DNA of 64,000 nt from Georgenia sp. SYP-B2076. Its GTDB lineage: Bacteria; Actinomycetota; Actinomycetes; Actinomycetales; Actinomycetaceae. The position numbers and the translations under genes are program-made. Below the pieces are notes generated by a model that worked only from the letters and a program-made list of their open reading frames with translations, was not told the origin of the DNA and did not search any database. Positions 1-64,000 of this stretch are shown piece after piece (within the stretch, counting starts at the first letter, position 1; every line of letters starts with the position of its first letter). The stretch spans positions 1 through 64,000 of the forward strand of contig NZ_RXOZ01000036.1 of NCBI RefSeq assembly GCF_003991205.1, in the 5' to 3' direction.

Positions 1-259
1 AACGTGCCCGGTACCAGGCGGTCATGGACCGTGCGCCGTCGAGCGCCCAGAGGCCGTCCGCCTCGATGGTCGCCAGCGCGCGGGCGCCGAGCGCCTCTGC
101 CTTGCGCCGGACCTGCTCGACACCGTCAAGCACCGCGAGCACCGACTGGCCGGGAACGTCATGGAGATCGATGGCCTGCAGCCCGACCAGGATCTCCTGG
201 ATCTGGGCCAGCCCGTCCTCGAGGGCTGCGGCCGGGGTGCGGTCCTCGAGGAGCGACAT
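1..259 (-). CDS. DUF222 / HNH-endonuclease-signature protein, N-terminal part
   Basis: Only the first 86 codons are in the window; the gene runs off the left edge. The peptide starts MSLLEDRTPAAALEDG and ends in GARSMTAWYRAR. The alpha-helical run with E-A-L-G-A-R-A-L-A-T-I-E followed by a G-(A/S)-R-S-x-x-x-W motif is typical of the DUF222 (13E12-repeat) domain, which in actinomycetes usually precedes a C-terminal HNH nuclease motif. The HNH part would lie outside the window, so nuclease function is inference. The ATG is chosen because GGGGAGG lies 8 nt upstream. A promoter with TTGTGC and TAGGCT boxes sits about 50-80 bp upstream. These genes are often multicopy in a genome; their role is unclear. 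Confidence 0.72.
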   Translation of the reverse strand, partial: MSLLEDRTPAAALEDGLAQIQEILVGLQAIDLHDVPGQSVLAVLDGVEQVRRKAEALGARALATIEADGLWALDGARSMTAWYRAR

Positions 260-306
260 GTCCAGCACCTCCCCAAAAGATACCGATGGGTAAGTCTTCT
301 GAGCCC

Positions 307-336
307 AGCCTATTGAACACTCGTACGGCAGCACAA
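307..336 (-). promoter_or_regulatory. promoter of the DUF222 gene
   Basis: Read on the minus strand, a -35-like TTGTGC (336-331) and a -10-like TAGGCT (312-307) are separated by 18 bp. Transcription would start near 300, giving a leader of about 40 nt that carries the GGGGAGG ribosome site. The surrounding 285-430 is markedly AT-richer than the rest of the window. Confidence 0.45.
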
Positions 337-361
337 GAGATTTTGACCTGTGAATTAAATT

Positions 362-433
362 TGTGGAAACGATGGCATCATCGCCACCTGTGGAAAGAAT
401 GGCATCATCGCCCTATGGAAAGAATGGCGGAGC
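362..433. repeat. short tandem repeat, 25-27 bp, about 2.7 copies
   Basis: Three copies start at 362 (27 bp), 389 (25 bp) and 414 (partial). They share TGTGGAAA, then AATGG or GATGG, and the first two also share CATCATCGCC. They lie in an AT-rich gene-free stretch upstream of the DUF222 promoter. No protein-coding role is apparent. Confidence 0.6.
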
Positions 434-626
434 AAGGCCACGGTATGACGGGAAGGTATGTGTGAGGCGGGCGGGCACGCGGCCAGCGGAACCGCCGCAA
501 CCACCCACTGAGGCGGCCGCGCGAGCAGCGGCGTGATGCGGCAATGGACCACTGGAGTTGTCGCCGCCCGGCCGTCGTGGCGCGCCGGCCACCGTGGCAC
601 CCCTGGCGTCGCAGCACCCCTAGGGC

Positions 627-642
627 GGCGGGACGCCCCGCC
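627..642 (-). terminator. possible terminator hairpin after mnmA
   Basis: GGCGGG (627-632) and CCCGCC (637-642) can pair around an ACGC loop, about 110 nt beyond the mnmA stop. There is no T-tract, so this is only a candidate. Confidence 0.3.
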
Positions 643-749
643 TCAACCGGAGCGCTCGGCAGGTCGCGCCCCGGTGGGGGCGGACATCACCCACGATCCC
701 CCGCGTGGGGTCGGTGCAGGCCAGCAGGAGACGACGTGACGCCGAGCGC

Positions 750-1952
750 TCACGCCGGCAGCGGCGCCCCGCGCCGGGCTCGTGTGATCGTGGACTGCCC
801 GAGCACGCGTGTGCCGGAGTAGACCACGAGCGACTGCCCGGGCGCGATGCCCCGCAGCGGCGTCGACAGCCGTGCCTCCAGCGCACCCCCGTCACGAGCG
901 CCGTCCGCACCGGCAGCGGCCGCGCCGGCACCGCCCACATTCGAGACCGCCTCCCCGGTGCCCGTCGCACCTGCGCCGTCGTCCGCGGGGCGGCGGCGCA
1001 CCTGCGCCGGAACCGGCTCCCCGTGCGCGCGGACCTGCACCTGCACGTCCGTCCACTCCCCCGCCGGGACGTCGTCAGCCAGCCAGACCGTCTTGCCGGC
1101 GCTGATCTCGTCGACACTGAGGAGCTCGGAGGGCCCGACGACGATCTGGTTGCTCTGCGGGCGCACCTCGAGCACGTACCTGGGGCGGCCGTCGGCCGCG
1201 GGCCTGGTGAGCCCGAGGCCCTTGCGCTGGCCGACGGTGTAGGCGTAGGCGCCGTCGTGCTCGCCGAGCACCTTTCCGTCCGCGTCGACCACCTCACCCG
1301 GCTTTGCACCGAGCCGGTCCCGGAGGAACCCCTGGGTGTCGCCGTCGGCGACGAAGCAGATGTCGTAAGAGTCCGGCTTGGCGGAGACGCTGAGGCCGCG
1401 CGCCGCGGCCTCCGCGCGCACCGCTTCCTTCGACGGCGCGTCTCCGAGGGGGAAGAGCGAGCGCGCAAGACGCTCCGGGCCCATCACGGCGAGGACGTAG
1501 GACTGGTCCTTGAGCGGGTCGGCAGACCGGTGCAGCTCGCGGCGGCCCCCGCCGGCGACCTCGATCCGGGCGTAGTGCCCGGTGGCGACGGCGTCGAAGC
1601 CGAGCGCCAGCCCACGGTCGAGGAGGGCGGAGAACTTGATGTGCTCGTTGCAGCGCACGCACGGGTTGGGCGTGCGCCCGGCGGCGTACTCGGAGAGGAA
1701 GTCCCCCACGACCGTCTCCTCGAACTCCTCGGACAGGTCCCAGACGTAGTACGGGATGCCCAGGACGTCGGCCGCGCGGCGCGCGTCCCCCGCGTCCTCG
1801 ATGGAGCAGCAGCCGCGCGAGCCGTTCCGGTGCTGCGCACGCGACCGGCTCAGCGCCATGTGGACCCCGACGACGTCGTGCCCGGCGTCGACGGCGCGGG
1901 CCGCGGCGACGGCGGAGTCGACGCCGCCGGACATGGCTGCCAGGACGCGCAT
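750..1952 (-). CDS. mnmA: tRNA-specific 2-thiouridylase MnmA
   Basis: 400 aa. MnmA activates U34 of Lys, Glu and Gln tRNAs with ATP and transfers sulfur to form 2-thiouridine in the cytoplasm. The N-terminus carries the PP-loop SGGVDS (residues 8-13). The two expected catalytic cysteines are visible: C101 in RCNEHIKF and C199 in [10 protein letters not shown]. The central and C-terminal beta-barrel domains follow. The ATG overlaps the stop of the upstream cysteine desulfurase by one base (TGATG), with GAAGGTG as ribosome site, so the sulfur donor and thiolase are probably coupled. Unusual is a Gly/Ala/Asp-rich insert at about residues 322-356 inside the last domain, which makes the protein longer than the common 350-375 aa. 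Confidence 0.96.
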
Positions 1953-3286
1953 CAGTTCACCTTCGGGTCGGGGACGGGCGAGGCAGGGACGGCCAGGTGT
2001 GCCGCAGACGCGCCGGGTGCGGCGGGGCGGGACGAAGCCGAACCCGCGACGGGCGGCGTCGGCGACGTCACGCCGGGCGGCCCGGCCGTCCGGTGCCTCT
2101 GGGTGGCGTGCGCGCGGCGGGCGCCGGCGATGACGCCCGGCAGTGCGGCGACCGCGGCGTCGACGTCGTCCGCCGTCGTCGTGCGCCCCAGGGAGAACCG
2201 GACGGCCGCGCGGGCCTGCTCCTCGGTGCGGCCCATGGCCAGCAGCACGTGCGACGGCTGCTGGACACCGGCCTGGCACGCCGAGCCGGACGACGCCGCG
2301 ATACCGGCCATGTCGAGGCCGAAGAGAAGAGCGTCGGCGTCGGCGTCGTCCACGGTGAAGTGCGCGGTGCCCGGCAACCAGGCGCTCTCGTCGGCGCCGT
2401 CCGGGCCGCTCAGGTGCACCCCGGGCGCGGAGGAGAGCACCGCGGAGATCAGCCGGCCCTTGAGCGCACGCAGGCGGTGCGCCTCGGCCTCCTGCTCGGC
2501 GACGGCACCGCCGACCGCGAGCGCGAGCGCCCGCGCACCGGCCACCGCCAGCGTTCCCGAGCGCACCCCGCGCTCCTGCCCGCCGCCGTGCTCGACGGGG
2601 GTCAGGGCAAGCTCGCGGCGGGCGATCAGCGCGCCCGTGCCCACCGGGGCGCCGAGCTTGTGGCCCGAGAGGCTCAAGGCGTCGAGCCCCGAGCGGTCGA
2701 AGCGCACGGGAATGTGCCCGACCGCCTGGACGGCGTCGGAGTGCACCGGCACGCCGACGGCGTGGGACAGGGCGACGACGCGGTCCATCGGCTGGACCAC
2801 ACCCGTCTCGTTGTTGGCCCACATCACCGACACGACGGCGGACGCGTCCGCATGGTCCGCCAGGTGGCGCTCGAGCGCGTCGAGGTCGAGCACGCCGCCG
2901 GCGCCCACGGGCAGGACGTCGAGGTCGGCGTCCTCGTGGCTCGCGAGCCAGTGCGCCGCCTCGAGGACGGCGTGGTGCTCGACGGCGGAGACGGCCAGGC
3001 GGGTGCGGGCCGGGTCCGCGGCGCGCCGGGCCCAGTAGGTGCCCTTGACGGCGAGGTTGTCGGCCTCGGTCCCGCCGGACGTGAAGAGGACCTCGGCGGG
3101 CTCCGCGCCGAGCGCCGCGGCGAGCTGCTCGCGGGCCTCCTCGAGCCGGCGTCGGGCGTCGCGCCCGTCGGCGTGGAGGGAGGAGGGATTGCCGAGGTGC
3201 GTGAGCTCCTCGGCGTAGGCGGCGGCGACCTCCGGGCGCACGGCGGTGGTGGCCGCATGGTCGAGGTAGTGCTGGCTGCCGGTCAC
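1952..3286 (-). CDS. cysteine desulfurase (NifS/IscS family)
   Basis: 444 aa PLP enzyme that removes sulfur from cysteine as an enzyme-bound persulfide, here most likely for MnmA next door. Visible motifs: EHH (103-105), the PLP lysine in SLSGHKLG (K210) and the catalytic cysteine in [10 protein letters not shown] (C337). Residues beyond about 392 form a Pro/Ala/Ser-rich tail absent from typical family members of 380-400 aa. The start is uncertain: GTG at 3286 is preferred because a TAGACT box lies 8 nt upstream and no ribosome site is present; GTG at 3292 is the alternative. Whether it also feeds Fe-S assembly cannot be told from the sequence. Confidence 0.93.
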
Positions 3287-3294
3287 GATCACCC

Positions 3295-3300
3295 AGTCTA
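3295..3300 (-). promoter_or_regulatory. -10 box of the cysteine desulfurase gene (leaderless type)
   Basis: TAGACT on the minus strand, 8 nt before GTG 3286. Its last base is only 2 nt before the alternative GTG 3292, which would then be too close. No Shine-Dalgarno sequence lies between, so the transcript probably starts at or next to the GTG. Confidence 0.5.
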
Positions 3301-3487
3301 GGTACCCGGGCCCCGGTCGACACGGCGGTGAGCGGGGCGCACCGACGGGCACCGGCGGCGTCGGCGGCCGGCGACCGGAGGGGCGACAAAAGCCAGGTCG
3401 GCGACGAAGATCGTGCCTGCGAGTGCCATCACCAGATCGATGCCGACCGGTCGGACCTCCGGCGGGTCGGCGTGGAAGGAACACCTC

Positions 3488-4090
3488 ATGGCCACGTACA
3501 AGATCGGCTACTTCGTCGGTAGCCTCGCCACCGCCTCGATCAACCGCACCCTCTCCAAGGCGCTGCTCAAGCTCGCGCCGGAGTCCCTCGAGTTCACGGA
3601 GATCCCCATCCGGGACCTCCCCCTGTACAGCTACGACTACGACTCGGACTTCCCGCCCGTGGCCCGCGCGCTCAAGGACGCGATCGGCGCCTCGGACGGG
3701 ATCCTCTTCGTGAGCCCGGAGTACAACCGCTCCATCCCGGGCGGGCTCAAGAACGCCATCGACTGGGGCTCGCGGCCGTGGGGCCAGAACTCGTTCGCCC
3801 GCAAGCCCACGGGCATCATCGGCGCCTCTCCCGGTGGCATCGGCACCGCGGTGATGCAGTCCAGCATGCGCAGCGTGCTGAGCTTCCTCGACGCGCCCCA
3901 GCTCAACTCCCCCGAGGCCTACATCACCTTCAGGGCAGAGGCCTTCGGCGAGGACGGCGACGTCAAGGACGAGTCCACGGCCACGTTCCTGCGCCACTAC
4001 ATGGACGAGTACGGGGCCTTCGTCGAGCGCGTCCTCGATGCCAACGCCTCGGGGCACATCGGCGACCAGCACGCCGACTCGGCCAAGTGA
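3488..4090 (+). CDS. NAD(P)H-dependent FMN reductase, flavodoxin-like fold
   Basis: 200 aa. The fold and motifs match the NADPH-dependent FMN reductase family: an N-terminal beta strand followed by a flavin phosphate loop (GSLATASIN), the SPEYNRSIPGGLKNAIDW segment and GIIGASPGGIGT. Such enzymes reduce FMN, quinones or azo dyes in the cytosol; the true substrate is not readable here. ATG 3488 is chosen over upstream in-frame starts because GGAAGGA lies 7 nt before it. The gene stands alone on the plus strand and converges on etfA, with 79 bp between the stops. Confidence 0.88.
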   Translation: MATYKIGYFVGSLATASINRTLSKALLKLAPESLEFTEIPIRDLPLYSYDYDSDFPPVARALKDAIGASDGILFVSPEYNRSIPGGLKNAIDWGSRPWGQNSFARKPTGIIGASPGGIGTAVMQSSMRSVLSFLDAPQLNSPEAYITFRAEAFGEDGDVKDESTATFLRHYMDEYGAFVERVLDANASGHIGDQHADSAK

Positions 4091-4169
4091 CGCGCTGCGG
4101 GTGCCCGATCGGTGACGCGCCGCGGGCCCCCGCCCCGCCGGACGCCCGCCGCCCGACGCGCTGAGCCCC

Positions 4170-5159
4170 TCAGCCCTGCCGCAGCCGGCGGAGCTCGGCG
4201 ATCGCCTGCGACAGCACGTCGCTCACATCACCGACGACCCCGAGATCGGCCATCTCGAAGATGGGGGCCTCGGGGTCGTTGTTGATCGCCACGACCGTCT
4301 CAGCCGCCTGCATCCCGGCGGTGTGGTGGATCGCGCCGCTGACCCCGGCGCCGATGTACAGGCGCGGGGAGATCGTCACGCCCGTCTGGCCGACCTGCGC
4401 GGAGTGCTCGATCCACCCCTCGTCGGTGGCCACGCGGGTCGCGCCCACGGCGGCGCCGAGCTCGTCGGCGAGCTCCTCGACCAGGGTGAAGTCGCCGTCC
4501 ACGCCCCGGCCGCCGACGACCACGACCTTCGCCTCGGACAGCGGCGCCCGCCCGCCGCGGGGGTGCTCGGTGCGCGAGACCACCCGGACCGCCCGGGCGC
4601 CGGCGGAGAAGCCGACCGGCACGCTGACGGCGGTCGCCGCGCCGCTGGGGGCGGGGACCGCCTCGGCGGCGGTGGGCTTGAGGGCCACGACGGGGACACC
4701 CCGGGTCACGGCGCAGGTGGTGTCCCAGGTGCCCTGGAGCACCGTCTTGGACACGGCCAGCGTGCCGTCGGCCGTGACGGCGACACCGGTCGCGTCGACG
4801 ATCGCTCCCGAGCCCAGCGCCACGGCCAGGCGCGCTGCGAGCTCCTTGCCCGCGAAGGTGGAGACGAGCAGCACGGCGGCGGGCTCCACCTCCCTCGCGA
4901 CGGCGAGGACCGCCTCGGCCGCCACGGCGGTCACCTCGGGCGAGAGCCCGTCCAGCTCCGGGACGTGGACGGTGCCCACGCCGTAGCGGCCGAGCGCGTC
5001 GAGGTCCGGCGCGTCGGTCAGGGCCGCGGCGGCGACGCCGGCCGGCCCGGCCAGCGTCCGCGCGAGGGTGAGGACCTCGGCGGACGGCGCGGTCAGGGCG
5101 CCGCCGACGTGGTCGACGACGACGAGCACGGGTGCGGTGAGCGTGGTGGGCTCGGTCAT
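4170..5159 (-). CDS. etfA: electron transfer flavoprotein alpha subunit
   Basis: 329 aa. EtfA binds FAD and, with EtfB, carries electrons from acyl-CoA and related dehydrogenases to the quinone pool. The C-terminal FAD domain is clear: KVVVVGGRGV, the conserved QVGQTGVTISPRLYIGAGVS region and SGAIHHTAGMQ, then VAINNDPEAPIFEMADLGVVGD. The N-terminal half is the less conserved ETF alpha/beta domain. The ATG has AGGAGA 5 nt upstream, and the gene follows etfB by 13 nt, so the two form one operon. No partner dehydrogenase or ETF-quinone oxidoreductase lies in the window. Confidence 0.95.
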   Translation of the reverse strand: MTEPTTLTAPVLVVVDHVGGALTAPSAEVLTLARTLAGPAGVAAAALTDAPDLDALGRYGVGTVHVPELDGLSPEVTAVAAEAVLAVAREVEPAAVLLVSTFAGKELAARLAVALGSGAIVDATGVAVTADGTLAVSKTVLQGTWDTTCAVTRGVPVVALKPTAAEAVPAPSGAATAVSVPVGFSAGARAVRVVSRTEHPRGGRAPLSEAKVVVVGGRGVDGDFTLVEELADELGAAVGATRVATDEGWIEHSAQVGQTGVTISPRLYIGAGVSGAIHHTAGMQAAETVVAINNDPEAPIFEMADLGVVGDVSDVLSQAIAELRRLRQG

Positions 5160-5172
5160 GTTCTCTCCTGCC

Positions 5173-5982
5173 TCAGACAAGCTTGTTCTCGACCAGGAAC
5201 GCGGCGAGCCGCACACCCGCGTCGCCGGAGTCGGTGATGATCTGTCCCTGCGCCCGCCGGGGCCGCGCCGCTGCGGAGAGCACCCGGGTGCCCGCGCCGG
5301 CGGTGCCGACCTCGGGTCCGCCGTCGGCCTCCGCGCCCGTGGACGCCAGGGCCAGGTCGTCGAGGTCCCAGAGGGTCACGGGCTTCTTCTTCGCCGCCAG
5401 GATCGCCTTGAAGTTCGGGTAGCGCGGCTCGTTCGCCTCGTCGGTCACCGAGAGCACGGCGGGCAGCTCGGCGGCGAGGACCTCGTCCGCCTCGCCGATC
5501 GTGCGGGTGATCGTGAGGGTCCCCTCCGACAGCGTCACCTCGCTCGCCAGGGTCAGCTGCGGCAGGTCGATGGCCGCGGCGAGCGCGGAGGGCAGCATCG
5601 CGGTGAGCCCGTCCATCGAGGCCATGCCGGTGACGACGAGGTCCACCGGCACCTCGCCGCCGAGCTTGCGCACGGCGGCGGCGAGCACACGGGCCGTGCC
5701 CACGACGTCGGAGCCGGCGATTCGGTCGTCGCTGACATGCACGCCGGAGTGGGCGCCCATCTGCAGGGCGCGTCGGACGGCGTCGACGGCGCCCCCCGGG
5801 CCGACGGTCAGCGCGACGACCTCCCCGCCCGTCTCCTCGGCGAGGGACACGGCGGCCTCGACGGCGTTCTCGTCGAGCTCGCTCAGGACGTCGTCCTCCC
5901 CGCGCACGAGATGGCCGTCGGAGCCCAGGCTTCGCTCGGACTGCAGGTCGGGGACATGCTTGACGCAGACGACGATCCTCAT
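5173..5982 (-). CDS. etfB: electron transfer flavoprotein beta subunit
   Basis: 269 aa, the usual length. EtfB is the AMP-binding partner of EtfA. Family features: N-terminal RIVVCVKHVPDLQSE, the GPGGAVDAVRRALQMGAHSGVHV stretch that contacts AMP, VVTGMASMDG, and a C-terminal arm that wraps EtfA. It is the first gene of the pair. No TAnnnT box at leaderless distance and only a weak GGGA stretch precede the ATG, so the start is set by family alignment rather than by signals. The 287 bp upstream (5983-6269), shared with glgX on the other strand, contain no other gene. Confidence 0.94.
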   Translation of the reverse strand: MRIVVCVKHVPDLQSERSLGSDGHLVRGEDDVLSELDENAVEAAVSLAEETGGEVVALTVGPGGAVDAVRRALQMGAHSGVHVSDDRIAGSDVVGTARVLAAAVRKLGGEVPVDLVVTGMASMDGLTAMLPSALAAAIDLPQLTLASEVTLSEGTLTITRTIGEADEVLAAELPAVLSVTDEANEPRYPNFKAILAAKKKPVTLWDLDDLALASTGAEADGGPEVGTAGAGTRVLSAAARPRRAQGQIITDSGDAGVRLAAFLVENKLV

Positions 5983-6269
5983 GGTCCCAGCCTGCCACCT
6001 GGCGGCGGACGGGTCGCAATCGGCGCCCGCGCCGCCGCGCGCGTGTGCGCACTCTCACCCGCGTCCCCCGGCCCCCCGGGCACGGCGCCCCGGCGGCGAC
6101 GGGGGACGGAGGTCCCCCGCGCGGCCGCCGTCCGGCCCCGCGGTCCGGCCCGCGCCCCCACGGCACCGTCCCCGCCACCCCCCATGGCGCCGGCCCCGCC
6201 CCGAGCCGGTGCCCCGGCCGCGGCCGTCCCGCGCGCGAACACGCCTGACGTGTGCTGTTGAATGGGCCG

Positions 6270-8552
6270 GTGACCACCACACACTTCCGACCTCCGGGCC
6301 CGGCGACTGCCGTGACGCCGGCCGCCGGGCTGCCGTACGTGGACCGGCCGGCGCCGATCGCGCCGGGCCGCGCCCTCAACCCCCGGCGCCTCGGCGCCCA
6401 CCTGGTCGGCGACGGCATCGACGTGGCGGTGCACGCGGCCCGGGCGAACCGGGTGGACCTGTGCCTGGTCGACGTCGCCGACGACGGTTCGCTCACCGAG
6501 CGCCGCTACCGCCTGCGCGGCCCCGTGACGGGGATCTGGCACGGCCACGTCCCCGGCGTGCGCGCGGGCCAGCGCTACGGCTTCCGGGTGCACGGGCACT
6601 GGGACCCGACCGTGGGACTCCTGCACAACCCGGCCAAGCTGCTCCTCGACCCCTACGCGCGCGCCGTCACGGGGCAGGCCCGGGTGGTGCCCGCGATCTA
6701 CTCGCACACGGTCGACCGGTACCGGGCACCCCTGGACGGCCGCACGAGCGCCGACCGGACCGACTCGGCGCCGTTCGTCCCGCACGGCGTGGTGATGGAC
6801 GCCGTCTCCCCCGCCGTCGCCGCGCCGCGGGTGCCGTGGTGCCAGACCGTCCTTTACGAGGCGCACGTGCGCGGGCTGACGATGCGGCTGCCCGGCGTCC
6901 CCGCCGACCTGCGCGGGACGTACGCCGGCCTCGCGCACCCGGCCACGATCGCGCACCTGTTGGGCCTCGGCATCACGACGGTCGAGCTGCTGCCGATCCA
7001 CGCGAGCATGTCCGAGCCCTTCCTCACCGACAAGGGGCTGACGAACTACTGGGGCTACAACACCCTGGGCTTCTTCGCGCCCGAGCCGCGCTACGCCACG
7101 CGCGCCGCGCAGGACGCCGGGCCCCGGGCGGTCCTCGACGAGGTCCGCGCCATGGTCGGGGGCCTGCACGCGGCGGGCCTCGAGGTCGTTCTCGACGTCG
7201 TCTACAACCACACGTCGGAGGCCGGCGCGGACGGCCCGACCCTGAGCCTGCGCGGGCTGGACAACACGGGGTACTACCTGCACGACGGCTCGAGCCCCGC
7301 CCGGCTCGCCGACGTCACGGGCACGGGCAACTCGCTGGACTTCCGGCGCACGCGGGTGGTCCAGCTGGCGCTGGACTCGCTGCGCTACTGGGCGGGTGAG
7401 ATCGGCGTGGACGGCTTCCGCTTCGACCTGGCCGTCACGCTCGGGCGCAACGGGGCGGAGTTCACGCCGTACCACCCGTTCCTCGTCGCCATGGCCACCG
7501 ACCCCGTGCTGAACCAGACGAAGCTCATCGCCGAGCCGTGGGACCTCGGCCCGGGCGGGTGGCGCACCGGCCAGTTCCCGGCCCCCATGGCGGACTGGAA
7601 CGACCGGTTCCGGAACGCCGCGCGGACGTTCTGGCTATCCGACGCCGCGGCCCAGTCGAAGGGCACCACGGGGCGCGACCTGCGGGAGCTGGCCACCCGC
7701 ATGTCCGGCTCCGCGGACCTGTTCGGCCTGGGCGAGGTCCCGGGCGGGCGCGGGCCGCTCGCGTCGATCAACTTCGTCACCGCGCACGACGGCTTCACGC
7801 TGGCGGACCTGGTGACGTACGACCACAAGCACAACGAGGACAACCTCGAGGGCAACCGGGACGGCACCGACGACAACCGTTCGTGGAACCACGGCGTCGA
7901 GGGGCCGGTCCCGCGCGACTCCCCCTTCGCCGCGGTGCTGCCGGTCCGGCGTCGGTCCATGCGCAACCTCCTGGGCACGCTGCTGCTCTCGGCGGGCACG
8001 CCCATGCTCACGGCCGGGGACGAGATCGGGCGGTCCCAGGACGGCAACAACAACGCCTACTGCCAGGACGACGAGGTCTCCTGGGTGGACTGGAGCCCCG
8101 TGCCCTGGCGCGAGGACATGTGTGCCACCACCGAGTACCTCCTGCGCCTGCGCCGCGAGCACCCGGTGCTGCACCCCACCCGGTTCGCGTCCGGGCGCCC
8201 GGCGGACGGCGACGACCTGCCCGACCTGGCGTGGTTCGACGCGACGGGCTCAGCGATGACGACGCAGCAGTGGCACGACCCGCACCACCGTGTCCTGCAG
8301 ATGCTGCGCTCGGGCCGGCCGGTGGACGACTCCGACGCCCTGATCATCCTCAACGGGTCGCTCGACCAGCAGCCCGTCGCGCTGACGCCGGGCCGGGGCC
8401 GGGACTACGAGCTGGTCTGGGACTCCGCGTGGGAGCGTCCCGAGTACTCCCGCAACGAGGTGGACCACGACCCGCTGAGCATGGTGGCCTCCCCGGGCGA
8501 GACGGTGACCATGGAGTCGCTGAGCATGCGGCTCTACCTCGCGCGGCCCTGA
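6270..8552 (+). CDS. glgX: glycogen debranching enzyme GlgX (GH13, isoamylase type)
   Basis: About 760 aa. GlgX hydrolyses the alpha-1,6 branches left after phosphorylase action, releasing short maltodextrins. Order: N-terminal CBM48-like domain (GAHLVGDGIDVAVHAARANRVDLCLVD), GH13 barrel with LDVVYNHTSEA, the nucleophile Asp in DGFRFDLAVTLGR, the acid Glu in IAEPWDLGPGG and TAHDGFTLADLV, then a C-terminal beta domain. The start is uncertain: GTG 6270 has TTGAAT 6 nt upstream and no ribosome site, and GTG 6252 is also in frame. A 22-23 bp tandem repeat follows the stop. With GlgP (minus strand, further down) it completes glycogen breakdown. Confidence 0.93.
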   Translation: MTTTHFRPPGPATAVTPAAGLPYVDRPAPIAPGRALNPRRLGAHLVGDGIDVAVHAARANRVDLCLVDVADDGSLTERRYRLRGPVTGIWHGHVPGVRAGQRYGFRVHGHWDPTVGLLHNPAKLLLDPYARAVTGQARVVPAIYSHTVDRYRAPLDGRTSADRTDSAPFVPHGVVMDAVSPAVAAPRVPWCQTVLYEAHVRGLTMRLPGVPADLRGTYAGLAHPATIAHLLGLGITTVELLPIHASMSEPFLTDKGLTNYWGYNTLGFFAPEPRYATRAAQDAGPRAVLDEVRAMVGGLHAAGLEVVLDVVYNHTSEAGADGPTLSLRGLDNTGYYLHDGSSPARLADVTGTGNSLDFRRTRVVQLALDSLRYWAGEIGVDGFRFDLAVTLGRNGAEFTPYHPFLVAMATDPVLNQTKLIAEPWDLGPGGWRTGQFPAPMADWNDRFRNAARTFWLSDAAAQSKGTTGRDLRELATRMSGSADLFGLGEVPGGRGPLASINFVTAHDGFTLADLVTYDHKHNEDNLEGNRDGTDDNRSWNHGVEGPVPRDSPFAAVLPVRRRSMRNLLGTLLLSAGTPMLTAGDEIGRSQDGNNNAYCQDDEVSWVDWSPVPWREDMCATTEYLLRLRREHPVLHPTRFASGRPADGDDLPDLAWFDATGSAMTTQQWHDPHHRVLQMLRSGRPVDDSDALIILNGSLDQQPVALTPGRGRDYELVWDSAWERPEYSRNEVDHDPLSMVASPGETVTMESLSMRLYLARP

Positions 8553-8569
8553 TCCGTGCCCCGACGCGC

Positions 8570-8659
8570 GACGGCCGGGGCCCCGGGGTCGGGACGGCCG
8601 GGGTCCGGGGTCGGGACGGCCGGGGCCCCGGGGTCGGGACGGCCGGGCCCCTGGGTCGG
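8570..8659. repeat. tandem repeat, 4 copies of 22-23 bp, after glgX
   Basis: Copies at 8570-8592, 8593-8614, 8615-8637 and 8638-8659 each begin GACGGCCGGG and end GGGTCGG. Copies 1 and 3 contain the palindrome CCGGGGCCCCGG. They fill the space between the glgX stop and the trpS leader promoter and could help end glgX transcription, but no T-tract is present. Confidence 0.75.
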
Positions 8660-8661
8660 AC

Positions 8662-8667
8662 TAGGGT
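8662..8667 (+). promoter_or_regulatory. -10 box of the trpL-trpS transcript
   Basis: TAGGGT lies exactly 7 nt before the GTG of the leader peptide, the spacing typical of leaderless actinobacterial transcripts. No convincing -35 hexamer is visible in the repeat-rich DNA upstream. Confidence 0.6.
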
Positions 8668-8674
8668 GTTCGTC

Positions 8675-8722
8675 GTGCCGACTTCCCTGCGCTCCTGGTG
8701 GCCGTCCACACGACGGGCCTGA
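8675..8722 (+). CDS. trpL: Trp-rich leader peptide of trpS (attenuator ORF)
   Basis: 15 codons, GTG start, encoding MPTSLRSWWPSTRRA and ending in TGA. Two consecutive Trp codons occupy 8696-8701. The ORF starts 7 nt after a -10 box and lacks a ribosome site, so it is probably the first thing read on the transcript. It lies 82 nt upstream of trpS. Tandem Trp codons in a short ORF ahead of a Trp gene, followed by alternative hairpins, are the hallmark of ribosome-mediated attenuation: Trp-starved ribosomes would stall at W8-W9. The coding call rests on this context, not on length or conservation. Confidence 0.72.
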   Translation: MPTSLRSWWPSTRRA

Positions 8723-8784
8723 CGCGCACCATCCATCCGGCCGTCCCACGAGGTGGCCGTCGATCGGGCACCTCGCCCACGGCC
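8702..8784 (+). promoter_or_regulatory. trpS transcription attenuator (alternative RNA hairpins)
   Basis: Segment 1 CCGTC (8702-8706) pairs with segment 2 GACGG (8712-8716). Segment 2 (GACGGGCC, 8712-8719) can instead pair with segment 3 GGCCGTC (8739-8745) with one bulge, the antiterminator. Segment 3 GGCCGT (8739-8744) can also pair with segment 4 ACGGCC (8779-8784), enclosing the strong hairpin CGAGGTG (8749-8755) / CACCTCG (8769-8775) with an inner CCG/CGG stem. A ribosome stalled at the Trp codons would cover segment 1 and favour 2:3, which disrupts 3:4. No U-tract follows 8784. The trpS ribosome site (8794-8798) begins 10 nt later, so control could also act on translation. Confidence 0.6.
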
Positions 8785-8803
8785 CCGACCCACGAGGACA
8801 CGC

Positions 8804-9943
8804 ATGACCACCGAGCAGACCTCCCCCGCCCCGTCGACCATGGACGACGCCGGCACCGACCTGGCCGAGTCCACCAACGACGCCTCGCTCGAGCGCACGC
8901 AGCGCCGCAGCGACGAGATCGAGCGGGAGATCGTCCAGGACGCGTCGAGGTTCCGGGTCCTCACGGGCGACCGGCCCACCGGCAACCTCCACCTGGGCCA
9001 CTACTTCGGCAGCCTCCTCAACCGGGTCAGGCTGCAGCAGGCCGGGGTCGAGACCTTCGTGCTCGTGGCCGACTACCAGGTCATCACCGACCGTGACGGC
9101 GTCGGGCCGGTCCGCGACCGCGTGCTCTCCCTCATCGCGGACTACCTCGCCGTGGGGATCGACGCGGAGCGCTCCACGATCTTCACCCACTCCGCCGTGC
9201 CGGCGCTGAACCAGCTCATGCTGCCGTTCCTCAGCGTCGTCACCGACGCCGAGCTGCGCCGCAACCCCACCGTCAAGTCCGAGCTGGACGCCACGGGCGA
9301 CCGCCCGATGTCGGGCCTCATGCTGACCTACCCCGTGCACCAGGCCGCGGACATCCTCTTCTGCAAGGCGAACCTCGTGCCGGTGGGCAAGGACCAGCTC
9401 CCCCACCTGGAGCAGGCCCGCGTCATCGCCCGCCGGTTCGACGAGCGCTACGGCCGGGCCGGGGACGGCTCGCAGCCCGTGTTCCCCCGCCCGGAGGCGC
9501 TGCTCTCCGACGCCGCGAGCGTGCTGGGCACCGACGGCCAGAAGATGAGCAAGTCGCGCGGCAACTCGATCGAGCTGGGCATGGACGCGGACACGACGGC
9601 GAAGCTCCTGAAGCGTGCGGTCACCGACGCCGACCGCCACATCACGTACGACCCGGTCGGGCGCCCCGAGGTCTCCAACCTCGTGCTGCTCGCCGCGCTC
9701 TCGACCGGTCGCCGGCCCGAGGACGTGGCCGAGGAGATCGGCGACGGCGGCGGGGCGGCCCTGAAGAAGGCCGCGATCGAGGGCGTCAACGAGATGCTCG
9801 CCCCCGTGCGTGCGCGCCGCGCGGAGCTGACTGCCGACCCCGGCTACCTCCTGCAGGTGCTGCGGCGCGGCAACGACCGCGCCAACGCCGTCGCCGAGGC
9901 CACCCTGGCGGAGGTCCGCGAGGCCATGAGCATGGTCTACTGA
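8804..9943 (+). CDS. trpS: tryptophanyl-tRNA synthetase
   Basis: 379 aa class I aminoacyl-tRNA synthetase that charges tRNA-Trp. The HIGH-type motif is GNLHLGHYFG (near residue 60) and the KMSKS loop is GQKMSKSRGNS (near 245). The first roughly 45 residues are a charged, poorly conserved extension. ATG 8804 is preferred because GAGGA lies at 8794-8798; an in-frame GTG at 8753 falls inside the attenuator stem and is unlikely. Regulation by the Trp-Trp leader just upstream is inferred: charged tRNA-Trp, the product of this enzyme, would be the sensed signal. Confidence 0.96.
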   Translation: MTTEQTSPAPSTMDDAGTDLAESTNDASLERTQRRSDEIEREIVQDASRFRVLTGDRPTGNLHLGHYFGSLLNRVRLQQAGVETFVLVADYQVITDRDGVGPVRDRVLSLIADYLAVGIDAERSTIFTHSAVPALNQLMLPFLSVVTDAELRRNPTVKSELDATGDRPMSGLMLTYPVHQAADILFCKANLVPVGKDQLPHLEQARVIARRFDERYGRAGDGSQPVFPRPEALLSDAASVLGTDGQKMSKSRGNSIELGMDADTTAKLLKRAVTDADRHITYDPVGRPEVSNLVLLAALSTGRRPEDVAEEIGDGGGAALKKAAIEGVNEMLAPVRARRAELTADPGYLLQVLRRGNDRANAVAEATLAEVREAMSMVY

Positions 9944-10018
9944 CCTGCCGATCCGGCTCTGCTCACGGGCCGTTCGAGTCTGCTGACCGTTCCGGGTCGG
10001 GCGGCGGTGCTCGTGCCC

Positions 10019-10024
10019 TACCTT
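10019..10024 (+). promoter_or_regulatory. -10 box of the 54-aa membrane protein gene
   Basis: TACCTT ends 6 nt before ATG 10031, with no ribosome site between; leaderless-type arrangement. Confidence 0.45.
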
Positions 10025-10030
10025 GGCGCC

Positions 10031-10195
10031 ATGGACGGTGGCGTCGGCGGGATCATCCTGTGGCTGGTGACGCTCTTCGCCGTCTACTGGTCGGTGCGGG
10101 CGGCGGTGAAGGACGGCATCCTCGACGCCGCCCACGCCCGCGACAAGGAGATCACGAAGACGCCGCCCCCGGGCGCCGTCGACACCTCGGCCTGA
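10031..10195 (+). CDS. small single-pass membrane protein, 54 aa
   Basis: The peptide begins MDGGVGGIILWLVTLFAVYW: a short N-terminus, one hydrophobic helix (about residues 6-22), then a charged cytoplasmic-looking tail with VKDGILDAAHARDKEI and a Pro-rich end. Function unknown; no family is recognised. ATG 10031 is preferred to the in-frame GTG at 10007 because TACCTT lies 6 nt before it and because the helix then sits at the N-terminus. It follows trpS by 87 bp and converges on glgP. Confidence 0.62.
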   Translation: MDGGVGGIILWLVTLFAVYWSVRAAVKDGILDAAHARDKEITKTPPPGAVDTSA

Positions 10196-10229
10196 CATCC
10201 CCGGCCGCAGGTTCCTCCGCAGGACACCC

Positions 10230-10294
10230 CCGCCGAGTGCCACCTTCCGGTCGGGTCCGCCCACCCACAGCGGTGCCAAACGTGCCACTCGGCG
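10230..10294. repeat. palindrome-ended intergenic repeat, copy 1
   Basis: 65 bp bounded by CCGCCGAGTGCCAC and GTGCCACTCGGCG (inverted, 12 of 13 matching). Its 33-bp core (10245-10277) is identical to that of copy 2. It lies between convergent genes. Confidence 0.7.
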
Positions 10295-10302
10295 CACCCA
10301 CC

Positions 10303-10368
10303 CCGCCGAGTGACACGTTCCGGTCGGGTCCGCCCACCCACAGCGGTGCCGGACGTGCCACTCGGCGG
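10303..10368. repeat. palindrome-ended intergenic repeat, copy 2
   Basis: 66 bp bounded by CCGCCGAGTGACAC and GTGCCACTCGGCGG (13 of 14 inverted match). The core 10318-10350 equals that of copy 1. The element ends 8 bp from the glgP stop, so its hairpins may end transcription arriving from either side. Confidence 0.7.
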
Positions 10369-10376
10369 TGGGGGAC

Positions 10377-12968
10377 TCAGTACTCCGCGTTGACCGCCAG
10401 GCCGAGCTCGGTGTAGCCCGCGAGGTTCGCGTGCTGGGGCACCACCCGGACGGCGTAGCCGAACGGCCCGGTCATGTCGAGCGTGCGCTCGCCTCCGAAG
10501 GCGTAGTGCCCCCCCTCGAGCGTCTGGGTGAGCGCGAGCGGGAACACCTGCGGGTCTCGCAGCGTGTCGTCCTCGTCGGGGCGTCCGGCGACCACCTGGA
10601 CCTCGACGTCCTCGGGGGTGAGGTCGCCGAGGTAGGCCTGGACGGAGATGGAGATGGTGTCCCCGACCTTGACGACGTCGGAGATGCCGTCGGACTCGAT
10701 GTGGTCCACCTTCACGGCGGGCCAGGCCTGGCGCACCCGGGACTTCCACGCCGCCAGGTCACGGGCCTCGCCGTGGCCGGCGACACGGTCCAGCTCGCGC
10801 GCCGAGCGGGCGACGGGGGTGTAGAGGCCGCGGACGTAGTCCTGCACCATGCGGGTGGCCTGGACCTTCGGCCCCAGCGTGCCAAGCGTGTGGCGGACCA
10901 TCTCCAGCCAGTGCTGGGGGATGCCCTCGCCGTCGCGGTCGTAGAACCGCGGCACCACGGTGCTCTCCAGGAGCTCGTACAGCGCCGAGGCCTCCAGCCG
11001 GTCGCGGGTGGCGGGGTCCTCGACGCCGTCGGCGGTGGGGATCGCCCACCCGTTGCGCCCGTCGTACCACTCGTCCCACCAGCCGTCGAGGATGGAGAGG
11101 TTGAGCGCCCCGTTGAGCGCGCACTTCATCCCCGAGGTGCCGGACGCCTCCAGCGGGCGCAGCGGGTTGTTGAGCCAGACGTCGCAGCCCGGCATGAGGG
11201 ACTGCGCCATCGCGATGTCGTAGTTCGGCAGGAAGACGATGCGCTCGCGCACGCCGGCGTCGTCGGCGAACTGCACGAGCTTCTGGATCAGGCCCACGCC
11301 CTGTTCGTCGTCGGGGTGGGACTTGCCCGCCACCACGATCTGGATGGGACGCTCCGGGTCGGTCAGCAGCTTCGTGAGCCGCTCGGGGTCGGAGAGCATC
11401 AGGGTCAGGCGCTTGTAGGTGGGCACGCGGCGCGCGAAGCCGATGGTGAGCACGTCGGGGTCGAGGACCTCGTCCGTCCAGCCGATCTCGGCCGGGGAGG
11501 CGCCGCGGTCGAGCCACGACTTGCGCACCCGGCGTCGCGCCTGGTCCACGAGGTTGCCGCGCAGCCGGCGCCGCATGGCCCACAGCTCGGCGTCGGAGAC
11601 GCCGCCCTCGGCCTCGGTGAGCCGCCAGCCGTCCCCGGAGGCCGCCTGCTCCGGCGTCATGTGCGCCGAGGTCATCTCCGCGAACGCGGGGTCGGTCCAC
11701 GTCGGCCCGTGGACGCCGTTGGTCACCGACGTGATGGGCACCTCGGAGACGTCGAACCCGGGCCAGAGCTGGTGGAACATCGCCCGCGAGACCTTGCCGT
11801 GCAGCCGGGCGACGCCGTTGGCGCGCTTGGCCGCGCGCAGGCCGAGGACCGCCATGTTGAACACCGCGGGGTCCCCGCCGGCGAAGTCCTCGGCGCCGAG
11901 CGCCAGGACCTTCTCCAGGGGGATGCCCTCGATCTCCTCGCTGCCGCCGAAGTACGCCGAGATCAGGTCCCTGCTGTACCGGCTGATGCCCGCGGGCACC
12001 GGGGTGTGCGTGGTGAAGACCGTGCCGCCCTTGACGGCCTCGAGCGCCGTCTCGAACGAGACGCCGTCGGCGGCGATGAGCTCACGGATCCGCTCGACCG
12101 CGAGGAACCCGGCGTGGCCCTCGTTGCAGTGGTAGACCTCCGGGGTCGGGGACCCCGTCAGCCGGGAGTACAGGCGCACGGCCCGGATACCGCCCATGCC
12201 CAGCAGCAGCTCCTGCTGGAGGCGGTGGTCCTGCGAGCCGCCGTAGAGGCGGTCGGTGACGCGGCGGGCGGTCTCGTCGTTCTCGATGACGTTGGAGTCC
12301 AGCAGCAGCAGCGGGACGCGGCCGACCCGGGCCAGCCAGACCTGCGCGTGCAGGGTCCGCCCGCCGGGCATGTTGAGCTCCACGCGCGCGGCGGTGCCGT
12401 CGGGCTCGCGCAGCAGCGTGAGCGGAAGGTTGTCGGGGTCGAGCAGCGGGTAGGTCTCGTGCTGCCAGCCGTCCCGGGTCAGGGACTGCTTGAAGTACCC
12501 GGCGCCGTAGAGGAGGCCGACGCCGACGATGGGCACGCCGAGGTCGGAGGCGGACTTGAGGTGGTCCCCGGCGAGGATGCCCAGGCCGCCGGAGTACTGG
12601 GGCAGCACCGCGGTGATGCCGTACTCCGCGGAGAAGTAGGCGATCGCGTTCGGCTTGTCGGGGTCGTCGAGGGAGCTCTGGTACCAGCGCGGCTCCGTGA
12701 GGTACCGCTGGAGGTCGGCGTCGAGCTCGCGGACCTGGGCCACCAGGGCGCGGTCGGCGGCGAGCTGCTCGAGGCGCCTGGGGCTGAGGGAACCGAGCAG
12801 GGAGACCGGGTCGCCGTGCACGGACTCCCACAGCTGGGGGTCGAGCGAGGCGAACATCTCACGTGTCGGGGCGTGCCAGGACCACCGCAGGTTCTGCGCG
12901 AGCGTGTCCAAGGGGGCAAGCGCCTCGGGAAGGACGGTGCGGACGGTGAATCGTCGGATGGCTCTCAC
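10377..12968 (-). CDS. glgP: alpha-glucan (glycogen) phosphorylase GlgP
   Basis: 863 aa. It releases glucose 1-phosphate from glycogen ends using PLP and phosphate. An N-terminal DUF3417-like segment (LAQNLRWSWHAPTREMF) marks the bacterial/archaeal short type. The core has FSAEYGITAVLPQYSGGLGILAGDH, EVYHCNEGHAGFL, VFTTHTPVPAG and the PLP-lysine region EASGTSGMKCALNG. The start is GTG 12968, exactly 7 nt after a TAGACT box and without a ribosome site. It is transcribed away from glgE; the 168-bp region between them carries repeated operator-like sequences, so breakdown and synthesis may be co-regulated from one site. Confidence 0.95.
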   Translation of the reverse strand: MRAIRRFTVRTVLPEALAPLDTLAQNLRWSWHAPTREMFASLDPQLWESVHGDPVSLLGSLSPRRLEQLAADRALVAQVRELDADLQRYLTEPRWYQSSLDDPDKPNAIAYFSAEYGITAVLPQYSGGLGILAGDHLKSASDLGVPIVGVGLLYGAGYFKQSLTRDGWQHETYPLLDPDNLPLTLLREPDGTAARVELNMPGGRTLHAQVWLARVGRVPLLLLDSNVIENDETARRVTDRLYGGSQDHRLQQELLLGMGGIRAVRLYSRLTGSPTPEVYHCNEGHAGFLAVERIRELIAADGVSFETALEAVKGGTVFTTHTPVPAGISRYSRDLISAYFGGSEEIEGIPLEKVLALGAEDFAGGDPAVFNMAVLGLRAAKRANGVARLHGKVSRAMFHQLWPGFDVSEVPITSVTNGVHGPTWTDPAFAEMTSAHMTPEQAASGDGWRLTEAEGGVSDAELWAMRRRLRGNLVDQARRRVRKSWLDRGASPAEIGWTDEVLDPDVLTIGFARRVPTYKRLTLMLSDPERLTKLLTDPERPIQIVVAGKSHPDDEQGVGLIQKLVQFADDAGVRERIVFLPNYDIAMAQSLMPGCDVWLNNPLRPLEASGTSGMKCALNGALNLSILDGWWDEWYDGRNGWAIPTADGVEDPATRDRLEASALYELLESTVVPRFYDRDGEGIPQHWLEMVRHTLGTLGPKVQATRMVQDYVRGLYTPVARSARELDRVAGHGEARDLAAWKSRVRQAWPAVKVDHIESDGISDVVKVGDTISISVQAYLGDLTPEDVEVQVVAGRPDEDDTLRDPQVFPLALTQTLEGGHYAFGGERTLDMTGPFGYAVRVVPQHANLAGYTELGLAVNAEY

Positions 12969-12975
12969 CCGGCCG

Positions 12976-12981
12976 AGTCTA
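12976..12981 (-). promoter_or_regulatory. -10 box of glgP
   Basis: TAGACT on the minus strand, 7 nt before GTG 12968; leaderless type. The same hexamer is used by the cysteine desulfurase gene. Confidence 0.6.
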
Positions 12982-12991
12982 GACGGATCGG

Positions 12992-13025
12992 TGCAAGGGT
13001 TACAGCCGCTTGCAGTCGGTTACAG
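12992..13025. promoter_or_regulatory. candidate operator between glgP and glgE
   Basis: GGTTACAG occurs twice as a direct repeat (12998-13005 and 13018-13025) exactly 20 bp apart. An inverted pair TGCAAG (12992-12997) / CTTGCA (13009-13014) overlaps it. The site covers roughly -35 to -60 relative to glgP. The regulator is unknown; TTGCA-type half sites are common for LacI-family sugar regulators, which is only a suggestion. Confidence 0.4.
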
Positions 13026-13124
13026 GCGCCGGGCCGCCGCGGGCGCGCACCACGCCGCCGCCAGGCCGCGCCCCGCCGCCGCCCCGCCGCGCGCGCTGGA
13101 CCTGCCATCGGGCCTGGACCTCGA

Positions 13125-13130
13125 TAGGTT
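13125..13130 (+). promoter_or_regulatory. -10 box of the glgE-treS-mak operon
   Basis: TAGGTT ends 6 nt before GTG 13137; no ribosome site, so leaderless transcription is likely. Confidence 0.55.
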
Positions 13131-13136
13131 CTGGGG

Positions 13137-15338
13137 GTGAGCACCTCGAAGCGGCGCATGCAAGACCCCCAGGACATCCGCCGGTCCGCCCTCTCGCCCG
13201 CGCGCCCACCGTCGGCGCACGCCGCGGCGGCGAGGGTGGCGCGCCCGGCGACGACGGAGGGCACCTCGTACCGGCCGGACCGGGGGGCGCGCCCCGCGCC
13301 GCCCGTCGCCGCCGCCACCCCACCGGAGCCGGCCCCCTTCGCCCCGGTGGGGCGCATCCCCGTGGTGGAGGTCTCCCCCGTCATCGAGGACGGCCGCTGG
13401 CCCGCGAAGGGCACGGCCGGGGAGGCCTTCCCCGTGCGCGCCACCGTCTTCCGCGAGGGCCACGACGCCGTGGCGGCCACCGCGGTGCTGGTCGCGCCCG
13501 ACGGCACCGACCGGTCCTGGACGGCGATGTCCGACATCGCCCCCGGCCTGGACCGCTACGAGGCGTGGCTGGTCCCCGACGCGCCGGGCACCTGGGGCTT
13601 CAGGGTCGAGGGCTGGTCCGACCCCTACGGGACCTGGTCGCACGACGCGATCATCAAGATCGACGCCGGCGTCGACATCGAGCTCATGCTCACCGAGGGC
13701 GCGCTCGTGCTGGAGCGGGCGGGCGCCCGCCCCCTGCCCGCCGAGGCGGCCGCCGTGCTCAGCCACGCCGTCGCCGGGCTGCGGGACGCGAGCCGTCCCG
13801 CCGCGGCCCGGCTCGCGGCCGGCACGAGCGCCGAGGTCCGCGAGGTCCTCGCCGCGCACCCGCTGCGCGACATGGTCTCGCGCTCCGCGACCTACCCCCT
13901 GGAGGTGGACCGCGAGCGCGCGCTCGTCGGGTCCTGGTACGAGATGTTCCCCCGCTCCGAGGGCGCGCACCGCGACGAGTACACCGGGCAGTGGGTCTCC
14001 GGCACCCTGCGCACCGCCGCGGAGCGCCTGCCCGCCATCGCGGCGATGGGCTTCGACGTCGTCTACCTCACGCCGGTCCATCCCATCGGCACCACCAACC
14101 GCAAGGGCCGCAACAACACCCTCGTCGCCGAGCCGGGCGACCCCGGCTCGCCCTACGGCATCGGCGGGCCCGACGGCGGCCACGACGCGATCCACCCGGA
14201 CCTGGGCACGTTCGAGGACTTCGACGCGTTCGTCGACCGCGCCCGGGAGCTCGGCATGGAGGTGGCCCTCGACCTCGCCCTGCAGTGCTCCCCGGACCAC
14301 CCGTGGGTCCACGAGCACCCCGAGTGGTTCACCACGCGCGCCGACGGCACCGTCGCCTACGCCGAGAACCCGCCGAAGAAGTACCAGGACATCTACCCGC
14401 TCAACTTCGACAACGACCCGGAGGGCATCTACCGGGCCGTCCGGGACGTGCTGCAGGTGTGGATGGACCACGGGGTCACGGCATTCCGGGTGGACAACCC
14501 CCACACCAAGCCGCTGGACTTCTGGCAGCGCCTGCTCGCCGACGTCCGCGCGACCCGCCCGGACGTGCTCTTCCTCGCCGAGGCCTTCACCCGCCCGGCC
14601 ATGATGCGGACCCTCGGCGCCATCGGCTTCCACCAGTCGTACACGTACTTCACGTGGCGGACGACGAAGAAGGAGATCGGCGACTACCTCACCGAGCTCG
14701 CCACCGAGACCGACGCGCACGTGCGCCCCAGCTTCTGGCCGACCACCCACGACATCCTCACGCCCTACATGCAGCAGGGCGGGGCGCCCGCGTTCGCGAT
14801 CCGCGCGGTCCTGGCCGCCACGGGCTCGCCGACCTGGGGCATCTACTCCGGCTACGAGCTCATCGAGAACGTGGCCCGGCCCGGGGCCGAGGAGCAGATC
14901 GACAACGAGAAGTACGAGTACAAGCAGCGCGACTGGTCCCGGGCCCCGGGCATCGGCATCGCGCCGCTGCTCACCCGCCTGAACGAGATCCGCCGCGCCC
15001 ACCCCGCCCTGCAGCGGTTGCGGGACGTCCACATCCACCCCACCAGCGACGACGCCACGCTGTGCTTCTCCAAGCGCCTGACCGCGGCACAGTCGCCCAC
15101 CGGCAGGGCGGACACCGTCCTCGTCGTGATCAACCTGGACCCCTACATGACCCGAGAGTCGCTCCTCTTCCTCGACCTGCCCGCCCTGGGCCTGCCCGCG
15201 CAGGCGGACCCGCAGGCGCCGGCCATGACGGCCACCGACGAGCTCGGCGGGCAGAGCTACACCTGGGGCTCGCAGCCCTTCGTGCGGCTCGACCCGCACG
15301 CGCAGTGCGCCCACGTCATCTCGGTGAGCGCGCTGTGA
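13137..15338 (+). CDS. glgE: maltosyltransferase GlgE (GH13_3)
   Basis: 733 aa. GlgE adds maltose from maltose 1-phosphate to alpha-1,4-glucan ends. The first about 85 residues are Ala/Pro/Arg-rich and poorly conserved. Then follow the N-terminal beta domain (RIPVVEVSPVIEDGRWPAKG), the dimer/insert region and the GH13 barrel with VYLTPVHPIGTTNRKGRNN, the nucleophile Asp in FRVDNPHTKP, the Glu in FLAEAFTRP and TTHDILTPYMQ. It is first in an operon with treS (4-nt overlap GTGA) and mak, which make its substrate. The N-terminal extension could mean that the true start is further in, but the promoter spacing supports GTG 13137. Confidence 0.95.
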   Translation: MSTSKRRMQDPQDIRRSALSPARPPSAHAAAARVARPATTEGTSYRPDRGARPAPPVAAATPPEPAPFAPVGRIPVVEVSPVIEDGRWPAKGTAGEAFPVRATVFREGHDAVAATAVLVAPDGTDRSWTAMSDIAPGLDRYEAWLVPDAPGTWGFRVEGWSDPYGTWSHDAIIKIDAGVDIELMLTEGALVLERAGARPLPAEAAAVLSHAVAGLRDASRPAAARLAAGTSAEVREVLAAHPLRDMVSRSATYPLEVDRERALVGSWYEMFPRSEGAHRDEYTGQWVSGTLRTAAERLPAIAAMGFDVVYLTPVHPIGTTNRKGRNNTLVAEPGDPGSPYGIGGPDGGHDAIHPDLGTFEDFDAFVDRARELGMEVALDLALQCSPDHPWVHEHPEWFTTRADGTVAYAENPPKKYQDIYPLNFDNDPEGIYRAVRDVLQVWMDHGVTAFRVDNPHTKPLDFWQRLLADVRATRPDVLFLAEAFTRPAMMRTLGAIGFHQSYTYFTWRTTKKEIGDYLTELATETDAHVRPSFWPTTHDILTPYMQQGGAPAFAIRAVLAATGSPTWGIYSGYELIENVARPGAEEQIDNEKYEYKQRDWSRAPGIGIAPLLTRLNEIRRAHPALQRLRDVHIHPTSDDATLCFSKRLTAAQSPTGRADTVLVVINLDPYMTRESLLFLDLPALGLPAQADPQAPAMTATDELGGQSYTWGSQPFVRLDPHAQCAHVISVSAL

Positions 15339-17362
15339 GCCTCACGGACGCCGGCCCCTCGCCCTGGGCGGCGCTGCCGCCGCGCGCCGAGCCGGTCGCC
15401 GACCTGGACCGGGACGAGCGCCCGGGCCTGTCCGACGACCCCCAGTGGTACAAGACCGCGGTGTTCTACGAGGTGCTCCTGCGCGCCTTCGCGGACTCCC
15501 GCGGCAGCGGCACCGGGGACCTGCGGGGACTGATCGACCGGCTGGACTACATCCAGTGGCTGGGCATCGACTGCCTCTGGCTCCCGCCGTTCTACCCCTC
15601 GCCGCTGCGCGACGGCGGCTACGACGTCTCCGACTTCACCGCCGTCGCCGCCGAGTACGGCACCGTGGAGGACTTCACCGAGCTGATGGACAAGGCGCAC
15701 GCCCGGGGCATCCGGGTGATCGTCGACCTCGTCATGAACCACACGAGCGACCAGCACCCCTGGTTCCAGTCCTCCCGCTCCAACCCGGACGGCCCGTACG
15801 GCGACTTCTACGTGTGGAGCGACGACAACACGAAGTACCCGGACGCGCGCGTGATCTTCGTCGACACCGAGACGTCGAACTGGACGTTCGACCCGGTGCG
15901 CCGCCAGTACTTCTGGCACCGGTTCTTCTCCCACCAGCCCGACCTGAACTTCGAGAACCCCGAGGTCGTGCGCGCCATGCACGACGTCGTGCGGTTCTGG
16001 TGCGCCCTTGGCGTGGACGGCTTCCGGCTCGACGCCGTGCCGTACCTGTTCGAGGAGGAGGGCACCAACTGCGAGAACCTGCCGCGCACGCACCACTTCC
16101 TCCGGGACCTGCGCGCCATGGTCGACGAGGAGTTCCCGGGCACGATCATGCTCGCCGAGGCGAACCAGTGGCCCGAGGACGTCGTGGAGTACTACGGCAC
16201 CGAGGCGGAGCCCGAGTGCCACATGTGCTTCCACTTCCCCGTCATGCCGCGCCTGTACTACGCGCTGCGCGAGCAGCGCGCCGGCGCCATCCGCGACATC
16301 CTCGCGGACACGCCCCCGATCCCCGCGAGCGCCCAGTGGGGCACGTTCCTGCGCAACCACGACGAGCTGACCCTCGAGATGGTCTCCACCGAGGAACGCG
16401 CCGCCATGTACGGGTGGTACGCCGAGGACCCGCGGATGCGGGCCAACGTCGGCATCCGCCGTCGGCTCGCCCCCCTGCTCGGCAACTCGCGCGCGGAGAT
16501 CGAGCTCAGCCACGCCCTGCTGCTCTCCCTGCCCGGCTCGCCGACCCTGTACTACGGGGACGAGATCGGCATGGGCGACAACATCTGGCTGCCCGACCGC
16601 GACGCGGTGCGCACGCCCATGCAGTGGACGCCGGACCGCAACGCCGGCTTCTCGACGGCGGACCCCGGCAAGTTGTACCTGCCGGTGGTGCAGTCGCTGA
16701 TCAACCACTACAACGCCATCAACGTCGAGGCCCAGATCGCACAGCCGACGTCGTTGCTGCACTGGGTGCGGGGCATCCTCGACGTGCGGCGCCAGCACCC
16801 GGTGTTCGGGAACGGCAGCTACCGGCCCCTGCAGGTGGACAACGAGGCGGTGCTCGCGTTCACCCGGGAGAACGGCCAGGAGACCGTCCTGTGCGTGATG
16901 AACCTGGCGAACACGGCGCGCTCGACGACCGTGCAGCTGCCGGAGCACCGGGGCGCGCGCCTGACCGACGTCTTCGGCGGCGCGCGGTTCCCGGCGGTGG
17001 GCGCCGACGGGCGCGTCACGCTGACCCTGGGGTCCCGGGACTTCTTCTGGCTGGTCGTCTCGCGGCCGGAGGACGCCGTCGCCGCCCCGATGGCCGGCCT
17101 GCCCGCGGTGGTGCGCCCGGCGCCCGCCGCCGAGGAGGCCGCGGCCGCCCCGGCGGTCAGCCCCACGCGCCCGACGGAGGCCGGCTACCCGCGCCCGGAG
17201 ACGTACGCCGTGCCGGCGACGTCGCAGGCCTCCTCCGCCCCGCGGATCCCGGAGCTTCCCGGGGCCGGGACGCTGACCCCGGCCGCGCCGGCCGCGCAGA
17301 ACCCGGCCACCGCGCCGCGCACCAGCGACCCGAGCGCCGAGACGCCGGAGTCCGCCCTGTGA
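15335..17362 (+). CDS. treS: trehalose synthase TreS (maltose alpha-D-glucosyltransferase)
   Basis: 675 aa. TreS interconverts trehalose and maltose by intramolecular transglucosylation. The GH13 barrel shows DPQWYKTAVFYEVLLRAF, VIVDLVMNHTSDQHPWF, the nucleophile in VDGFRLDAVPYL, the Glu in LAEANQWPEDV and LRNHDELTLEMV. The enzyme body ends near SRDFFWLVVSRP; a Pro/Ala-rich tail of about 105 residues follows and is unusual. GTG 15335 overlaps the glgE stop by 4 nt and its own stop overlaps the mak start in the same way. In this setting it supplies maltose to Mak. The TreS-Pep2 pair may form a complex, as known in mycobacteria. Confidence 0.95.
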   Translation: MSLTDAGPSPWAALPPRAEPVADLDRDERPGLSDDPQWYKTAVFYEVLLRAFADSRGSGTGDLRGLIDRLDYIQWLGIDCLWLPPFYPSPLRDGGYDVSDFTAVAAEYGTVEDFTELMDKAHARGIRVIVDLVMNHTSDQHPWFQSSRSNPDGPYGDFYVWSDDNTKYPDARVIFVDTETSNWTFDPVRRQYFWHRFFSHQPDLNFENPEVVRAMHDVVRFWCALGVDGFRLDAVPYLFEEEGTNCENLPRTHHFLRDLRAMVDEEFPGTIMLAEANQWPEDVVEYYGTEAEPECHMCFHFPVMPRLYYALREQRAGAIRDILADTPPIPASAQWGTFLRNHDELTLEMVSTEERAAMYGWYAEDPRMRANVGIRRRLAPLLGNSRAEIELSHALLLSLPGSPTLYYGDEIGMGDNIWLPDRDAVRTPMQWTPDRNAGFSTADPGKLYLPVVQSLINHYNAINVEAQIAQPTSLLHWVRGILDVRRQHPVFGNGSYRPLQVDNEAVLAFTRENGQETVLCVMNLANTARSTTVQLPEHRGARLTDVFGGARFPAVGADGRVTLTLGSRDFFWLVVSRPEDAVAAPMAGLPAVVRPAPAAEEAAAAPAVSPTRPTEAGYPRPETYAVPATSQASSAPRIPELPGAGTLTPAAPAAQNPATAPRTSDPSAETPESAL

Positions 17363-18807
17363 GCCCGGCGGAGGCGGCGGCCTGGGCGGCGCTGCCCGGC
17401 TGGATGTCGCGGCAGCGCTGGTACACGGGCAAGGGGCACGAGCCCCGCCTCGCGCTCGTGGGCCGGCTGGCCCTGCCGGGCGGGACAGACGGCGTCGCGG
17501 CCCAGTCCTGGCTCGTGCGCGACGTCGCGGGCGCCGAGCCCGTGCTGTACCAGGTGCCGCTCGTGCTCCGGGCCGCCCCCGCCGAGGGCCGAGGCGATGC
17601 GCTCGTCGCGGCCGGGGCGGACGGCCCGTGGGTCTACGACGGCTGCCACGACCCCGCCGGCGCGGCGGCCCTGCTGCGGGCCATCGTCGGGCAGGAGCGG
17701 ATCGGCGACGTGGACCCCGACGCCGGCACCGGGGCGCGTGGCCACGTGGCCGGGGCCCTCCCCGCGCTTCCCGCGTCCGGCTCCCGCGTCCTGCGCGGCG
17801 AGCAGTCCAACACGTCGATCATCTTCGCCGGCGACGGCGACGTCATGCCGGTGATCCTCAAGGTCTTCCGGGTCCTGCACCCCGGGCGCAACCCCGACGT
17901 CGAGGTGCAGCAGGCCCTCGCGCTGGCCGGCAGCGCGCGGGTCCCGCGGCCCGTCGGCGACCTGCTGGGCCGCTGGGCCGCGGCCGGCGGTGGAGGTGCG
18001 CAAGGCGCGGGCGGGCAGCCCGACGCCGTGGCCGAGGGGCACCTCGCCCTCGCGCAGGAGTTCCTCCCCGGGGTCCAGGACGCGTGGCGGGTGGCCCTGG
18101 ACGCGCTCGCGCGGGGCGAGGACTTCGCCGGCCGCGCCCGGAGCCTGGGGCGCGCCACCGCCGAGGTGCACGCCACGCTGGCCGCGGTGCTGCCCACCCG
18201 GCCCGCCGACCGCGGCGTCCGGGACTCCGTCCTGGCGACCTGGCGCGGGCGCTACGCGACGGCGTGCCGGTTCGTCCCGCAGCTGGCCGAGCGTGCCGAC
18301 CAGGTCGAGGCGGTTCTGCGCGCCGGCGCGGCGGCGCCGTGGCCGGACCTGCAACGCATCCACGGCGACTACCACCTCGGCCAGGTGATCGACGCGCCCG
18401 GGCGCGGGTGGGTGCTCCTGGACTTCGAGGGCGAGCCGCTGCGGCCCCTGGCCGAGCGCACCCTGCCGGACCTGCCCCAGCGCGACGTGGCGGGCATGCT
18501 GCGCTCCTTCGACTACGCCGGCGCGTCCGCGTCCCGCGACGCGGACGCCGGGTCAGACGGGTCCGACGGGTCCGACGGGTCCGACGGCGACCGTGGGGGT
18601 GACGGGCGGGCGTGGGCGGCGCGCGCGCGGGAGGCCTTCCTGGACGGCTACGGCGAGGTCGCCGGCACCGACCCGCGGGCGGACGCGGCGCTGCTGCGCG
18701 CCCTCGAGCTCGACAAGGCGCTCTACGAGGCGGTCTACGAGGCGCGCAACCGTCCCGACTGGCTGCCCATCCCGCTCGCCGGCGTCGAGCGCCTGCTGCA
18801 GGGCTGA
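17359..18807 (+). CDS. mak: maltokinase Mak (Pep2-like)
   Basis: 482 aa. It phosphorylates maltose at C1 with ATP, giving maltose 1-phosphate for GlgE. The N-terminal cap ([22 protein letters not shown]) and the kinase-like core with [12 protein letters not shown] (ATP site), the catalytic IHGDYHLGQ and the metal-binding [15 protein letters not shown] are clear. The usual C-terminal motif [19 protein letters not shown] is intact. An in-frame [12 protein letters not shown] microsatellite (9-bp units, about 18552-18588) expands a loop before the last helical part. It is the last gene of the glgE operon. Confidence 0.94.
18552..18588 (+). repeat. 9-bp microsatellite inside mak
   Basis: Four near-identical units of TCCGACGGG (first unit TCAGACGGG) encode Ser-Asp-Gly. 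Unit number could vary between strains without shifting the frame. Confidence 0.75.
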
Positions 18808-18843
18808 CGGGCGCGCGCTCCCCGCGCCACCGCAGACCTGCGC

Positions 18844-18870
18844 GGGCGCCCCCTGCCCTGCGCGGCGCCC
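18844..18870 (+). terminator. possible terminator after the glgE operon
   Basis: GGGCGCC (18844-18850) and GGCGCCC (18864-18870) can form a 7-bp stem with a 13-nt loop, 36 nt beyond the mak stop. No T-tract follows. Confidence 0.35.
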
Positions 18871-19021
18871 TACCCTGCGCGGGTGGCCCTGCCCTGCGCC
18901 ACGACAGCCGACGTGCGCCGTCGCCGCGGCCATGCCCGATCCCGCCCGGGCACGGGACGGCCGCCGGCGGGCGGGGCGTTTGGGGCCGCGCGCTGGGCCC
19001 GGTGATGGAAGAGTTGGGGGC

Positions 19022-21271
19022 ATGGACCGTGAACTGAGCCACGCGCCGCAGGCGCACGACCCCTCGAACGACGCCACCGGGCCCCTGCCCGTCGACCCCG
19101 GGCTGCTCCACGAGGTCGCCCTCGGCCAGTACCACGACCCGCACAGCGTGCTCGGCGGCCACGTGGGCCCCGGCGGCGTCACCATCCGCACCGTGCGCCA
19201 CCTCGCGGACGCCGTCGAGATCGTCACGGCCGGCGGGACCTACCCCGCCGCGCACGAGCACGACGGCATCTGGGTCGCGGTCCTGCCCGGGGACGCGGTG
19301 CCCGACTACCGGGTGCGCGTGACCTACGGCGAGCAGACCCTCACGCTCGACGACCCGTACCGGTTCCTGCCCACGATCGGGGAGATGGACCTGTACCTCC
19401 TCGGCGAGGGGCGCCACGAGGAGCTGTGGGAGGTGCTCGGCGCGCACGTGCGGCACTTCCCGAGCGAGCTCGGCGAGGTCCACGGCGTGAGCTTCTCCGT
19501 GTGGGCCCCCAACGCCCGCGCCGTGCGGGTGGTGGGTGACTTCAACGCCTGGGACGCCTCGGGCACGTCGATGCGCTCCCTGGGCTCCTCCGGCGTCTGG
19601 GAGCTCTTCCTCCCCGGCGTCGGCCCGGGCGCCCGCTACAAGTTCGACGTCGGCTACCGCGACGGCTCCTGGCACCACAAGGCGGACCCGATGGCCCGCC
19701 AGACGGAGGTGCCGCCGGCGACCGCGTCCGTCGTCGCCGAGTCCGTCCACGCCTGGAAGGACGACGCGTGGCTCGAGCACCGGGCCGCGACCAACCCGCA
19801 CACCGGCCCGATGAGCGTCTACGAGGTGCACCTCGGGTCCTGGCGCCCGGGGCTGAGCTACATCGAGCTGGCCGACGAGCTCCTCGCGCACGTGCAGAAG
19901 CTCGGGTTCACCCACGTGGAGCTCATGCCGGTCGCCGAGCACCCCTTCGGCGGGTCGTGGGGCTACCAGGTGACCTCGTACTACGCGCCCACGTCCCGGT
20001 TCGGCTCGCCCGACGACTTCAAGTACCTGGTGGACCAGCTCCACCGGGCGGGCATCGGGGTCATCATGGACTGGGTCCCCGGGCACTTCCCCAAGGACGC
20101 CTGGGCCCTGGCGCGCTTCGACGGCACGCCCCTGTACGAGGACCCGGACCCGATGCGCGGCGAGCACAAGGAGTGGGGCACCTTCGTCTTCAACTACGGC
20201 CGCCACGAGGTGCGCAACTTCCTCGTCGCCAACGCGCTGTACTGGCTCGAGGAGTTCCACATCGACGGCCTGCGCGTGGACGCCGTGGCCTCGATGCTGT
20301 ACCTCGACTACTCCCGCGAGCCGGGCCAGTGGCGCCCCAACATCCGCGGCGGCCGCGAGAACCTCGAGGCGATCAGCTTCATGCAGGAGACCAACGCCAC
20401 CGCCTACCGGAAGGTGCCCGGCGTCGTCATGATCGCCGAGGAGTCCACGGCGTGGCCGGGCGTCACCGCCCCCACGTCGGCCGGCGGTCTCGGGTACGGG
20501 CTGAAGTGGAACATGGGGTGGATGAACGACACCCTCCGCTACGTCGCCGAGGAGCCGATCAACCGGCGCTATCACCACGGGGAGCTGACGTTCTCCCTCG
20601 TCTACGCGTTCTCCGAGCAGTTCGTCCTGCCGCTGAGCCACGACGAGGTCGTGTACGGCAAGGGTTCCCTGCTGCAGAAGATGCCCGGCGACAGGTGGCA
20701 GCAGCTCGCCGGCGTGCGGGCCCTGCTCGCCTACCAGTGGTCCCACCCCGGCAAGCAGCTGCTCTTCATGGGCGGCGAGTTCGCCCAGGAGGCGGAGTGG
20801 AGCGAGGGGCGCGGCCTGGACTGGTGGCAGATGGACGATGCGGGCCACGCCGGCGTCGCCCGGCTGGTCGGGCGCCTCAACGCCCTCTACCGCGAGCACC
20901 CCGCCCTGTGGGCGGAGGACTTCAGCAACCGCGGGTTCGAGTGGATCGAGATCGCCGACGGCGACCACAACGTCATCTCGTACCTGCGTCGCGACACCGA
21001 CGGTGCGGACGTGATGGCCTGCGTCATCAACTTCGCCGGCACGCCGCACGAGGGCTACCGCGTCGGGCTGCCGCGCGGCGGGGACTGGCTGGAGGTCGTC
21101 AACACCGACGACGCCGAGTACGGCGGCTCGGGGGTGGTCAACGTCGGGCCGCTCACCGCGGAGGACGTGAGCTGGAACGGCCGGCCGGCGTCGGTGAGCC
21201 TGCGCGTCCCGCCGCTGGGCGCCGTGTGGCTCGTCCCCGCCTCCCCCGCCCCCCACCCCGAGGCCAAATAG
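19022..21271 (+). CDS. glgB: 1,4-alpha-glucan branching enzyme GlgB
   Basis: 749 aa. GlgB moves a segment of alpha-1,4-glucan to a 6-OH to create branches. Order: N1 domain from about residue 25 ([16 protein letters not shown] pattern), CBM48 ([24 protein letters not shown]), GH13 barrel with [15 protein letters not shown], the nucleophile in [29 protein letters not shown] and [15 protein letters not shown], then a C-terminal beta domain. The ATG has GGAAGAG 8 nt upstream. It follows mak by 214 bp and may use its own promoter, but in function it completes the GlgE pathway started by glgE-treS-mak. Confidence 0.96.
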
Positions 21272-21301
21272 CCACCCTCGCCCCCACACACGCCGCCGAC
21301 A

Positions 21302-21457
21302 GGTCAAGTACTCGCACCCAGCCCCGTGGATGAGGCGCCCGCGCCATCGTCCACGGGGTTGGTGCGCGCGGGTGTGGTGCCGGACCGCACAGACGCCGCG
21401 CGTGCTCGAACGCTCGCCGGCGACACACCGGCCGACGGGACGCGCGAGTACTTGACC
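21302..21457. repeat. 156-bp structured element with perfect 14-bp terminal inverted repeats
   Basis: GGTCAAGTACTCGC (21302-21315) is exactly inverted at 21444-21457. Inside, CCCCGTGGA (21322-21330) pairs with TCCACGGGG (21350-21358), extended by GCACC/GGTGC. A second arm, GGTGTGGTGCCGG (21371-21383), pairs with CCGGCGACACACC (21417-21429) at 11 of 13 positions. The whole can fold like a three-way junction. It lies between convergent glgB and the thioredoxin-TPR gene and contains no ORF. It could be a MITE-like repeat, a structured RNA or a bidirectional terminator. Confidence 0.7.
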
Positions 21458-21481
21458 GCTCGCCGATAAGGGGGCGGGGCG

Positions 21482-22432
21482 TCAGTACAGGGCGCTGGCC
21501 AGGTTGCGGCGGGCGTTCTGGACCTCGGGCACCGGGCCGGCGATCTCGAAGAGGTCGATCAGGCGCAGCCGGGCCTGCTCGCGCTCGTCACCCGCGGTGG
21601 CGCGGATGACGGCGAGGAGCCGGTCGAAGGCGGCGGCGAACTGGCCGGTGGCGGCCTCGACGTCGGCAGCGGCGAGGTGCGCCGCGACGTCGCCGGGCTC
21701 CGCGGCCGCGGCCCGGGCCAGGACTTCCTCCGGGTCGTCGTGGTCCACGCGGGCGATGAGCTGGACCTGCAGCAGGGCTGCCTTGGCCTCGGTGTCACGG
21801 GGGTTCTCGGCGAGCGCCTGCGTGTAGGCCGCCTCGGCCGCGGCAAGGTCGCCGCGCTCGATGGCCGCCATCGCCTCGGCGTGCAGGGGCGGGAGCGGGG
21901 GCTCCTGCGGGGTCTCCTCCGCCTCCGCGTCGACGTCGATCGCGAGCACCCCGGTGACGCCGTTCTGCGCGGCGAGCCGCAGGAGCTCGTCCAGCACGGG
22001 CCGGAGCTGGTCCTCGGGGTAGGCGCCCTGGAAGAGCGGGACGGGCTGGCCGCCGATCACGGCCACCACTGCGGGGACGGACTGCACCTGGAACGCGGCG
22101 GCGATCTGGCGGTTCGCATCGACATCGACCAAGGCGAGCTGGAAGCGGCCGTCGTACTCGACGGCGAGCTTTTCCAGGACCGGGAGAAGCTCCCGGCTCG
22201 GTGCGGCCCAGTCGGCCCACAGGGCCATGATGACCGGCACCTGGACGGACAGCTGGACGGCCTCGCCGAACGTCGCCTCGGTGACCTCGACGACGAGCTG
22301 GCCGGGCACCGCCGCCCCCGGCTCGGCGGCAGGCCCTCCCGGGCGCTGACCCGGCGCTCCGGCGGGCGGCGTCGCCAGGGCGGACAGGTCGACCGCTCCG
22401 TGCAGGTTCATCCGCGGCATGGGCTCACTCAT
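21482..22432 (-). CDS. cnoX: thioredoxin-fold/TPR co-chaperone, CnoX (YbbN)-like, lacking active-site cysteines
   Basis: 316 aa. A Gly/Pro-rich N-terminal 45 residues lead into a thioredoxin fold (VIMALWADWAAPSRELLPVLEKL, then LALVDVDANRQIAAAFQVQSVPAVVAV). A helical TPR-like part follows (RGDLAAAEAAYTQALAENPRDTEAKAALLQVQL to the end). The position of the classic WCGPC motif reads WAAPS (residues 75-79), so disulfide exchange by this motif is ruled out. YbbN/CnoX proteins are holdases that pass clients to GroEL/DnaK; actinobacterial versions are often redox-dead. The ATG has GAAGGA upstream. It follows the lipoprotein gene by 67 bp. Confidence 0.85.
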   Translation of the reverse strand: MSEPMPRMNLHGAVDLSALATPPAGAPGQRPGGPAAEPGAAVPGQLVVEVTEATFGEAVQLSVQVPVIMALWADWAAPSRELLPVLEKLAVEYDGRFQLALVDVDANRQIAAAFQVQSVPAVVAVIGGQPVPLFQGAYPEDQLRPVLDELLRLAAQNGVTGVLAIDVDAEAEETPQEPPLPPLHAEAMAAIERGDLAAAEAAYTQALAENPRDTEAKAALLQVQLIARVDHDDPEEVLARAAAAEPGDVAAHLAAADVEAATGQFAAAFDRLLAVIRATAGDEREQARLRLIDLFEIAGPVPEVQNARRNLASALY

Positions 22433-22499
22433 GGGGTGTCCTTCGTCCTTCTCTCGTGGGCCGTGCCGCGCGGGCGGGGCCCGGCGGCGACGTGGTCGT

Positions 22500-23531
22500 C
22501 TACTGGGGTGCCGCGGCGTCGTCGCGGGCGACCGAGACGTACACCGGTTTTGTGGCGCCGAGCACCTGGATCGTCGTGTTCTCGCCGCCGGCCGGCGGAA
22601 CGTAGAACGCCACCAGCACGTCGGCCGTTCCCGTGACGGTCCCGCGGACCTCGGTGTCGCTGCCGAGGAGCGAGGCGATGGCACCGCCCGCGGTCAGCGT
22701 CGCACCGGGGACCGTCTTGCGCAGGGTGGTGGCGCTCGTCACCTCGCTCACGACGATCGCTCCGCCGTCGGCGGTCGAGAGGCACACCGGGCCGTCGTCG
22801 CCCACCGCCGCCGTGACGGTCGCGTTGCCGGCGGCGGCGATGCCCGCGTTGAGGTCGGCGATCGTCTTCGCGGAGGACGTCTTGTACGGGTCCTCCGCGA
22901 ACTGCCCGGCGAACTCGCTGCTGGGGTTGTTCAGGGTGTCCACGTAGCGCTCGATCACCTGCTTCGGGGTGGCGACCAGTCCTTCGGCGTCCGGCGGCAG
23001 CTGCGCGGACCCCGTCTCGGGATTGATCAACGCGGGCGTCTCGGTGCCCGGGAAGAGCTCGACCCAGCCCCACAGCTTGTACTGCTCGCGCGGGCTCTCC
23101 TGCGCGAGGACGAGCAGCAGGGGCAGGTTGGCGCCCTCGGGGACCTGGGTGATCACCATGGCCTCGCGCGGGAAGTCCCGCGTGGTCGCGACCGCCTCCA
23201 CCTGGCTCGCGGTGGTGATCGGGGCCGGTGCCGTCCGCCCGCCGGTGGCCTGGGCAAGGGCGTACTCCGCCCGCCGGATAGCGAGCGCCGGCCCGGTCAC
23301 GCGGGCGGCCAGCGCCTCGCCGTCCTTGGCCTCGTCCGCGGCGGCGATGGTCGTGCCGATCTCCTCGAGCACGCGGTCGGTGCGCGCCTCGTCGAGCACC
23401 GGCGGAGGTGTCGCAGCGGTGGGCTCGGGTTTGGGCTGCGGCACGTCCGCGCTGCAGCCGGCGAGCAAGGCTAGGGCGAGCGCCCCACCGGCGGCCAGGG
23501 CGCGACGGCGTCGGGACAGATGAGCCGTCAT
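22500..23531 (-). CDS. putative secreted lipoprotein of unknown function
   Basis: 343 aa. The N-terminus is a lipoprotein signal: SRRRRALAAGG basic region, hydrophobic core and lipobox LLAGC (Cys near residue 26), followed by a Pro/Glu-rich linker. The mature part is an extracytoplasmic domain with repeated Ala-rich helices and a beta-rich end. The segment KLWGWVELFPGTETPALIN is the sort of sequence seen in a family of actinobacterial DUF lipoproteins. Function unknown. ATG 23531 overlaps the stop of the membrane-protein gene by 4 nt (ATGA) and has a GGGGGAG ribosome site, so both are surely co-translated; cnoX follows. Confidence 0.8.
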   Translation of the reverse strand: MTAHLSRRRRALAAGGALALALLAGCSADVPQPKPEPTAATPPPVLDEARTDRVLEEIGTTIAAADEAKDGEALAARVTGPALAIRRAEYALAQATGGRTAPAPITTASQVEAVATTRDFPREAMVITQVPEGANLPLLLVLAQESPREQYKLWGWVELFPGTETPALINPETGSAQLPPDAEGLVATPKQVIERYVDTLNNPSSEFAGQFAEDPYKTSSAKTIADLNAGIAAAGNATVTAAVGDDGPVCLSTADGGAIVVSEVTSATTLRKTVPGATLTAGGAIASLLGSDTEVRGTVTGTADVLVAFYVPPAGGENTTIQVLGATKPVYVSVARDDAAAPQ

Positions 23532-25207
23532 CGCCGCTCCCCCTTGTCGCCGGTGTCGTCGTCCTTCTTCCTGCCGAATCGCCACATGCTGCGCCAGTCG
23601 GGCTTCGTGGAGCCCTCCTCCTCCTCAGTCCCGGGTTCGTCCTGGTCGGGCTCGTTCCGGTGGGACCGGTCCTCGCCACGGGCCGCGCTGGGGCCGGCGT
23701 CCTTCCGCACGGGCTCCGTCTTCTCCTTCGCCGGACCGCCCACGGGCTCCATCTTCTCCGTCACCGGACCAGACACCGGCTCCATCTTCTCCGTCACCGG
23801 ACCAGACACCGGCTCCATCTTCTCCGTCACCGGACCAGACACCGGCTCCATCTTCTCCGTCACCGGACCAGACACCGGCTCCATCTTCTCCGTCACCGGA
23901 CCCCCGACCGCCTCTGCGGCGGCAGCGGGGACGCCAGGCGCCTCCCGTCCGTCCTGTGCTGCGTCGCCGGCGACGCTCTCATCGGGCGCCGCGGCGGACG
24001 TCACGTCCTCGGGCGCGGCGGGTGTCGCGTCGACCTTGCGGGGCTGGGCCGACGTGGAGAGCGCCGGCACGACGCCCCCGCGCGCCACACCCGCGTCCGC
24101 CGCGTCTGCCTCTGTGCCAGGGGCGGCGTCCGCCGGCGTGACCTCCGGCTTCGCGCCCACAGGCGCGGGCCCAGGCGCCCCGGATGTCGCGTCGACGGCC
24201 GTGGCGCCAACCGCGTCCGCCGCGGACGTGTCTGTGCGCTCCTCGCGGACCCGGCGGAACTGCGCGGCCCGGCTCGACGCCGGGACGATCCCCGCGCCAC
24301 GTGCCGCGCCGGCCACGCTGATCGCCGGCGGCCCGTCCGGCGCCACCTCGTTGCTCGGCACGGCGGTCTGCTCGGCGGTCTGCTCCTCGGCGTCCTGGGC
24401 GGCCACAACCGGGATCTCCCCCGTCGCGACGCCGCGGCGCCCGCGACGCGCCTGGGCCTCGCCCCGCTCGTGCTCCCGCAACTGACGGCGGGTCATCCCC
24501 GCCGTCGACGCTCCCGCGCCCGAGACGGGAAGCTCAGCAGTCTCGGCCTCGCGGGCGGCCGCGGCCGCGGCGCGGCGCTCCGCCTCGCGCCTGGTGAGAC
24601 GGTCGAGCACCAGGAGCGCAAGCCCCGCCAGGAGCAGGACCGCGCCCACGATCACGCCCGGGACGAGCCAGGGCGTGCTCGCCGTCACGGGCCACCTCAG
24701 GGTGATCTCGGGCGCCGGCGCGGTACCGTCCGTGGCGGCCAGCAGGCTCCACCGGCCGGGCGTGTCGTCCCACCTCAGCTCGGCCTTGCCCGTCCCGGTC
24801 TTCTCCGAGACCCACAGGTCCGACCCGGCGGGGCTGGGAACATTCGCCGACTCCGCCGGGGCCGCGCCGGACGGCGCCTTGCCCGGGGCGACGCGCAGTT
24901 CGTCCCAGCTGGCCAGGCCCGTGATGCGGGTGTGCGCGGAGCCGCCCACCCAGGCATCGACGTCCTCCGTCCGGCCGATGGCGAGGACGACGGGCTCGCC
25001 GTCGCCCGCGGTCGCGGTGATCGTCACCTTCGGCGCGACGGCGTCGAGCACGCCCGCGTCGGAGACCACCACCGGCGTGTCCGGCCGCGACGGGAGCGAG
25101 AGCGTCGCGGTGCTCGATGGGCGCCACACGGTCGCGGAGGCGATCGCCAGGGCGATCGCGACCAGGCCGGCCACGATGAGGACTGCGGAGATGATCCGGC
25201 GAGTCAC
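23528..25207 (-). CDS. two-pass membrane protein with long repeat-containing cytoplasmic tail
   Basis: About 559 aa, family not recognised. A first membrane helix (residues 5-24) is followed by an external domain of about 150 residues rich in short beta segments, then a second helix (PWLVPGVIVGAVLLLAGLAL, about 179-198). A long acidic, Ala/Pro-rich tail follows. At residues 435-500 an 11-aa unit (GPVTEKMEPVS) is repeated about five times, nearly identical in DNA. GTG 25207 is preferred (GGGAGGA 11 nt upstream, protein beginning MTRRIIS); ATG 25246 is possible. It heads the operon with the lipoprotein, probably at the cell membrane. Confidence 0.7.
   Translation of the reverse strand: MTRRIISAVLIVAGLVAIALAIASATVWRPSSTATLSLPSRPDTPVVVSDAGVLDAVAPKVTITATAGDGEPVVLAIGRTEDVDAWVGGSAHTRITGLASWDELRVAPGKAPSGAAPAESANVPSPAGSDLWVSEKTGTGKAELRWDDTPGRWSLLAATDGTAPAPEITLRWPVTASTPWLVPGVIVGAVLLLAGLALLVLDRLTRREAERRAAAAAAREAETAELPVSGAGASTAGMTRRQLREHERGEAQARRGRRGVATGEIPVVAAQDAEEQTAEQTAVPSNEVAPDGPPAISVAGAARGAGIVPASSRAAQFRRVREERTDTSAADAVGATAVDATSGAPGPAPVGAKPEVTPADAAPGTEADAADAGVARGGVVPALSTSAQPRKVDATPAAPEDVTSAAAPDESVAGDAAQDGREAPGVPAAAAEAVGGPVTEKMEPVSGPVTEKMEPVSGPVTEKMEPVSGPVTEKMEPVSGPVTEKMEPVGGPAKEKTEPVRKDAGPSAARGEDRSHRNEPDQDEPGTEEEEGSTKPDWRSMWRFGRKKDDDTGDKGERR
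23745..23909. repeat. 33-bp in-frame tandem repeat, 5 copies
   Basis: Copies begin at 23745, 23778, 23811, 23844 and 23877. The first four are identical over almost the whole unit and the fifth diverges at its end. Each encodes 11 residues of the tail of the membrane protein. Near-perfect DNA identity suggests recent expansion. Confidence 0.9.
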
Positions 25208-25258
25208 GAGGGTGAGGGTCCTCCCGTTCGGGGATGGGTGAAGCATCGTCAACGCGTC

Positions 25259-25264
25259 AGGATA
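25259..25264 (-). promoter_or_regulatory. -10 box for the membrane protein-lipoprotein genes
   Basis: TATCCT on the minus strand would start transcription near 25251, leaving a leader of about 44 nt that contains GGGAGGA ahead of GTG 25207. Confidence 0.4.
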
Positions 25265-25361
25265 CGGCCCGACGACGGAGGCCGCCTCCCCCTCTCCGCC
25301 CGGCAACCAGCAGGCGGACGGCAGCCCGGGTCCGCCCGGGGACCTGCGCCGTCTGCGTGGT

Positions 25362-25367
25362 TACCCT
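25362..25367 (+). promoter_or_regulatory. -10 box for the DivIVA-like gene
   Basis: TACCCT, about 60 bp before the GTG. The leader would carry the strong GGAGGA ribosome site just before GTG 25428. Confidence 0.4.
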
Positions 25368-25427
25368 GGACGAGGACCCTCAGCGTTTCGGCCCCGCCGA
25401 GCCGGGGATGACGAGCAGGAGGACCTA

Positions 25428-26852
25428 GTGAGCGAAGAGATCCCGACATTCTCGGTGGTCATGCGCGGCTACGACCGCGCTCAGGTGGACCAGCGGGTGC
25501 AGGCACTGACCGAGGCGCTGGCCGAGGCCCGGCACGAGGTCGAGGTGCTGGACGCGCGGTGCCTGAAGCTGGGGGCCGAGCTTTCGGAGGTCCAGCAGCA
25601 GCTGCGGGAGAGCAGGCGCCCGACCTACGCCGGCCTGGGCTCCCGGGTGGAGCACCTGCTCCGCTCTGCGGAGCAGCAGGCGTTCGACGTCGTCGCTCGC
25701 GCGAACGAGGACGCCGAGAAGGTGCTCGCCCGTGCCCGTGCGAGCGCCCGTGCGACGACGCAGCGCGCCGAGCAGGAGTCCGCGACCTGGCTCTCCGACG
25801 CGCGCCGGCAGGCCGAGGAGCTCACGGCGCAGGCCCGGGCCGAGGCGCAGACCAGGGCGGTCAACGCCGAGCACCGTGCCGACGAGCTCCTCGCCGGCGC
25901 GGAGCGCGAGGCGTCCCGCCTGACCAGCGCCGTGACCGCCGAGGTCAGCGAGCGGCGCGCCACGCTCCAGCGGGAGCTGGGGGTGCTCCGCTCGACGACC
26001 GAGAAGGAGGTCGCCGAGCTGCGCGACGCGGCGGAGCAGAGCGCCGCGACCGCGCACGCGGATGCCGTGGCTCAGACACGCGCGATGGTCGGTGACGCCG
26101 AGACCCGCGCCGCCGATGCCGAGCGGCGCCTGGCCGAGGCCGTCGACCGGGCCGAGCGCCTCCGTGCGGAGACCGACACGATGGTCAGGGAGCGCCGCAC
26201 GAGTGCCCACGACGAGGCCGACCGCCTGCTCACCGAGGCGCACGACGAGGCCCGCCGCCTCACCGAAGAGGCCGAGGCAGAGGCGGAGGAGGCGCGTGTG
26301 ACGGCGCAGCGTCAGGTCGACGAGCTGCTCCGCCAGCGCGAGTCCATCGCGCTGTACCTCGAGGAGATGCGAGACCTCCTCACTTCCGGCCGCGGCACCG
26401 CGACAGCCGCGAACTGGGACGACGCCGGGACGGCACCGGCATCGGCACCGGCACCGGCACCGGATGAGACGACGGCGGCGGGCCAGGGCGAGGTGCCCGT
26501 CCCGGCACCCGACGAGACGACGGCGGCCGGCCAGGCCGGCAAGCCCGCCGCCGCACCGGACGAGACGACCGGGGCCCGGGAGGTCGAGGTGCCGGCACCG
26601 GACGACCAGGCCCACGAGGCCGCCGCACCGGACGAGACGACCCCGGTCGGCGAGGCCGGCGTGGCCGGCGAACCGGCTCCGCTCGCCGCGCCGAGCGCCC
26701 CGCCGAGCGGGGACGCCGAGCCCATGACCGCCGCCCCCGTGCCGGAGCCCGCGGCGGCCGACAAGACGGAGGTCCTCGACCGCATCGGCGAGACCCAGGA
26801 GATGGAAAAGATCACACCGCCCCGCCCCGCCCGCAAGCCCGGCCGGCGCTAA
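25428..26852 (+). CDS. DivIVA-domain coiled-coil protein
   Basis: 474 aa. The N-terminus (FSVVMRGYDRAQVDQRVQAL) matches the membrane-curvature-sensing DivIVA domain. Residues about 25-320 form an almost continuous Ala/Glu/Arg-rich coiled coil (EAEREA, RADELLAGAEREASRLT, DEARRLTEEAEAEAEEARVTAQRQVDELL). The tail is disordered and holds four or five APDETT-type repeats, then TEVLDRIGETQEM and a basic end. Such proteins act as polar or septal scaffolds in actinobacteria; whether this one is the essential polar Wag31-type protein or an accessory paralogue is not decidable, but the lack of a nearby division cluster favours accessory. GTG start with AGGAGGA upstream. Confidence 0.8.
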   Translation: MSEEIPTFSVVMRGYDRAQVDQRVQALTEALAEARHEVEVLDARCLKLGAELSEVQQQLRESRRPTYAGLGSRVEHLLRSAEQQAFDVVARANEDAEKVLARARASARATTQRAEQESATWLSDARRQAEELTAQARAEAQTRAVNAEHRADELLAGAEREASRLTSAVTAEVSERRATLQRELGVLRSTTEKEVAELRDAAEQSAATAHADAVAQTRAMVGDAETRAADAERRLAEAVDRAERLRAETDTMVRERRTSAHDEADRLLTEAHDEARRLTEEAEAEAEEARVTAQRQVDELLRQRESIALYLEEMRDLLTSGRGTATAANWDDAGTAPASAPAPAPDETTAAGQGEVPVPAPDETTAAGQAGKPAAAPDETTGAREVEVPAPDDQAHEAAAPDETTPVGEAGVAGEPAPLAAPSAPPSGDAEPMTAAPVPEPAAADKTEVLDRIGETQEMEKITPPRPARKPGRR

Positions 26853-26898
26853 GAAAGGCATCCCCGGACGACACCGCTCCCGAGGCCGCCGACGCCCG

Positions 26899-26925
26899 AC
26901 GACGCCGGCCCGGGGGCGCCGTCGT
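26899..26925. terminator. possible bidirectional terminator
   Basis: ACGACG (26899-26904) pairs with CGTCGT (26920-26925) around a GC-rich loop, between the convergent DivIVA-like and GntR genes. Confidence 0.3.
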
Positions 26926-26927
26926 GC

Positions 26928-27284
26928 TCAGGCCCCCAGCGCCGTCCGCACCAGTGCCAGCGCCCGCTCCGGCGTCAGCCCGAGCGCGCGTGAGCGTGCG
27001 GCGAAGGCCGCGGCCGCGGCCTTGGCGGCGTGCTCGTCGTCGTCGTCGGCCACGAACGTGCCAGCGCGGCCGCGCGTGACGACCGCACCGGACAGCTCGA
27101 GCTCGCGGTAGACCCGCGCGACGGTGTTCACCGCCAGGTTGAGCTCGCCGGCCAGCTGGCGCACCGGCGGCAGCCGGGTACCGGGGCTGAGCTCCCCCGC
27201 GTCGATCTGCGCGGCGAGCTGCGCGCGCACCTGCTCGTAGGGCGGGACCTGCGATCCCGGGTCGACCTCGAGCCGCGCCGCCAT
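26928..27284 (-). CDS. short GntR-family regulator (YtrA type)
   Basis: 118 aa. A GntR winged helix-turn-helix is clear: PPYEQVRAQLAAQIDAGELSPGTRLPPVRQLAGELNLAVNTVARVYRELELSGAVVTRGRAGTFV. The C-terminal part is only about 40 residues and helical, as in YtrA-type members that usually bind DNA near ABC-transporter genes. No such transporter is adjacent. The ATG overlaps the stop of the GNAT gene by one base (TGATG), so both are coupled. Its target is unknown; autoregulation from the upstream TAGGGT promoter would be typical. Confidence 0.88.
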   Translation of the reverse strand: MAARLEVDPGSQVPPYEQVRAQLAAQIDAGELSPGTRLPPVRQLAGELNLAVNTVARVYRELELSGAVVTRGRAGTFVADDDDEHAAKAAAAAFAARSRALGLTPERALALVRTALGA

Positions 27285-27775
27285 CAACGCACCATCCGGA
27301 TCTCGGGCAGGAGCCCTCCCGCGGCGACGTGTCGCCGCTCCCCGTCCGCCACGAACCCCTGGCGGCCGTAGAACTCCTGGGCGCGGGCGTTGGACTCCGC
27401 CACCCACAGGAAGCACGGCGCGTCACCGATCGCCAGCTGGAGGAGGTGCAGACCGGTGCGCCGCCCCTGCTCGGCCGCGAGGACGTACAGCAGCCGGAGC
27501 TCGAGGGGCCTCACGTGGCCCGGCCCGGTGGCGACGGCCGTCGCGAAACCCACCGTCTCCCCGTCACGCTGGGCCACCCACGTCACGCTCGAGCCGGGCT
27601 CCGCCAGCTGACGCTCCCAGTCGGGGCCGCCGGTGGCCGCCCGTTCGGCGTAGACCCCCTCGGGGATCCGGTCGCCGTAGGTCTCGCGCCAGCCCTGGAG
27701 ATGGACGCCGGCGATCGCCGCGGCGTCGAGGACGGTGGCCGGACGGATCCGGGCAGAAGGTGTGGGGGTCGCCAT
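27284..27775 (-). CDS. GNAT-family N-acetyltransferase
   Basis: 163 aa. The GNAT fold is visible: an N-terminal ARIRPATVLDAAAIAGVHLQGWRETY, the central strand LRLLYVLAAEQGRRTGLHLLQLAI containing an acetyl-CoA pyrophosphate loop variant (EQGRRTG), and the final WVAESNARAQEFYGRQGFVADGERR. The acceptor (amine, antibiotic or protein) cannot be told. The ATG lies 6 nt after a TAGGGT box without a ribosome site. First gene of a pair with the GntR regulator; it diverges from fdhA. Confidence 0.85.
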   Translation of the reverse strand: MATPTPSARIRPATVLDAAAIAGVHLQGWRETYGDRIPEGVYAERAATGGPDWERQLAEPGSSVTWVAQRDGETVGFATAVATGPGHVRPLELRLLYVLAAEQGRRTGLHLLQLAIGDAPCFLWVAESNARAQEFYGRQGFVADGERRHVAAGGLLPEIRMVR

Positions 27776-27781
27776 GCCACC

Positions 27782-27787
27782 ACCCTA
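27782..27787 (-). promoter_or_regulatory. -10 box of the GNAT-GntR pair
   Basis: TAGGGT on the minus strand, 6 nt before ATG 27775; leaderless type and identical to the trpL box. Confidence 0.55.
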
Positions 27788-28009
27788 GGGCGCCGTACAC
27801 CGCGCCCGGTGGTGCGGCGCCGGCGGTGCCCCGGTGGGACGGGACGCCGCCCCCACGGGTGCCCCGAGAACTCGCCGTCACCCGTCGCCAACCCTTCCGG
27901 GATGACCCCGACCGTGCAAAGGTGGAGGCACGGGAGGCCGCGCCGACGATGGCGGGCGCCCGCTCCAGGGAGACGCACACCGACGTTCGACGACATGGAG
28001 AGATATCTG

Positions 28010-29233
28010 ATGAGTGGCAACAAGGCTGTCAGCTTCGCCGGGCCGGGGAAGGTCGAGATCATCGACACCGACATGCCCGACTTCGTCCTCAAGGACGGAC
28101 CCGGCGTCAACCCCGCGAACGTGGGGCGCAAGGTCGACCACGGGGTCATCCTCAAGACGGTGGCGACCAACATCTGCGGCTCGGACCAGCACATGGTGCG
28201 CGGCCGGACGACCGCCCCGACGGGCCTGGTCCTCGGCCACGAGATCACCGGCGAGGTGGTCCAGGTGGGCCGGGACGTGGAGTACATCAAGGAGGGCGAC
28301 CTCGTCTCGGTCCCGTTCAACATCTCCTGCGGCCGCTGCAAGAACTGCAAGGAGCGCAAGACGCACATCTGCCTCAACGTCAACCCCGACCGGCCGGGCT
28401 CGGCGTACGGCTACGTCGACATGGGCGGCTGGGTCGGCGGGCAGGCGCAGTACGTGCTGGTGCCCTACGCCGACTGGAACCTGCTGAAGTTCCCCGACAA
28501 GGACCGGGCCATGGAGAAGATCATGGACCTGACCATGCTGTCGGACATCTTCCCCACCGGGTACCACGGCGCCTACACGGCGGGGGTGACGACGGGCTCC
28601 ACGGTGTACATCGCGGGGGCCGGCCCGGTCGGGCTGGCGGCCGCGACGGCCGCGCAGCTGCTCGGCGCCGCCGTCGTCATCGTCGGTGACCTCAACGAGG
28701 AGCGGCTGGCCCAGGCCCGTAGCTTCGGCTGCGAGACGGTCAACGTCTCCGAGGGCGAGCCGAAGGACCAGATCGAGCAGATCCTCGGCGTGCCGGAGGT
28801 CGACTGCGGCGTCGACGCCGTCGGCTTCGAGGCCCGCGGGCACGGCAAGGAGGCGCAGAAGGAGCAGCCGGCGACGGTGCTCAACTCCCTCATGGACCTG
28901 ACCGCCGCGGGCGGGGCGCTGGGCATCCCCGGGCTGTACGTCACCGGTGACCCGGGCGCCTCGGACAAGGCCGCGCAGCACGGCGACCTCGTCATGCGGT
29001 TCGGTCTTGGTTTCTCGCGGGCGCTGTCCTTCACCACCGGCCAGTGCCCGGTGATGAAGTACCACCGCGGCCTGATGGAGGCGATCCTGCACGACAAGGT
29101 CCAGATCGCGAAGAACGTCAACGCCACGGCGATCCCGCTCGAGGAGGCCCCGCAGGGCTACGCCGAGTTCGACAAGGGCGCCGCGAAGAAGTACGTCCTC
29201 AACCCGAACGACATGATCGGGGCCTCGGCCTGA
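28010..29233 (+). CDS. fdhA: formaldehyde dehydrogenase, glutathione-independent (zinc MDR family)
   Basis: 407 aa zinc-dependent medium-chain dehydrogenase. Catalytic zinc ligands sit in ATNICGSDQHMVRG and GHEITGEVVQVG. The structural zinc cluster is CGRCKNCKERKTHIC. The Rossmann part is YIAGAGPVGLAAATAAQLLGA. The long form with the insert YVDMGGWVGGQAQYVLVPYAD and the length near 400 match FdhA-type enzymes that oxidise formaldehyde with tightly bound NAD and need no thiol cofactor; exact substrate is inference. ATG 28010 has GGAGAG 7 nt upstream; ATG 27995 is the alternative. A strong terminator follows. Confidence 0.9.
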   Translation: MSGNKAVSFAGPGKVEIIDTDMPDFVLKDGPGVNPANVGRKVDHGVILKTVATNICGSDQHMVRGRTTAPTGLVLGHEITGEVVQVGRDVEYIKEGDLVSVPFNISCGRCKNCKERKTHICLNVNPDRPGSAYGYVDMGGWVGGQAQYVLVPYADWNLLKFPDKDRAMEKIMDLTMLSDIFPTGYHGAYTAGVTTGSTVYIAGAGPVGLAAATAAQLLGAAVVIVGDLNEERLAQARSFGCETVNVSEGEPKDQIEQILGVPEVDCGVDAVGFEARGHGKEAQKEQPATVLNSLMDLTAAGGALGIPGLYVTGDPGASDKAAQHGDLVMRFGLGFSRALSFTTGQCPVMKYHRGLMEAILHDKVQIAKNVNATAIPLEEAPQGYAEFDKGAAKKYVLNPNDMIGASA

Positions 29234-29247
29234 CCTGAGGGCCATAC

Positions 29248-29289
29248 CGACGACCCCCGCACCGCCACGCGGCGGTACGGGGGTCGTCG
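29248..29289. terminator. strong bidirectional terminator hairpin
   Basis: CGACGACCCCCG (29248-29259) pairs perfectly with CGGGGGTCGTCG (29278-29289), and an inner ACCGCC/GGCGGT stem closes on ACGC. It fills the space between convergent fdhA and the hydrolase gene. Confidence 0.85.
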
Positions 29290-29292
29290 CGC

Positions 29293-30096
29293 TCAGACGC
29301 TGCGCTCGTACAGCCGGCGCAGGGCGTCGGCGACGGCCCGCGGCTCCTCGACGGCACTCATGTGCCCGGCATGGGGCACGACGACGACCTCGACGTCCGT
29401 CAGCGCCTGCGCCATGGTGCCCGCCGCGGCCTGGGGGCTCATCGCGTCCTCCGCGCCGCGCAGCACGAGGACGGGCACGTCCAGTCGCGCCAGCGCCGCC
29501 AGCCGGTCCGGGCGCGCCGCCATCGCCCGCTGCGCCCAGGCGATGCCCTCGGGCGGTGCCGCCGCCAACGCGTCCCGCATGCGGTCGACGACGCCCGGCC
29601 GCTCGGCCTGCGTGGTGGTCCCCAGCACCTGGGTGAGCATGGGCGCCACGGCCTCCGAACCGCGCTCGGCCGCCGCCTCGGCGACCTGTGCCCGGTTGGC
29701 GCGCGCGGCGTCGTCGTCGGCCTCCGCCTTGGTGTCCAGGAGCCCGGCGCCCATGAGCAGGCCGCGGTGGCGCTCCGCCAGCGCGAGGAGGGCGTACCCG
29801 CCCATCGACAGCCCCGCGACGACGGCCCGGTCGATCCCCGCGTCACGCAGCGACGCGGCGACGGCGTCCGCGTAGGTCTCCAGCGCCGGGTCGGCCGACC
29901 GGCCGAGCGCCTCGGCGACGGCGCCCGGCGCGGGGGACGCGCCGAAGCCGGGGGCGTCGACGGTCAGGACCGGCAGGTCGGGCAGCAGCGCGACGACGTC
30001 GTCCCACATCGTCGCGTCGAGCGGGAAGCCGTGGAGCAGGACGAGCGGGGGGACGTCGTCGGGGCCGTGTCGGTGGAGGGCCAGGATCGCGGTCAT
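29293..30096 (-). CDS. alpha/beta-hydrolase
   Basis: 267 aa. Standard alpha/beta-hydrolase: oxyanion-hole LLHGFPLDATMWDD, nucleophile elbow GLSMGGYALLAL (Ser), the acid in VLVLRGAEDAMSPQ and the histidine in VVPHAGHMSAVEEP. A cap of about 60 residues lies between. The pattern resembles 3-oxoadipate enol-lactonase or carboxylesterase relatives, but nothing in the context shows a substrate. The ATG has a CATCCT box 6 nt upstream and no ribosome site, so the start may be leaderless. Confidence 0.87.
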   Translation of the reverse strand: MTAILALHRHGPDDVPPLVLLHGFPLDATMWDDVVALLPDLPVLTVDAPGFGASPAPGAVAEALGRSADPALETYADAVAASLRDAGIDRAVVAGLSMGGYALLALAERHRGLLMGAGLLDTKAEADDDAARANRAQVAEAAAERGSEAVAPMLTQVLGTTTQAERPGVVDRMRDALAAAPPEGIAWAQRAMAARPDRLAALARLDVPVLVLRGAEDAMSPQAAAGTMAQALTDVEVVVVPHAGHMSAVEEPRAVADALRRLYERSV

Positions 30097-30157
30097 GCCC
30101 CGAGGATGCCACGGCGGGTGCACCGCCGCCCCGGACCGCACGGCGACCGCCCGGCAG

Positions 30158-30203
30158 GCGCGGGTCGGCGGGTCACCGCGGCGCGGGTCGGCGGGTCACC
30201 GCG
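30158..30203. repeat. 23-bp direct duplication over a gene 3' end
   Basis: Two identical 23-bp units, 30158-30180 and 30181-30203 (GCGCGGGTCG start, GGGTCACCGCG end). The second contains the stop codon of the small CPGC-motif protein gene. Confidence 0.8.
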
Positions 30204-30507
30204 CGGGGCGCCTCCGGCCGCGGGCCTGCCAGCAGGCGCGGTGCCAGTGCCGGCGGTCCTCGACGCCGGCCCGCGCGCCGAGGATGTGGTCGTTCTGCCA
30301 TGCCACCACGTGCACGGTGCCCGGCTCGATCAGCTGGTCGCAGCCCGGGCACCGGTACGCCTTCTCGGAACCGCGCACCTGGCGCACCGAGTACGAGCCG
30401 CCGTCCGGCCCGCTCTCGCTGCGGGTCATCCCGGCCAGCCGGTCCGGGTCCAGGGGCACGTGCTCCTCGCCGTAGGGACGGCGGCGGGAACGGCGGGAGG
30501 AGGGCAT
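30196..30507 (-). CDS. small conserved actinobacterial protein with CPGC and HWHxxCW motifs
   Basis: 103 aa. A basic N-terminus (SSRRSRRRPYGEEH) is followed by YSVRQVRGSEKAYRCPGCDQLIEPGTVHVVAWQND and [20 protein letters not shown]. The CPGC pair with the HWH and C of the second motif could bind zinc. Very similar small proteins are widespread in actinobacteria and are often labelled ATP/GTP-binding without support; function is unknown. It starts 4 nt after the GH1 gene ends and is probably transcribed with it, or from a GACAAT box 6 nt before the ATG. Confidence 0.8.
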   Translation of the reverse strand: MPSSRRSRRRPYGEEHVPLDPDRLAGMTRSESGPDGGSYSVRQVRGSEKAYRCPGCDQLIEPGTVHVVAWQNDHILGARAGVEDRRHWHRACWQARGRRRPAR

Positions 30508-30511
30508 GGCC

Positions 30512-31963
30512 CTATTGTCGCGCGGATGCCTCCACGGGCGGGAGCAGCTCACCGGCGCTGACGAGGGCGGCGTACCAGCGCGCGGAGTCCTTGGGCGTAC
30601 GGACCTGGGTGTCGTAGTCGACGTGCACGATCCCGAACCGCTTGGAGTAGCCGTAGGCCCACTCGAAGTTGTCCAGGAGGGACCACAGGAAGTACCCGCG
30701 GACGTCGGCGCCGTCCGCGATGACGCGGGCGACGGCGTCGAGGTGGCGGTGGAGGTAGTCCACGCGCGCGGCGTCGTGCACCTGCCCGTCCGGGCCCACC
30801 ACGTCGTCGAAGGCAGCGCCGTTCTCGGTCACCATGAGCGGCAGTCCCTCGTAGGCGTTGTCGAGCGCCGCGAGCAGCTCGTAGAGCCCGTCGGGCTCGA
30901 TGTTCCAGCCCATCGCCGTCAGCGGGCCCGCCGGGGCGAGGAACTCGACGTCGTCCAGCGCCACCCACGGGCTGACGGCGGAGTCGCCGTGACCGCCGGT
31001 GCCGCCGGCGGCCGGCGCGCCCGCCTCACGGGCCCGCACGTAGCTCGTGGAGTAGTAGTTCACCCCGAGGACGTCCAGGCGCTGGCGGATGAGGCCGAGG
31101 TCACCGGGACGGATGAAGGACCAGTCGCTCAGGTGGCTGGTGAGGCGGCGCAGCTCCACGGGGTACGAGCCGTCGAGGAGGGGGCCGAGGAAGATGTGGT
31201 TGCCCACGAGGTCCACGCGGTGGGCCGCCTCGAGGTCCGCCGCGCGCTCCGGGTCGGCGGGCCGGGTGACGTGCAGGTTGAGGGTGATGGAGACCTGGGC
31301 CCGCTCCCCCAGCTCGGCGCGGATGGCCGCCGCGGCGAGCCCGTGCGCGAGGTTGAGGTGGTGCGCGGCGGCCAGCGCGGCCGCCGGCTCGGTGCGGCCC
31401 GGCGCGTGGACGCCGGAGGCGTAGCCCAGGTACGCGCTGCACCAGGGCTCGTTCAGCGTCGTCCACACCGCGACCCGGTCGCCGAGCTCACGCGCCATCG
31501 CGCGGGCGTAGCCGGCGAAGGCGTAGGCGGTCTCGCGGTTCGTCCAGCCGCCGGCGTCCTCCAGCTCCTGGGGCAGGTCCCAGTGGTAGAGGGTGACGAA
31601 GGGCGTGATGCCCGCCTCCCGCAGAGCGTCGAGCAGGTCGCGGTAGAAGGCGACACCCTCGGCGTTCAGCTCGCCGCGCCCGCCCGGCTGCACGCGCGGC
31701 CAGGAGATCGAGAGCCGGTAGGCGCCCAGGCCCAGCTCGGACATCAGGGCGACGTCGTCGCGCCAGCGGTGGTAGTGGTCCGCGGCGACGTCACCCGTGT
31801 CGCCGTTCAGCGTCTTCCCGGGCGTCCTCGAGAACGTGTCCCAGATGGACGGGCCCCGCCCGCCCTCGGTGGCCGCCCCCTCGATCTGGTAAGCGGCGGT
31901 CGCGGCGCCCCACACGAAGCGGGCGGGGAAGGCGCGGGGGCTCGTGCTGCTCGTGCTGCTCAT
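30512..31963 (-). CDS. beta-glucosidase, GH1
   Basis: 483 aa, typical GH1 size. Family signature at the N-terminus ([31 protein letters not shown]), the acid/base Glu in [15 protein letters not shown], and the nucleophile Glu in [25 protein letters not shown] shapes the sugar pocket. There is no signal peptide, so it acts inside the cell on imported disaccharides or glucosides. ATG 31963 overlaps the nagA stop by 4 nt, so it may work on amino-sugar-derived substrates or simply share regulation. No sugar transporter is adjacent. Confidence 0.94.
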
Positions 31964-33186
31964 GCTGTGAGGACCTCCTGGCCCTGGCGGTAGACGGTGA
32001 GGGGGCGTAGGTCTGCGTCGGTGACGACGACGTCGGCGCGCCGGCCCGCCTCCAGCGCGCCGACGTCGCCAGCGCCGAGGACGGCCGCCGGGACGGCGGC
32101 AGCCATGTGGACGGCGTCGGCCAGCGGGACGCCGGCGGACACGGTGGCGCGCACGACGTCGATCAGGTGCGCGGTGCCGCCGGCGATGGCTCCGCCCTGT
32201 CCGAGCCGGGCGACGCCGCCGGCGACGGAGACGTCCATCGACCCGAGCCGGTACTCGCCGTCGGGCATGCCCGCGGCGGCCATCGCGTCGGTGACCAGCG
32301 CGGCGTTGTCACGCCCGACGAGCTCGTAGACGGCCCGCACGACGGAGGGGTCCAGGTGCGTGCCGTCCCCGATGAGCTCGAGGACCGCCTCGCCGCGGCG
32401 CGCGGCCGCGAGGAACTCCGCGATGGGTCCGGGGTCGCGGTGGTGGAGCGGGCGCATCCCGTTGAACAGGTGGGTGACGGTGGGGCGTGCCGAGCGGGCC
32501 CGCTCGCCGCGCCCGAGCAGCTCCACGGACTCCGTCAGCGCCGCGCGCGTGACGGCGGGGCCGGCGTCGGTGTGGCCCCAGGAGGGCAGGGCGCCGCCGG
32601 CGATGAGGCGGGCCGCGACGCCCGCCGGGCCGCGGTTGCCGTCCATCTCCGGGGCGAGGGTCATCGTGGCGACGTGGCCGCGGCCCAGGTCGAGCAGCTC
32701 GGTGGCCAGCCGCGGGTCGGGCTCGATGACGAGCGACGGGTCCTGCGCACCGCAGCGCGCGCCGGAGAGGAACGGGCCTTCCAGGTGGATGCCGGCGATC
32801 TCCCCCGCGTCGGCGAGTGCCGCCAGCAGGGTCACGCGCTCGCGGAGCGTGCGGGGGGCGGCCGTGACCAGGGACGCCACGAGCGTCGTGGTGCCGTGGC
32901 GGCGGTGCTCCCCCACGGCGCGCAGGGCGTCGTCGGCGTTGCCGGCGTCCGGGAACGAGGCGCCCCCGCCGCCGTGGCAGTGCAGGTCCACCAGCCCCGG
33001 GAGGACGTACCGGCCGTCCGCGGGGGCCGGTACGGCGCCCACCTGGGCGGCGAGACCGGCGCCGCTGGCCGCCGCCGCTGGGCCCACCCACGCGATGGTG
33101 CGCCCGTCCAGGACGACGGCGCCGTCGTCCAGGACGCCGCCGGGCGTCACCACGCGCCCGCGCAGCACACGCACGTCGTCGGCCAT
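31960..33186 (-). CDS. nagA: N-acetylglucosamine-6-phosphate deacetylase
   Basis: 408 aa amidohydrolase that removes acetate from GlcNAc-6-phosphate. Motifs: metal site [56 protein letters not shown] and the catalytic Asp in [20 protein letters not shown]. The start is ATG 33186; a TTGGAT box lies 6 nt upstream, and no ribosome site is present. No nagB or nagE is nearby, so the downstream fate of glucosamine-6-phosphate is encoded elsewhere. Coupled to the GH1 gene. Confidence 0.94.
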
Positions 33187-33257
33187 GGGTTCATCCAACA
33201 CCCTCAGGCGCGCCCGTCCGAAATGAACGGGGGTGCGCGCCCGCCTGCTCGCGTAGC

Positions 33258-33953
33258 TCAGAAGAGGCGCGAGTCCACGTCGTCCATGCCGCGCATCGCG
33301 TCGTAGTCGAGGACGACGCAGCGGATCCCCCGGTCGGTGGCCAGCACGCGCGCCTGGGGCTTGATCTCCTGGGCGGCGAACACGCCCTGGACCGGCGCGA
33401 GGTGAGGGTCCCGGTTGAGGAGCTCGAGGTACCGCGTGAGCTGCTCGACGCCGTCGATGTCCCCGCGACGCTTGATCTCCACGGCCACCGACGTGCCCGA
33501 GGGGTCCTTGGCCATGATGTCCACCGGCCCGATCGCGGTGGGGTACTCGCGCCGCACGAGCTGGTGGCCGGCGCCCAGCAGGTCGATCTGCTCGGCCAGG
33601 AGCTTCTGGAGGTGGGCCTCGACGCCGTCCTTGACCAGGCCGGGGTCCACGCCGAGCTCGATGCTGTGGTCGGCGACGACCTCGTGGACGCGCACGACGA
33701 GCCGGTCGTCCGTCTTGGTGCTCTGGACGGTCCAGACCTCGCCGACCCCCTGGTCGGCGTCGGCGTCCTCCGGCTCGGTGACATCGAGCCGGCACGGGGG
33801 GCTCATCCAGTTCAGGGGCTTGTACGAGCCGCCGTCCGAGTGCACGAGGACCGAGCCGTCGGCCTTGACCATGAGGAGCCTGGTGGCGAGGGGCAGATGG
33901 GCGTCCAGGCGGCCGGAGTAGTCCACGGAGCAGCTGGCGATGACGACACGCAC
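33258..33953 (-). CDS. nucS: mismatch-specific endonuclease NucS (EndoMS)
   Basis: 231 aa. NucS cuts both strands at certain mismatches and provides the MutS/MutL-independent mismatch repair of actinobacteria. The N-terminal dimerisation domain begins [34 protein letters not shown]; the nuclease core includes [16 protein letters not shown] and [24 protein letters not shown] (PD-(D/E)xK-like Asp, Glu, Lys). The last residues, DSRLF, resemble a sliding-clamp-binding tail. GTG 33953 lies 8 nt after a TAAGGT box without a ribosome site. It is downstream of the DUF2550 gene with its own promoter. Confidence 0.95.
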
Positions 33954-33961
33954 GGGAGAAG

Positions 33962-33967
33962 ACCTTA
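33962..33967 (-). promoter_or_regulatory. -10 box of nucS
   Basis: TAAGGT on the minus strand, 8 nt before GTG 33953; leaderless type. Confidence 0.5.
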
Positions 33968-34045
33968 CCTTCCGGTCGGCGGGGACTCCGCAGCGCGGCG
34001 CCCCGCCGGGTGAGGACGCGCCCGCTCGGCGCGGGAGCTGTCAGG

Positions 34046-34060
34046 ACTTGACCTGTCGGC
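34046..34060 (-). repeat. isolated 15-bp copy of the 21295-21309 repeat end
   Basis: ACTTGACCTGTCGGC is the exact reverse complement of 21295-21309, the left end and flank of the 156-bp element. No second arm is seen here; it lies just beyond the stop of the DUF2550 gene. Confidence 0.55.
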
Positions 34061-34074
34061 ACCAAAGGGGGGCG

Positions 34075-34500
34075 TCAGTACATTGGGGCCGAGTGGGGGG
34101 GCGCCGACTCTAGCCAGCTCACGAGCCCCGCGAACGAGTCACGCACCATCGCGAGCTCGAACTCCTCGTCGCCGTAGCGGCAGCGGGCCTCGACGACGTG
34201 CCCCTCGCCGCCGGGGCGGGGACGCCGCTCCCGCCCGAGGATCTCGAGGCGGTCCCGCCGCCAGGAGCGCGTGGCCCGCGGGGAGAGGGAGACGAGGTGG
34301 TACCAGTCCACCCGACCGGCGCCGAAGCAGGCGATGCCGCTCGTCCAGTCCTTCGCCCCGGCGCGGCGGAGCGCGCACTCGAAGGAGCCGATCCGCCGTC
34401 CGATCCGGCGCACCCGCAGGCCGAACAGGACCACCACGGCGACGGCGACGGCAAGGACGAGGACCGCGATGGTGCCCCACACGGCCCCCGTCCCTGCCAA
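34075..34500 (-). CDS. DUF2550 membrane protein
   Basis: 141 aa. One N-terminal membrane helix (IAVLVLAVAVAVVVLFGLRV), then a basic stretch and a cytoplasmic PH-like domain (CALRRAGAKDWTSGIACFGAGRVDWYHLVSLSPRATRSWRRDRLEILGRE). This matches the DUF2550 family found next to atpC in many actinobacteria; its function is unknown. The start is TTG 34500, chosen because GAGGGA lies 5 nt upstream. An in-frame GTG a few codons later is possible. It follows atpC by 12 nt and ends the ATP synthase operon. Confidence 0.85.
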   Translation of the reverse strand: MAGTGAVWGTIAVLVLAVAVAVVVLFGLRVRRIGRRIGSFECALRRAGAKDWTSGIACFGAGRVDWYHLVSLSPRATRSWRRDRLEILGRERRPRPGGEGHVVEARCRYGDEEFELAMVRDSFAGLVSWLESAPPHSAPMY

Positions 34501-34512
34501 CGACGTCCCTCG

Positions 34513-34791
34513 CTACTCGGACCAGCGCAGCGACGCGGGCTCGTCCGCGGTGTCGAGCACGACCGTGACGGCGTTCTCGTCGACGGAGACGAAGCCCTCG
34601 GAGACGTCGAGCGTCACCGGGGATCCCGACGTCGGCGTGATCTTGAGCGTGCCCGGGCGCAGGACGGCAAGGACCGGCTCCCGCCCGGTGAGGATCCCGA
34701 GGTCGCCGTTGGCGGCAGGGACGATCACGCTCACGGCCTCGCCGCTCCACAGGGACGCGTGCGTCGAGACAACCTCAACCTTCATGACCAC
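34513..34791 (-). CDS. atpC: F1F0 ATP synthase epsilon subunit
   Basis: 92 aa. Only the beta-sandwich domain is present (VEVVSTHASLWSGEAVSVIVPAANGDLGILTGREPVLAVLRPG); the C-terminal helical hairpin of proteobacterial epsilon is missing, as is common in this group, which limits epsilon-type inhibition of ATP hydrolysis. GTG 34791 is chosen since GGAGG lies 6 nt upstream; ATG 34785 is the alternative. Last ATP synthase gene of the operon, 27 nt after atpD. Confidence 0.93.
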   Translation of the reverse strand: MVMKVEVVSTHASLWSGEAVSVIVPAANGDLGILTGREPVLAVLRPGTLKITPTSGSPVTLDVSEGFVSVDENAVTVVLDTADEPASLRWSE

Positions 34792-34818
34792 GTGGGGCCT
34801 CCTTCTCGTCGGGCCCGG

Positions 34819-37241
<2,423 letters not shown>

Positions 37242-37243
37242 GC

Positions 37244-38884
<1,641 letters not shown>

Positions 38885-38957
38885 CTGCTCTTCCTTCGCT
38901 TCTGTTGGCCGCTCAGCTGCGGCCGGTCGTTCATGGTCGGTCAGGTTCTGTGCGGCC

Positions 38958-39772
38958 TCAGCCGGCGAGCCGGCGGCGGGCGTCGGCCAGGCGGGTCGCC
39001 AGCGTGCCGTCGATGACGTCGTCGCCGACCTGCACACGCACGCCGCCGACGAGCTCGGGGTCGAGACCCACGTGCACCTCGACCGGCGTGCCGTAGGAAC
39101 GGCTCAGGATGTCGCCGAGGCGGTCGATCTGCGCGTTCGTCAGCGGCACGGCGGAGGTGACCGAGGCCACCAGGTGCTTGCGGCGCTCCGCGGCCAGCTC
39201 GGTGACCCCGCGGAGCGCGGCCGTGACCGACCGGCGGCGCAGCGACCTCGCCGCACGCACGGCGAGGACGAGGGTCTCCTCGACGACCTTGCCGCCGAGC
39301 ACGGCGTCCATGAGGGCCGCGCGCCGCTCGGGGGCGGTGCCACGGTCCTCGACCGCCATGCGCAGCTCGCGCTCGTCGGCGAGCATCCGCACGAGGCGGT
39401 AGGTCTCGTCCTCGACGGTCTCCAGCCGGCCACCGCGCTCGGCGGCGGCCAGCACGGACGTCACCGCGACGGCCTCGACGGCCTCCGCGAGGTCGCCGGC
39501 GTCGGACCAGCGCTCGCGCACGAGGCCGGCGACGAGGTCCACGACCTCGGGGTCGACCCGGCCACCGAGGACCGCCGCGGCGAGCCGCGCCTTGTCCTCG
39601 CCCGGCCGCGAGGGGTCGGTGAGGGCGCGGCGCAGCGCGGCGGAGCCGTCGAGGATGTCGACGACGGCGAAGAGCTGCTCACCGAGGTCGCGCGAGCGCT
39701 CCCCCACCTGGCGCAGGACCGGCTCCCACCGCTCCACCGCCTGGTCGAGCGCCGCCTGGCTGCTCGCCCGCA

Positions 39773-39773
<1 letters not shown>
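38958..39773 (-). CDS. atpH: F1F0 ATP synthase delta subunit
   Basis: 271 aa, the actinobacterial length. It connects the top of F1 to the b-subunit stalk. An N-terminal helical region ([44 protein letters not shown]) and the C-terminal beta domain ([58 protein letters not shown]) match. ATG 39773 overlaps the atpF stop by one base. Unlike mycobacteria, it is not fused to a b-type subunit. Confidence 0.96.
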
Positions 39774-41551
<1,778 letters not shown>

Positions 41552-41683
41552 GAGCCTAACGTAATTTCCTCGTGGCACCGACCACGGCCCGCGGTCGCGG
41601 CGCGGCCCGTGACCGCACAACGGCGGCGGACGACGCGGGCCGGTCGCGCACATGAGGGCGCGGAGCCACGCACGTGTCCCCGC

Positions 41684-42130
41684 TCAGCTCGCGTCGGGGT
41701 CCCGGGGCGCGGCGGCCGCGGGCTCGACCGTGGGCACGCGCGAGCGCAGGGCGGCGCTGGCCTCGATGGCGAACGACCCCATGATCGCGAGGACGAGCAC
41801 CACGAAGAACGTCCCGGGCGAGAAGAAGTCCTTGTCGCGGATGAGGACGAGCGCGACGAACAGGACCACGATCTTCGCGAGCCAGCCGGCCATGCCGGCC
41901 GCGCTGGCGACGTGGAGCGGCTTGTCCGCCGTGACGAGCGCCGTCGCCGCCGTGCCCATCATGAACAGCGCGGCGACGCCGGCGCCCATGAGCGCGCCCC
42001 ACAGCCCGGCGGCCCCGGCGACGAGGTAGCCCACCCCGCCGCCGACGACGGCGAGGACGACGACGAGGAGCGCCAGCCTCCGCAGGACGAGGCGGAACAT
42101 CGCGCGGGTGGCGGCGGCGGTCTCGTTCAT
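41684..42130 (-). CDS. AtpI-like small membrane protein
   Basis: 148 aa with four membrane helices (FRLVLRRLALLVVVLAVVGGG, LMGAGVAALFMMGTAATAL, WLAKIVVLFVALVLI, FFVVLVLAIMGSFAIEASAAL). Position between wecA and atpB is that of the AtpI/UncI homologue in actinobacterial ATP synthase operons, which may assist c-ring assembly; sequence similarity to AtpI is weak. ATG 42130 overlaps the wecA stop by 4 nt. Confidence 0.82.
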   Translation of the reverse strand: MNETAAATRAMFRLVLRRLALLVVVLAVVGGGVGYLVAGAAGLWGALMGAGVAALFMMGTAATALVTADKPLHVASAAGMAGWLAKIVVLFVALVLIRDKDFFSPGTFFVVLVLAIMGSFAIEASAALRSRVPTVEPAAAAPRDPDAS

Positions 42131-43527
42131 CGGGGGTCCTCGTGCTTGGGCGGCGCGGTGGCCGCCTGACGGTCATGGGTGGCGAAGGGCCGTGCGGGCC
42201 CGGCGTGGGCCGCCGCGGGTCGCGGGCCCGCCGGGCGGGGGGTCTGGTGGTCGGCCGGGCGGAACCCGCCCGGCGCGGCGCGACCGGGGGTCGTCTCGCG
42301 GCCGGGAGCGGCTCGGTCCGGCGTGGTCACGGCGGGGTCGGGCGCGCGGTCGGCGGGGTCGGGGGCGCGGTCGGCGGGGTCGGGGGCGCGGTCGGCGCCG
42401 ACCACGTCCGGCCCGGCCAGGTCCGGCTCCGAGTGCCCCCGGCGCAGGCCGGGGAGCTGGTTGTAGGTGATGACGGCCGCGAGGGCCACGGCGAGCACCG
42501 CGCCGACGGCGACCCCCGCCGTCGGGAGGAAGGCCAGTCCCACCGCAGTGAAGGCGAACACCGCCGTCCACAGGTACATGATCAGCACCGCCCGGCGGTG
42601 GCTGTGCCCGAGGGCGAGGAGGCGGTGGTGGAGGTGCATGCGGTCGGGCTGGAACGGTGACTGGCCGGCCCGCAGCCGCCGGGACACGGCCATGGTCATG
42701 TCGAGCAGGGGCATGAGCAGCACCGCGACGGGCAGGAGGATCGGGACGTACGCGGGCAGGACCTGCTCGGTGGAGACGGCCGCCGGGTCGATCTGGCCCG
42801 TGACCACGATCGCGGCGCCCGCGACGGTGAGGCCCAGCAGCATCGAGCCGGAGTCCCCCATGAAGATCTTCGCCGGGTTGAAGTTGTGGGGCAGGAACCC
42901 GATGCACACGCCCACGAGCGCCGCGATGACGGCGGTGGCGAGGTTCGAGTAGTTGCCGGGCGAGGCGTCGCGGGTGAGCAGGTACGTGTAGGCGAAGAAC
43001 GCCGTGCCGCCGATCGCGATCATCCCCGCGGCGAGGCCGTCGAGGCCGTCGACGAAGTTCACCGCGTTGATGGCCACCACGACCACCAGCACGGTGGTGA
43101 TCAGGGAGAGCCTGCTCGAACCGATGGTCAGGCCGAAGACGGGGAACGTGATGAGCTGGACGCCCTGCCACGCCATGACGCCGGCGGCGAGGACCTGGCC
43201 GACGAGCTTGGTCATCCAGTCCAGGTCCCAGATGTCGTCCGCGACGCCGAGGAGGCACACGAGCGTCGCACCGGCGAGGATGCCCCACGCCATGGAGGTG
43301 TCGTGGAAGACGCCGTGCAGGAACGGCACCCGCGAGGCGACGAGCAGGGAGACGGCGAGGCCGGCGAGCATGGCCACACCCCCCAGGCGGGGGGTGGGCA
43401 CGGTGTGCACGTCGCGCGCGCGCACCGGCGTCAGCGCCCGGGTCACGTGGGCGAAGCGGCGCACCAGCGGCGTGGTCAGGAACGTGACCGCCGCCGCGAC
43501 CAGCATGACGAGCAGGTAGACCCTCAC
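42127..43527 (-). CDS. wecA: undecaprenyl-phosphate sugar-1-phosphate transferase (WecA/MraY family)
   Basis: 466 aa. Polytopic membrane enzyme that loads GlcNAc-1-P (or a related sugar phosphate) onto undecaprenyl phosphate, the first lipid step for wall polymers. Motifs: PTPRLGG, LLGVADDIWDLDWMTKL (Asp pair), INAVNFVDGLDGLAAG, FMGDSGSMLLG and the HHRLLALGHSHRRAV loop. The C-terminal about 110 residues are hydrophilic, Pro/Ala/Arg-rich and include three copies of ADRAPDP (21-bp DNA repeats). GTG 43527 overlaps the sua5 stop by 4 nt. MraY is less likely because of the HHRLLALGHSH type loop and the lack of a division cluster. Confidence 0.92.
   Translation of the reverse strand: MRVYLLVMLVAAAVTFLTTPLVRRFAHVTRALTPVRARDVHTVPTPRLGGVAMLAGLAVSLLVASRVPFLHGVFHDTSMAWGILAGATLVCLLGVADDIWDLDWMTKLVGQVLAAGVMAWQGVQLITFPVFGLTIGSSRLSLITTVLVVVVAINAVNFVDGLDGLAAGMIAIGGTAFFAYTYLLTRDASPGNYSNLATAVIAALVGVCIGFLPHNFNPAKIFMGDSGSMLLGLTVAGAAIVVTGQIDPAAVSTEQVLPAYVPILLPVAVLLMPLLDMTMAVSRRLRAGQSPFQPDRMHLHHRLLALGHSHRRAVLIMYLWTAVFAFTAVGLAFLPTAGVAVGAVLAVALAAVITYNQLPGLRRGHSEPDLAGPDVVGADRAPDPADRAPDPADRAPDPAVTTPDRAAPGRETTPGRAAPGGFRPADHQTPRPAGPRPAAAHAGPARPFATHDRQAATAPPKHEDPR
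42330..42392. repeat. 21-bp in-frame tandem repeat, 3 copies, in the wecA tail
   Basis: Units at 42330, 42351 and 42372, all starting CGGCGGGGTCGGG. They encode repeated ADRAPDP in the hydrophilic C-terminus. Confidence 0.85.
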
Positions 43528-44264
43528 CGCGGGCCGTCACCCTCCCCGGCCGGCACGGCCCGCTCGTCCACCGGCGTCGCGCCGGCGTCGGCCTGCCCGC
43601 CGGTCGAGGCCGCGTCCGCGGCGTCCTCCTCGGCGAGCTCGGGGGCGACGGCCGCCAGCTCGGCGCGGCTCAGGGCGCCCTGGCGCAGGATGGTCAGGCG
43701 TTCGGCGGTGGCGTCGATGATGGTCGAGGCGGTGCCCCCGCCGGCCCGACCGCCGTCGAGGTAGACGGCGACCGTGTCGCCGAAGTACTCCAGCGCCTTG
43801 GACGCGGTGTGCGCGGAGGGCTTGCCGGTGAGGTTGGCGCTGGAGACGGCGAGGGGGCCGGTGCGGCGCAGCAGCGCCAGCGCCGTCTCGTCGGCGGGCA
43901 TCCGCAGCGCGACGGTGCCGTCGGTGTCGCCGAGGTCCCACGCGAGGGACGGCTGGGCGAGGCAGATGATGGTCAGCGGACCGGGCCAGAAGGCGGCCAC
44001 GAGGTCCCGCACGACGGCGGGGACCTCGGTCGCGAGGCCGTCCAGCGTGCCGGGGGTGCCGACGAGCACGGGCGGCGGCATCTGGCGCCCGCGGCCCTTG
44101 GCGGCGAGGAGCGCCGCCACCGCGCGCGGGTCGAAGGCGTCCGCGGCGATGCCGTAGACGGTGTCCGTGGGGAGCACCACGAGGGCCCCGCGTCCGAGGG
44201 CGTTGACCGCCTCGTCGAGACCGGCGCTTCGTTCCCCGGCGTCCTGACAGTCGTACACAGTCAC
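43524..44264 (-). CDS. L-threonylcarbamoyladenylate synthase (Sua5/YrdC/TsaC)
   Basis: 246 aa. Makes threonylcarbamoyl-AMP for t6A37 of ANN-decoding tRNAs. The YrdC domain shows GRGALVVLPTDTVYGIAADAFD, AAKGRGRQMPPPVLVG, FWPGPLTIICLA, TVALRMPADETALALLRRTGPLAVSSANLTGKPSAHTA. After the domain (about residue 205) comes an acidic Ala/Asp-rich tail, not a full Sua5 domain. GTG 44264 is 9 nt after GGGAG. It overlaps wecA and diverges from the VanZ-like gene. Confidence 0.93.
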   Translation of the reverse strand: MTVYDCQDAGERSAGLDEAVNALGRGALVVLPTDTVYGIAADAFDPRAVAALLAAKGRGRQMPPPVLVGTPGTLDGLATEVPAVVRDLVAAFWPGPLTIICLAQPSLAWDLGDTDGTVALRMPADETALALLRRTGPLAVSSANLTGKPSAHTASKALEYFGDTVAVYLDGGRAGGGTASTIIDATAERLTILRQGALSRAELAAVAPELAEEDAADAASTGGQADAGATPVDERAVPAGEGDGPR

Positions 44265-44313
44265 CGTGCGAGTCTCCCACGGCGCCGGGGTGGACGTGAC
44301 ATCCTGCCCCTCG

Positions 44314-44763
44314 ATGACTGCCGCTCGCGCCCCCGGTCCCCGGGCCGCCGCCGGTCGCCGTGGCCCGCTGCTCGCGCTGGCGGTGGCGCTCGTGGTCCAG
44401 CTGGTCGTCCTCTACCTGCCCGAGGTGCCCTCGGCGGGCACCGGCGTGCCGGGCGTGGACAAGGTCGTGCACGCGGCCGTCTTCGGGGCCGTGACGGTGG
44501 CCGGGCTGCGCGCGGGGCTGCGGGCCCGGCTCGTGGTCGGCTTCGGCCTCGCCCACGCGGTCGTGAGCGAGCTGGTCCAGCACCTCCTGCTCGCGGGGCG
44601 CTCGGGCGATCCGCTCGACGTCGTCGCCGACGTGGCGGGCGTTGCCCTCGGGTGGGTCCTCGCCCGACGGCTCGCGCGCCGGCCGGCGCGGCGGGCGGGG
44701 GCCGCGCCGGCCGCGGGCGGTGCCGGCGCGCCGGGCGGTCTCAGCCCGGGCGGCGGGCGGTGA
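44314..44763 (+). CDS. VanZ-like membrane protein
   Basis: 149 aa, the only plus-strand gene within the housekeeping block. After a basic start come membrane segments LLALAVALVVQLVVLYLPEV, VVHAAVFGAVTVAGLRAG and VVGFGLAHAVVSELVQHLLL. The motif DKVVHAAVFGA and the later ELVQHLLLAGRSGDPLDVVADVAGVALGW are the VanZ-family signature. Function outside teicoplanin resistance is unknown. ATG 44314 has a CATCCT box 8 nt upstream and no ribosome site. Its last 23 bp overlap the 3' end of prmC on the other strand. Confidence 0.78.
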   Translation: MTAARAPGPRAAAGRRGPLLALAVALVVQLVVLYLPEVPSAGTGVPGVDKVVHAAVFGAVTVAGLRAGLRARLVVGFGLAHAVVSELVQHLLLAGRSGDPLDVVADVAGVALGWVLARRLARRPARRAGAAPAAGGAGAPGGLSPGGGR

Positions 44764-45667
44764 CGTACCGGTCGCGGCCGGACAGGTCCCGCCCGGTGGT
44801 GACCTCGACCAGCCCCGCGGCGGCGGCGGCCCGGCGCGCGGCGTCGGCCTGGACCTCCGCGTGCTCCATGACGAACAGCCCGCCCGGGGCCAGCAGCCGC
44901 GCGGCGGCCGCCATGACGGCGCGCGGCACGTCGAGGCCGTCCGCGCCGCCGCCGTAGAGGGCGAGGTCCGGGTCGTGCTCGCGCACCTCGACCTCGCGGG
45001 GCACGGCGTCGGGCGGGATGTAGGGCGGGTTCGAGACGACGACGTCGACCGTGCCGTCGAGCTCGGGCAGCGCGGTGGCGGCGTCGCCGAGGACGAGGTG
45101 GACCCGCGGCGCGAGCCGCGCGACGTTGCGGGCGGCGACGAGGTGCGCGTCGGGCGAGATCTCGACGGCGTGGACGTGGGCCGCGGGCACCTCGGTGGCC
45201 ACGGCCAGCGCGATGGCGCCGGAGCCCGTGCACAGGTCGACGACCACGGGGGCCCGGCCGGCGCGGGCCCCCGCGGCGGCGGCGTCGACGGCGACCTGGG
45301 CGACGGTCTCGGTCTCCGGCCGCACGATGAACGCCCCGGGCGCGGCCTCGAGGAGGAGGTACCGGAACGCCATCTCGCCGGTGATGTGCTGGAGCGGCTC
45401 GCGCCGCCGCCGCCGGTCGACGAGCCCGGCGTAGCGAGCCTGGAGGGAGGCCTCCTCCCCCGGCGCGGCCAGGTCCGCGAACGTGGCGGTGGCGGGGACG
45501 CGGAACAACGAGCGGCCGAGGACGTGCTCGGCGAGCAGGCGCGCGTCGACGTCGGGCGAGGGCACGCCGGCCTCGGCCAGGACGAGCGCGGCACCCGCGA
45601 CGGCCTGGCGCACGGTGGGCGCGCCGGGCGCCGGCCCGGCGCCCGGCCGGGTCGGGGCCGGCGTCAT
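44741..45667 (-). CDS. prmC: release-factor glutamine methyltransferase PrmC
   Basis: 308 aa. Methylates the Gln of the GGQ motif in RF1 and RF2 with SAM. The N-terminal helical domain ends in [15 protein letters not shown]; the Rossmann domain has [29 protein letters not shown] and the catalytic [11 protein letters not shown]. The first 20 residues are Pro/Ala-rich. ATG 45667 overlaps the stop of prfA, its substrate gene, by 4 nt. Confidence 0.95.
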
Positions 45668-46764
45668 GACCCGGCGGGCCTGGCTGCGGCGGCGAGGCGC
45701 TCGGCCTCGTCCATCTCGATGGCCGACGCGATGACGGGGCCGAGGTCGCCGTCGAGCACGTGGTCCAGGTTGTAGGCCTTGTAGCCGGTGCGGTGGTCCG
45801 CGATGCGGTTCTCGGGGTAGTTGTACGTGCGGATGCGCTCGGAGCGGTCCACCGTGCGGACCTGCGAGCGGCGCTGCTCCGACGCCGCGGCCGCGGCCTC
45901 CTCCTGCCGGGCGGCGAGGAGGCGCGCGCGCAGCACGCGCATGCCCTGCTCCCGGTTCTGCAGCTGGGACTTCTCGTTCTGCATCGACACGGTGATGCCG
46001 GTGGGCAGGTGGGTGATCCGCACGGCCGAGTCGGTGGTGTTGACGCTCTGCCCGCCCGGGCCGGAGGACCGGTAGATGTCGATGCGCAGGTCGTTCTGGT
46101 CGATCTCGAGCTCGCCCGGGTCGTCGACCTCGGGCAGCACGAGCACGCCCGCGGCGGAGGTGTGGATGCGGCCCTGCGACTCGGTGACGGGGACCCGCTG
46201 GACGCGGTGGACGCCGCCCTCGTACTTCAGGTGGGCCCACACCCCCTCGGCCGGGTCCTGGACGGTGCCCTTGGCCTTGACGGCGACCGAGACGTCCTTG
46301 TACCCGCCGAGGTCGGACTCGGTGGCTGTGATCAGCTGCGTGGACCAGCCCTCCCGCTCGGCGTAGCGCAGGTACATCCGGAGCAGGTCGCCGGCGAACA
46401 GGGCGGACTCCTCGCCGCCCTCCCCCGCCTTGATCTCGAGGATGACGTCGCGTGCGTCGTCGGGGTCCGCGGGCACGAGGACCCGGTGGTAGTGCTCCGC
46501 AGCGGCCGCGGCGGTGGCCTCCAGCGCGGGGAGCTCCTCGGCGAAGGCCTCGTCGGACTCGGCGAGCTCGCGGCCGGCGGCGAGGTCGCCCTCGGCGCCC
46601 TGCCACGCGTGGTAGGCGTTCACGATCCGGCCCAGCTCGGCATAGCGACGGCCCAGGGTGCGCGCCCGCCCGGCGTCGGCGTGGACGGCCGGGTCGGCCA
46701 TCGCGCGCTCGATCTCGGCGTGCTCGACCAGCAGCGGCTCGATCGCCGCGAGGTCCTCGCTCAT
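45664..46764 (-). CDS. prfA: peptide chain release factor 1
   Basis: 366 aa. Ends translation at UAA and UAG. The codon-recognition segment is [15 protein letters not shown] (PVT tripeptide, RF1 rather than RF2), and the GGQ motif is in [24 protein letters not shown]. Domain order and length are standard. GGAAGGA precedes the ATG. A strong terminator hairpin separates it from the upstream rpmE, so it probably has its own promoter or depends on read-through. Confidence 0.97.
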
Positions 46765-46815
46765 GGTGTCCTTCCCATCGGCCGGCCGCGGGGCTGGCGT
46801 GCGCAGATACGACGA

Positions 46816-46861
46816 CGCCGGCGGGAGCCGCGGACCGGGGTCCGCGGCGTCACCGCCGGCG
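46816..46861 (-). terminator. terminator hairpin between rpmE and prfA
   Basis: A nested stem: outer CGCCGGCGG (46816-46824) with CCGCCGGCG (46853-46861), inner CCGCGGAC (46828-46835) with GTCCGCGG (46840-46847) closed by CGGG. It starts 12 nt beyond the rpmE stop. No T-tract. Confidence 0.7.
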
Positions 46862-46872
46862 CCTGAGGGGTG

Positions 46873-47088
46873 CTAGTTGGCCGTCTTCTTGCCGTAGCGG
46901 GCCTCGAAGCGGGCGACGCGGCCACCGGTGTCGAGGATCTTCTGCTTGCCGGTGTAGAAGGGGTGGCACGCGCTGCACACGTCGGCGCGGATCTCGCCGG
47001 AGGTGGCGGTGCTGTGCGTGGTGAACGTGTTGCCGCACGTGCACGTCACGGTGGTGGTGACGTACTCGGGGTGGATGCCCTGCTTCAT
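46873..47088 (-). CDS. rpmE: 50S ribosomal protein bL31, zinc-binding type
   Basis: 71 aa. Begins [20 protein letters not shown] and contains the second cysteine pair in [15 protein letters not shown], so it is the C+ (zinc) form rather than the zinc-independent paralogue. GGAGAG lies close before ATG 47088. It stands between rho and prfA with terminators on both sides. Confidence 0.97.
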
Positions 47089-47223
47089 TTCTCTCCTAGG
47101 TTCGTGGGTGCCCCGGGTCGCACGCGGTGCGCGTACGTGAACCGGAAGCCGACGAGACATTGTGCCAGATGCTGGCCGGGGGTGGGAACGCGGGACGAGC
47201 GCCCCGCATTCCCCACACCCGCG

Positions 47224-47260
47224 CCGGCGGCCGTGCCCGGGTGGGCGCCGCGGCCGCCGG
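47224..47260 (-). terminator. terminator hairpin after rho
   Basis: CCGGCGGCCG (47224-47233) pairs perfectly with CGGCCGCCGG (47251-47260); the loop can form a small GCCC/GGGC stem. Located 13-49 nt beyond the rho stop. Confidence 0.6.
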
Positions 47261-47272
47261 TGGGCGGGGACG

Positions 47273-49444
47273 TCAGTAGATCGCGAGCTCCGGCTCGTGG
47301 GTCGGGCTCGGGGTGGTCTTCTGGACGGTCATGAGGAACTCCGCGTTCGACGCGGTCTCGCGGAGCTTGCCCAGGAGCAGGTCGATGGCCTGCTGCTGGT
47401 CGAGCGCGCCCATGACGCGGCGGAGCTTCCAGACGATCTTGAGCTCCTCCGGGGCCATGAGCAGCTCCTCGCGGCGCGTGCCGGAGGCGTTGATGTCCAC
47501 GGCCGGGAAGATGCGCTTGTCGGCGAGCGAGCGCGAGAGCCGCAGCTCCATGTTGCCCGTGCCCTTGAACTCCTCGAAGATCACCTCGTCCATCTTCGAG
47601 CCCGTCTCCACCAGCGCCGAGGCGAGGATGGTCAGGGAGCCGCCGTGCTCGATGTTGCGGGCGGCGCCGAAGAACTTCTTGGGCGGGTACAGCGCCGAGG
47701 CGTCCACGCCACCCGAGAGGATGCGCCCGGAGGCCGGGGCGGCCAGGTTGTAGGCGCGGGACAGCCGGGTGATGGAGTCCAGCAGCACGACGACGTCCTG
47801 GCCCAGCTCGACCAGCCGCTTGGCCCGCTCGATCGCCAGCTCGGCCACGATCGTGTGGTCGGAGGCGGGACGGTCGAAGGTGGAGGCGATGACCTCGCCC
47901 TTGACCATCCGCTCCATGTCCGTGACCTCCTCGGGGCGCTCGTCGACGAGCACCACCATGAGGTGGACGTGCGGGTTGTTCACGGCGATGGCGTTGGCGA
48001 TCTGCTGCATGATGATCGTCTTGCCGGCCTTGGGCGGGGACACGATCAGGCCGCGCTGACCCTTGCCGATCGGGGCGACGAGGTCGATCACGCGGGGCGT
48101 GATGGCCTTGGGCGTGGTCTCCAGGCGCAGCTGCTCCTGGGGGTAGAGCGGCGTGAGCTTGTTGAACTCGGGGCGCCGGCGGGCGTCCTCGAGGCTCTGG
48201 CCGTTGATGCTGTCCAGGCGCACGAGGGCGTTGAACTTCTGGCGGGTGCTGCCGTTGACGTCGGCGTCGTGCGGCTGGCGCACGGCCCCGGTGATCGCGT
48301 CGCCGCGGCGCAGGCCGTTCTTCTTGACCTGGTTCAGGGTGACGTAGACGTCGTTCGGCCCGGGCAGGTAGCCGGAGGTGCGCACGAACGCGTAGCTGTC
48401 CAGCACGTCCAGGATGCCGGCGACGGGCAGGAGGACGTCGTCCTCGCCGATCTCGACGGGCTCGTCGTAGCCGGAGAACTCGCGGCCCCCGCCGCGGCGC
48501 TTGCGGTCACGGCTGCGGTCGCGGTTGCGCCGACGTCCGCCGCGACGGTCGTCCTCGGTCTCCTCGCGGCGGGTGCGCTGCTGCGTGTGCTGCTGGCCGG
48601 CCGGCTGGTGGGCGCCGGTCTGCTGGTGGCCGCCGTCGCGGCGGTCGTGGCCGGGCTCGTTGTGGTCGGCCCCCCGGCGGCGGGAGGCGGCCTCGCCGAC
48701 CGCGTCGAGCGCGCGGCGTGCCCGCTCCTCCTCGCTCTCGCCGTGGCCGGCGTCCGCGCCGGCGGCCAGGGCGGCCTTCTCGCGCAGCTCGCGCTTCAGG
48801 GCCTCCTTGGCGTCGTCGTGGGTGGCCTGGGCGTCGTGGGTGCTCGCAGCGGTGGGCGCGGCCGCGCCGTCGGCGGCGGTGCCCGCGGGTGCGGTGGCGC
48901 GGCGCGAGCCGCGGGTCCGGGTGCGGGGTGCCTCCGCGCGGTCGGCGGGGGCGGCGGCTGCGCGGTCGGCCCGCGCCCCGTCGGTCTCGTCGTGGGCGCG
49001 CTCGGCGGGCGCGGTCTGTACCGCCGGCTCGGCGGCCTGCGCGACCGGCTCGGCGGCGGCGGACGCGGCGCGGCTGGACCTGCGGGTGCGGGCGGTGGCG
49101 CCGCTCGCGGGGGCGGTGGCGCCGCTCGCGGGGGCGGTGGCGCCGCTCGCGGGGGCACGGGTCTCGGTCGCGGGCTCGGCGGTGCTGCTCGTGCGGCCCT
49201 CGGTCTCGGCGGTGCGGCCGGCGCCGTCGCCCGCGCTGCCCGACCCGCTTGGGGCGCCACGTCGGCCGTCACGGATGGCGGCGATCAGATCGCTCTTGCG
49301 CATCTTCGTGGTGCCCTTCAGGCCCATCTCGCCGGCCATGGCCTGCAGCTCGGGCAGGCGCATGGTGGTCAGCGAGCCGCCACCGGAGGCGGGGGCGGCA
49401 GCCGTGCGGCCCGCGCTCTCAGGGGCGTCGATCATTTCGGTCAC
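47273..49444 (-). CDS. rho: transcription termination factor Rho with long disordered insert
   Basis: 723 aa, against about 420 in E. coli. The Rho N-terminal helix domain ([36 protein letters not shown]) is near residues 25-60. About 250 residues of Ala/Arg/Asp/Glu/Gln-rich low-complexity sequence follow, then the cold-shock RNA-binding domain ([26 protein letters not shown]) and the RecA-like motor with Walker A SPPKAGKT, the [13 protein letters not shown] region and [20 protein letters not shown]. Such inserts are known in high-GC actinobacteria and add RNA affinity. Within it are three 21-bp repeats (49091-49153). GTG 49444 is chosen for GGAAGGA 5 nt upstream. Confidence 0.96.
49091..49153. 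repeat. 21-bp in-frame tandem repeat, 3 copies, in the rho insert
   Basis: Units at 49091, 49112 and 49133 (each beginning GGCGGTGGCGCCGCTCG) encode repeated Ala-Pro-Ala-Ser-Gly-Ala-Thr in the disordered insert. Confidence 0.9.
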
Positions 49445-49648
49445 GAGGTTCCTTCCCTCGGTGAACGTCCTCACGCGGACGCGGGGACGGCGTTCAGGTC
49501 CCAGCCAGGACGGCTGGAGATTGTGGGGGGCCACTCAAGCACGCAGCACAAGATCTGGATGCGGCGGTCGGGGCGATGCTCCGTCTGTCAGACGCGGTAG
49601 ACGCACCCAGGTGCGCGGAAGACGTCCGCAGTGAGTCGGTGCATCGTC

Positions 49649-49654
49649 ATGTTA
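49649..49654 (-). promoter_or_regulatory. extended -10 promoter of rho
   Basis: TGATAACAT on the minus strand gives a TGnTAACAT extended -10. Transcription near 49642 would leave a leader of about 198 nt. The same CTGATAACAT ten-mer precedes the tRNA-Arg gene. Confidence 0.5.
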
Positions 49655-49734
49655 TCAGCAGATACGCCCGTCTGCTCACCGTTTGCAACAACCGTGCGGC
49701 ACGCCTCATTCCGGGCGCGAGCGGGCGTCCGACG

Positions 49735-49754
49735 CGCGGCGGGCGCCCGCCGCG
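49735..49754 (-). terminator. palindrome after thrB, possible terminator
   Basis: CGCGGCGGGCGCCCGCCGCG is a perfect 20-bp palindrome about 60-80 nt beyond the thrB stop and upstream of the rho promoter on the other side. No T-tract. Confidence 0.4.
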
Positions 49755-49815
49755 GACCGGGCGCGAGCCTCGTCCCAGGGTCCGGTCCGGGCCGGGCGCG
49801 CGCCCCATCGCCGGC

Positions 49816-50706
49816 TCAGACCAGGTGCGCACCTGTGCGCGGGACGCCGGGGCGCAGGACCCGCCAGCCGTGGCCCTCGATCCGGGCGACGGTGGCGTCG
49901 TCGAGCGACTCGAGCACGAGCACGCTGGGGCCCGCTCCCGAGATCACCGCGGGCCAGCCCGCCTCGCGCAGCAGCCGGACCGCCTCGGCCGTGCCTCGCA
50001 TGGCGTCCGCGCGGTAGCCCTGGTGCAGCCGGTCCTCCGTGGCGGACATGAGCAGGTCCTTCTGCCCGCCGAGCGCGAGGACGAGCAGCGCCGTGCGCGC
50101 CACGTTGAACGCGGCTTCCCGGTGGGGCACCTCGGCGGGCAGCACGGCCCGGGCGGTGTGGGTGAGCAGCTGGTTCGTGGGGACGAGGACCGTGGGCGCG
50201 AAGCCCTCGTGCAGGGGCACCCGGGCCGCGTGGGGGCCGGCCGCGTCGACCCAGGCGGCCGTGGCCCCGCCGAGCAGCGCCGGCGCGGCGTTGTCCGGGT
50301 GGCCCTCGATCCGGCTGGCCAGCGCCAGGAGGGCGGCGTCGTCGAGGGACTCCGGCTCCCCCACCAGGCCCCGCGCCGCCAGCAGGCCGGCCACCACCGC
50401 CGCGGCGGAGGAGCCCATGCCCCGCCCGTGCGGGATGACGTTGTGGCAGGTCAGCTCGAGGCCGGCCTGCGGGGCGCCCGCGTGCTCGAGGCCCGCCCGG
50501 ACGGCGCGCACCACGAGGTGCGCCTCACCATCGGGCAGGTCCCCGCTGCCCTCGCCGGTGACCTGGACCGTCGTCGGGCCCGCGACCGCGCGCACGCGGA
50601 TCTCGTCCCACACGCCCAGGGCCAGGCCGAGGGAGTCGAACCCGGGGCCGAGGTTGGCCGAGGTGGCCGGCACCCGCACCCGGACCTGGTCGCGCACCAG
50701 CCGCAT
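49816..50706 (-). CDS. thrB: homoserine kinase
   Basis: 296 aa GHMP kinase that phosphorylates homoserine for threonine synthesis. Motifs: VRVRVPATSANLGPGFDSLGLAL, the ATP loop NVIPHGRGMGSSAAAVVAG and, near the end, VISGAGPSVLVL. It starts 19 nt after the thrC stop, completing the order hom-thrC-thrB typical of actinobacteria. Confidence 0.96.
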   Translation of the reverse strand: MRLVRDQVRVRVPATSANLGPGFDSLGLALGVWDEIRVRAVAGPTTVQVTGEGSGDLPDGEAHLVVRAVRAGLEHAGAPQAGLELTCHNVIPHGRGMGSSAAAVVAGLLAARGLVGEPESLDDAALLALASRIEGHPDNAAPALLGGATAAWVDAAGPHAARVPLHEGFAPTVLVPTNQLLTHTARAVLPAEVPHREAAFNVARTALLVLALGGQKDLLMSATEDRLHQGYRADAMRGTAEAVRLLREAGWPAVISGAGPSVLVLESLDDATVARIEGHGWRVLRPGVPRTGAHLV

Positions 50707-50725
50707 CGCCGCCGCCGCGCGCGGG

Positions 50726-51826
50726 TCAGAGACCGAGGGCCGCGACGGCGGCCTCGAGCGTGGGCGCGATGACCTGCGGGGCGACCTTCGTCTCGCCGAG
50801 GGCGGTCGCGGTGTCCTTGAGGCCGTTGCCGGTCACCGTGCACACGACCCGCGCGCCGGCGGGCACCTTGCCGCGCTCGGCGGCCTGGAGCAGCCCGGCG
50901 ACCGAGGCGGCCGACGCCGGCTCGACGAAGACGCCGACCTCGGCGGCGAGCAGCGCCTGCGCGTCGAGGATCTGGGCGTCGCTCACGGCGTCGATCCACC
51001 CGCCGGAGTCGTCCCGGGCCGCCGTGGCCAGCGACCACGACGCGGGGTTGCCGATGCGGATGGCGGTGGCCACGGTCTCGGGGAACTCCACGGGCGCGCC
51101 CTTGACGAACGGCGCGGCGCCCTCGGCCTGCACGCCCCACATCTGCGGGGTCCGCGTGGCGACGGGGGCGAGCCGGGTGGCGGCGTCGTCGACCGAGGCC
51201 GCCGTCGCCCTGCCCGCGTACTCGTTGTAGCCCATCCAGTAGGCGGAGATGTTCCCGGCGTTGCCCACGGGGAGCACGTGGATGTCCGGGGCGTCACCGA
51301 GGGCGTCGACCACCTCGAAGGCGGCGGTCTTCTGCCCCTGCAGGCGGTACGGGTTCACGGAGTTGACCAGGGCGACCGGGTAGGTCTCCGCCATCTCCCG
51401 CACGATGCGCAGGCAGTCGTCGAAGTTGCCGTCCACCGCCACGAGGGTGGCGCCGTGGACGATCGCCTGGGCGAGCTTGCCGGCGGCGATCTTGCCCGCG
51501 GGCAGGACGACGGCGCAGCCGAGGCCGGCGCGGACCGCGTAGGCCGCCGCCGACGCGGAGGTGTTGCCGGTCGACGCGCACACCACCATCTTCATGCCCG
51601 TCGCCGCGACCTTGGACATGGCCATGGTCATGCCGCGGTCCTTGAACGAGCCCGTCGGGTTCGCGCCCTCGACCTTGACGTAGACCTCGGCGCCGGTGCG
51701 CCCGCTCAGGACCGGGGCGCTGACCAGCGGCGTGCCGCCCTCGCCGAGCGTGACGACGGGGTCGCCCTCGCCGATCGGCAGGCGGTCCCGGTACTCCTCG
51801 ATCACTCCGCGCCACAGGTGCGCCAT
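50726..51826 (-). CDS. thrC: threonine synthase
   Basis: 366 aa PLP enzyme that turns phosphohomoserine into threonine. The PLP lysine is in [37 protein letters not shown] and the phosphate loop [18 protein letters not shown] are clear. This is the shorter class typical of Bacillus and actinobacteria. ATG 51826 overlaps the hom stop by one base (TGATG), with GAGGGAG just upstream. Confidence 0.96.
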
Positions 51827-53151
51827 CAGACTCCCTCGACTCTCATCACCGACACGACCTCGCGGACGCGAGGCTCCTCGGACAGCTTCGCCACCGTTCG
51901 CTCCAGCGCGGCCTCGGTGGCCAGGTGGCTGATGATCGTGATGCGGGCGTCGCCGTCGCTGGCGCCGGTCTGCCGCACGCTCTCGATGGACACGCCCTGC
52001 TCGCCGTAGACGCCGGCGACCTTGGCGAGGGTGCCGGGCTTGTCGGCCAGGCGCAGCTGGACCTGGGTGCGGGCCGGCGTCTGCTCCGGGGTGAGCAGCG
52101 GCAGCGCGGCGTAGACGGACTCGCGCGGCGCGTTGCCGCCGTGGACCTTGTGGCTGGCGGCGGCGACGACGTCGCCGAGCACGGCGGAGGCGGTGGGGGC
52201 CCCGCCCGCGCCCTGGCCGTAGAACATCAGCGTCCCGGCGGAGGCCGCCTCGACGAGGACGGCGTTGAAGGCGCCGTGCACCGCGGCGAGCGGGTGGCTG
52301 GTGGGCACCAGCGCGGGGTAGACGCGCACGCTGATGCCGCGGGTGCCGTCGTCGGCGAGACGCCGGGCGACGGCGAGGAGCTTGATGACGTGGCCGGACT
52401 CGCGGGCCTCGGCCATGTCCTCGGCGGTGATGGCGCGGATGCCGGTGACGGGCACGTCGTCGATGCTCACCCGGGTGTGGAAGGCCAGGGAGGCGAGGAT
52501 CGCGGCCTTGGCGGCGGCGTCGTGCCCGTCGACGTCCGCGGTGGGGTCCGCCTCCGCGAACCCGCGCTCCTGGGCCAGCGCGAGGGCGTCGTCGAAGCTG
52601 AGGCCGCGGGTGGCCATCTCGTCGAGGATGAAGTTCGTCGTGCCGTTGACGATCCCGAGGACCGCGTTCACGTTGTCGCCGGCGAGGGACTCGCGGAGCC
52701 CGTAGACCACCGGCACCGCGCCCGCGACGGCCGCCTCGTAGTACAGGTCCGCGCCGCTGCGCTCGGCGGCGGCGTGCAGCTCGGGGCCGTGGGCGGCGAG
52801 CAGCGCCTTGTTGCCGGTGACGACGGTGGCGCCTGACTCCAGGGCCGCGAGGACGAGGGGACGCACGGGCTCGATGCCGCCGATGAGCTCGATGACGACG
52901 TCGGCGGTGCGCACCAGCGAGGCCGCGTCGTCGGTGAGGAGCTCGCGCGGCACCCACGGGGACCGCTCGGCGGCGGTGTCGCGCACGGCGATCCCGGCGA
53001 GCTCGAGGCGGGCGCCGGCGCGGGCGGCCAGGTCGTCGGCGTGCTCCTGGAGCAGCCGCACCACCTGGGAGCCGACCGTGCCGCATCCCAGCAGGGCGAT
53101 GCGCACGACGCCGCCTGGGCGCTGCGCCGTCTCGTGGGTCGGTGTGCTCAC
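51826..53151 (-). CDS. hom: homoserine dehydrogenase
   Basis: 441 aa. Reduces aspartate semialdehyde to homoserine. Rossmann motif [17 protein letters not shown], catalytic region [23 protein letters not shown] and [16 protein letters not shown], and a C-terminal ACT domain ([31 protein letters not shown]) that gives threonine feedback control in relatives. GTG 53151 has GAGAGGA 6 nt upstream. First gene of the threonine operon. Confidence 0.97.
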
Positions 53152-53208
53152 CGTCGATCCTCTCGTCGAAGCCGGGCCTGTCCGGAACCCGCGGTCGGGG
53201 CCCCGGCC

Positions 53209-53214
53209 AGGATA
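53209..53214 (-). promoter_or_regulatory. -10 box of hom-thrC-thrB
   Basis: TATCCT on the minus strand, about 60 nt before GTG 53151, in the 116-bp gap after lysA. No leader ORF rich in Thr or Ile codons is found behind it. Confidence 0.4.
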
Positions 53215-53267
53215 GGGGGCGCCCGGCCGGTGCCCCGGACGGTGTCCACGGACGGCGCCCGGCGCGG

Positions 53268-54677
53268 TCAGCCGAGGTCGAGGGCCAGGAGGTCGTCGAC
53301 CGTCTCGCGCCGCACGAGCACCCGGACCGTCCCGTCGTCCACCGCCAGCACGGGCGGGCGGGGAACCATGTTGTAGTTGCTCGCCATGGAGCGCCCGTAG
53401 GCGCCGGTGGCGGGCACCGCGAGCAGGTCGCCGTCGGCGACGTCCCCGGGCAGCGCCACGTGCCGGACGACGATGTCGCCGCTCTCGCAGTGCTTGCCGA
53501 CCACGCGGGCGGTGACCGGCTCCGCGCGGGAGGCGCGCGAGGCCAGCGCCGCGGTGTAGTCCGCCTGGTACAGGGCGGGGCGGATGTTGTCGCTCATGCC
53601 GCCGTCCACGCTGACGTACGTGCGCGACCCGCCGTCGTCGAGGGCGACGGGCTTGACCGTGCCCACGGTGTACAGCGTCAGGCCGGAGGGTCCGACGACG
53701 GAGCGGCCGGGCTCGACGGAGATCCGCGGCGGGGCCGTGCCGAGGTCGGCGCAGGCGCGGCGCACGACGTCCGCGAGCGCGGCCGCGACCGCCCCCGGCG
53801 CGTTCGGCGCCCCCTCGGTGCCGGTGTAGGCGATGCCGTACCCGCCGCCGAGGTCGACCTCCCCCACCAGCACGCCGGTGTCCGCGGCGATCTCGGCGCG
53901 CAGCCCGAGGATGGCGCGGGCTGCCACCTCGAAGCCGGCCAGGTCGAGGATCTGGGAGCCGATGTGGGAGTGCAGGCCCACGAGCTCCAGCTCCTCGTGG
54001 GCGAGGATCGCGTCGACGGCGGCCCGGGCCGCCCCGGAGGCCAGCGACAGGCCGAACTTCTGGTCCTCGTGCGCGGTGGCGATGAACTCGTGCCCGCCGG
54101 CGTGCACCCCGGTGGTGACGCGGACCATGACGGGAGCGCGCACGCCGAGCTCGGCGGCTACGGCCGCGACCTTCTCGATCTCCGGCAGGGAGTCCACGAC
54201 GAGGCGCCCGACGCCGTGGGTGAGCGCCGCGGCGATCTCGCCCGCGGACTTGTTGTTGCCGTGCAGGCCGATGTGGGCGCCCGGGACCTGCGCGCGCAGG
54301 GCCACGGCGAGCTCGCCGCCGGTGGACGTGTCGATCCGCAGGCCCTCCTCGTGCACCCAGCGGGCGACGGCGACGGAGAGGAACGCCTTGCCGGCGTAGT
54401 ACACGTCGGCGCCGGCGAGGCCCTCGGCGGGCGCGAAGGCGGCGTCGAAGGCGACGGCGAAGGCGCGGGCGCGGGCGCGCAGGTCCGCCTCGTCGACGAC
54501 GTAGGCGGGCGTGCCGTGCTCCGCGGCGATGGCGCGCACGTCGACGCCGGCGACGCTCAGGGCGCCGTCCTCGCCGCGGCGCACCGAGGTGGACCAGACG
54601 CCGGCCGGGGTGCCGTCCGGCTCCGGGGCGGTGCGGGCGAGCTCCTGGGGCGCCGCGGCGGCGTGGGCGCCGCTCAC
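53268..54677 (-). CDS. lysA: diaminopimelate decarboxylase
   Basis: 469 aa. Last step of lysine synthesis. A Pro/Ala/Thr-rich start of about 45 residues precedes [19 protein letters not shown] lysine in [11 protein letters not shown], then [34 protein letters not shown], and the substrate Cys in [11 protein letters not shown] with the [12 protein letters not shown] end motif. GTG 54677 overlaps the argS stop by 4 nt, the classical argS-lysA coupling of actinobacteria. Confidence 0.97.
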
Positions 54678-56320
54678 ATCCGCTCCGGCGCGCTCACGCC
54701 GAGCAGGTCGAGCCCGTTCACGAGGACCTGGGTGGTGGCGTCGTTGAGCCACAGCCGGGCGCGGTGCGAGCTCTCCACCGGGGCGTCCCCGCGGGGCGTG
54801 ACCCGGGTCTGCCCGTACCAGGTGTGGTAGGCCGCGGCGAGCTGTTCGAGGTACCGGGCGACCCGGTGCGGCTCGCGCGTCTTCGCCGCGTGCGCGACGA
54901 CGCCGGGGAACTGCCCGAGCACGCCGAGGAGGTCCGCGTCGGCCGGGTGGTCGAGGGCCGCGGGCTCGAAGTCCTCCCGGGTGACGCCGTGCGCGGCCGC
55001 GTTCAGCGACACGTTGCGGGTGCGCGCGTGGGCGTACTGGACGTAGTAGACCGGGTTGTCGAGGTTCTGCTCGCGGAGCTTCTCCCCGTCGAGGGTCAGG
55101 GGCGAGTCGGCGGGGAACCGGGCGAGGGAGTAGCGGATCGGGTCCGTGCCGATCCACTCGATGATGTCGCGCAGCTCGACGATGTTGCCCGCGCGCTTGC
55201 TCATCCGCGCGCCGGAGACGGAGACGAGCTGCCCGATGAGGATCTCGATGTTGGTGTCCGGGTCGTCGCCGGCGCAGGACGCGATGGCCTTGAGCCGGCC
55301 CACGTACCCGTGGTGGTCGGCGCCGAGGAGGTAGATCTTCTCGTTGAAGCCGCGGTCCTTCTTCGACAGGTAGTACGCGGCGTCCGCGGCGAAGTAGGTC
55401 GGCGTGCCGTCGGCGCGGACCATGACCCGGTCCTTGTCGTCGGAGAAGTCGGTGGTGCGCAGCCACACGGCGCCGCCGTCGTCGAAGACGTGCCCCTGCT
55501 CGCGCAGGCGCTCCACGGCGTTCTTCACGGCGCCGTTGGCGTGCAGCTCACGCTCGGAGAACCACACGTCGAAGTGGACGTTGAAGTCGGCGAGCGTCTG
55601 CTCGATCTCGGCCATCTGCAGGCGGTAGCCGAGCTCCTGGGCGACGGCGACGGCCTCGCCCGGGGGCAGCTCGGTCAGGTCGGGGCGCTCGGCGAGGACC
55701 TTGGCGGCCAGCTCGGCGACGTACTCGCCCTGGTACCCGCCCTCCGGCACCTCGGTGCCGGTGGCCCGGGCGAGGATCGAGGCGCCGAACTTGGCCATCT
55801 GGGAGCCGGCGTCGTTGACGTAGTACTCCGGGGCGACCGTCGCGCCCGAGGCGCGGAGCAGGCGCACGAGGTCGTCGCCGAGCGCCGCCCACCGGGTGTG
55901 GCCGATGTGCAGCGGCCCGGTGGGGTTCGCGGAGACGAACTCCATGTTGATGACGTGGCCGGCGAGGGCGTCGTTGTGCCCGTACCCGGCGCCGGTCTCG
56001 ACGATGGTGCGAGCGAGCTCGCCGGCCGCGCCCGCCTCGATGCGGATGTTGAGGAACCCCGGCCCGGCGACCTCGGCGGCGGCGATGCCGTCGGCCTCGG
56101 TCAGGCGCGCGGCGAGGAGCTCGGCGAGGGCGCGCGGGTTGGTGCCGACCTTCTTGGCGAGCTGCATCGCGACGTTGGTGGCCCAGTCGCCGTGCTCGCG
56201 CTGGCGCGGCCGCTCGACCTTGGGCTCCGGCACGTCCTCCGCGGCGAGGGCGACCTCGCCGGCGGCGACGGCGTCGAGCAGGACGGCGCGGATAAGGGCG
56301 GCAAGTTCAGCTGGGGTCAC
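54674..56320 (-). CDS. argS: arginyl-tRNA synthetase
   Basis: 548 aa class I synthetase. N-terminal Add-1 domain, HIGH-type motif in VSANPTGPLHIGHTRWAALGD, KMSKS region variant ARMSKRAGNIV, and a C-terminal helical anticodon domain. GTG 56320 sits 6 nt after TACCCT and lacks a ribosome site, so the argS-lysA transcript is probably leaderless. A tRNA-Arg gene lies about 1 kb away on the other strand; no functional link is implied. Confidence 0.97.
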   Translation of the reverse strand: MTPAELAALIRAVLLDAVAAGEVALAAEDVPEPKVERPRQREHGDWATNVAMQLAKKVGTNPRALAELLAARLTEADGIAAAEVAGPGFLNIRIEAGAAGELARTIVETGAGYGHNDALAGHVINMEFVSANPTGPLHIGHTRWAALGDDLVRLLRASGATVAPEYYVNDAGSQMAKFGASILARATGTEVPEGGYQGEYVAELAAKVLAERPDLTELPPGEAVAVAQELGYRLQMAEIEQTLADFNVHFDVWFSERELHANGAVKNAVERLREQGHVFDDGGAVWLRTTDFSDDKDRVMVRADGTPTYFAADAAYYLSKKDRGFNEKIYLLGADHHGYVGRLKAIASCAGDDPDTNIEILIGQLVSVSGARMSKRAGNIVELRDIIEWIGTDPIRYSLARFPADSPLTLDGEKLREQNLDNPVYYVQYAHARTRNVSLNAAAHGVTREDFEPAALDHPADADLLGVLGQFPGVVAHAAKTREPHRVARYLEQLAAAYHTWYGQTRVTPRGDAPVESSHRARLWLNDATTQVLVNGLDLLGVSAPERM

Positions 56321-56326
56321 CAGGAC

Positions 56327-56332
56327 AGGGTA
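56327..56332 (-). promoter_or_regulatory. -10 box of argS-lysA
   Basis: TACCCT on the minus strand, 6 nt before GTG 56320; leaderless type. Confidence 0.55.
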
Positions 56333-56397
56333 GTCGCAGGCCAGTCAGCGGCGAGAACGGGCCGCCACGGGCGGGTGCGGGTCCGGCCTCGCCGCCG

Positions 56398-56457
56398 GTC
56401 ACAGGGGTACATGGCCGCCCGTCACAGGGGCACGTGGCCGCCCGTCACAGGGGCATG
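56398..56457. repeat. 23-bp tandem repeat spanning a gene 3' end
   Basis: Copies at 56398-56420, 56421-56443 and a partial one from 56444, each beginning GTCACAGGGG. The third contains the stop codon of the membrane protein gene at 56445, so the first two look like duplications of its 3' end. Confidence 0.8.
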
Positions 56458-57146
56458 TGCTTGTAGAGCTCGGCGAGGGGCTTGCCGGGGCCGGTCAGGG
56501 TGACGACCACGCCGTCGTCCGTGCGCCAGACGAGCCTGGCGGTGACGCCGTCCTCGAGGAGGTAGTACCAGTAGTGCCCGGTGCCGTCGACATAGACGGA
56601 GCCCTCCTCCCCCTTGGTGGCTCCGGCGGCGTCGAGGTCGGCCACCAGCGCCGCGCTGTAGGCGTCCTGCGCCTCGATCGTGCCGAAGGCCGCCGCGGTG
56701 ACGGGCACGTTCGTGGTGCCATCGGTGTAGGTGCCGGCCAGGGCCTCGCGGGCGCCCGCAGCCGTGGCGGCGGTGTCCGGGCCCCACCCCGGGGCTGCGA
56801 GCGTGAAGACCGTGCCGGCCACCGCGGCGCCCATGCGCGGCTCGAGCGGGTCGGGGCTGACCGTGCGGGTGGTCCCGGTCGGCGCGGCCGACGGCGCGGC
56901 GGTCGCCGCGGCGGATCCCGGGGCCGAGGGGGCGTCCGCGGGCGCGAGCGTCGGCGTCGCGGGGGCGGCGGGCCCGGCCCCGTCCCGGCCGAGGAGCACC
57001 ATCGCCGCGGCCGCGACGAGGACGACGAGGACCAGGGCGACGACGGGGGCGAGCCACCTCCGCGCGGCGCCGGCGCCCTGCCCGGCCGGCGCGCCGTGGG
57101 GGCCGTCCGGCGCCTCTGCCGGGTCGTCGGACGGCGCGTGGCTCAT
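56445..57146 (-). CDS. membrane-anchored protein of unknown function
   Basis: 233 aa. A hydrophilic N-terminus (about 33 residues) precedes one membrane helix (WLAPVVALVLVVLVAAAAMVLL). A Pro/Ala/Thr-rich linker then leads to an external domain of about 110 residues with PLEPRMGAAVAGTVFTLAAPGWGPDTAATAAG and GHYWYYLLEDGVTARLVWRTDDGVVVTLTG. No family recognised. ATG 57146 has GGAGGGAG upstream. It is expressed toward argS but separated from it by repeats. Confidence 0.72.
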   Translation of the reverse strand: MSHAPSDDPAEAPDGPHGAPAGQGAGAARRWLAPVVALVLVVLVAAAAMVLLGRDGAGPAAPATPTLAPADAPSAPGSAAATAAPSAAPTGTTRTVSPDPLEPRMGAAVAGTVFTLAAPGWGPDTAATAAGAREALAGTYTDGTTNVPVTAAAFGTIEAQDAYSAALVADLDAAGATKGEEGSVYVDGTGHYWYYLLEDGVTARLVWRTDDGVVVTLTGPGKPLAELYKHMPL

Positions 57147-57304
57147 CTGCTTCTCCCTCCGGCGCCGCGGCGTCTCGCCGGGCACCCGTGGCCAGGCTAG
57201 GGCCGCGCTCGGTGCGCTGTCTCCCCGGCGCGGGATCGCCCCTCTTCTCGGCCCGGGGAGCGGCCGAGCGCGGGGCGGAGGTGAAGGAGGGGGCAAACGG
57301 CTGA

Positions 57305-57310
57305 TAACAT
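57305..57310 (+). promoter_or_regulatory. extended -10 promoter of the tRNA-Arg gene
   Basis: TGATAACAT contains TAACAT with an upstream TG. The tRNA begins 25 nt beyond it. Confidence 0.5.
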
Positions 57311-57334
57311 CGTCAGGCGCCCGCAGGGGTGCAC

Positions 57335-57407
57335 GCCCCTTTAGCTCAGTGGATAGAGCGTCTGCCTCCGGAGCAGAAGGTCGCTGGTTCGAATCCAGTA
57401 GGGGGCA
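57335..57407 (+). tRNA. tRNA-Arg (anticodon CCG)
   Basis: 73 nt cloverleaf: acceptor GCCCCTT pairs with AGGGGGC plus discriminator A. The D-arm includes TAGCTCAGT, the anticodon stem TCTGC/GCAGA closes loop CTCCGGA with anticodon CCG at 57368-57370 (reads CGG), and the T-loop is TTCGAAT. CCA is not encoded. An extended -10 box lies upstream and a hairpin terminator follows. Confidence 0.96.
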
Positions 57408-57412
57408 CCGCG

Positions 57413-57438
57413 GAGCCCTCGTCGAAGGACGGGGGCTC
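57413..57438 (+). terminator. intrinsic terminator after tRNA-Arg
   Basis: GAGCCCTCGTC (57413-57423) pairs with GACGGGGGCTC (57428-57438), one G-T pair, around a GAAG tetraloop, followed by TTGTG. Confidence 0.8.
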
Positions 57439-57500
57439 TTGTGCTGTCGGGGCCGCCGCGCGCGGCCGGGCCGTGCGTCATGCCGCGGCCGCGCGCCCCG

Positions 57501-58121
57501 TCACGCCGCGGCAGGCTCGGCGATCAGCTCCCGCAGCGCCCCGAGCAGCGCGTCGGCCACCGCCGCGACCTCGTCGACGCCGATCCTCGCCGCGTCCTCG
57601 CCGCGCAGGAGCACGGCCTCGACCGCGCCCCAGGAGGCGAACCCGAGCACCCGCGCGGCGACCCCCGCGTCCGTGCCCAGCTCCGCCCCGTGCTCGACGT
57701 CGGCCCTCAGGTGATGCTCGGCGCGCGCCACGAACGCGTCGCACACCGCGCGGACCAGCCCCGGGTCCCCCTCGGGGCCCAGCAGGCCGGCGTAGATCTG
57801 CCGGTTGTCCTGCATGTGCTCGAGGAGCGCCGTGAGCCACAGCCGGTAGGCGACGAGGCCGTCGGCCTCCCCCGCCGGGCGCTGCGCGGTGATGCCGCGG
57901 AGGACCTGCCCGACGACGGTCCCCGCGACCTCGGCGACGGTGTCGAAGTGCTGGTAGAAGGTGGTGCGGTGGACGCCCGCGGTCCGGCACAGCTCGGCCA
58001 CGGTGATCTGGCTGAGCGGGGTGTGGCTGACCAGCTCGGTCAGCGCCCGGCGCAGTGCCGCGAGGGTGCGACGCGTGCGCGGGTCCACCCGTCGCCCAGG
58101 AGAGGTCATGGCGGTCATCAT
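57501..58121 (-). CDS. TetR-family transcriptional regulator
   Basis: 206 aa. N-terminal helix-turn-helix: [46 protein letters not shown] is the TetR DNA-binding signature (YQHF in place of the common YxHF). The C-terminal part is helical and poorly conserved; its ligand is unknown. Three in-frame ATGs lie at 58121, 58118 and 58109; 58121 has a GGGA 7 nt before it. It is downstream of the GDPD gene on the same strand, with only 49 bp between. Confidence 0.88.
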   Translation of the reverse strand: MMTAMTSPGRRVDPRTRRTLAALRRALTELVSHTPLSQITVAELCRTAGVHRTTFYQHFDTVAEVAGTVVGQVLRGITAQRPAGEADGLVAYRLWLTALLEHMQDNRQIYAGLLGPEGDPGLVRAVCDAFVARAEHHLRADVEHGAELGTDAGVAARVLGFASWGAVEAVLLRGEDAARIGVDEVAAVADALLGALRELIAEPAAA

Positions 58122-58170
58122 GCCGCCATCCCGGTTGGCCTATGCGGTAAATGCCGAGGTCGGCGCCCTG

Positions 58171-58953
58171 CTAGTGCCACGGCCCCCGCGTGGCGAGCAC
58201 GTCGCGGAGCACCCGCGGGCGGTCCGAGACGAGGCCGTCGACGCCGAGGTCCAGGAGCCGGGTCATCTCCGCGGGCTCGTCCACCGTCCACACGTGCACC
58301 GCCAGGCCGTGCCGGTGCGCGGCGGCCACGAACCGCGCCGTGACGACCGGGACGCCGCGGAAGCGCACGGGCACCTGCACGCAGACCGCGCCCTCGTCCG
58401 GCCCGGGGACGCGGCGCAGGGCCAGCGCCGCCGGGGGGCCCGGCGCCCGCGACGCCCCGAGCAGCCGGGCGACGGCGCGCCGGCCGAGGCTGGTGGCGGT
58501 CCCCGGCGCCAGCGCGCGGAGCCGCTCCAGCCGCGCGTCGGAGAACGAGGCCAGGGCGACCCGCTCGGCGGCGCCGACCCGGCGCAGGGTGCGCACCAGC
58601 GGCAGGGCGACGGCGTCCTCCTTCGCGTCGATGTTCACCCGCAGGCCCGGATAGTCCGCGAGGAGCTCGTCGAGCCGCAGGAGCGGCTGGCCCCCGCGGT
58701 CGCGCAGGCGCGAGAGCCGGTCCCACGTCATCCCGGCCACGGGACCGGTCCCGTCGGTCACGCGGTCGACGGTGGCGTCGTGCGAGAGGACGACCACGCC
58801 GTCGGAGGTGGCCCGCACGTCCGTCTCGAGGTACCCCAGTCCCAGCCCGATCGTGTGCTCGACGGCGGCCCGGGAGTTCTCCGGGGCCTCGGCGCCGCCA
58901 CCGCGGTGGGCGAGGGCGATGGGGCCGGGGCCGGCGAGGTAGGGGCTGCTCAT
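58171..58953 (-). CDS. glycerophosphodiester phosphodiesterase
   Basis: 260 aa, TIM-barrel GDPD. Motifs IALAHRGGGAEAPENSRAAV (catalytic His and metal Glu), LETDVRATSDGVVVLSHDATVDRVTDGTGPV (metal site and second His), NIDAKED, and the end VHVWTVDEPAEMTRLLDLGVDGLVSDRP. No signal peptide, so it is likely cytoplasmic and releases glycerol 3-phosphate from lipid head-group remnants. ATG 58953 has AGGA 8 nt upstream; ATG 58962 is an alternative. Confidence 0.93.
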   Translation of the reverse strand: MSSPYLAGPGPIALAHRGGGAEAPENSRAAVEHTIGLGLGYLETDVRATSDGVVVLSHDATVDRVTDGTGPVAGMTWDRLSRLRDRGGQPLLRLDELLADYPGLRVNIDAKEDAVALPLVRTLRRVGAAERVALASFSDARLERLRALAPGTATSLGRRAVARLLGASRAPGPPAALALRRVPGPDEGAVCVQVPVRFRGVPVVTARFVAAAHRHGLAVHVWTVDEPAEMTRLLDLGVDGLVSDRPRVLRDVLATRGPWH

Positions 58954-59104
58954 GCCGCCCATCCTGCCGCGCCGGGGCGGTCGGCGGGGGCGCGCCGGGG
59001 GCGCGCCCGGGGCGCCCGCCCCTCCCGCGAGCACGTCGCTGGCCCACACCCCTGGGACGGGAAGTATGTGCGGCGCGGCTATCGGGCGCGCACGGCGCGC
59101 TCCG

Positions 59105-59110
59105 TACGGT
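59105..59110 (+). promoter_or_regulatory. -10 box of the SDR gene
   Basis: TACGGT ends 6 nt before GTG 59117; leaderless type. Confidence 0.55.
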
Positions 59111-59116
59111 TCTTCC

Positions 59117-59872
59117 GTGAGCACAGGAATGGGGCTGGAGGGCAGGCGCGCCGTGGTCACCGGCGCCGCCAGCGGCATCGGCGCGGCGGTGGCCAGGCGC
59201 CTGGGCGCGGCCGGGGCACACGTGGTGGTGTGCGACCGCGACGCCGACGGCGCACGCCGGGTCGCCGAGGAGGTGGGCGGCGAGGCGTGGGTCGCCGACC
59301 TCGCGGACACCGGTGCGCTCGCCGATCTCACGCTCGAGGCGGACATCCTGGTCAACAACGCGGGCATCCAGCACGTCGCCCCCGTCGAGGACTTCCCGCC
59401 GGAGACGTTCGCGCTGATCCTGCGGATCATGCTGGAGGCGCCGTTCCTCCTCGCCCGGGCCGCGCTGCCGCACATGTACGCGCGGGGCTGGGGCCGGGTC
59501 GTCCACATCTCCAGCGCCCACGGGTTGCGGGCGAGCGCCTACAAGTCGGCCTATGTCTCGGCCAAGCACGGGCTCGAGGGCCTGTCGAAGGTGCTCGCGC
59601 TCGAGGGCGCGACCCGCGGCGTCACCAGCAACTGCGTCAACCCCGGCTACGTCCGGACCCCGCTCGTGGAGCTGCAGGTCGCCGACCAGGCCCGGGTGCA
59701 CGGGCTGTCCGAGGACGAGGTCCTCAGCGAGATCATGCTGCACAGCTCGGCGATCAAGCGGCTGCTCGAGCCGCCGGAGGTCGCCGAGGCCGTCGCCTAC
59801 CTCTGCTCGGACGCGGCCGGCTTCGTCACCGGGACGAACATCGTGCTCGACGGCGGCTGGTCCGCCCACTGA
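59117..59872 (+). CDS. short-chain dehydrogenase, 3-hydroxybutyrate dehydrogenase-like
   Basis: 251 aa SDR. NAD-binding TGAASGIGAAVARRLGAAGA, NNAGIQHVAPVEDFP, catalytic Ser in VVHISSAHGLRASAYKSAYVSAKHGLEGLSK with the Tyr/Lys pair, then NCVNPGYVRTPLVELQV. The IQHVAPVEDFP, SAHGL(R/V)AS..KSAYV.AKHG and GYV.TPLVE.Q patterns are those of D-3-hydroxybutyrate dehydrogenases, which interconvert 3-hydroxybutyrate and acetoacetate. GTG 59117 is placed by the promoter spacing. It is followed by a PucR-type regulator and faces an importer operon, suggesting a hydroxy-acid uptake and oxidation module. Confidence 0.85.
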   Translation: MSTGMGLEGRRAVVTGAASGIGAAVARRLGAAGAHVVVCDRDADGARRVAEEVGGEAWVADLADTGALADLTLEADILVNNAGIQHVAPVEDFPPETFALILRIMLEAPFLLARAALPHMYARGWGRVVHISSAHGLRASAYKSAYVSAKHGLEGLSKVLALEGATRGVTSNCVNPGYVRTPLVELQVADQARVHGLSEDEVLSEIMLHSSAIKRLLEPPEVAEAVAYLCSDAAGFVTGTNIVLDGGWSAH

Positions 59873-59963
59873 CGCGATGGCCGACCACGCCGCGCCGCCC
59901 GGTCCCGGCACGCGGCCGCGCGAACACCCACGAATCGTGCGTGCGTCGACCACAATGGCGCGC

Positions 59964-61826
59964 GTGGCTGGAGTGGAGTACCTGGAGCTGTTGGCGCGCG
60001 ACGCCGCCCCCGTCGAGTTCGAGGGCCCGCTGCTCGCCGCCCGCGCCGCGGGCGCCGACGCCGACACCCTCGCCGAGCTCGAGCGGGCCAAGGGCCTGGC
60101 GCTCCAGGTCCGCGGGGTGCTCGAGAACCGGCGGCGCCGGGAGACGGAGCTGCGGGCCCTGTTCGAGACGGCCGGCGACCTCGCCTCCCTCACGGACGTG
60201 GACTCCGTGCTCGCGGCCATCGTCCACCGCTCCCGGCAGCTGCTGCACAGCGACGTGGCCTACCTCAGCCTCAACGACGACGACGCCGGCGACACCTACA
60301 TGCGCGTCACGGACGGGACCACCTCGGCGCTGTTCCGCGCCGTGCGCCTGCCCCTCGGCGCCGGCCTGGGCGGCCTGGTGGCGCAGACGGCCATGCCCTA
60401 CGCCACCGCCGAGTACTTCGCGGACGCGCGCTTCGACCACACGAAGGGCATCGACAGCGCCGTGGCCGACGAGGGCCTGACCTCGATCCTCGGCGTGCCG
60501 CTGCTGCTGGGTCGGCGCGTCATCGGCGTGCTGTACGCCGCCAACCGCACGGTCCGCCCCTTCGCCAAGGACGACATCGCCCTGCTCGTCTCCTTCGCCG
60601 CCCACGCGGCGATCGCCCTGGACAACGCGCGCCTGCTCAGCGAGACGCAGGTGGCGCTGGACGACCTGCGGGTCGCCGGCGAAGAGCTGCGGGCACGCAC
60701 GACGAGCGTCGAGCGGGCCGCGGACGCCCACGACCGCCTGGCGGCGCTGGTGCTGCGGGGCGGCGACGTGGACGACGTCGCCCGGGAGCTGCGCGAGGTG
60801 CTCGGCGGCGAGGTGGTCATGGTCGACCCCGCCGGCGCCGTCCTCGCCTCGACCTGCCCCCCGGGTCCCGCCCCCGCGGCCGAGGAGCAGCTGCTGCGCC
60901 GCGTCGGCGACGCCGCGCGCACGCTGGCCGTGGACGGGCGCTGCGCGGCCCCGGTCGTGGCCGGCGCCGACCTCCTCGGCGCGCTCGTGCTGCGGCGCGA
61001 GGACCCCCTCGACGAGGCCGACCGCCGGATCCTCGAGCGCGCCGCCGTGGTCACCGCGCTGCTCCTGCTGTTCCGGCGGGGCGTCGCCGAGGCGGAGGGG
61101 CGCCTGCGCGGGGAGCTGCTGCAGGACGTGCTCGCCGACGCGGGCCGCGACGCCCGCGGGCTGCACGAGCGGGCCCGGCTGGTCGGCGCGGACCTGGACG
61201 CCGCGCACGCGGTCGTCGTCGCCGAGATCGCGGGCGACCGGACGCGCACCGCCGAGGCGGCGGCCTTCCTCGCCTCGCGGCACCACGGGCTCTCGACCGT
61301 CCTGGGCGGCCGGCTCGTGCTCGTCCTGCCCGGCCTGGCGCCGCGGGCCGCCGCCCGCGCCGTGAGCGAGGAGGTGGGGTACGCCGCGGGCCGGCCCCTG
61401 ACCGCGGGCGTGGCGGGCCCGGCGAGCGGGACCGCGGCGATCGCCGTCGCGCACGCCGAGGCGGGCCGGTGCCTGGACACGCTCCTGGCGCTGGGCCGCA
61501 CGGGCGAGGTGGCCCGCGCCGAGGACCTGGGGTTCGTGGGCCTGATGCTCGGCGAGCGGCGCGACGTCGGCGCGTACGTGCGCTCCGTCGTCGGCCCGGT
61601 GCTGGACTACGACACCCGGCGCGGCACCGCCCTGGCCGAGACCCTGCGGACCTACTTCGCCCACGGCGGCAACCTCGGCCGGACCGGCGGGGCCCTGCAC
61701 GTGCACGCCAACACGGTCACCCAGCGCCTGGAGCGGGTCACCCGCCTGCTGGGCGAGGGCTGGACCACGCCGGAGCGCCAGCTGGAGGTCCAGCTGGCGC
61801 TCCGGCTCGCGGCCCTGCTGCGCTGA
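59964..61826 (+). CDS. GAF-domain PucR/CdaR-type transcriptional regulator
   Basis: About 620 aa. A short N-terminal helical part is followed by a GAF domain (LFETAGDLASLTDVDSVLAAIVHRSRQLLHSDVAYLSL to NARLLSETQVAL, about residues 55-230). A linker and a second sensory-like region come next (VVMVDPAGAVLAS, ILERAAVVTALLLLFRR), then the C-terminal PucR helix-turn-helix (AETLRTYFAHGGNLGRTGGALHVHANTVTQRLERVTRLLG). GTG 59964 has CACAAT 7 nt upstream and no ribosome site; ATG 59955 is close by and possible. Likely controls the SDR gene and the facing Liv-type importer; its ligand is unknown. Confidence 0.88.
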   Translation: MAGVEYLELLARDAAPVEFEGPLLAARAAGADADTLAELERAKGLALQVRGVLENRRRRETELRALFETAGDLASLTDVDSVLAAIVHRSRQLLHSDVAYLSLNDDDAGDTYMRVTDGTTSALFRAVRLPLGAGLGGLVAQTAMPYATAEYFADARFDHTKGIDSAVADEGLTSILGVPLLLGRRVIGVLYAANRTVRPFAKDDIALLVSFAAHAAIALDNARLLSETQVALDDLRVAGEELRARTTSVERAADAHDRLAALVLRGGDVDDVARELREVLGGEVVMVDPAGAVLASTCPPGPAPAAEEQLLRRVGDAARTLAVDGRCAAPVVAGADLLGALVLRREDPLDEADRRILERAAVVTALLLLFRRGVAEAEGRLRGELLQDVLADAGRDARGLHERARLVGADLDAAHAVVVAEIAGDRTRTAEAAAFLASRHHGLSTVLGGRLVLVLPGLAPRAAARAVSEEVGYAAGRPLTAGVAGPASGTAAIAVAHAEAGRCLDTLLALGRTGEVARAEDLGFVGLMLGERRDVGAYVRSVVGPVLDYDTRRGTALAETLRTYFAHGGNLGRTGGALHVHANTVTQRLERVTRLLGEGWTTPERQLEVQLALRLAALLR

Positions 61827-61852
61827 GGGCGCCGCGCGAAGGCCCGCGGCCC
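61827..61852. terminator. possible terminator between convergent genes
   Basis: GCCGCG (61831-61836) pairs with CGCGGC (61845-61850), extended by a G-rich/C-rich outer pair, just after the regulator's stop and before the livM stop on the other strand. Confidence 0.4.
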
Positions 61853-61878
61853 TGCCCCGGGGACGGGCGCCGCGCCGG

Positions 61879-62886
61879 CTACCGCCTGCGCCGCGTCGTC
61901 GCGAGGTGCCGCAGGCTCCCCCACACGCCCCGGCGGAAGAGCAGCACGACCACCACGAACACCGAGCCCGTGATGATGCCGATGCCCTCGAAGCCGGAGG
62001 AGGCGAGCTGGTCCTCGAGCACGATGATGATCCCCGCGCCCACGATCCCGCCCCAGAGGGTGCCGATGCCGCCGAGGACGGCGATGAGCACGACCTTCCC
62101 CGACGTCGTCCAGTTGACCTCGCCGAGGGAGACGAACCCGTGGCTGACGGCGTAGAGCCCGCCCGCCAGCCCGGCCAGCCCCGCGGAGAGCACGAAGGCC
62201 ACGACCTTGTACCGCTCGACGTCGTAGCCGAGCGCCCGCGCCCGCGGCGGGTTGTCGCGGATGGAGACGAGGACCCGCCCGAACGGCGAGTGCACGATCC
62301 GCCAGGCGCACCACAGCCCGGCGACGATGATCGGCAGGGCGGCGTAGTAGAAGTAGAAGGAGTCCGTCTCCACCGCCTCGATGCCGAAGAACGTCTTGGG
62401 CACCGACTGCAGGCCGTTCTCCCCGCCGGTGACGTCCCGCCACTGGTTGGCGACGAAGAACAGCATCTGGGCGAACGCGAGCGTGACCATCGCGAAGTAG
62501 ATGCCCGAGCGGCGCACCGAGAGGAACCCCACCGGCAGCGCGATGAGCATCGCCGCGAGCGCCCCGGCGAGCACGGCGAGCGGGAACGGCACGCCGAGGT
62601 GCACGGCCACGAGGCCGGTGACGTACGCGGACCCGCCCCAGTATGCGGCGTGCCCGAAGGAGAGGAGCCCGCCGTAGCCGAGCAGGAGGTCCAGGGCGAC
62701 GGCGAACAGGGCCCAGCAGGCGATGTCCATCGCCACCGGGGGGTAGATGAACCACGGCAGGGTCAGGGCGGCGACCAGGCCGACGGCGAGGAGCGCCCAC
62801 CGCCGCCAGGACCGGCTCCGGCCGCGCGCGGGCGCCGCCGAGGTGGACGCACGCTCCTCGAGCAGGGTGCGTGGGGTGGTGGTCAT
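61879..62886 (-). CDS. livM: branched-chain amino acid-type ABC transporter permease LivM
   Basis: 335 aa membrane protein with about nine or ten helices. The LivM pattern is present: CWALFAVALDLLLGYGGLLSFGHAAYWGGSAYVTGL, RRSGIYFAMVTLAFAQM, SPFGRVLVSIRDNPPRARALGYDVERYKVVAFVLSAGLAGLAGGLYA and GGIGTLWGGIVGAG. ATG 62886 overlaps the livH stop by 4 nt. No ATPase genes (livG/livF) follow within the window, since the next gene is convergent; they must lie upstream or elsewhere. Confidence 0.94.
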   Translation of the reverse strand: MTTTPRTLLEERASTSAAPARGRSRSWRRWALLAVGLVAALTLPWFIYPPVAMDIACWALFAVALDLLLGYGGLLSFGHAAYWGGSAYVTGLVAVHLGVPFPLAVLAGALAAMLIALPVGFLSVRRSGIYFAMVTLAFAQMLFFVANQWRDVTGGENGLQSVPKTFFGIEAVETDSFYFYYAALPIIVAGLWCAWRIVHSPFGRVLVSIRDNPPRARALGYDVERYKVVAFVLSAGLAGLAGGLYAVSHGFVSLGEVNWTTSGKVVLIAVLGGIGTLWGGIVGAGIIIVLEDQLASSGFEGIGIITGSVFVVVVLLFRRGVWGSLRHLATTRRRR

Positions 62887-63752
62887 GCTGCCTCCTCCCG
62901 TCCGAACAGGCCCGCCGGGCGCAGCAGCACCACGACGGCCATGAGCACGAAGATCGCGATCTGGGCGAACGCGGGCGCGTACGCCTGGCCGAAGGCCTCC
63001 ACCAGCCCGACGAGGAAGCCGGCGGCGACGGCGCCGACGATCGAGCCCAGGCCGCCGATGACGACCACCGCGAACAGGATGATGATGAAGTTCGAGCCCA
63101 TGTCCGCCGTGATCGCCCGGAACGGGGCGGCCAGCACCCCGGCCAGGCCGGCGAGCGCGATCCCGAAGCCGAACACCGGCGTGACCCACCTGCCCACGTT
63201 GATGCCCAGGGCGCGGGCCAGGTCGGAGCGCTCCGTGGCGGCCCGCACGATCATCCCGGTGCGCGTGCGGGTCATCACCAGCCACACCAGCACGCACACG
63301 AGCACCGAGAACAGGAACACGAAGAGCTGGTAGGCGGGCAGGCGCAGGTCGCCGACGACCAGCTGCCCCTCGAGCACGGCGGGGCGCTCGTAGGGCAGGC
63401 CGGAGACGCCGTAGCGGCGCTTGACCAGGTCCACGAGCACGAGGGACAGGCCGAAGGTGAGGAGGAAGTTGTAGAGCGGCTCCAGCCTGAGCAGCCACCG
63501 CACCAGCAGCCGCTCCATCGCCACCCCGAACAGGAACAGCAGGGCGGGCACCACGAGCAGGGCCCACCAGAAGCTCAGCCCGACGAGGTCGAGCAGGACG
63601 GCGGAGGCGACCGCGCCGAGCATGTAGCAGGCGCCGTGCGCGAAGTTCACCACGCCGAGCACGCCGAAGATGACGGCCAGGCCCAGGGCGGCCAGGGCGT
63701 AGAAGCTCCCGGCCGCCAGCCCCTGGATGATGTACTGCAGCAGTTCGTTCAT
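62883..63752 (-). CDS. livH: branched-chain amino acid-type ABC transporter permease LivH
   Basis: 289 aa permease. MNELLQYIIQGLAAGSFYALAALGLAVIFGVLGVVNFAHGACYMLGA is the typical LivH start; SDLARALGINVGRWVTPVFGFGIALAGLAGVLA is the conserved cytoplasmic loop contacting the ATPases. Substrates of this subfamily include branched-chain amino acids, amides, urea and hydroxy or aromatic acids. Pairs with LivM. Confidence 0.95.
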   Translation of the reverse strand: MNELLQYIIQGLAAGSFYALAALGLAVIFGVLGVVNFAHGACYMLGAVASAVLLDLVGLSFWWALLVVPALLFLFGVAMERLLVRWLLRLEPLYNFLLTFGLSLVLVDLVKRRYGVSGLPYERPAVLEGQLVVGDLRLPAYQLFVFLFSVLVCVLVWLVMTRTRTGMIVRAATERSDLARALGINVGRWVTPVFGFGIALAGLAGVLAAPFRAITADMGSNFIIILFAVVVIGGLGSIVGAVAAGFLVGLVEAFGQAYAPAFAQIAIFVLMAVVVLLRPAGLFGREEAA

Positions 63753-63810
63753 GGTCCGCCTTCCGCGTCCCGGTGGTGCGTGCCTGCGCGGCGCACCGGT
63801 GCCAGGGCGC

Positions 63811-64000
63811 TCAGCCCATCTCGCAGCCGGAGTCGGCGACCGGCCGGAACGCCTGCTCCGCGGGGATGGTGTTGAGGATGGTCTCGTAGTCCCAGTCCTC
63901 GGTGACCTCCTCGGGGGCCTTGACCTCGGCGAGGTAGACGTCGTGGACGACGCGGTGGTCCTCGGCCCGGATGGTGCCGTTGCGCAGGAAGACGTCCTCG
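63811..64000 (-). CDS. ABC transporter substrate-binding protein, C-terminal part
   Basis: Only the last 62 residues are in the window; the gene begins beyond the right edge. They read through IRAEDHRVVHDVYLAEVKAPEE and WDYETILNTIPAEQAFRPVADSGCEMG before TGA. The DHR-x-x-x-x-x-YL-x-EVK stretch, the late IPAE and the CxM end match LivJ/UrtA-like periplasmic-type binding proteins with a disulfide-forming C-terminal Cys. It lies 58 bp upstream of livH, as expected for the first gene of the importer operon. Confidence 0.82.
   Translation of the reverse strand, partial: EDVFLRNGTIRAEDHRVVHDVYLAEVKAPEEVTEDWDYETILNTIPAEQAFRPVADSGCEMG

Follow-up and report, generated by a model that had tools for sequence, protein, structure and literature searches.

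The trpS gene of Georgenia sp. SYP-B2076 is preceded by a very short open reading frame (ORF) with two adjacent tryptophan codons, which raises the question of whether this ORF senses charged tRNA-Trp and controls the synthetase gene through competing RNA hairpins. Our answer, with a probability of roughly 0.85, is that trpS is controlled here by a ribosome-mediated attenuator whose leader peptide is leaderless. The initial annotation had proposed this reading, and it is supported by the parts of the element, their conservation, the covariation of three pairings and the spacing from the -10 box. By the window we mean the whole 64,000-nt stretch of DNA that was analysed; the leader and trpS are on its plus strand.

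The trpS gene (8804..9943, ATG start at 8804) encodes a tryptophan--tRNA ligase of 379 aa (TIGR00233, 225.8 bits, cut-off 176.75), and a TIGR00233 search of the own genome gave one match, so that the trpS of the window is the only one found. A Shine-Dalgarno-like GAGGA is located at 8794..8798. The closest named TrpS relatives belong to Ornithinimicrobium cavernae (78%) and Georgenia satyanarayanai (77%), and the two best solved-structure matches include 2a4m (E 2.9e-66), an entry named tryptophanyl-tRNA synthetase II. Upstream of the leader lies glgX (6252-8552; TIGR02100, 800.2 bits, cut-off 640.9), and an alpha-glucan phosphorylase gene (10377-12968, minus strand; TIGR02094, 778.3 bits, cut-off 191.7) follows trpS in convergent orientation. 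Between glgX and the leader promoter, a repeat unit of about 22 nt, GACGGCCGGGGCCCCGGGGTCGG, occurs four times in tandem and fills the gap (8570-8659); other short repeats occupy the glgX-leader gap in the related loci L004 and L008.

The putative leader promoter has a -10 box TAGGGT (8662..8667), and no recognisable -35 element was found by a two-hexamer promoter scan. After a 7-nt spacer, GTTCGTC (8668-8674), a GTG opens the 15-codon leader peptide ORF VPTSLRSWWPSTRRA (8675..8722), which has homologues in related bacteria. The codons after GTG read CCG ACT TCC CTG CGC TCC TGG TGG CCG TCC ACA CGA CGG GCC TGA, and the ORF ends 81 nt before the trpS start. Direct reading of the sequence confirms this arrangement of box, spacer, GTG and adjacent tryptophan codons as initially described. 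The TGG TGG pair (8696..8701; columns 1-6 of the alignment A1 described below) is the proposed sensing site. A classical attenuator has a short leader ORF in which codons for the regulated amino acid stand in tandem, and such an ORF is present both here and in the homologues. An Rfam search of positions 5000-12000 gave no match at E values up to 5, to a T-box riboswitch or any other Rfam family.

We defined such leaders as a TANNNT box followed after 5-8 nt by a start codon, which opens an ORF of 5-30 codons containing two adjacent tryptophan codons (WW). Leaders of this form were found in 36 of 151 trpS upstream regions, a non-independent set because the collections overlap in places (e.g., L019 and L035, with identical TrpS), versus none of the 151 reverse complements; in 100 first-order Markov resamples the mean was 0.03 per 151 and the maximum one. 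Both strands of the window contain a single case, the site at 8675, and two cases occur in the remaining locus DNA (about 988 kb). The 151 regions derive from 159 loci, L002-L160 (the window is L002, and L001 repeats the locus of the window), after removal of L153-L160, which have no recognisable TrpRS signature. They comprise the 30 best family-search matches, the 80 best named relatives, 20 one-per-genus family picks that leave out three genera (g34-g36), and 21 regions from the class search. Four of the nine genomes of the genus and 16 of the 80 named relatives are among the 36, the latter including members of Ornithinimicrobium, Micropruina, Propioniciclava, Austwickia, Actinomadura, Kitasatospora, Streptomyces, Nocardioides, Intrasporangium and Nocardia. 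Within a class-wide draw of 158 genomes, 16 of the 20 trpS genes most similar to that of the window (58-66% identity) carry the leader. Two of the remaining four possess a triple-Trp leader, truncated at the contig end in L143 and preceded by CATACT instead of TANNNT 7 nt before its GTG in L151, and no leader was seen in the other two, L133 and L134. The definition favours a nearby -10 box and would miss leaders whose 5' UTR is long; when any WW ORF of 5-30 codons was accepted, few further cases appeared, mostly longer readings of the same leaders.

Of the 36 leaders, 24 have a gap of 6 nt and the other 12 one of 7 nt between the -10 box and the start codon, and none has 5 or 8 nt, both of which the definition allows. 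Start codons (GTG in 19, ATG in 17) and stop codons (TAG in 21, TGA in 12, TAA in 3) vary, and the stop is kept 2-6 codons after WW. Given these varying codons, the kept place of the stop and the 6-7 nt gap, both the ORF and the leaderless start look selected. In Streptomyces lividans, the -10 box precedes the transcription start by 6.3 nt on average, and leaderless transcripts make up 17% of the total (PMC8079986). Because the gap in the leaders matches this spacing, transcription is expected to begin at the start codon, and the GTG of the window stands at the position so expected. From the sequence we strongly infer that the leader transcript starts at the leader start codon, which is a predicted start, and this leaderless arrangement seems to be conserved throughout the 36 leaders.

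The RNA of the window contains four segments with alternative partners. Segment 1 (GGCCGTC, 8700..8706) overlaps the second tryptophan codon and pairs with segment 2 (GACGGGCC, 8712..8719, one bulged G), as a letter-by-letter check showed; the leader stop codon (8720-8722) lies directly 3' of segment 2. Segment 3 (CGGCCGTCC, 8738..8746) pairs either with segment 2, forming the antiterminator, or with segment 4. The 2:3 helix joins 8712-8719 with GGCCGTC at 8739-8745 by seven pairs and a bulged G (-9.3 kcal/mol); this pairing had been proposed before, and each of its pairs was borne out letter by letter. The local partner of segment 3 is segment 4 (GGTGGCCG, 8752..8759), and their helix, the form conserved class-wide, has a calculated energy of -11.1 kcal/mol with one G-U pair and one bulge, or -12.1 kcal/mol with its flank. 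Helix 1:2 likewise carries one bulge. In addition, GGCCGT at 8739-8744 pairs by six pairs with a distal segment 4' (ACGGCC, 8779..8784) around an inner hairpin (8749..8775, -18.4 kcal/mol), closing a nested hairpin (8739-8784) of -30.7 kcal/mol (z -3.85, none of 200 shuffles equally stable). For 3:4, the initial annotation had given 8779-8784 as the partner of segment 3: that pairing is real, but it is clade-specific, and the class-conserved partner is the local 8752-8759. The 1:2 hairpin and the local 3:4 hairpin were both absent from that annotation. Helices 1:2, 2:3 and 3:4 are mutually exclusive and so placed that, with assumed footprints, a stalled ribosome would cover segment 1 and a terminating one segment 2.

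We further aligned 40 segments reaching from the tryptophan codons through the hairpin (alignment A1; 39 distinct), namely those of the 36 leaders and of L143, L005, L006 and L011. These homologues share the four segments, with covarying 1:2, 2:3 and 3:4 helices. With 1:2 and 3:4 as the named structure, 90.5% of cells are paired versus 81.4% after shuffling and 80 cells are changed on both sides versus 26.2, figures in which 3:4 is favoured, as the 3' ends of the rows were set by a folding step and those of L002 and L005-L008 by an imposed local-hairpin pattern. None of 500 shuffles, which ignore kinship, reached these values on cells paired, double-changed cells or score; one did so on pairs with a double change and 33 on pair types. 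Taken singly, 1:2 has 91.7% and 3:4 89.7% of cells paired. For 2:3 the corresponding values are 92.8% of cells paired versus 85.9% and 25 double-changed cells versus 7.3; cells paired, double-changed cells and score were again matched by none of 500 shuffles (kinship ignored), and there was no excess in pairs with a double change (64 of 500 shuffles as high) or in pair types (352 of 500). Sliding a partner by 1-3 columns lowered pairing to 17-56%, and an unguided RNAalifold run on A1 recovered 3:4 with nine pairs and, of 1:2, the four basal pairs. In many rows segment 1 resembles segment 3 and segment 2 resembles segment 4, the stems changing together, e.g., GGCCGTCC with GGACGGCC in Streptomyces rubellomurinus (L092) and GGCTGCT with AGCAGCC in Nocardioides alcanivorans (L083). 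In L088, L089, L092 and L096, a further GACGGCC copy was observed 3' of the terminator hairpin, close to the ribosome site of trpS.

In a search for 31-nt hairpins with loops of up to 9 nt, the best hairpin consisted of segment 3 and its near neighbour in 33 of the 36 leaders. The three exceptions (L002, i.e. the window, L007 and L008) all belong to the genus of the window, as do L005 and L006, two leaders with one tryptophan codon. Because alignment A2 was too gappy for pair counts, the nested hairpin was assessed by per-sequence shuffles, and in five of seven sequences at most 3 of 200 shuffles were as stable. Nested hairpins like that of the window were found in L005, L006, L008 and L011, the last from a sister genus (z -4.38 to -2.67); the structure is weaker in L007 (z -1.56, 14 of 200) and was not found in L004 (z -0.53, 54 of 200). 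Since the local form is best in 33 of 36 leaders and nested hairpins occur in the genus and its sister genus, we regard the distal 3:4' pairing as real but clade-specific.

A covariance model built from A1, of which the window is one of the 40 rows, scores 50.4 bits at the window site, with E 3.9e-6 in the whole own genome and 0.154 for the next best match. The only match below E 0.15 is before trpS, and trpE directly follows hisI in this genome, which fits the earlier view that the synthetase and not a biosynthetic operon is controlled. Among the nine genomes of the genus, the model finds the trpS site in six; in the genus it also gives three weak matches at places other than trpS (L232-L234, E 0.005-0.009), two of which (L232, L234) resemble coding sequence. 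The class search gave matches at E <=0.001 in 17 of 118 genomes, 15 of them before trpS with the own site included (14 by the trpS places listed, plus L223 by TIGR00233). Eleven of these 15 genomes gave model rows, and G168, G213, G223 and G252 gave none. In L223 (497-1483, minus strand), trpS (TIGR00233, 266.8 bits) stands behind a leader that has tandem Trp codons and the same RNA element, in a genome with two TrpRS matches. Another leader of the leaderless type, MHTPSTRSWWPAS, precedes the gene of a chorismate-binding enzyme in a genome of the same order (L221, minus strand, about 1500-1570); the enzyme belongs to Pfam PF00425, resembles anthranilate or aminodeoxychorismate synthase and reaches no NCBIfam cut-off. 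The class match in L224 lies inside a coding frame and was taken as false.

The model also recovers sites that did not contribute to it. L151, which gave no model row, matches before trpS at E 3.3e-6 and is the only one of 54 chosen loci without a leader of the defined form to match at E 0.1. Among the places listed in the class-wide draw, most genomes show no TrpRS other than a distant one with about 31-42% identity. From the places listed in the class search we chose 40 distant TrpRS genes (34-41% identity); three carry a leader of the defined form, and the same three match the model below E 0.01 on the right strand. These three, L183, L194 and L200, again without model rows, match at E 2.5e-7 to 1.8e-6, each before trpS.

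We propose the following mechanism for the window. RNA polymerase would start at the G of the GTG (8675), and with transcription from that position the leader would have no 5' UTR and its translation would initiate in the leaderless mode. When charged tRNA-Trp is scarce, the ribosome would stall on the tandem codons (8696-8701) and cover segment 1; segment 2 would then pair with segment 3 and keep it from segment 4, and transcription would continue into trpS. With charged tRNA-Trp available, the ribosome would proceed to the stop codon (8720-8722) and cover segment 2, leaving segment 3 free to pair with its local partner, segment 4, as well as, in this clade, with distal 4' in the nested form; transcription would then stop early. 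The 2:3 helix is weaker than both the local 3:4 and the nested 3:4' structures, and it does not appear in equilibrium folds calculated with segment 1 covered. Because 2:3 cannot win at equilibrium, it would have to form before segment 4 is made, i.e. the switch would be kinetic. The region 8500-8900 contains no terminator-like site, and 3:4 lacks the U-tract of a classical intrinsic terminator, as the initial annotation had already remarked of the U-tract; termination would be either intrinsic without a U-tract or Rho-dependent. A U-tract is also absent at S. lividans trpL2 (PMC8079986), and we do not treat it as defining for this group.

The missing U-tract also suits control of trpS translation, in which folding would hide or free GAGGA (8794-8798), for example by pairing TCCTGGTGG of the leader with CCACGAGGA ahead of the trpS start, and a stalled ribosome would open it. 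Consistent with this, the minimum-energy fold of the free RNA pairs 8693-8701 with 8790-8798 with one mismatch, and the mean unpaired probability of the Shine-Dalgarno-like site rises from 0.21 in free RNA to 0.47 with a ribosome on the tryptophan codons. However, the site is more open still (0.60) once the ribosome stands at the stop codon, the wrong direction for control through 3:4, and we rejected concealment of the trpS ribosome site by 3:4 as the main mechanism. Moreover, the site lies outside both 3:4 and 3:4', and T-rich tails after the local hairpin, with at least four T among 8 nt in 11 of 36 leaders and at least five in five of 36, suit a transcriptional output in some relatives. 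Translational control is on balance quite unlikely.

The distribution of the element bears on whether the copy in the window still regulates. Homologous leaders with a short ORF, tandem TGG and covarying stems, anticipated by the initial annotation, are present in relatives and absent in three of the nine genomes of the genus, including G008, whose TrpS is nearest to that of the window (90%). Two further genomes (L005, L006) have TGG CGG in place of the tandem codons; L009 and L010 have a -10 box directly before trpS, i.e. trpS itself is of the leaderless kind, and L003 is of neither kind. Together with the bulges in the 1:2 and 3:4 helices of the window, this pattern could reflect an ancestral attenuator that is being lost in the genus and no longer regulates here. 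Against such decay, the window retains the -10 box, the start, both tryptophan codons, the stop and all four segments, at 50.4 bits. A change from tryptophan to arginine in the leader is no proof of decay either, as the S. lividans trpL2 peptide reads MMTRTCTQLWRAA (PMC8079986). A relic of this kind is about as improbable as translational control. A chance ORF with chance pairing in a GC-rich intergenic region, with which the ordinary stability of the whole RNA 8675-8803 agrees (z -1.03, 26 of 200 shuffles as stable), is refuted, as far as comparison can do so, by the leader counts, the covariation, the model matches and the fixed -10 spacing, and its probability is close to nil.

In a TrpRS tree of 130 rows, leader states are clustered, with 29 changes versus 63.9 after shuffling. 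A family sample of 50 (the 30 best matches and the 20 one-per-genus picks) contains four WW leaders, five one-Trp leaders and 17 cases with neither leader nor box, and a -10 box stands 5-9 nt before trpS itself in 24 of 50 (0.92 expected from shuffled upstream DNA). Tentatively, and at less than even odds, these states may descend from one block: a Trp attenuator of trpS in Actinomycetes with a fixed leaderless start, read by a 70S ribosome, from which deletion of the leader would have passed the promoter and its leaderless start on to trpS itself, and whose terminator arm would have moved in this clade to the distal nested partner.

The kind of switch is already known: Trp attenuators before trpS of Streptomyces are in print, one of them leaderless and without a U-tract (PMC8079986, PMC1262725). 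The latter case is trpL2 of S. lividans TK24, one of the attenuators identified through RNA-seq, which is leaderless by RNA-seq, stands before trpS and has two hairpins and no U-rich stretch (PMC8079986). The window shares with it the short Trp leader, here predicted to be leaderless, the two hairpins and the lack of a U-rich stretch, whereas its leader has two tryptophan codons and that of trpL2 one. The leaders of L183, L194 and L200, VMTRTCTQLWWAA or MTTRTCTQLWWAA, are plainly kin of the trpL2 peptide as given in that source and carry the same RNA element according to the model. Their trpS genes encode the distant TrpRS, with 39-41% identity to that of the window, which in contrast is the sole TrpRS found in its genome. 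We had considered placing trpL2 before a window-type trpS and dropped this assignment, since the three leaders tie it to the more distant type. Seliverstov et al. (2005) described candidate attenuators before trpS2 of S. avermitilis and before trp operons, with the repeated UGG codons and the complementary GGCC triples in antiterminator and terminator that are also seen in the window; unlike the window, their trp-operon terminators end in poly-U, and the word 'leaderless' does not occur in the paper (PMC1262725).

A search by title and abstract start found no study of trpS attenuation outside Streptomyces, most subscription journals being outside its reach. Vecchione and Sello reportedly described in 2010 the control of an auxiliary tryptophanyl-tRNA synthetase gene of Streptomyces by ribosome-mediated transcriptional attenuation; judging by the title, trpS is attenuated through leader translation as in the window, but the enzyme there is an auxiliary one and here the sole one found. 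Leaderless sensing has likewise been reported, by the title of a 2020 study of Canestrari et al., for polycysteine short ORFs that are said to be cysteine-responsive attenuators in mycobacteria, which differ from the window in amino acid and operon. Attenuation of aminoacyl-tRNA operons is said to have been surveyed by Lopatovskaya et al. in 2010, and Trp attenuators in Actinobacteria by Korolev et al. in 2015; these surveys may hold such leaders already.

The element in the window belongs, with good support, to a kind of switch known in related bacteria, and it probably raises the level of the enzyme when loaded tRNA is short. The analysis points to control of what is apparently the sole tryptophanyl-tRNA synthetase in a distant actinomycete by a switch known from Streptomyces. 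Within a single genus, the loci form a comparative series from a two-Trp leader through a one-Trp leader to no leader but a leaderless trpS, and this series lends itself to testing the link between leaderless initiation and attenuation.
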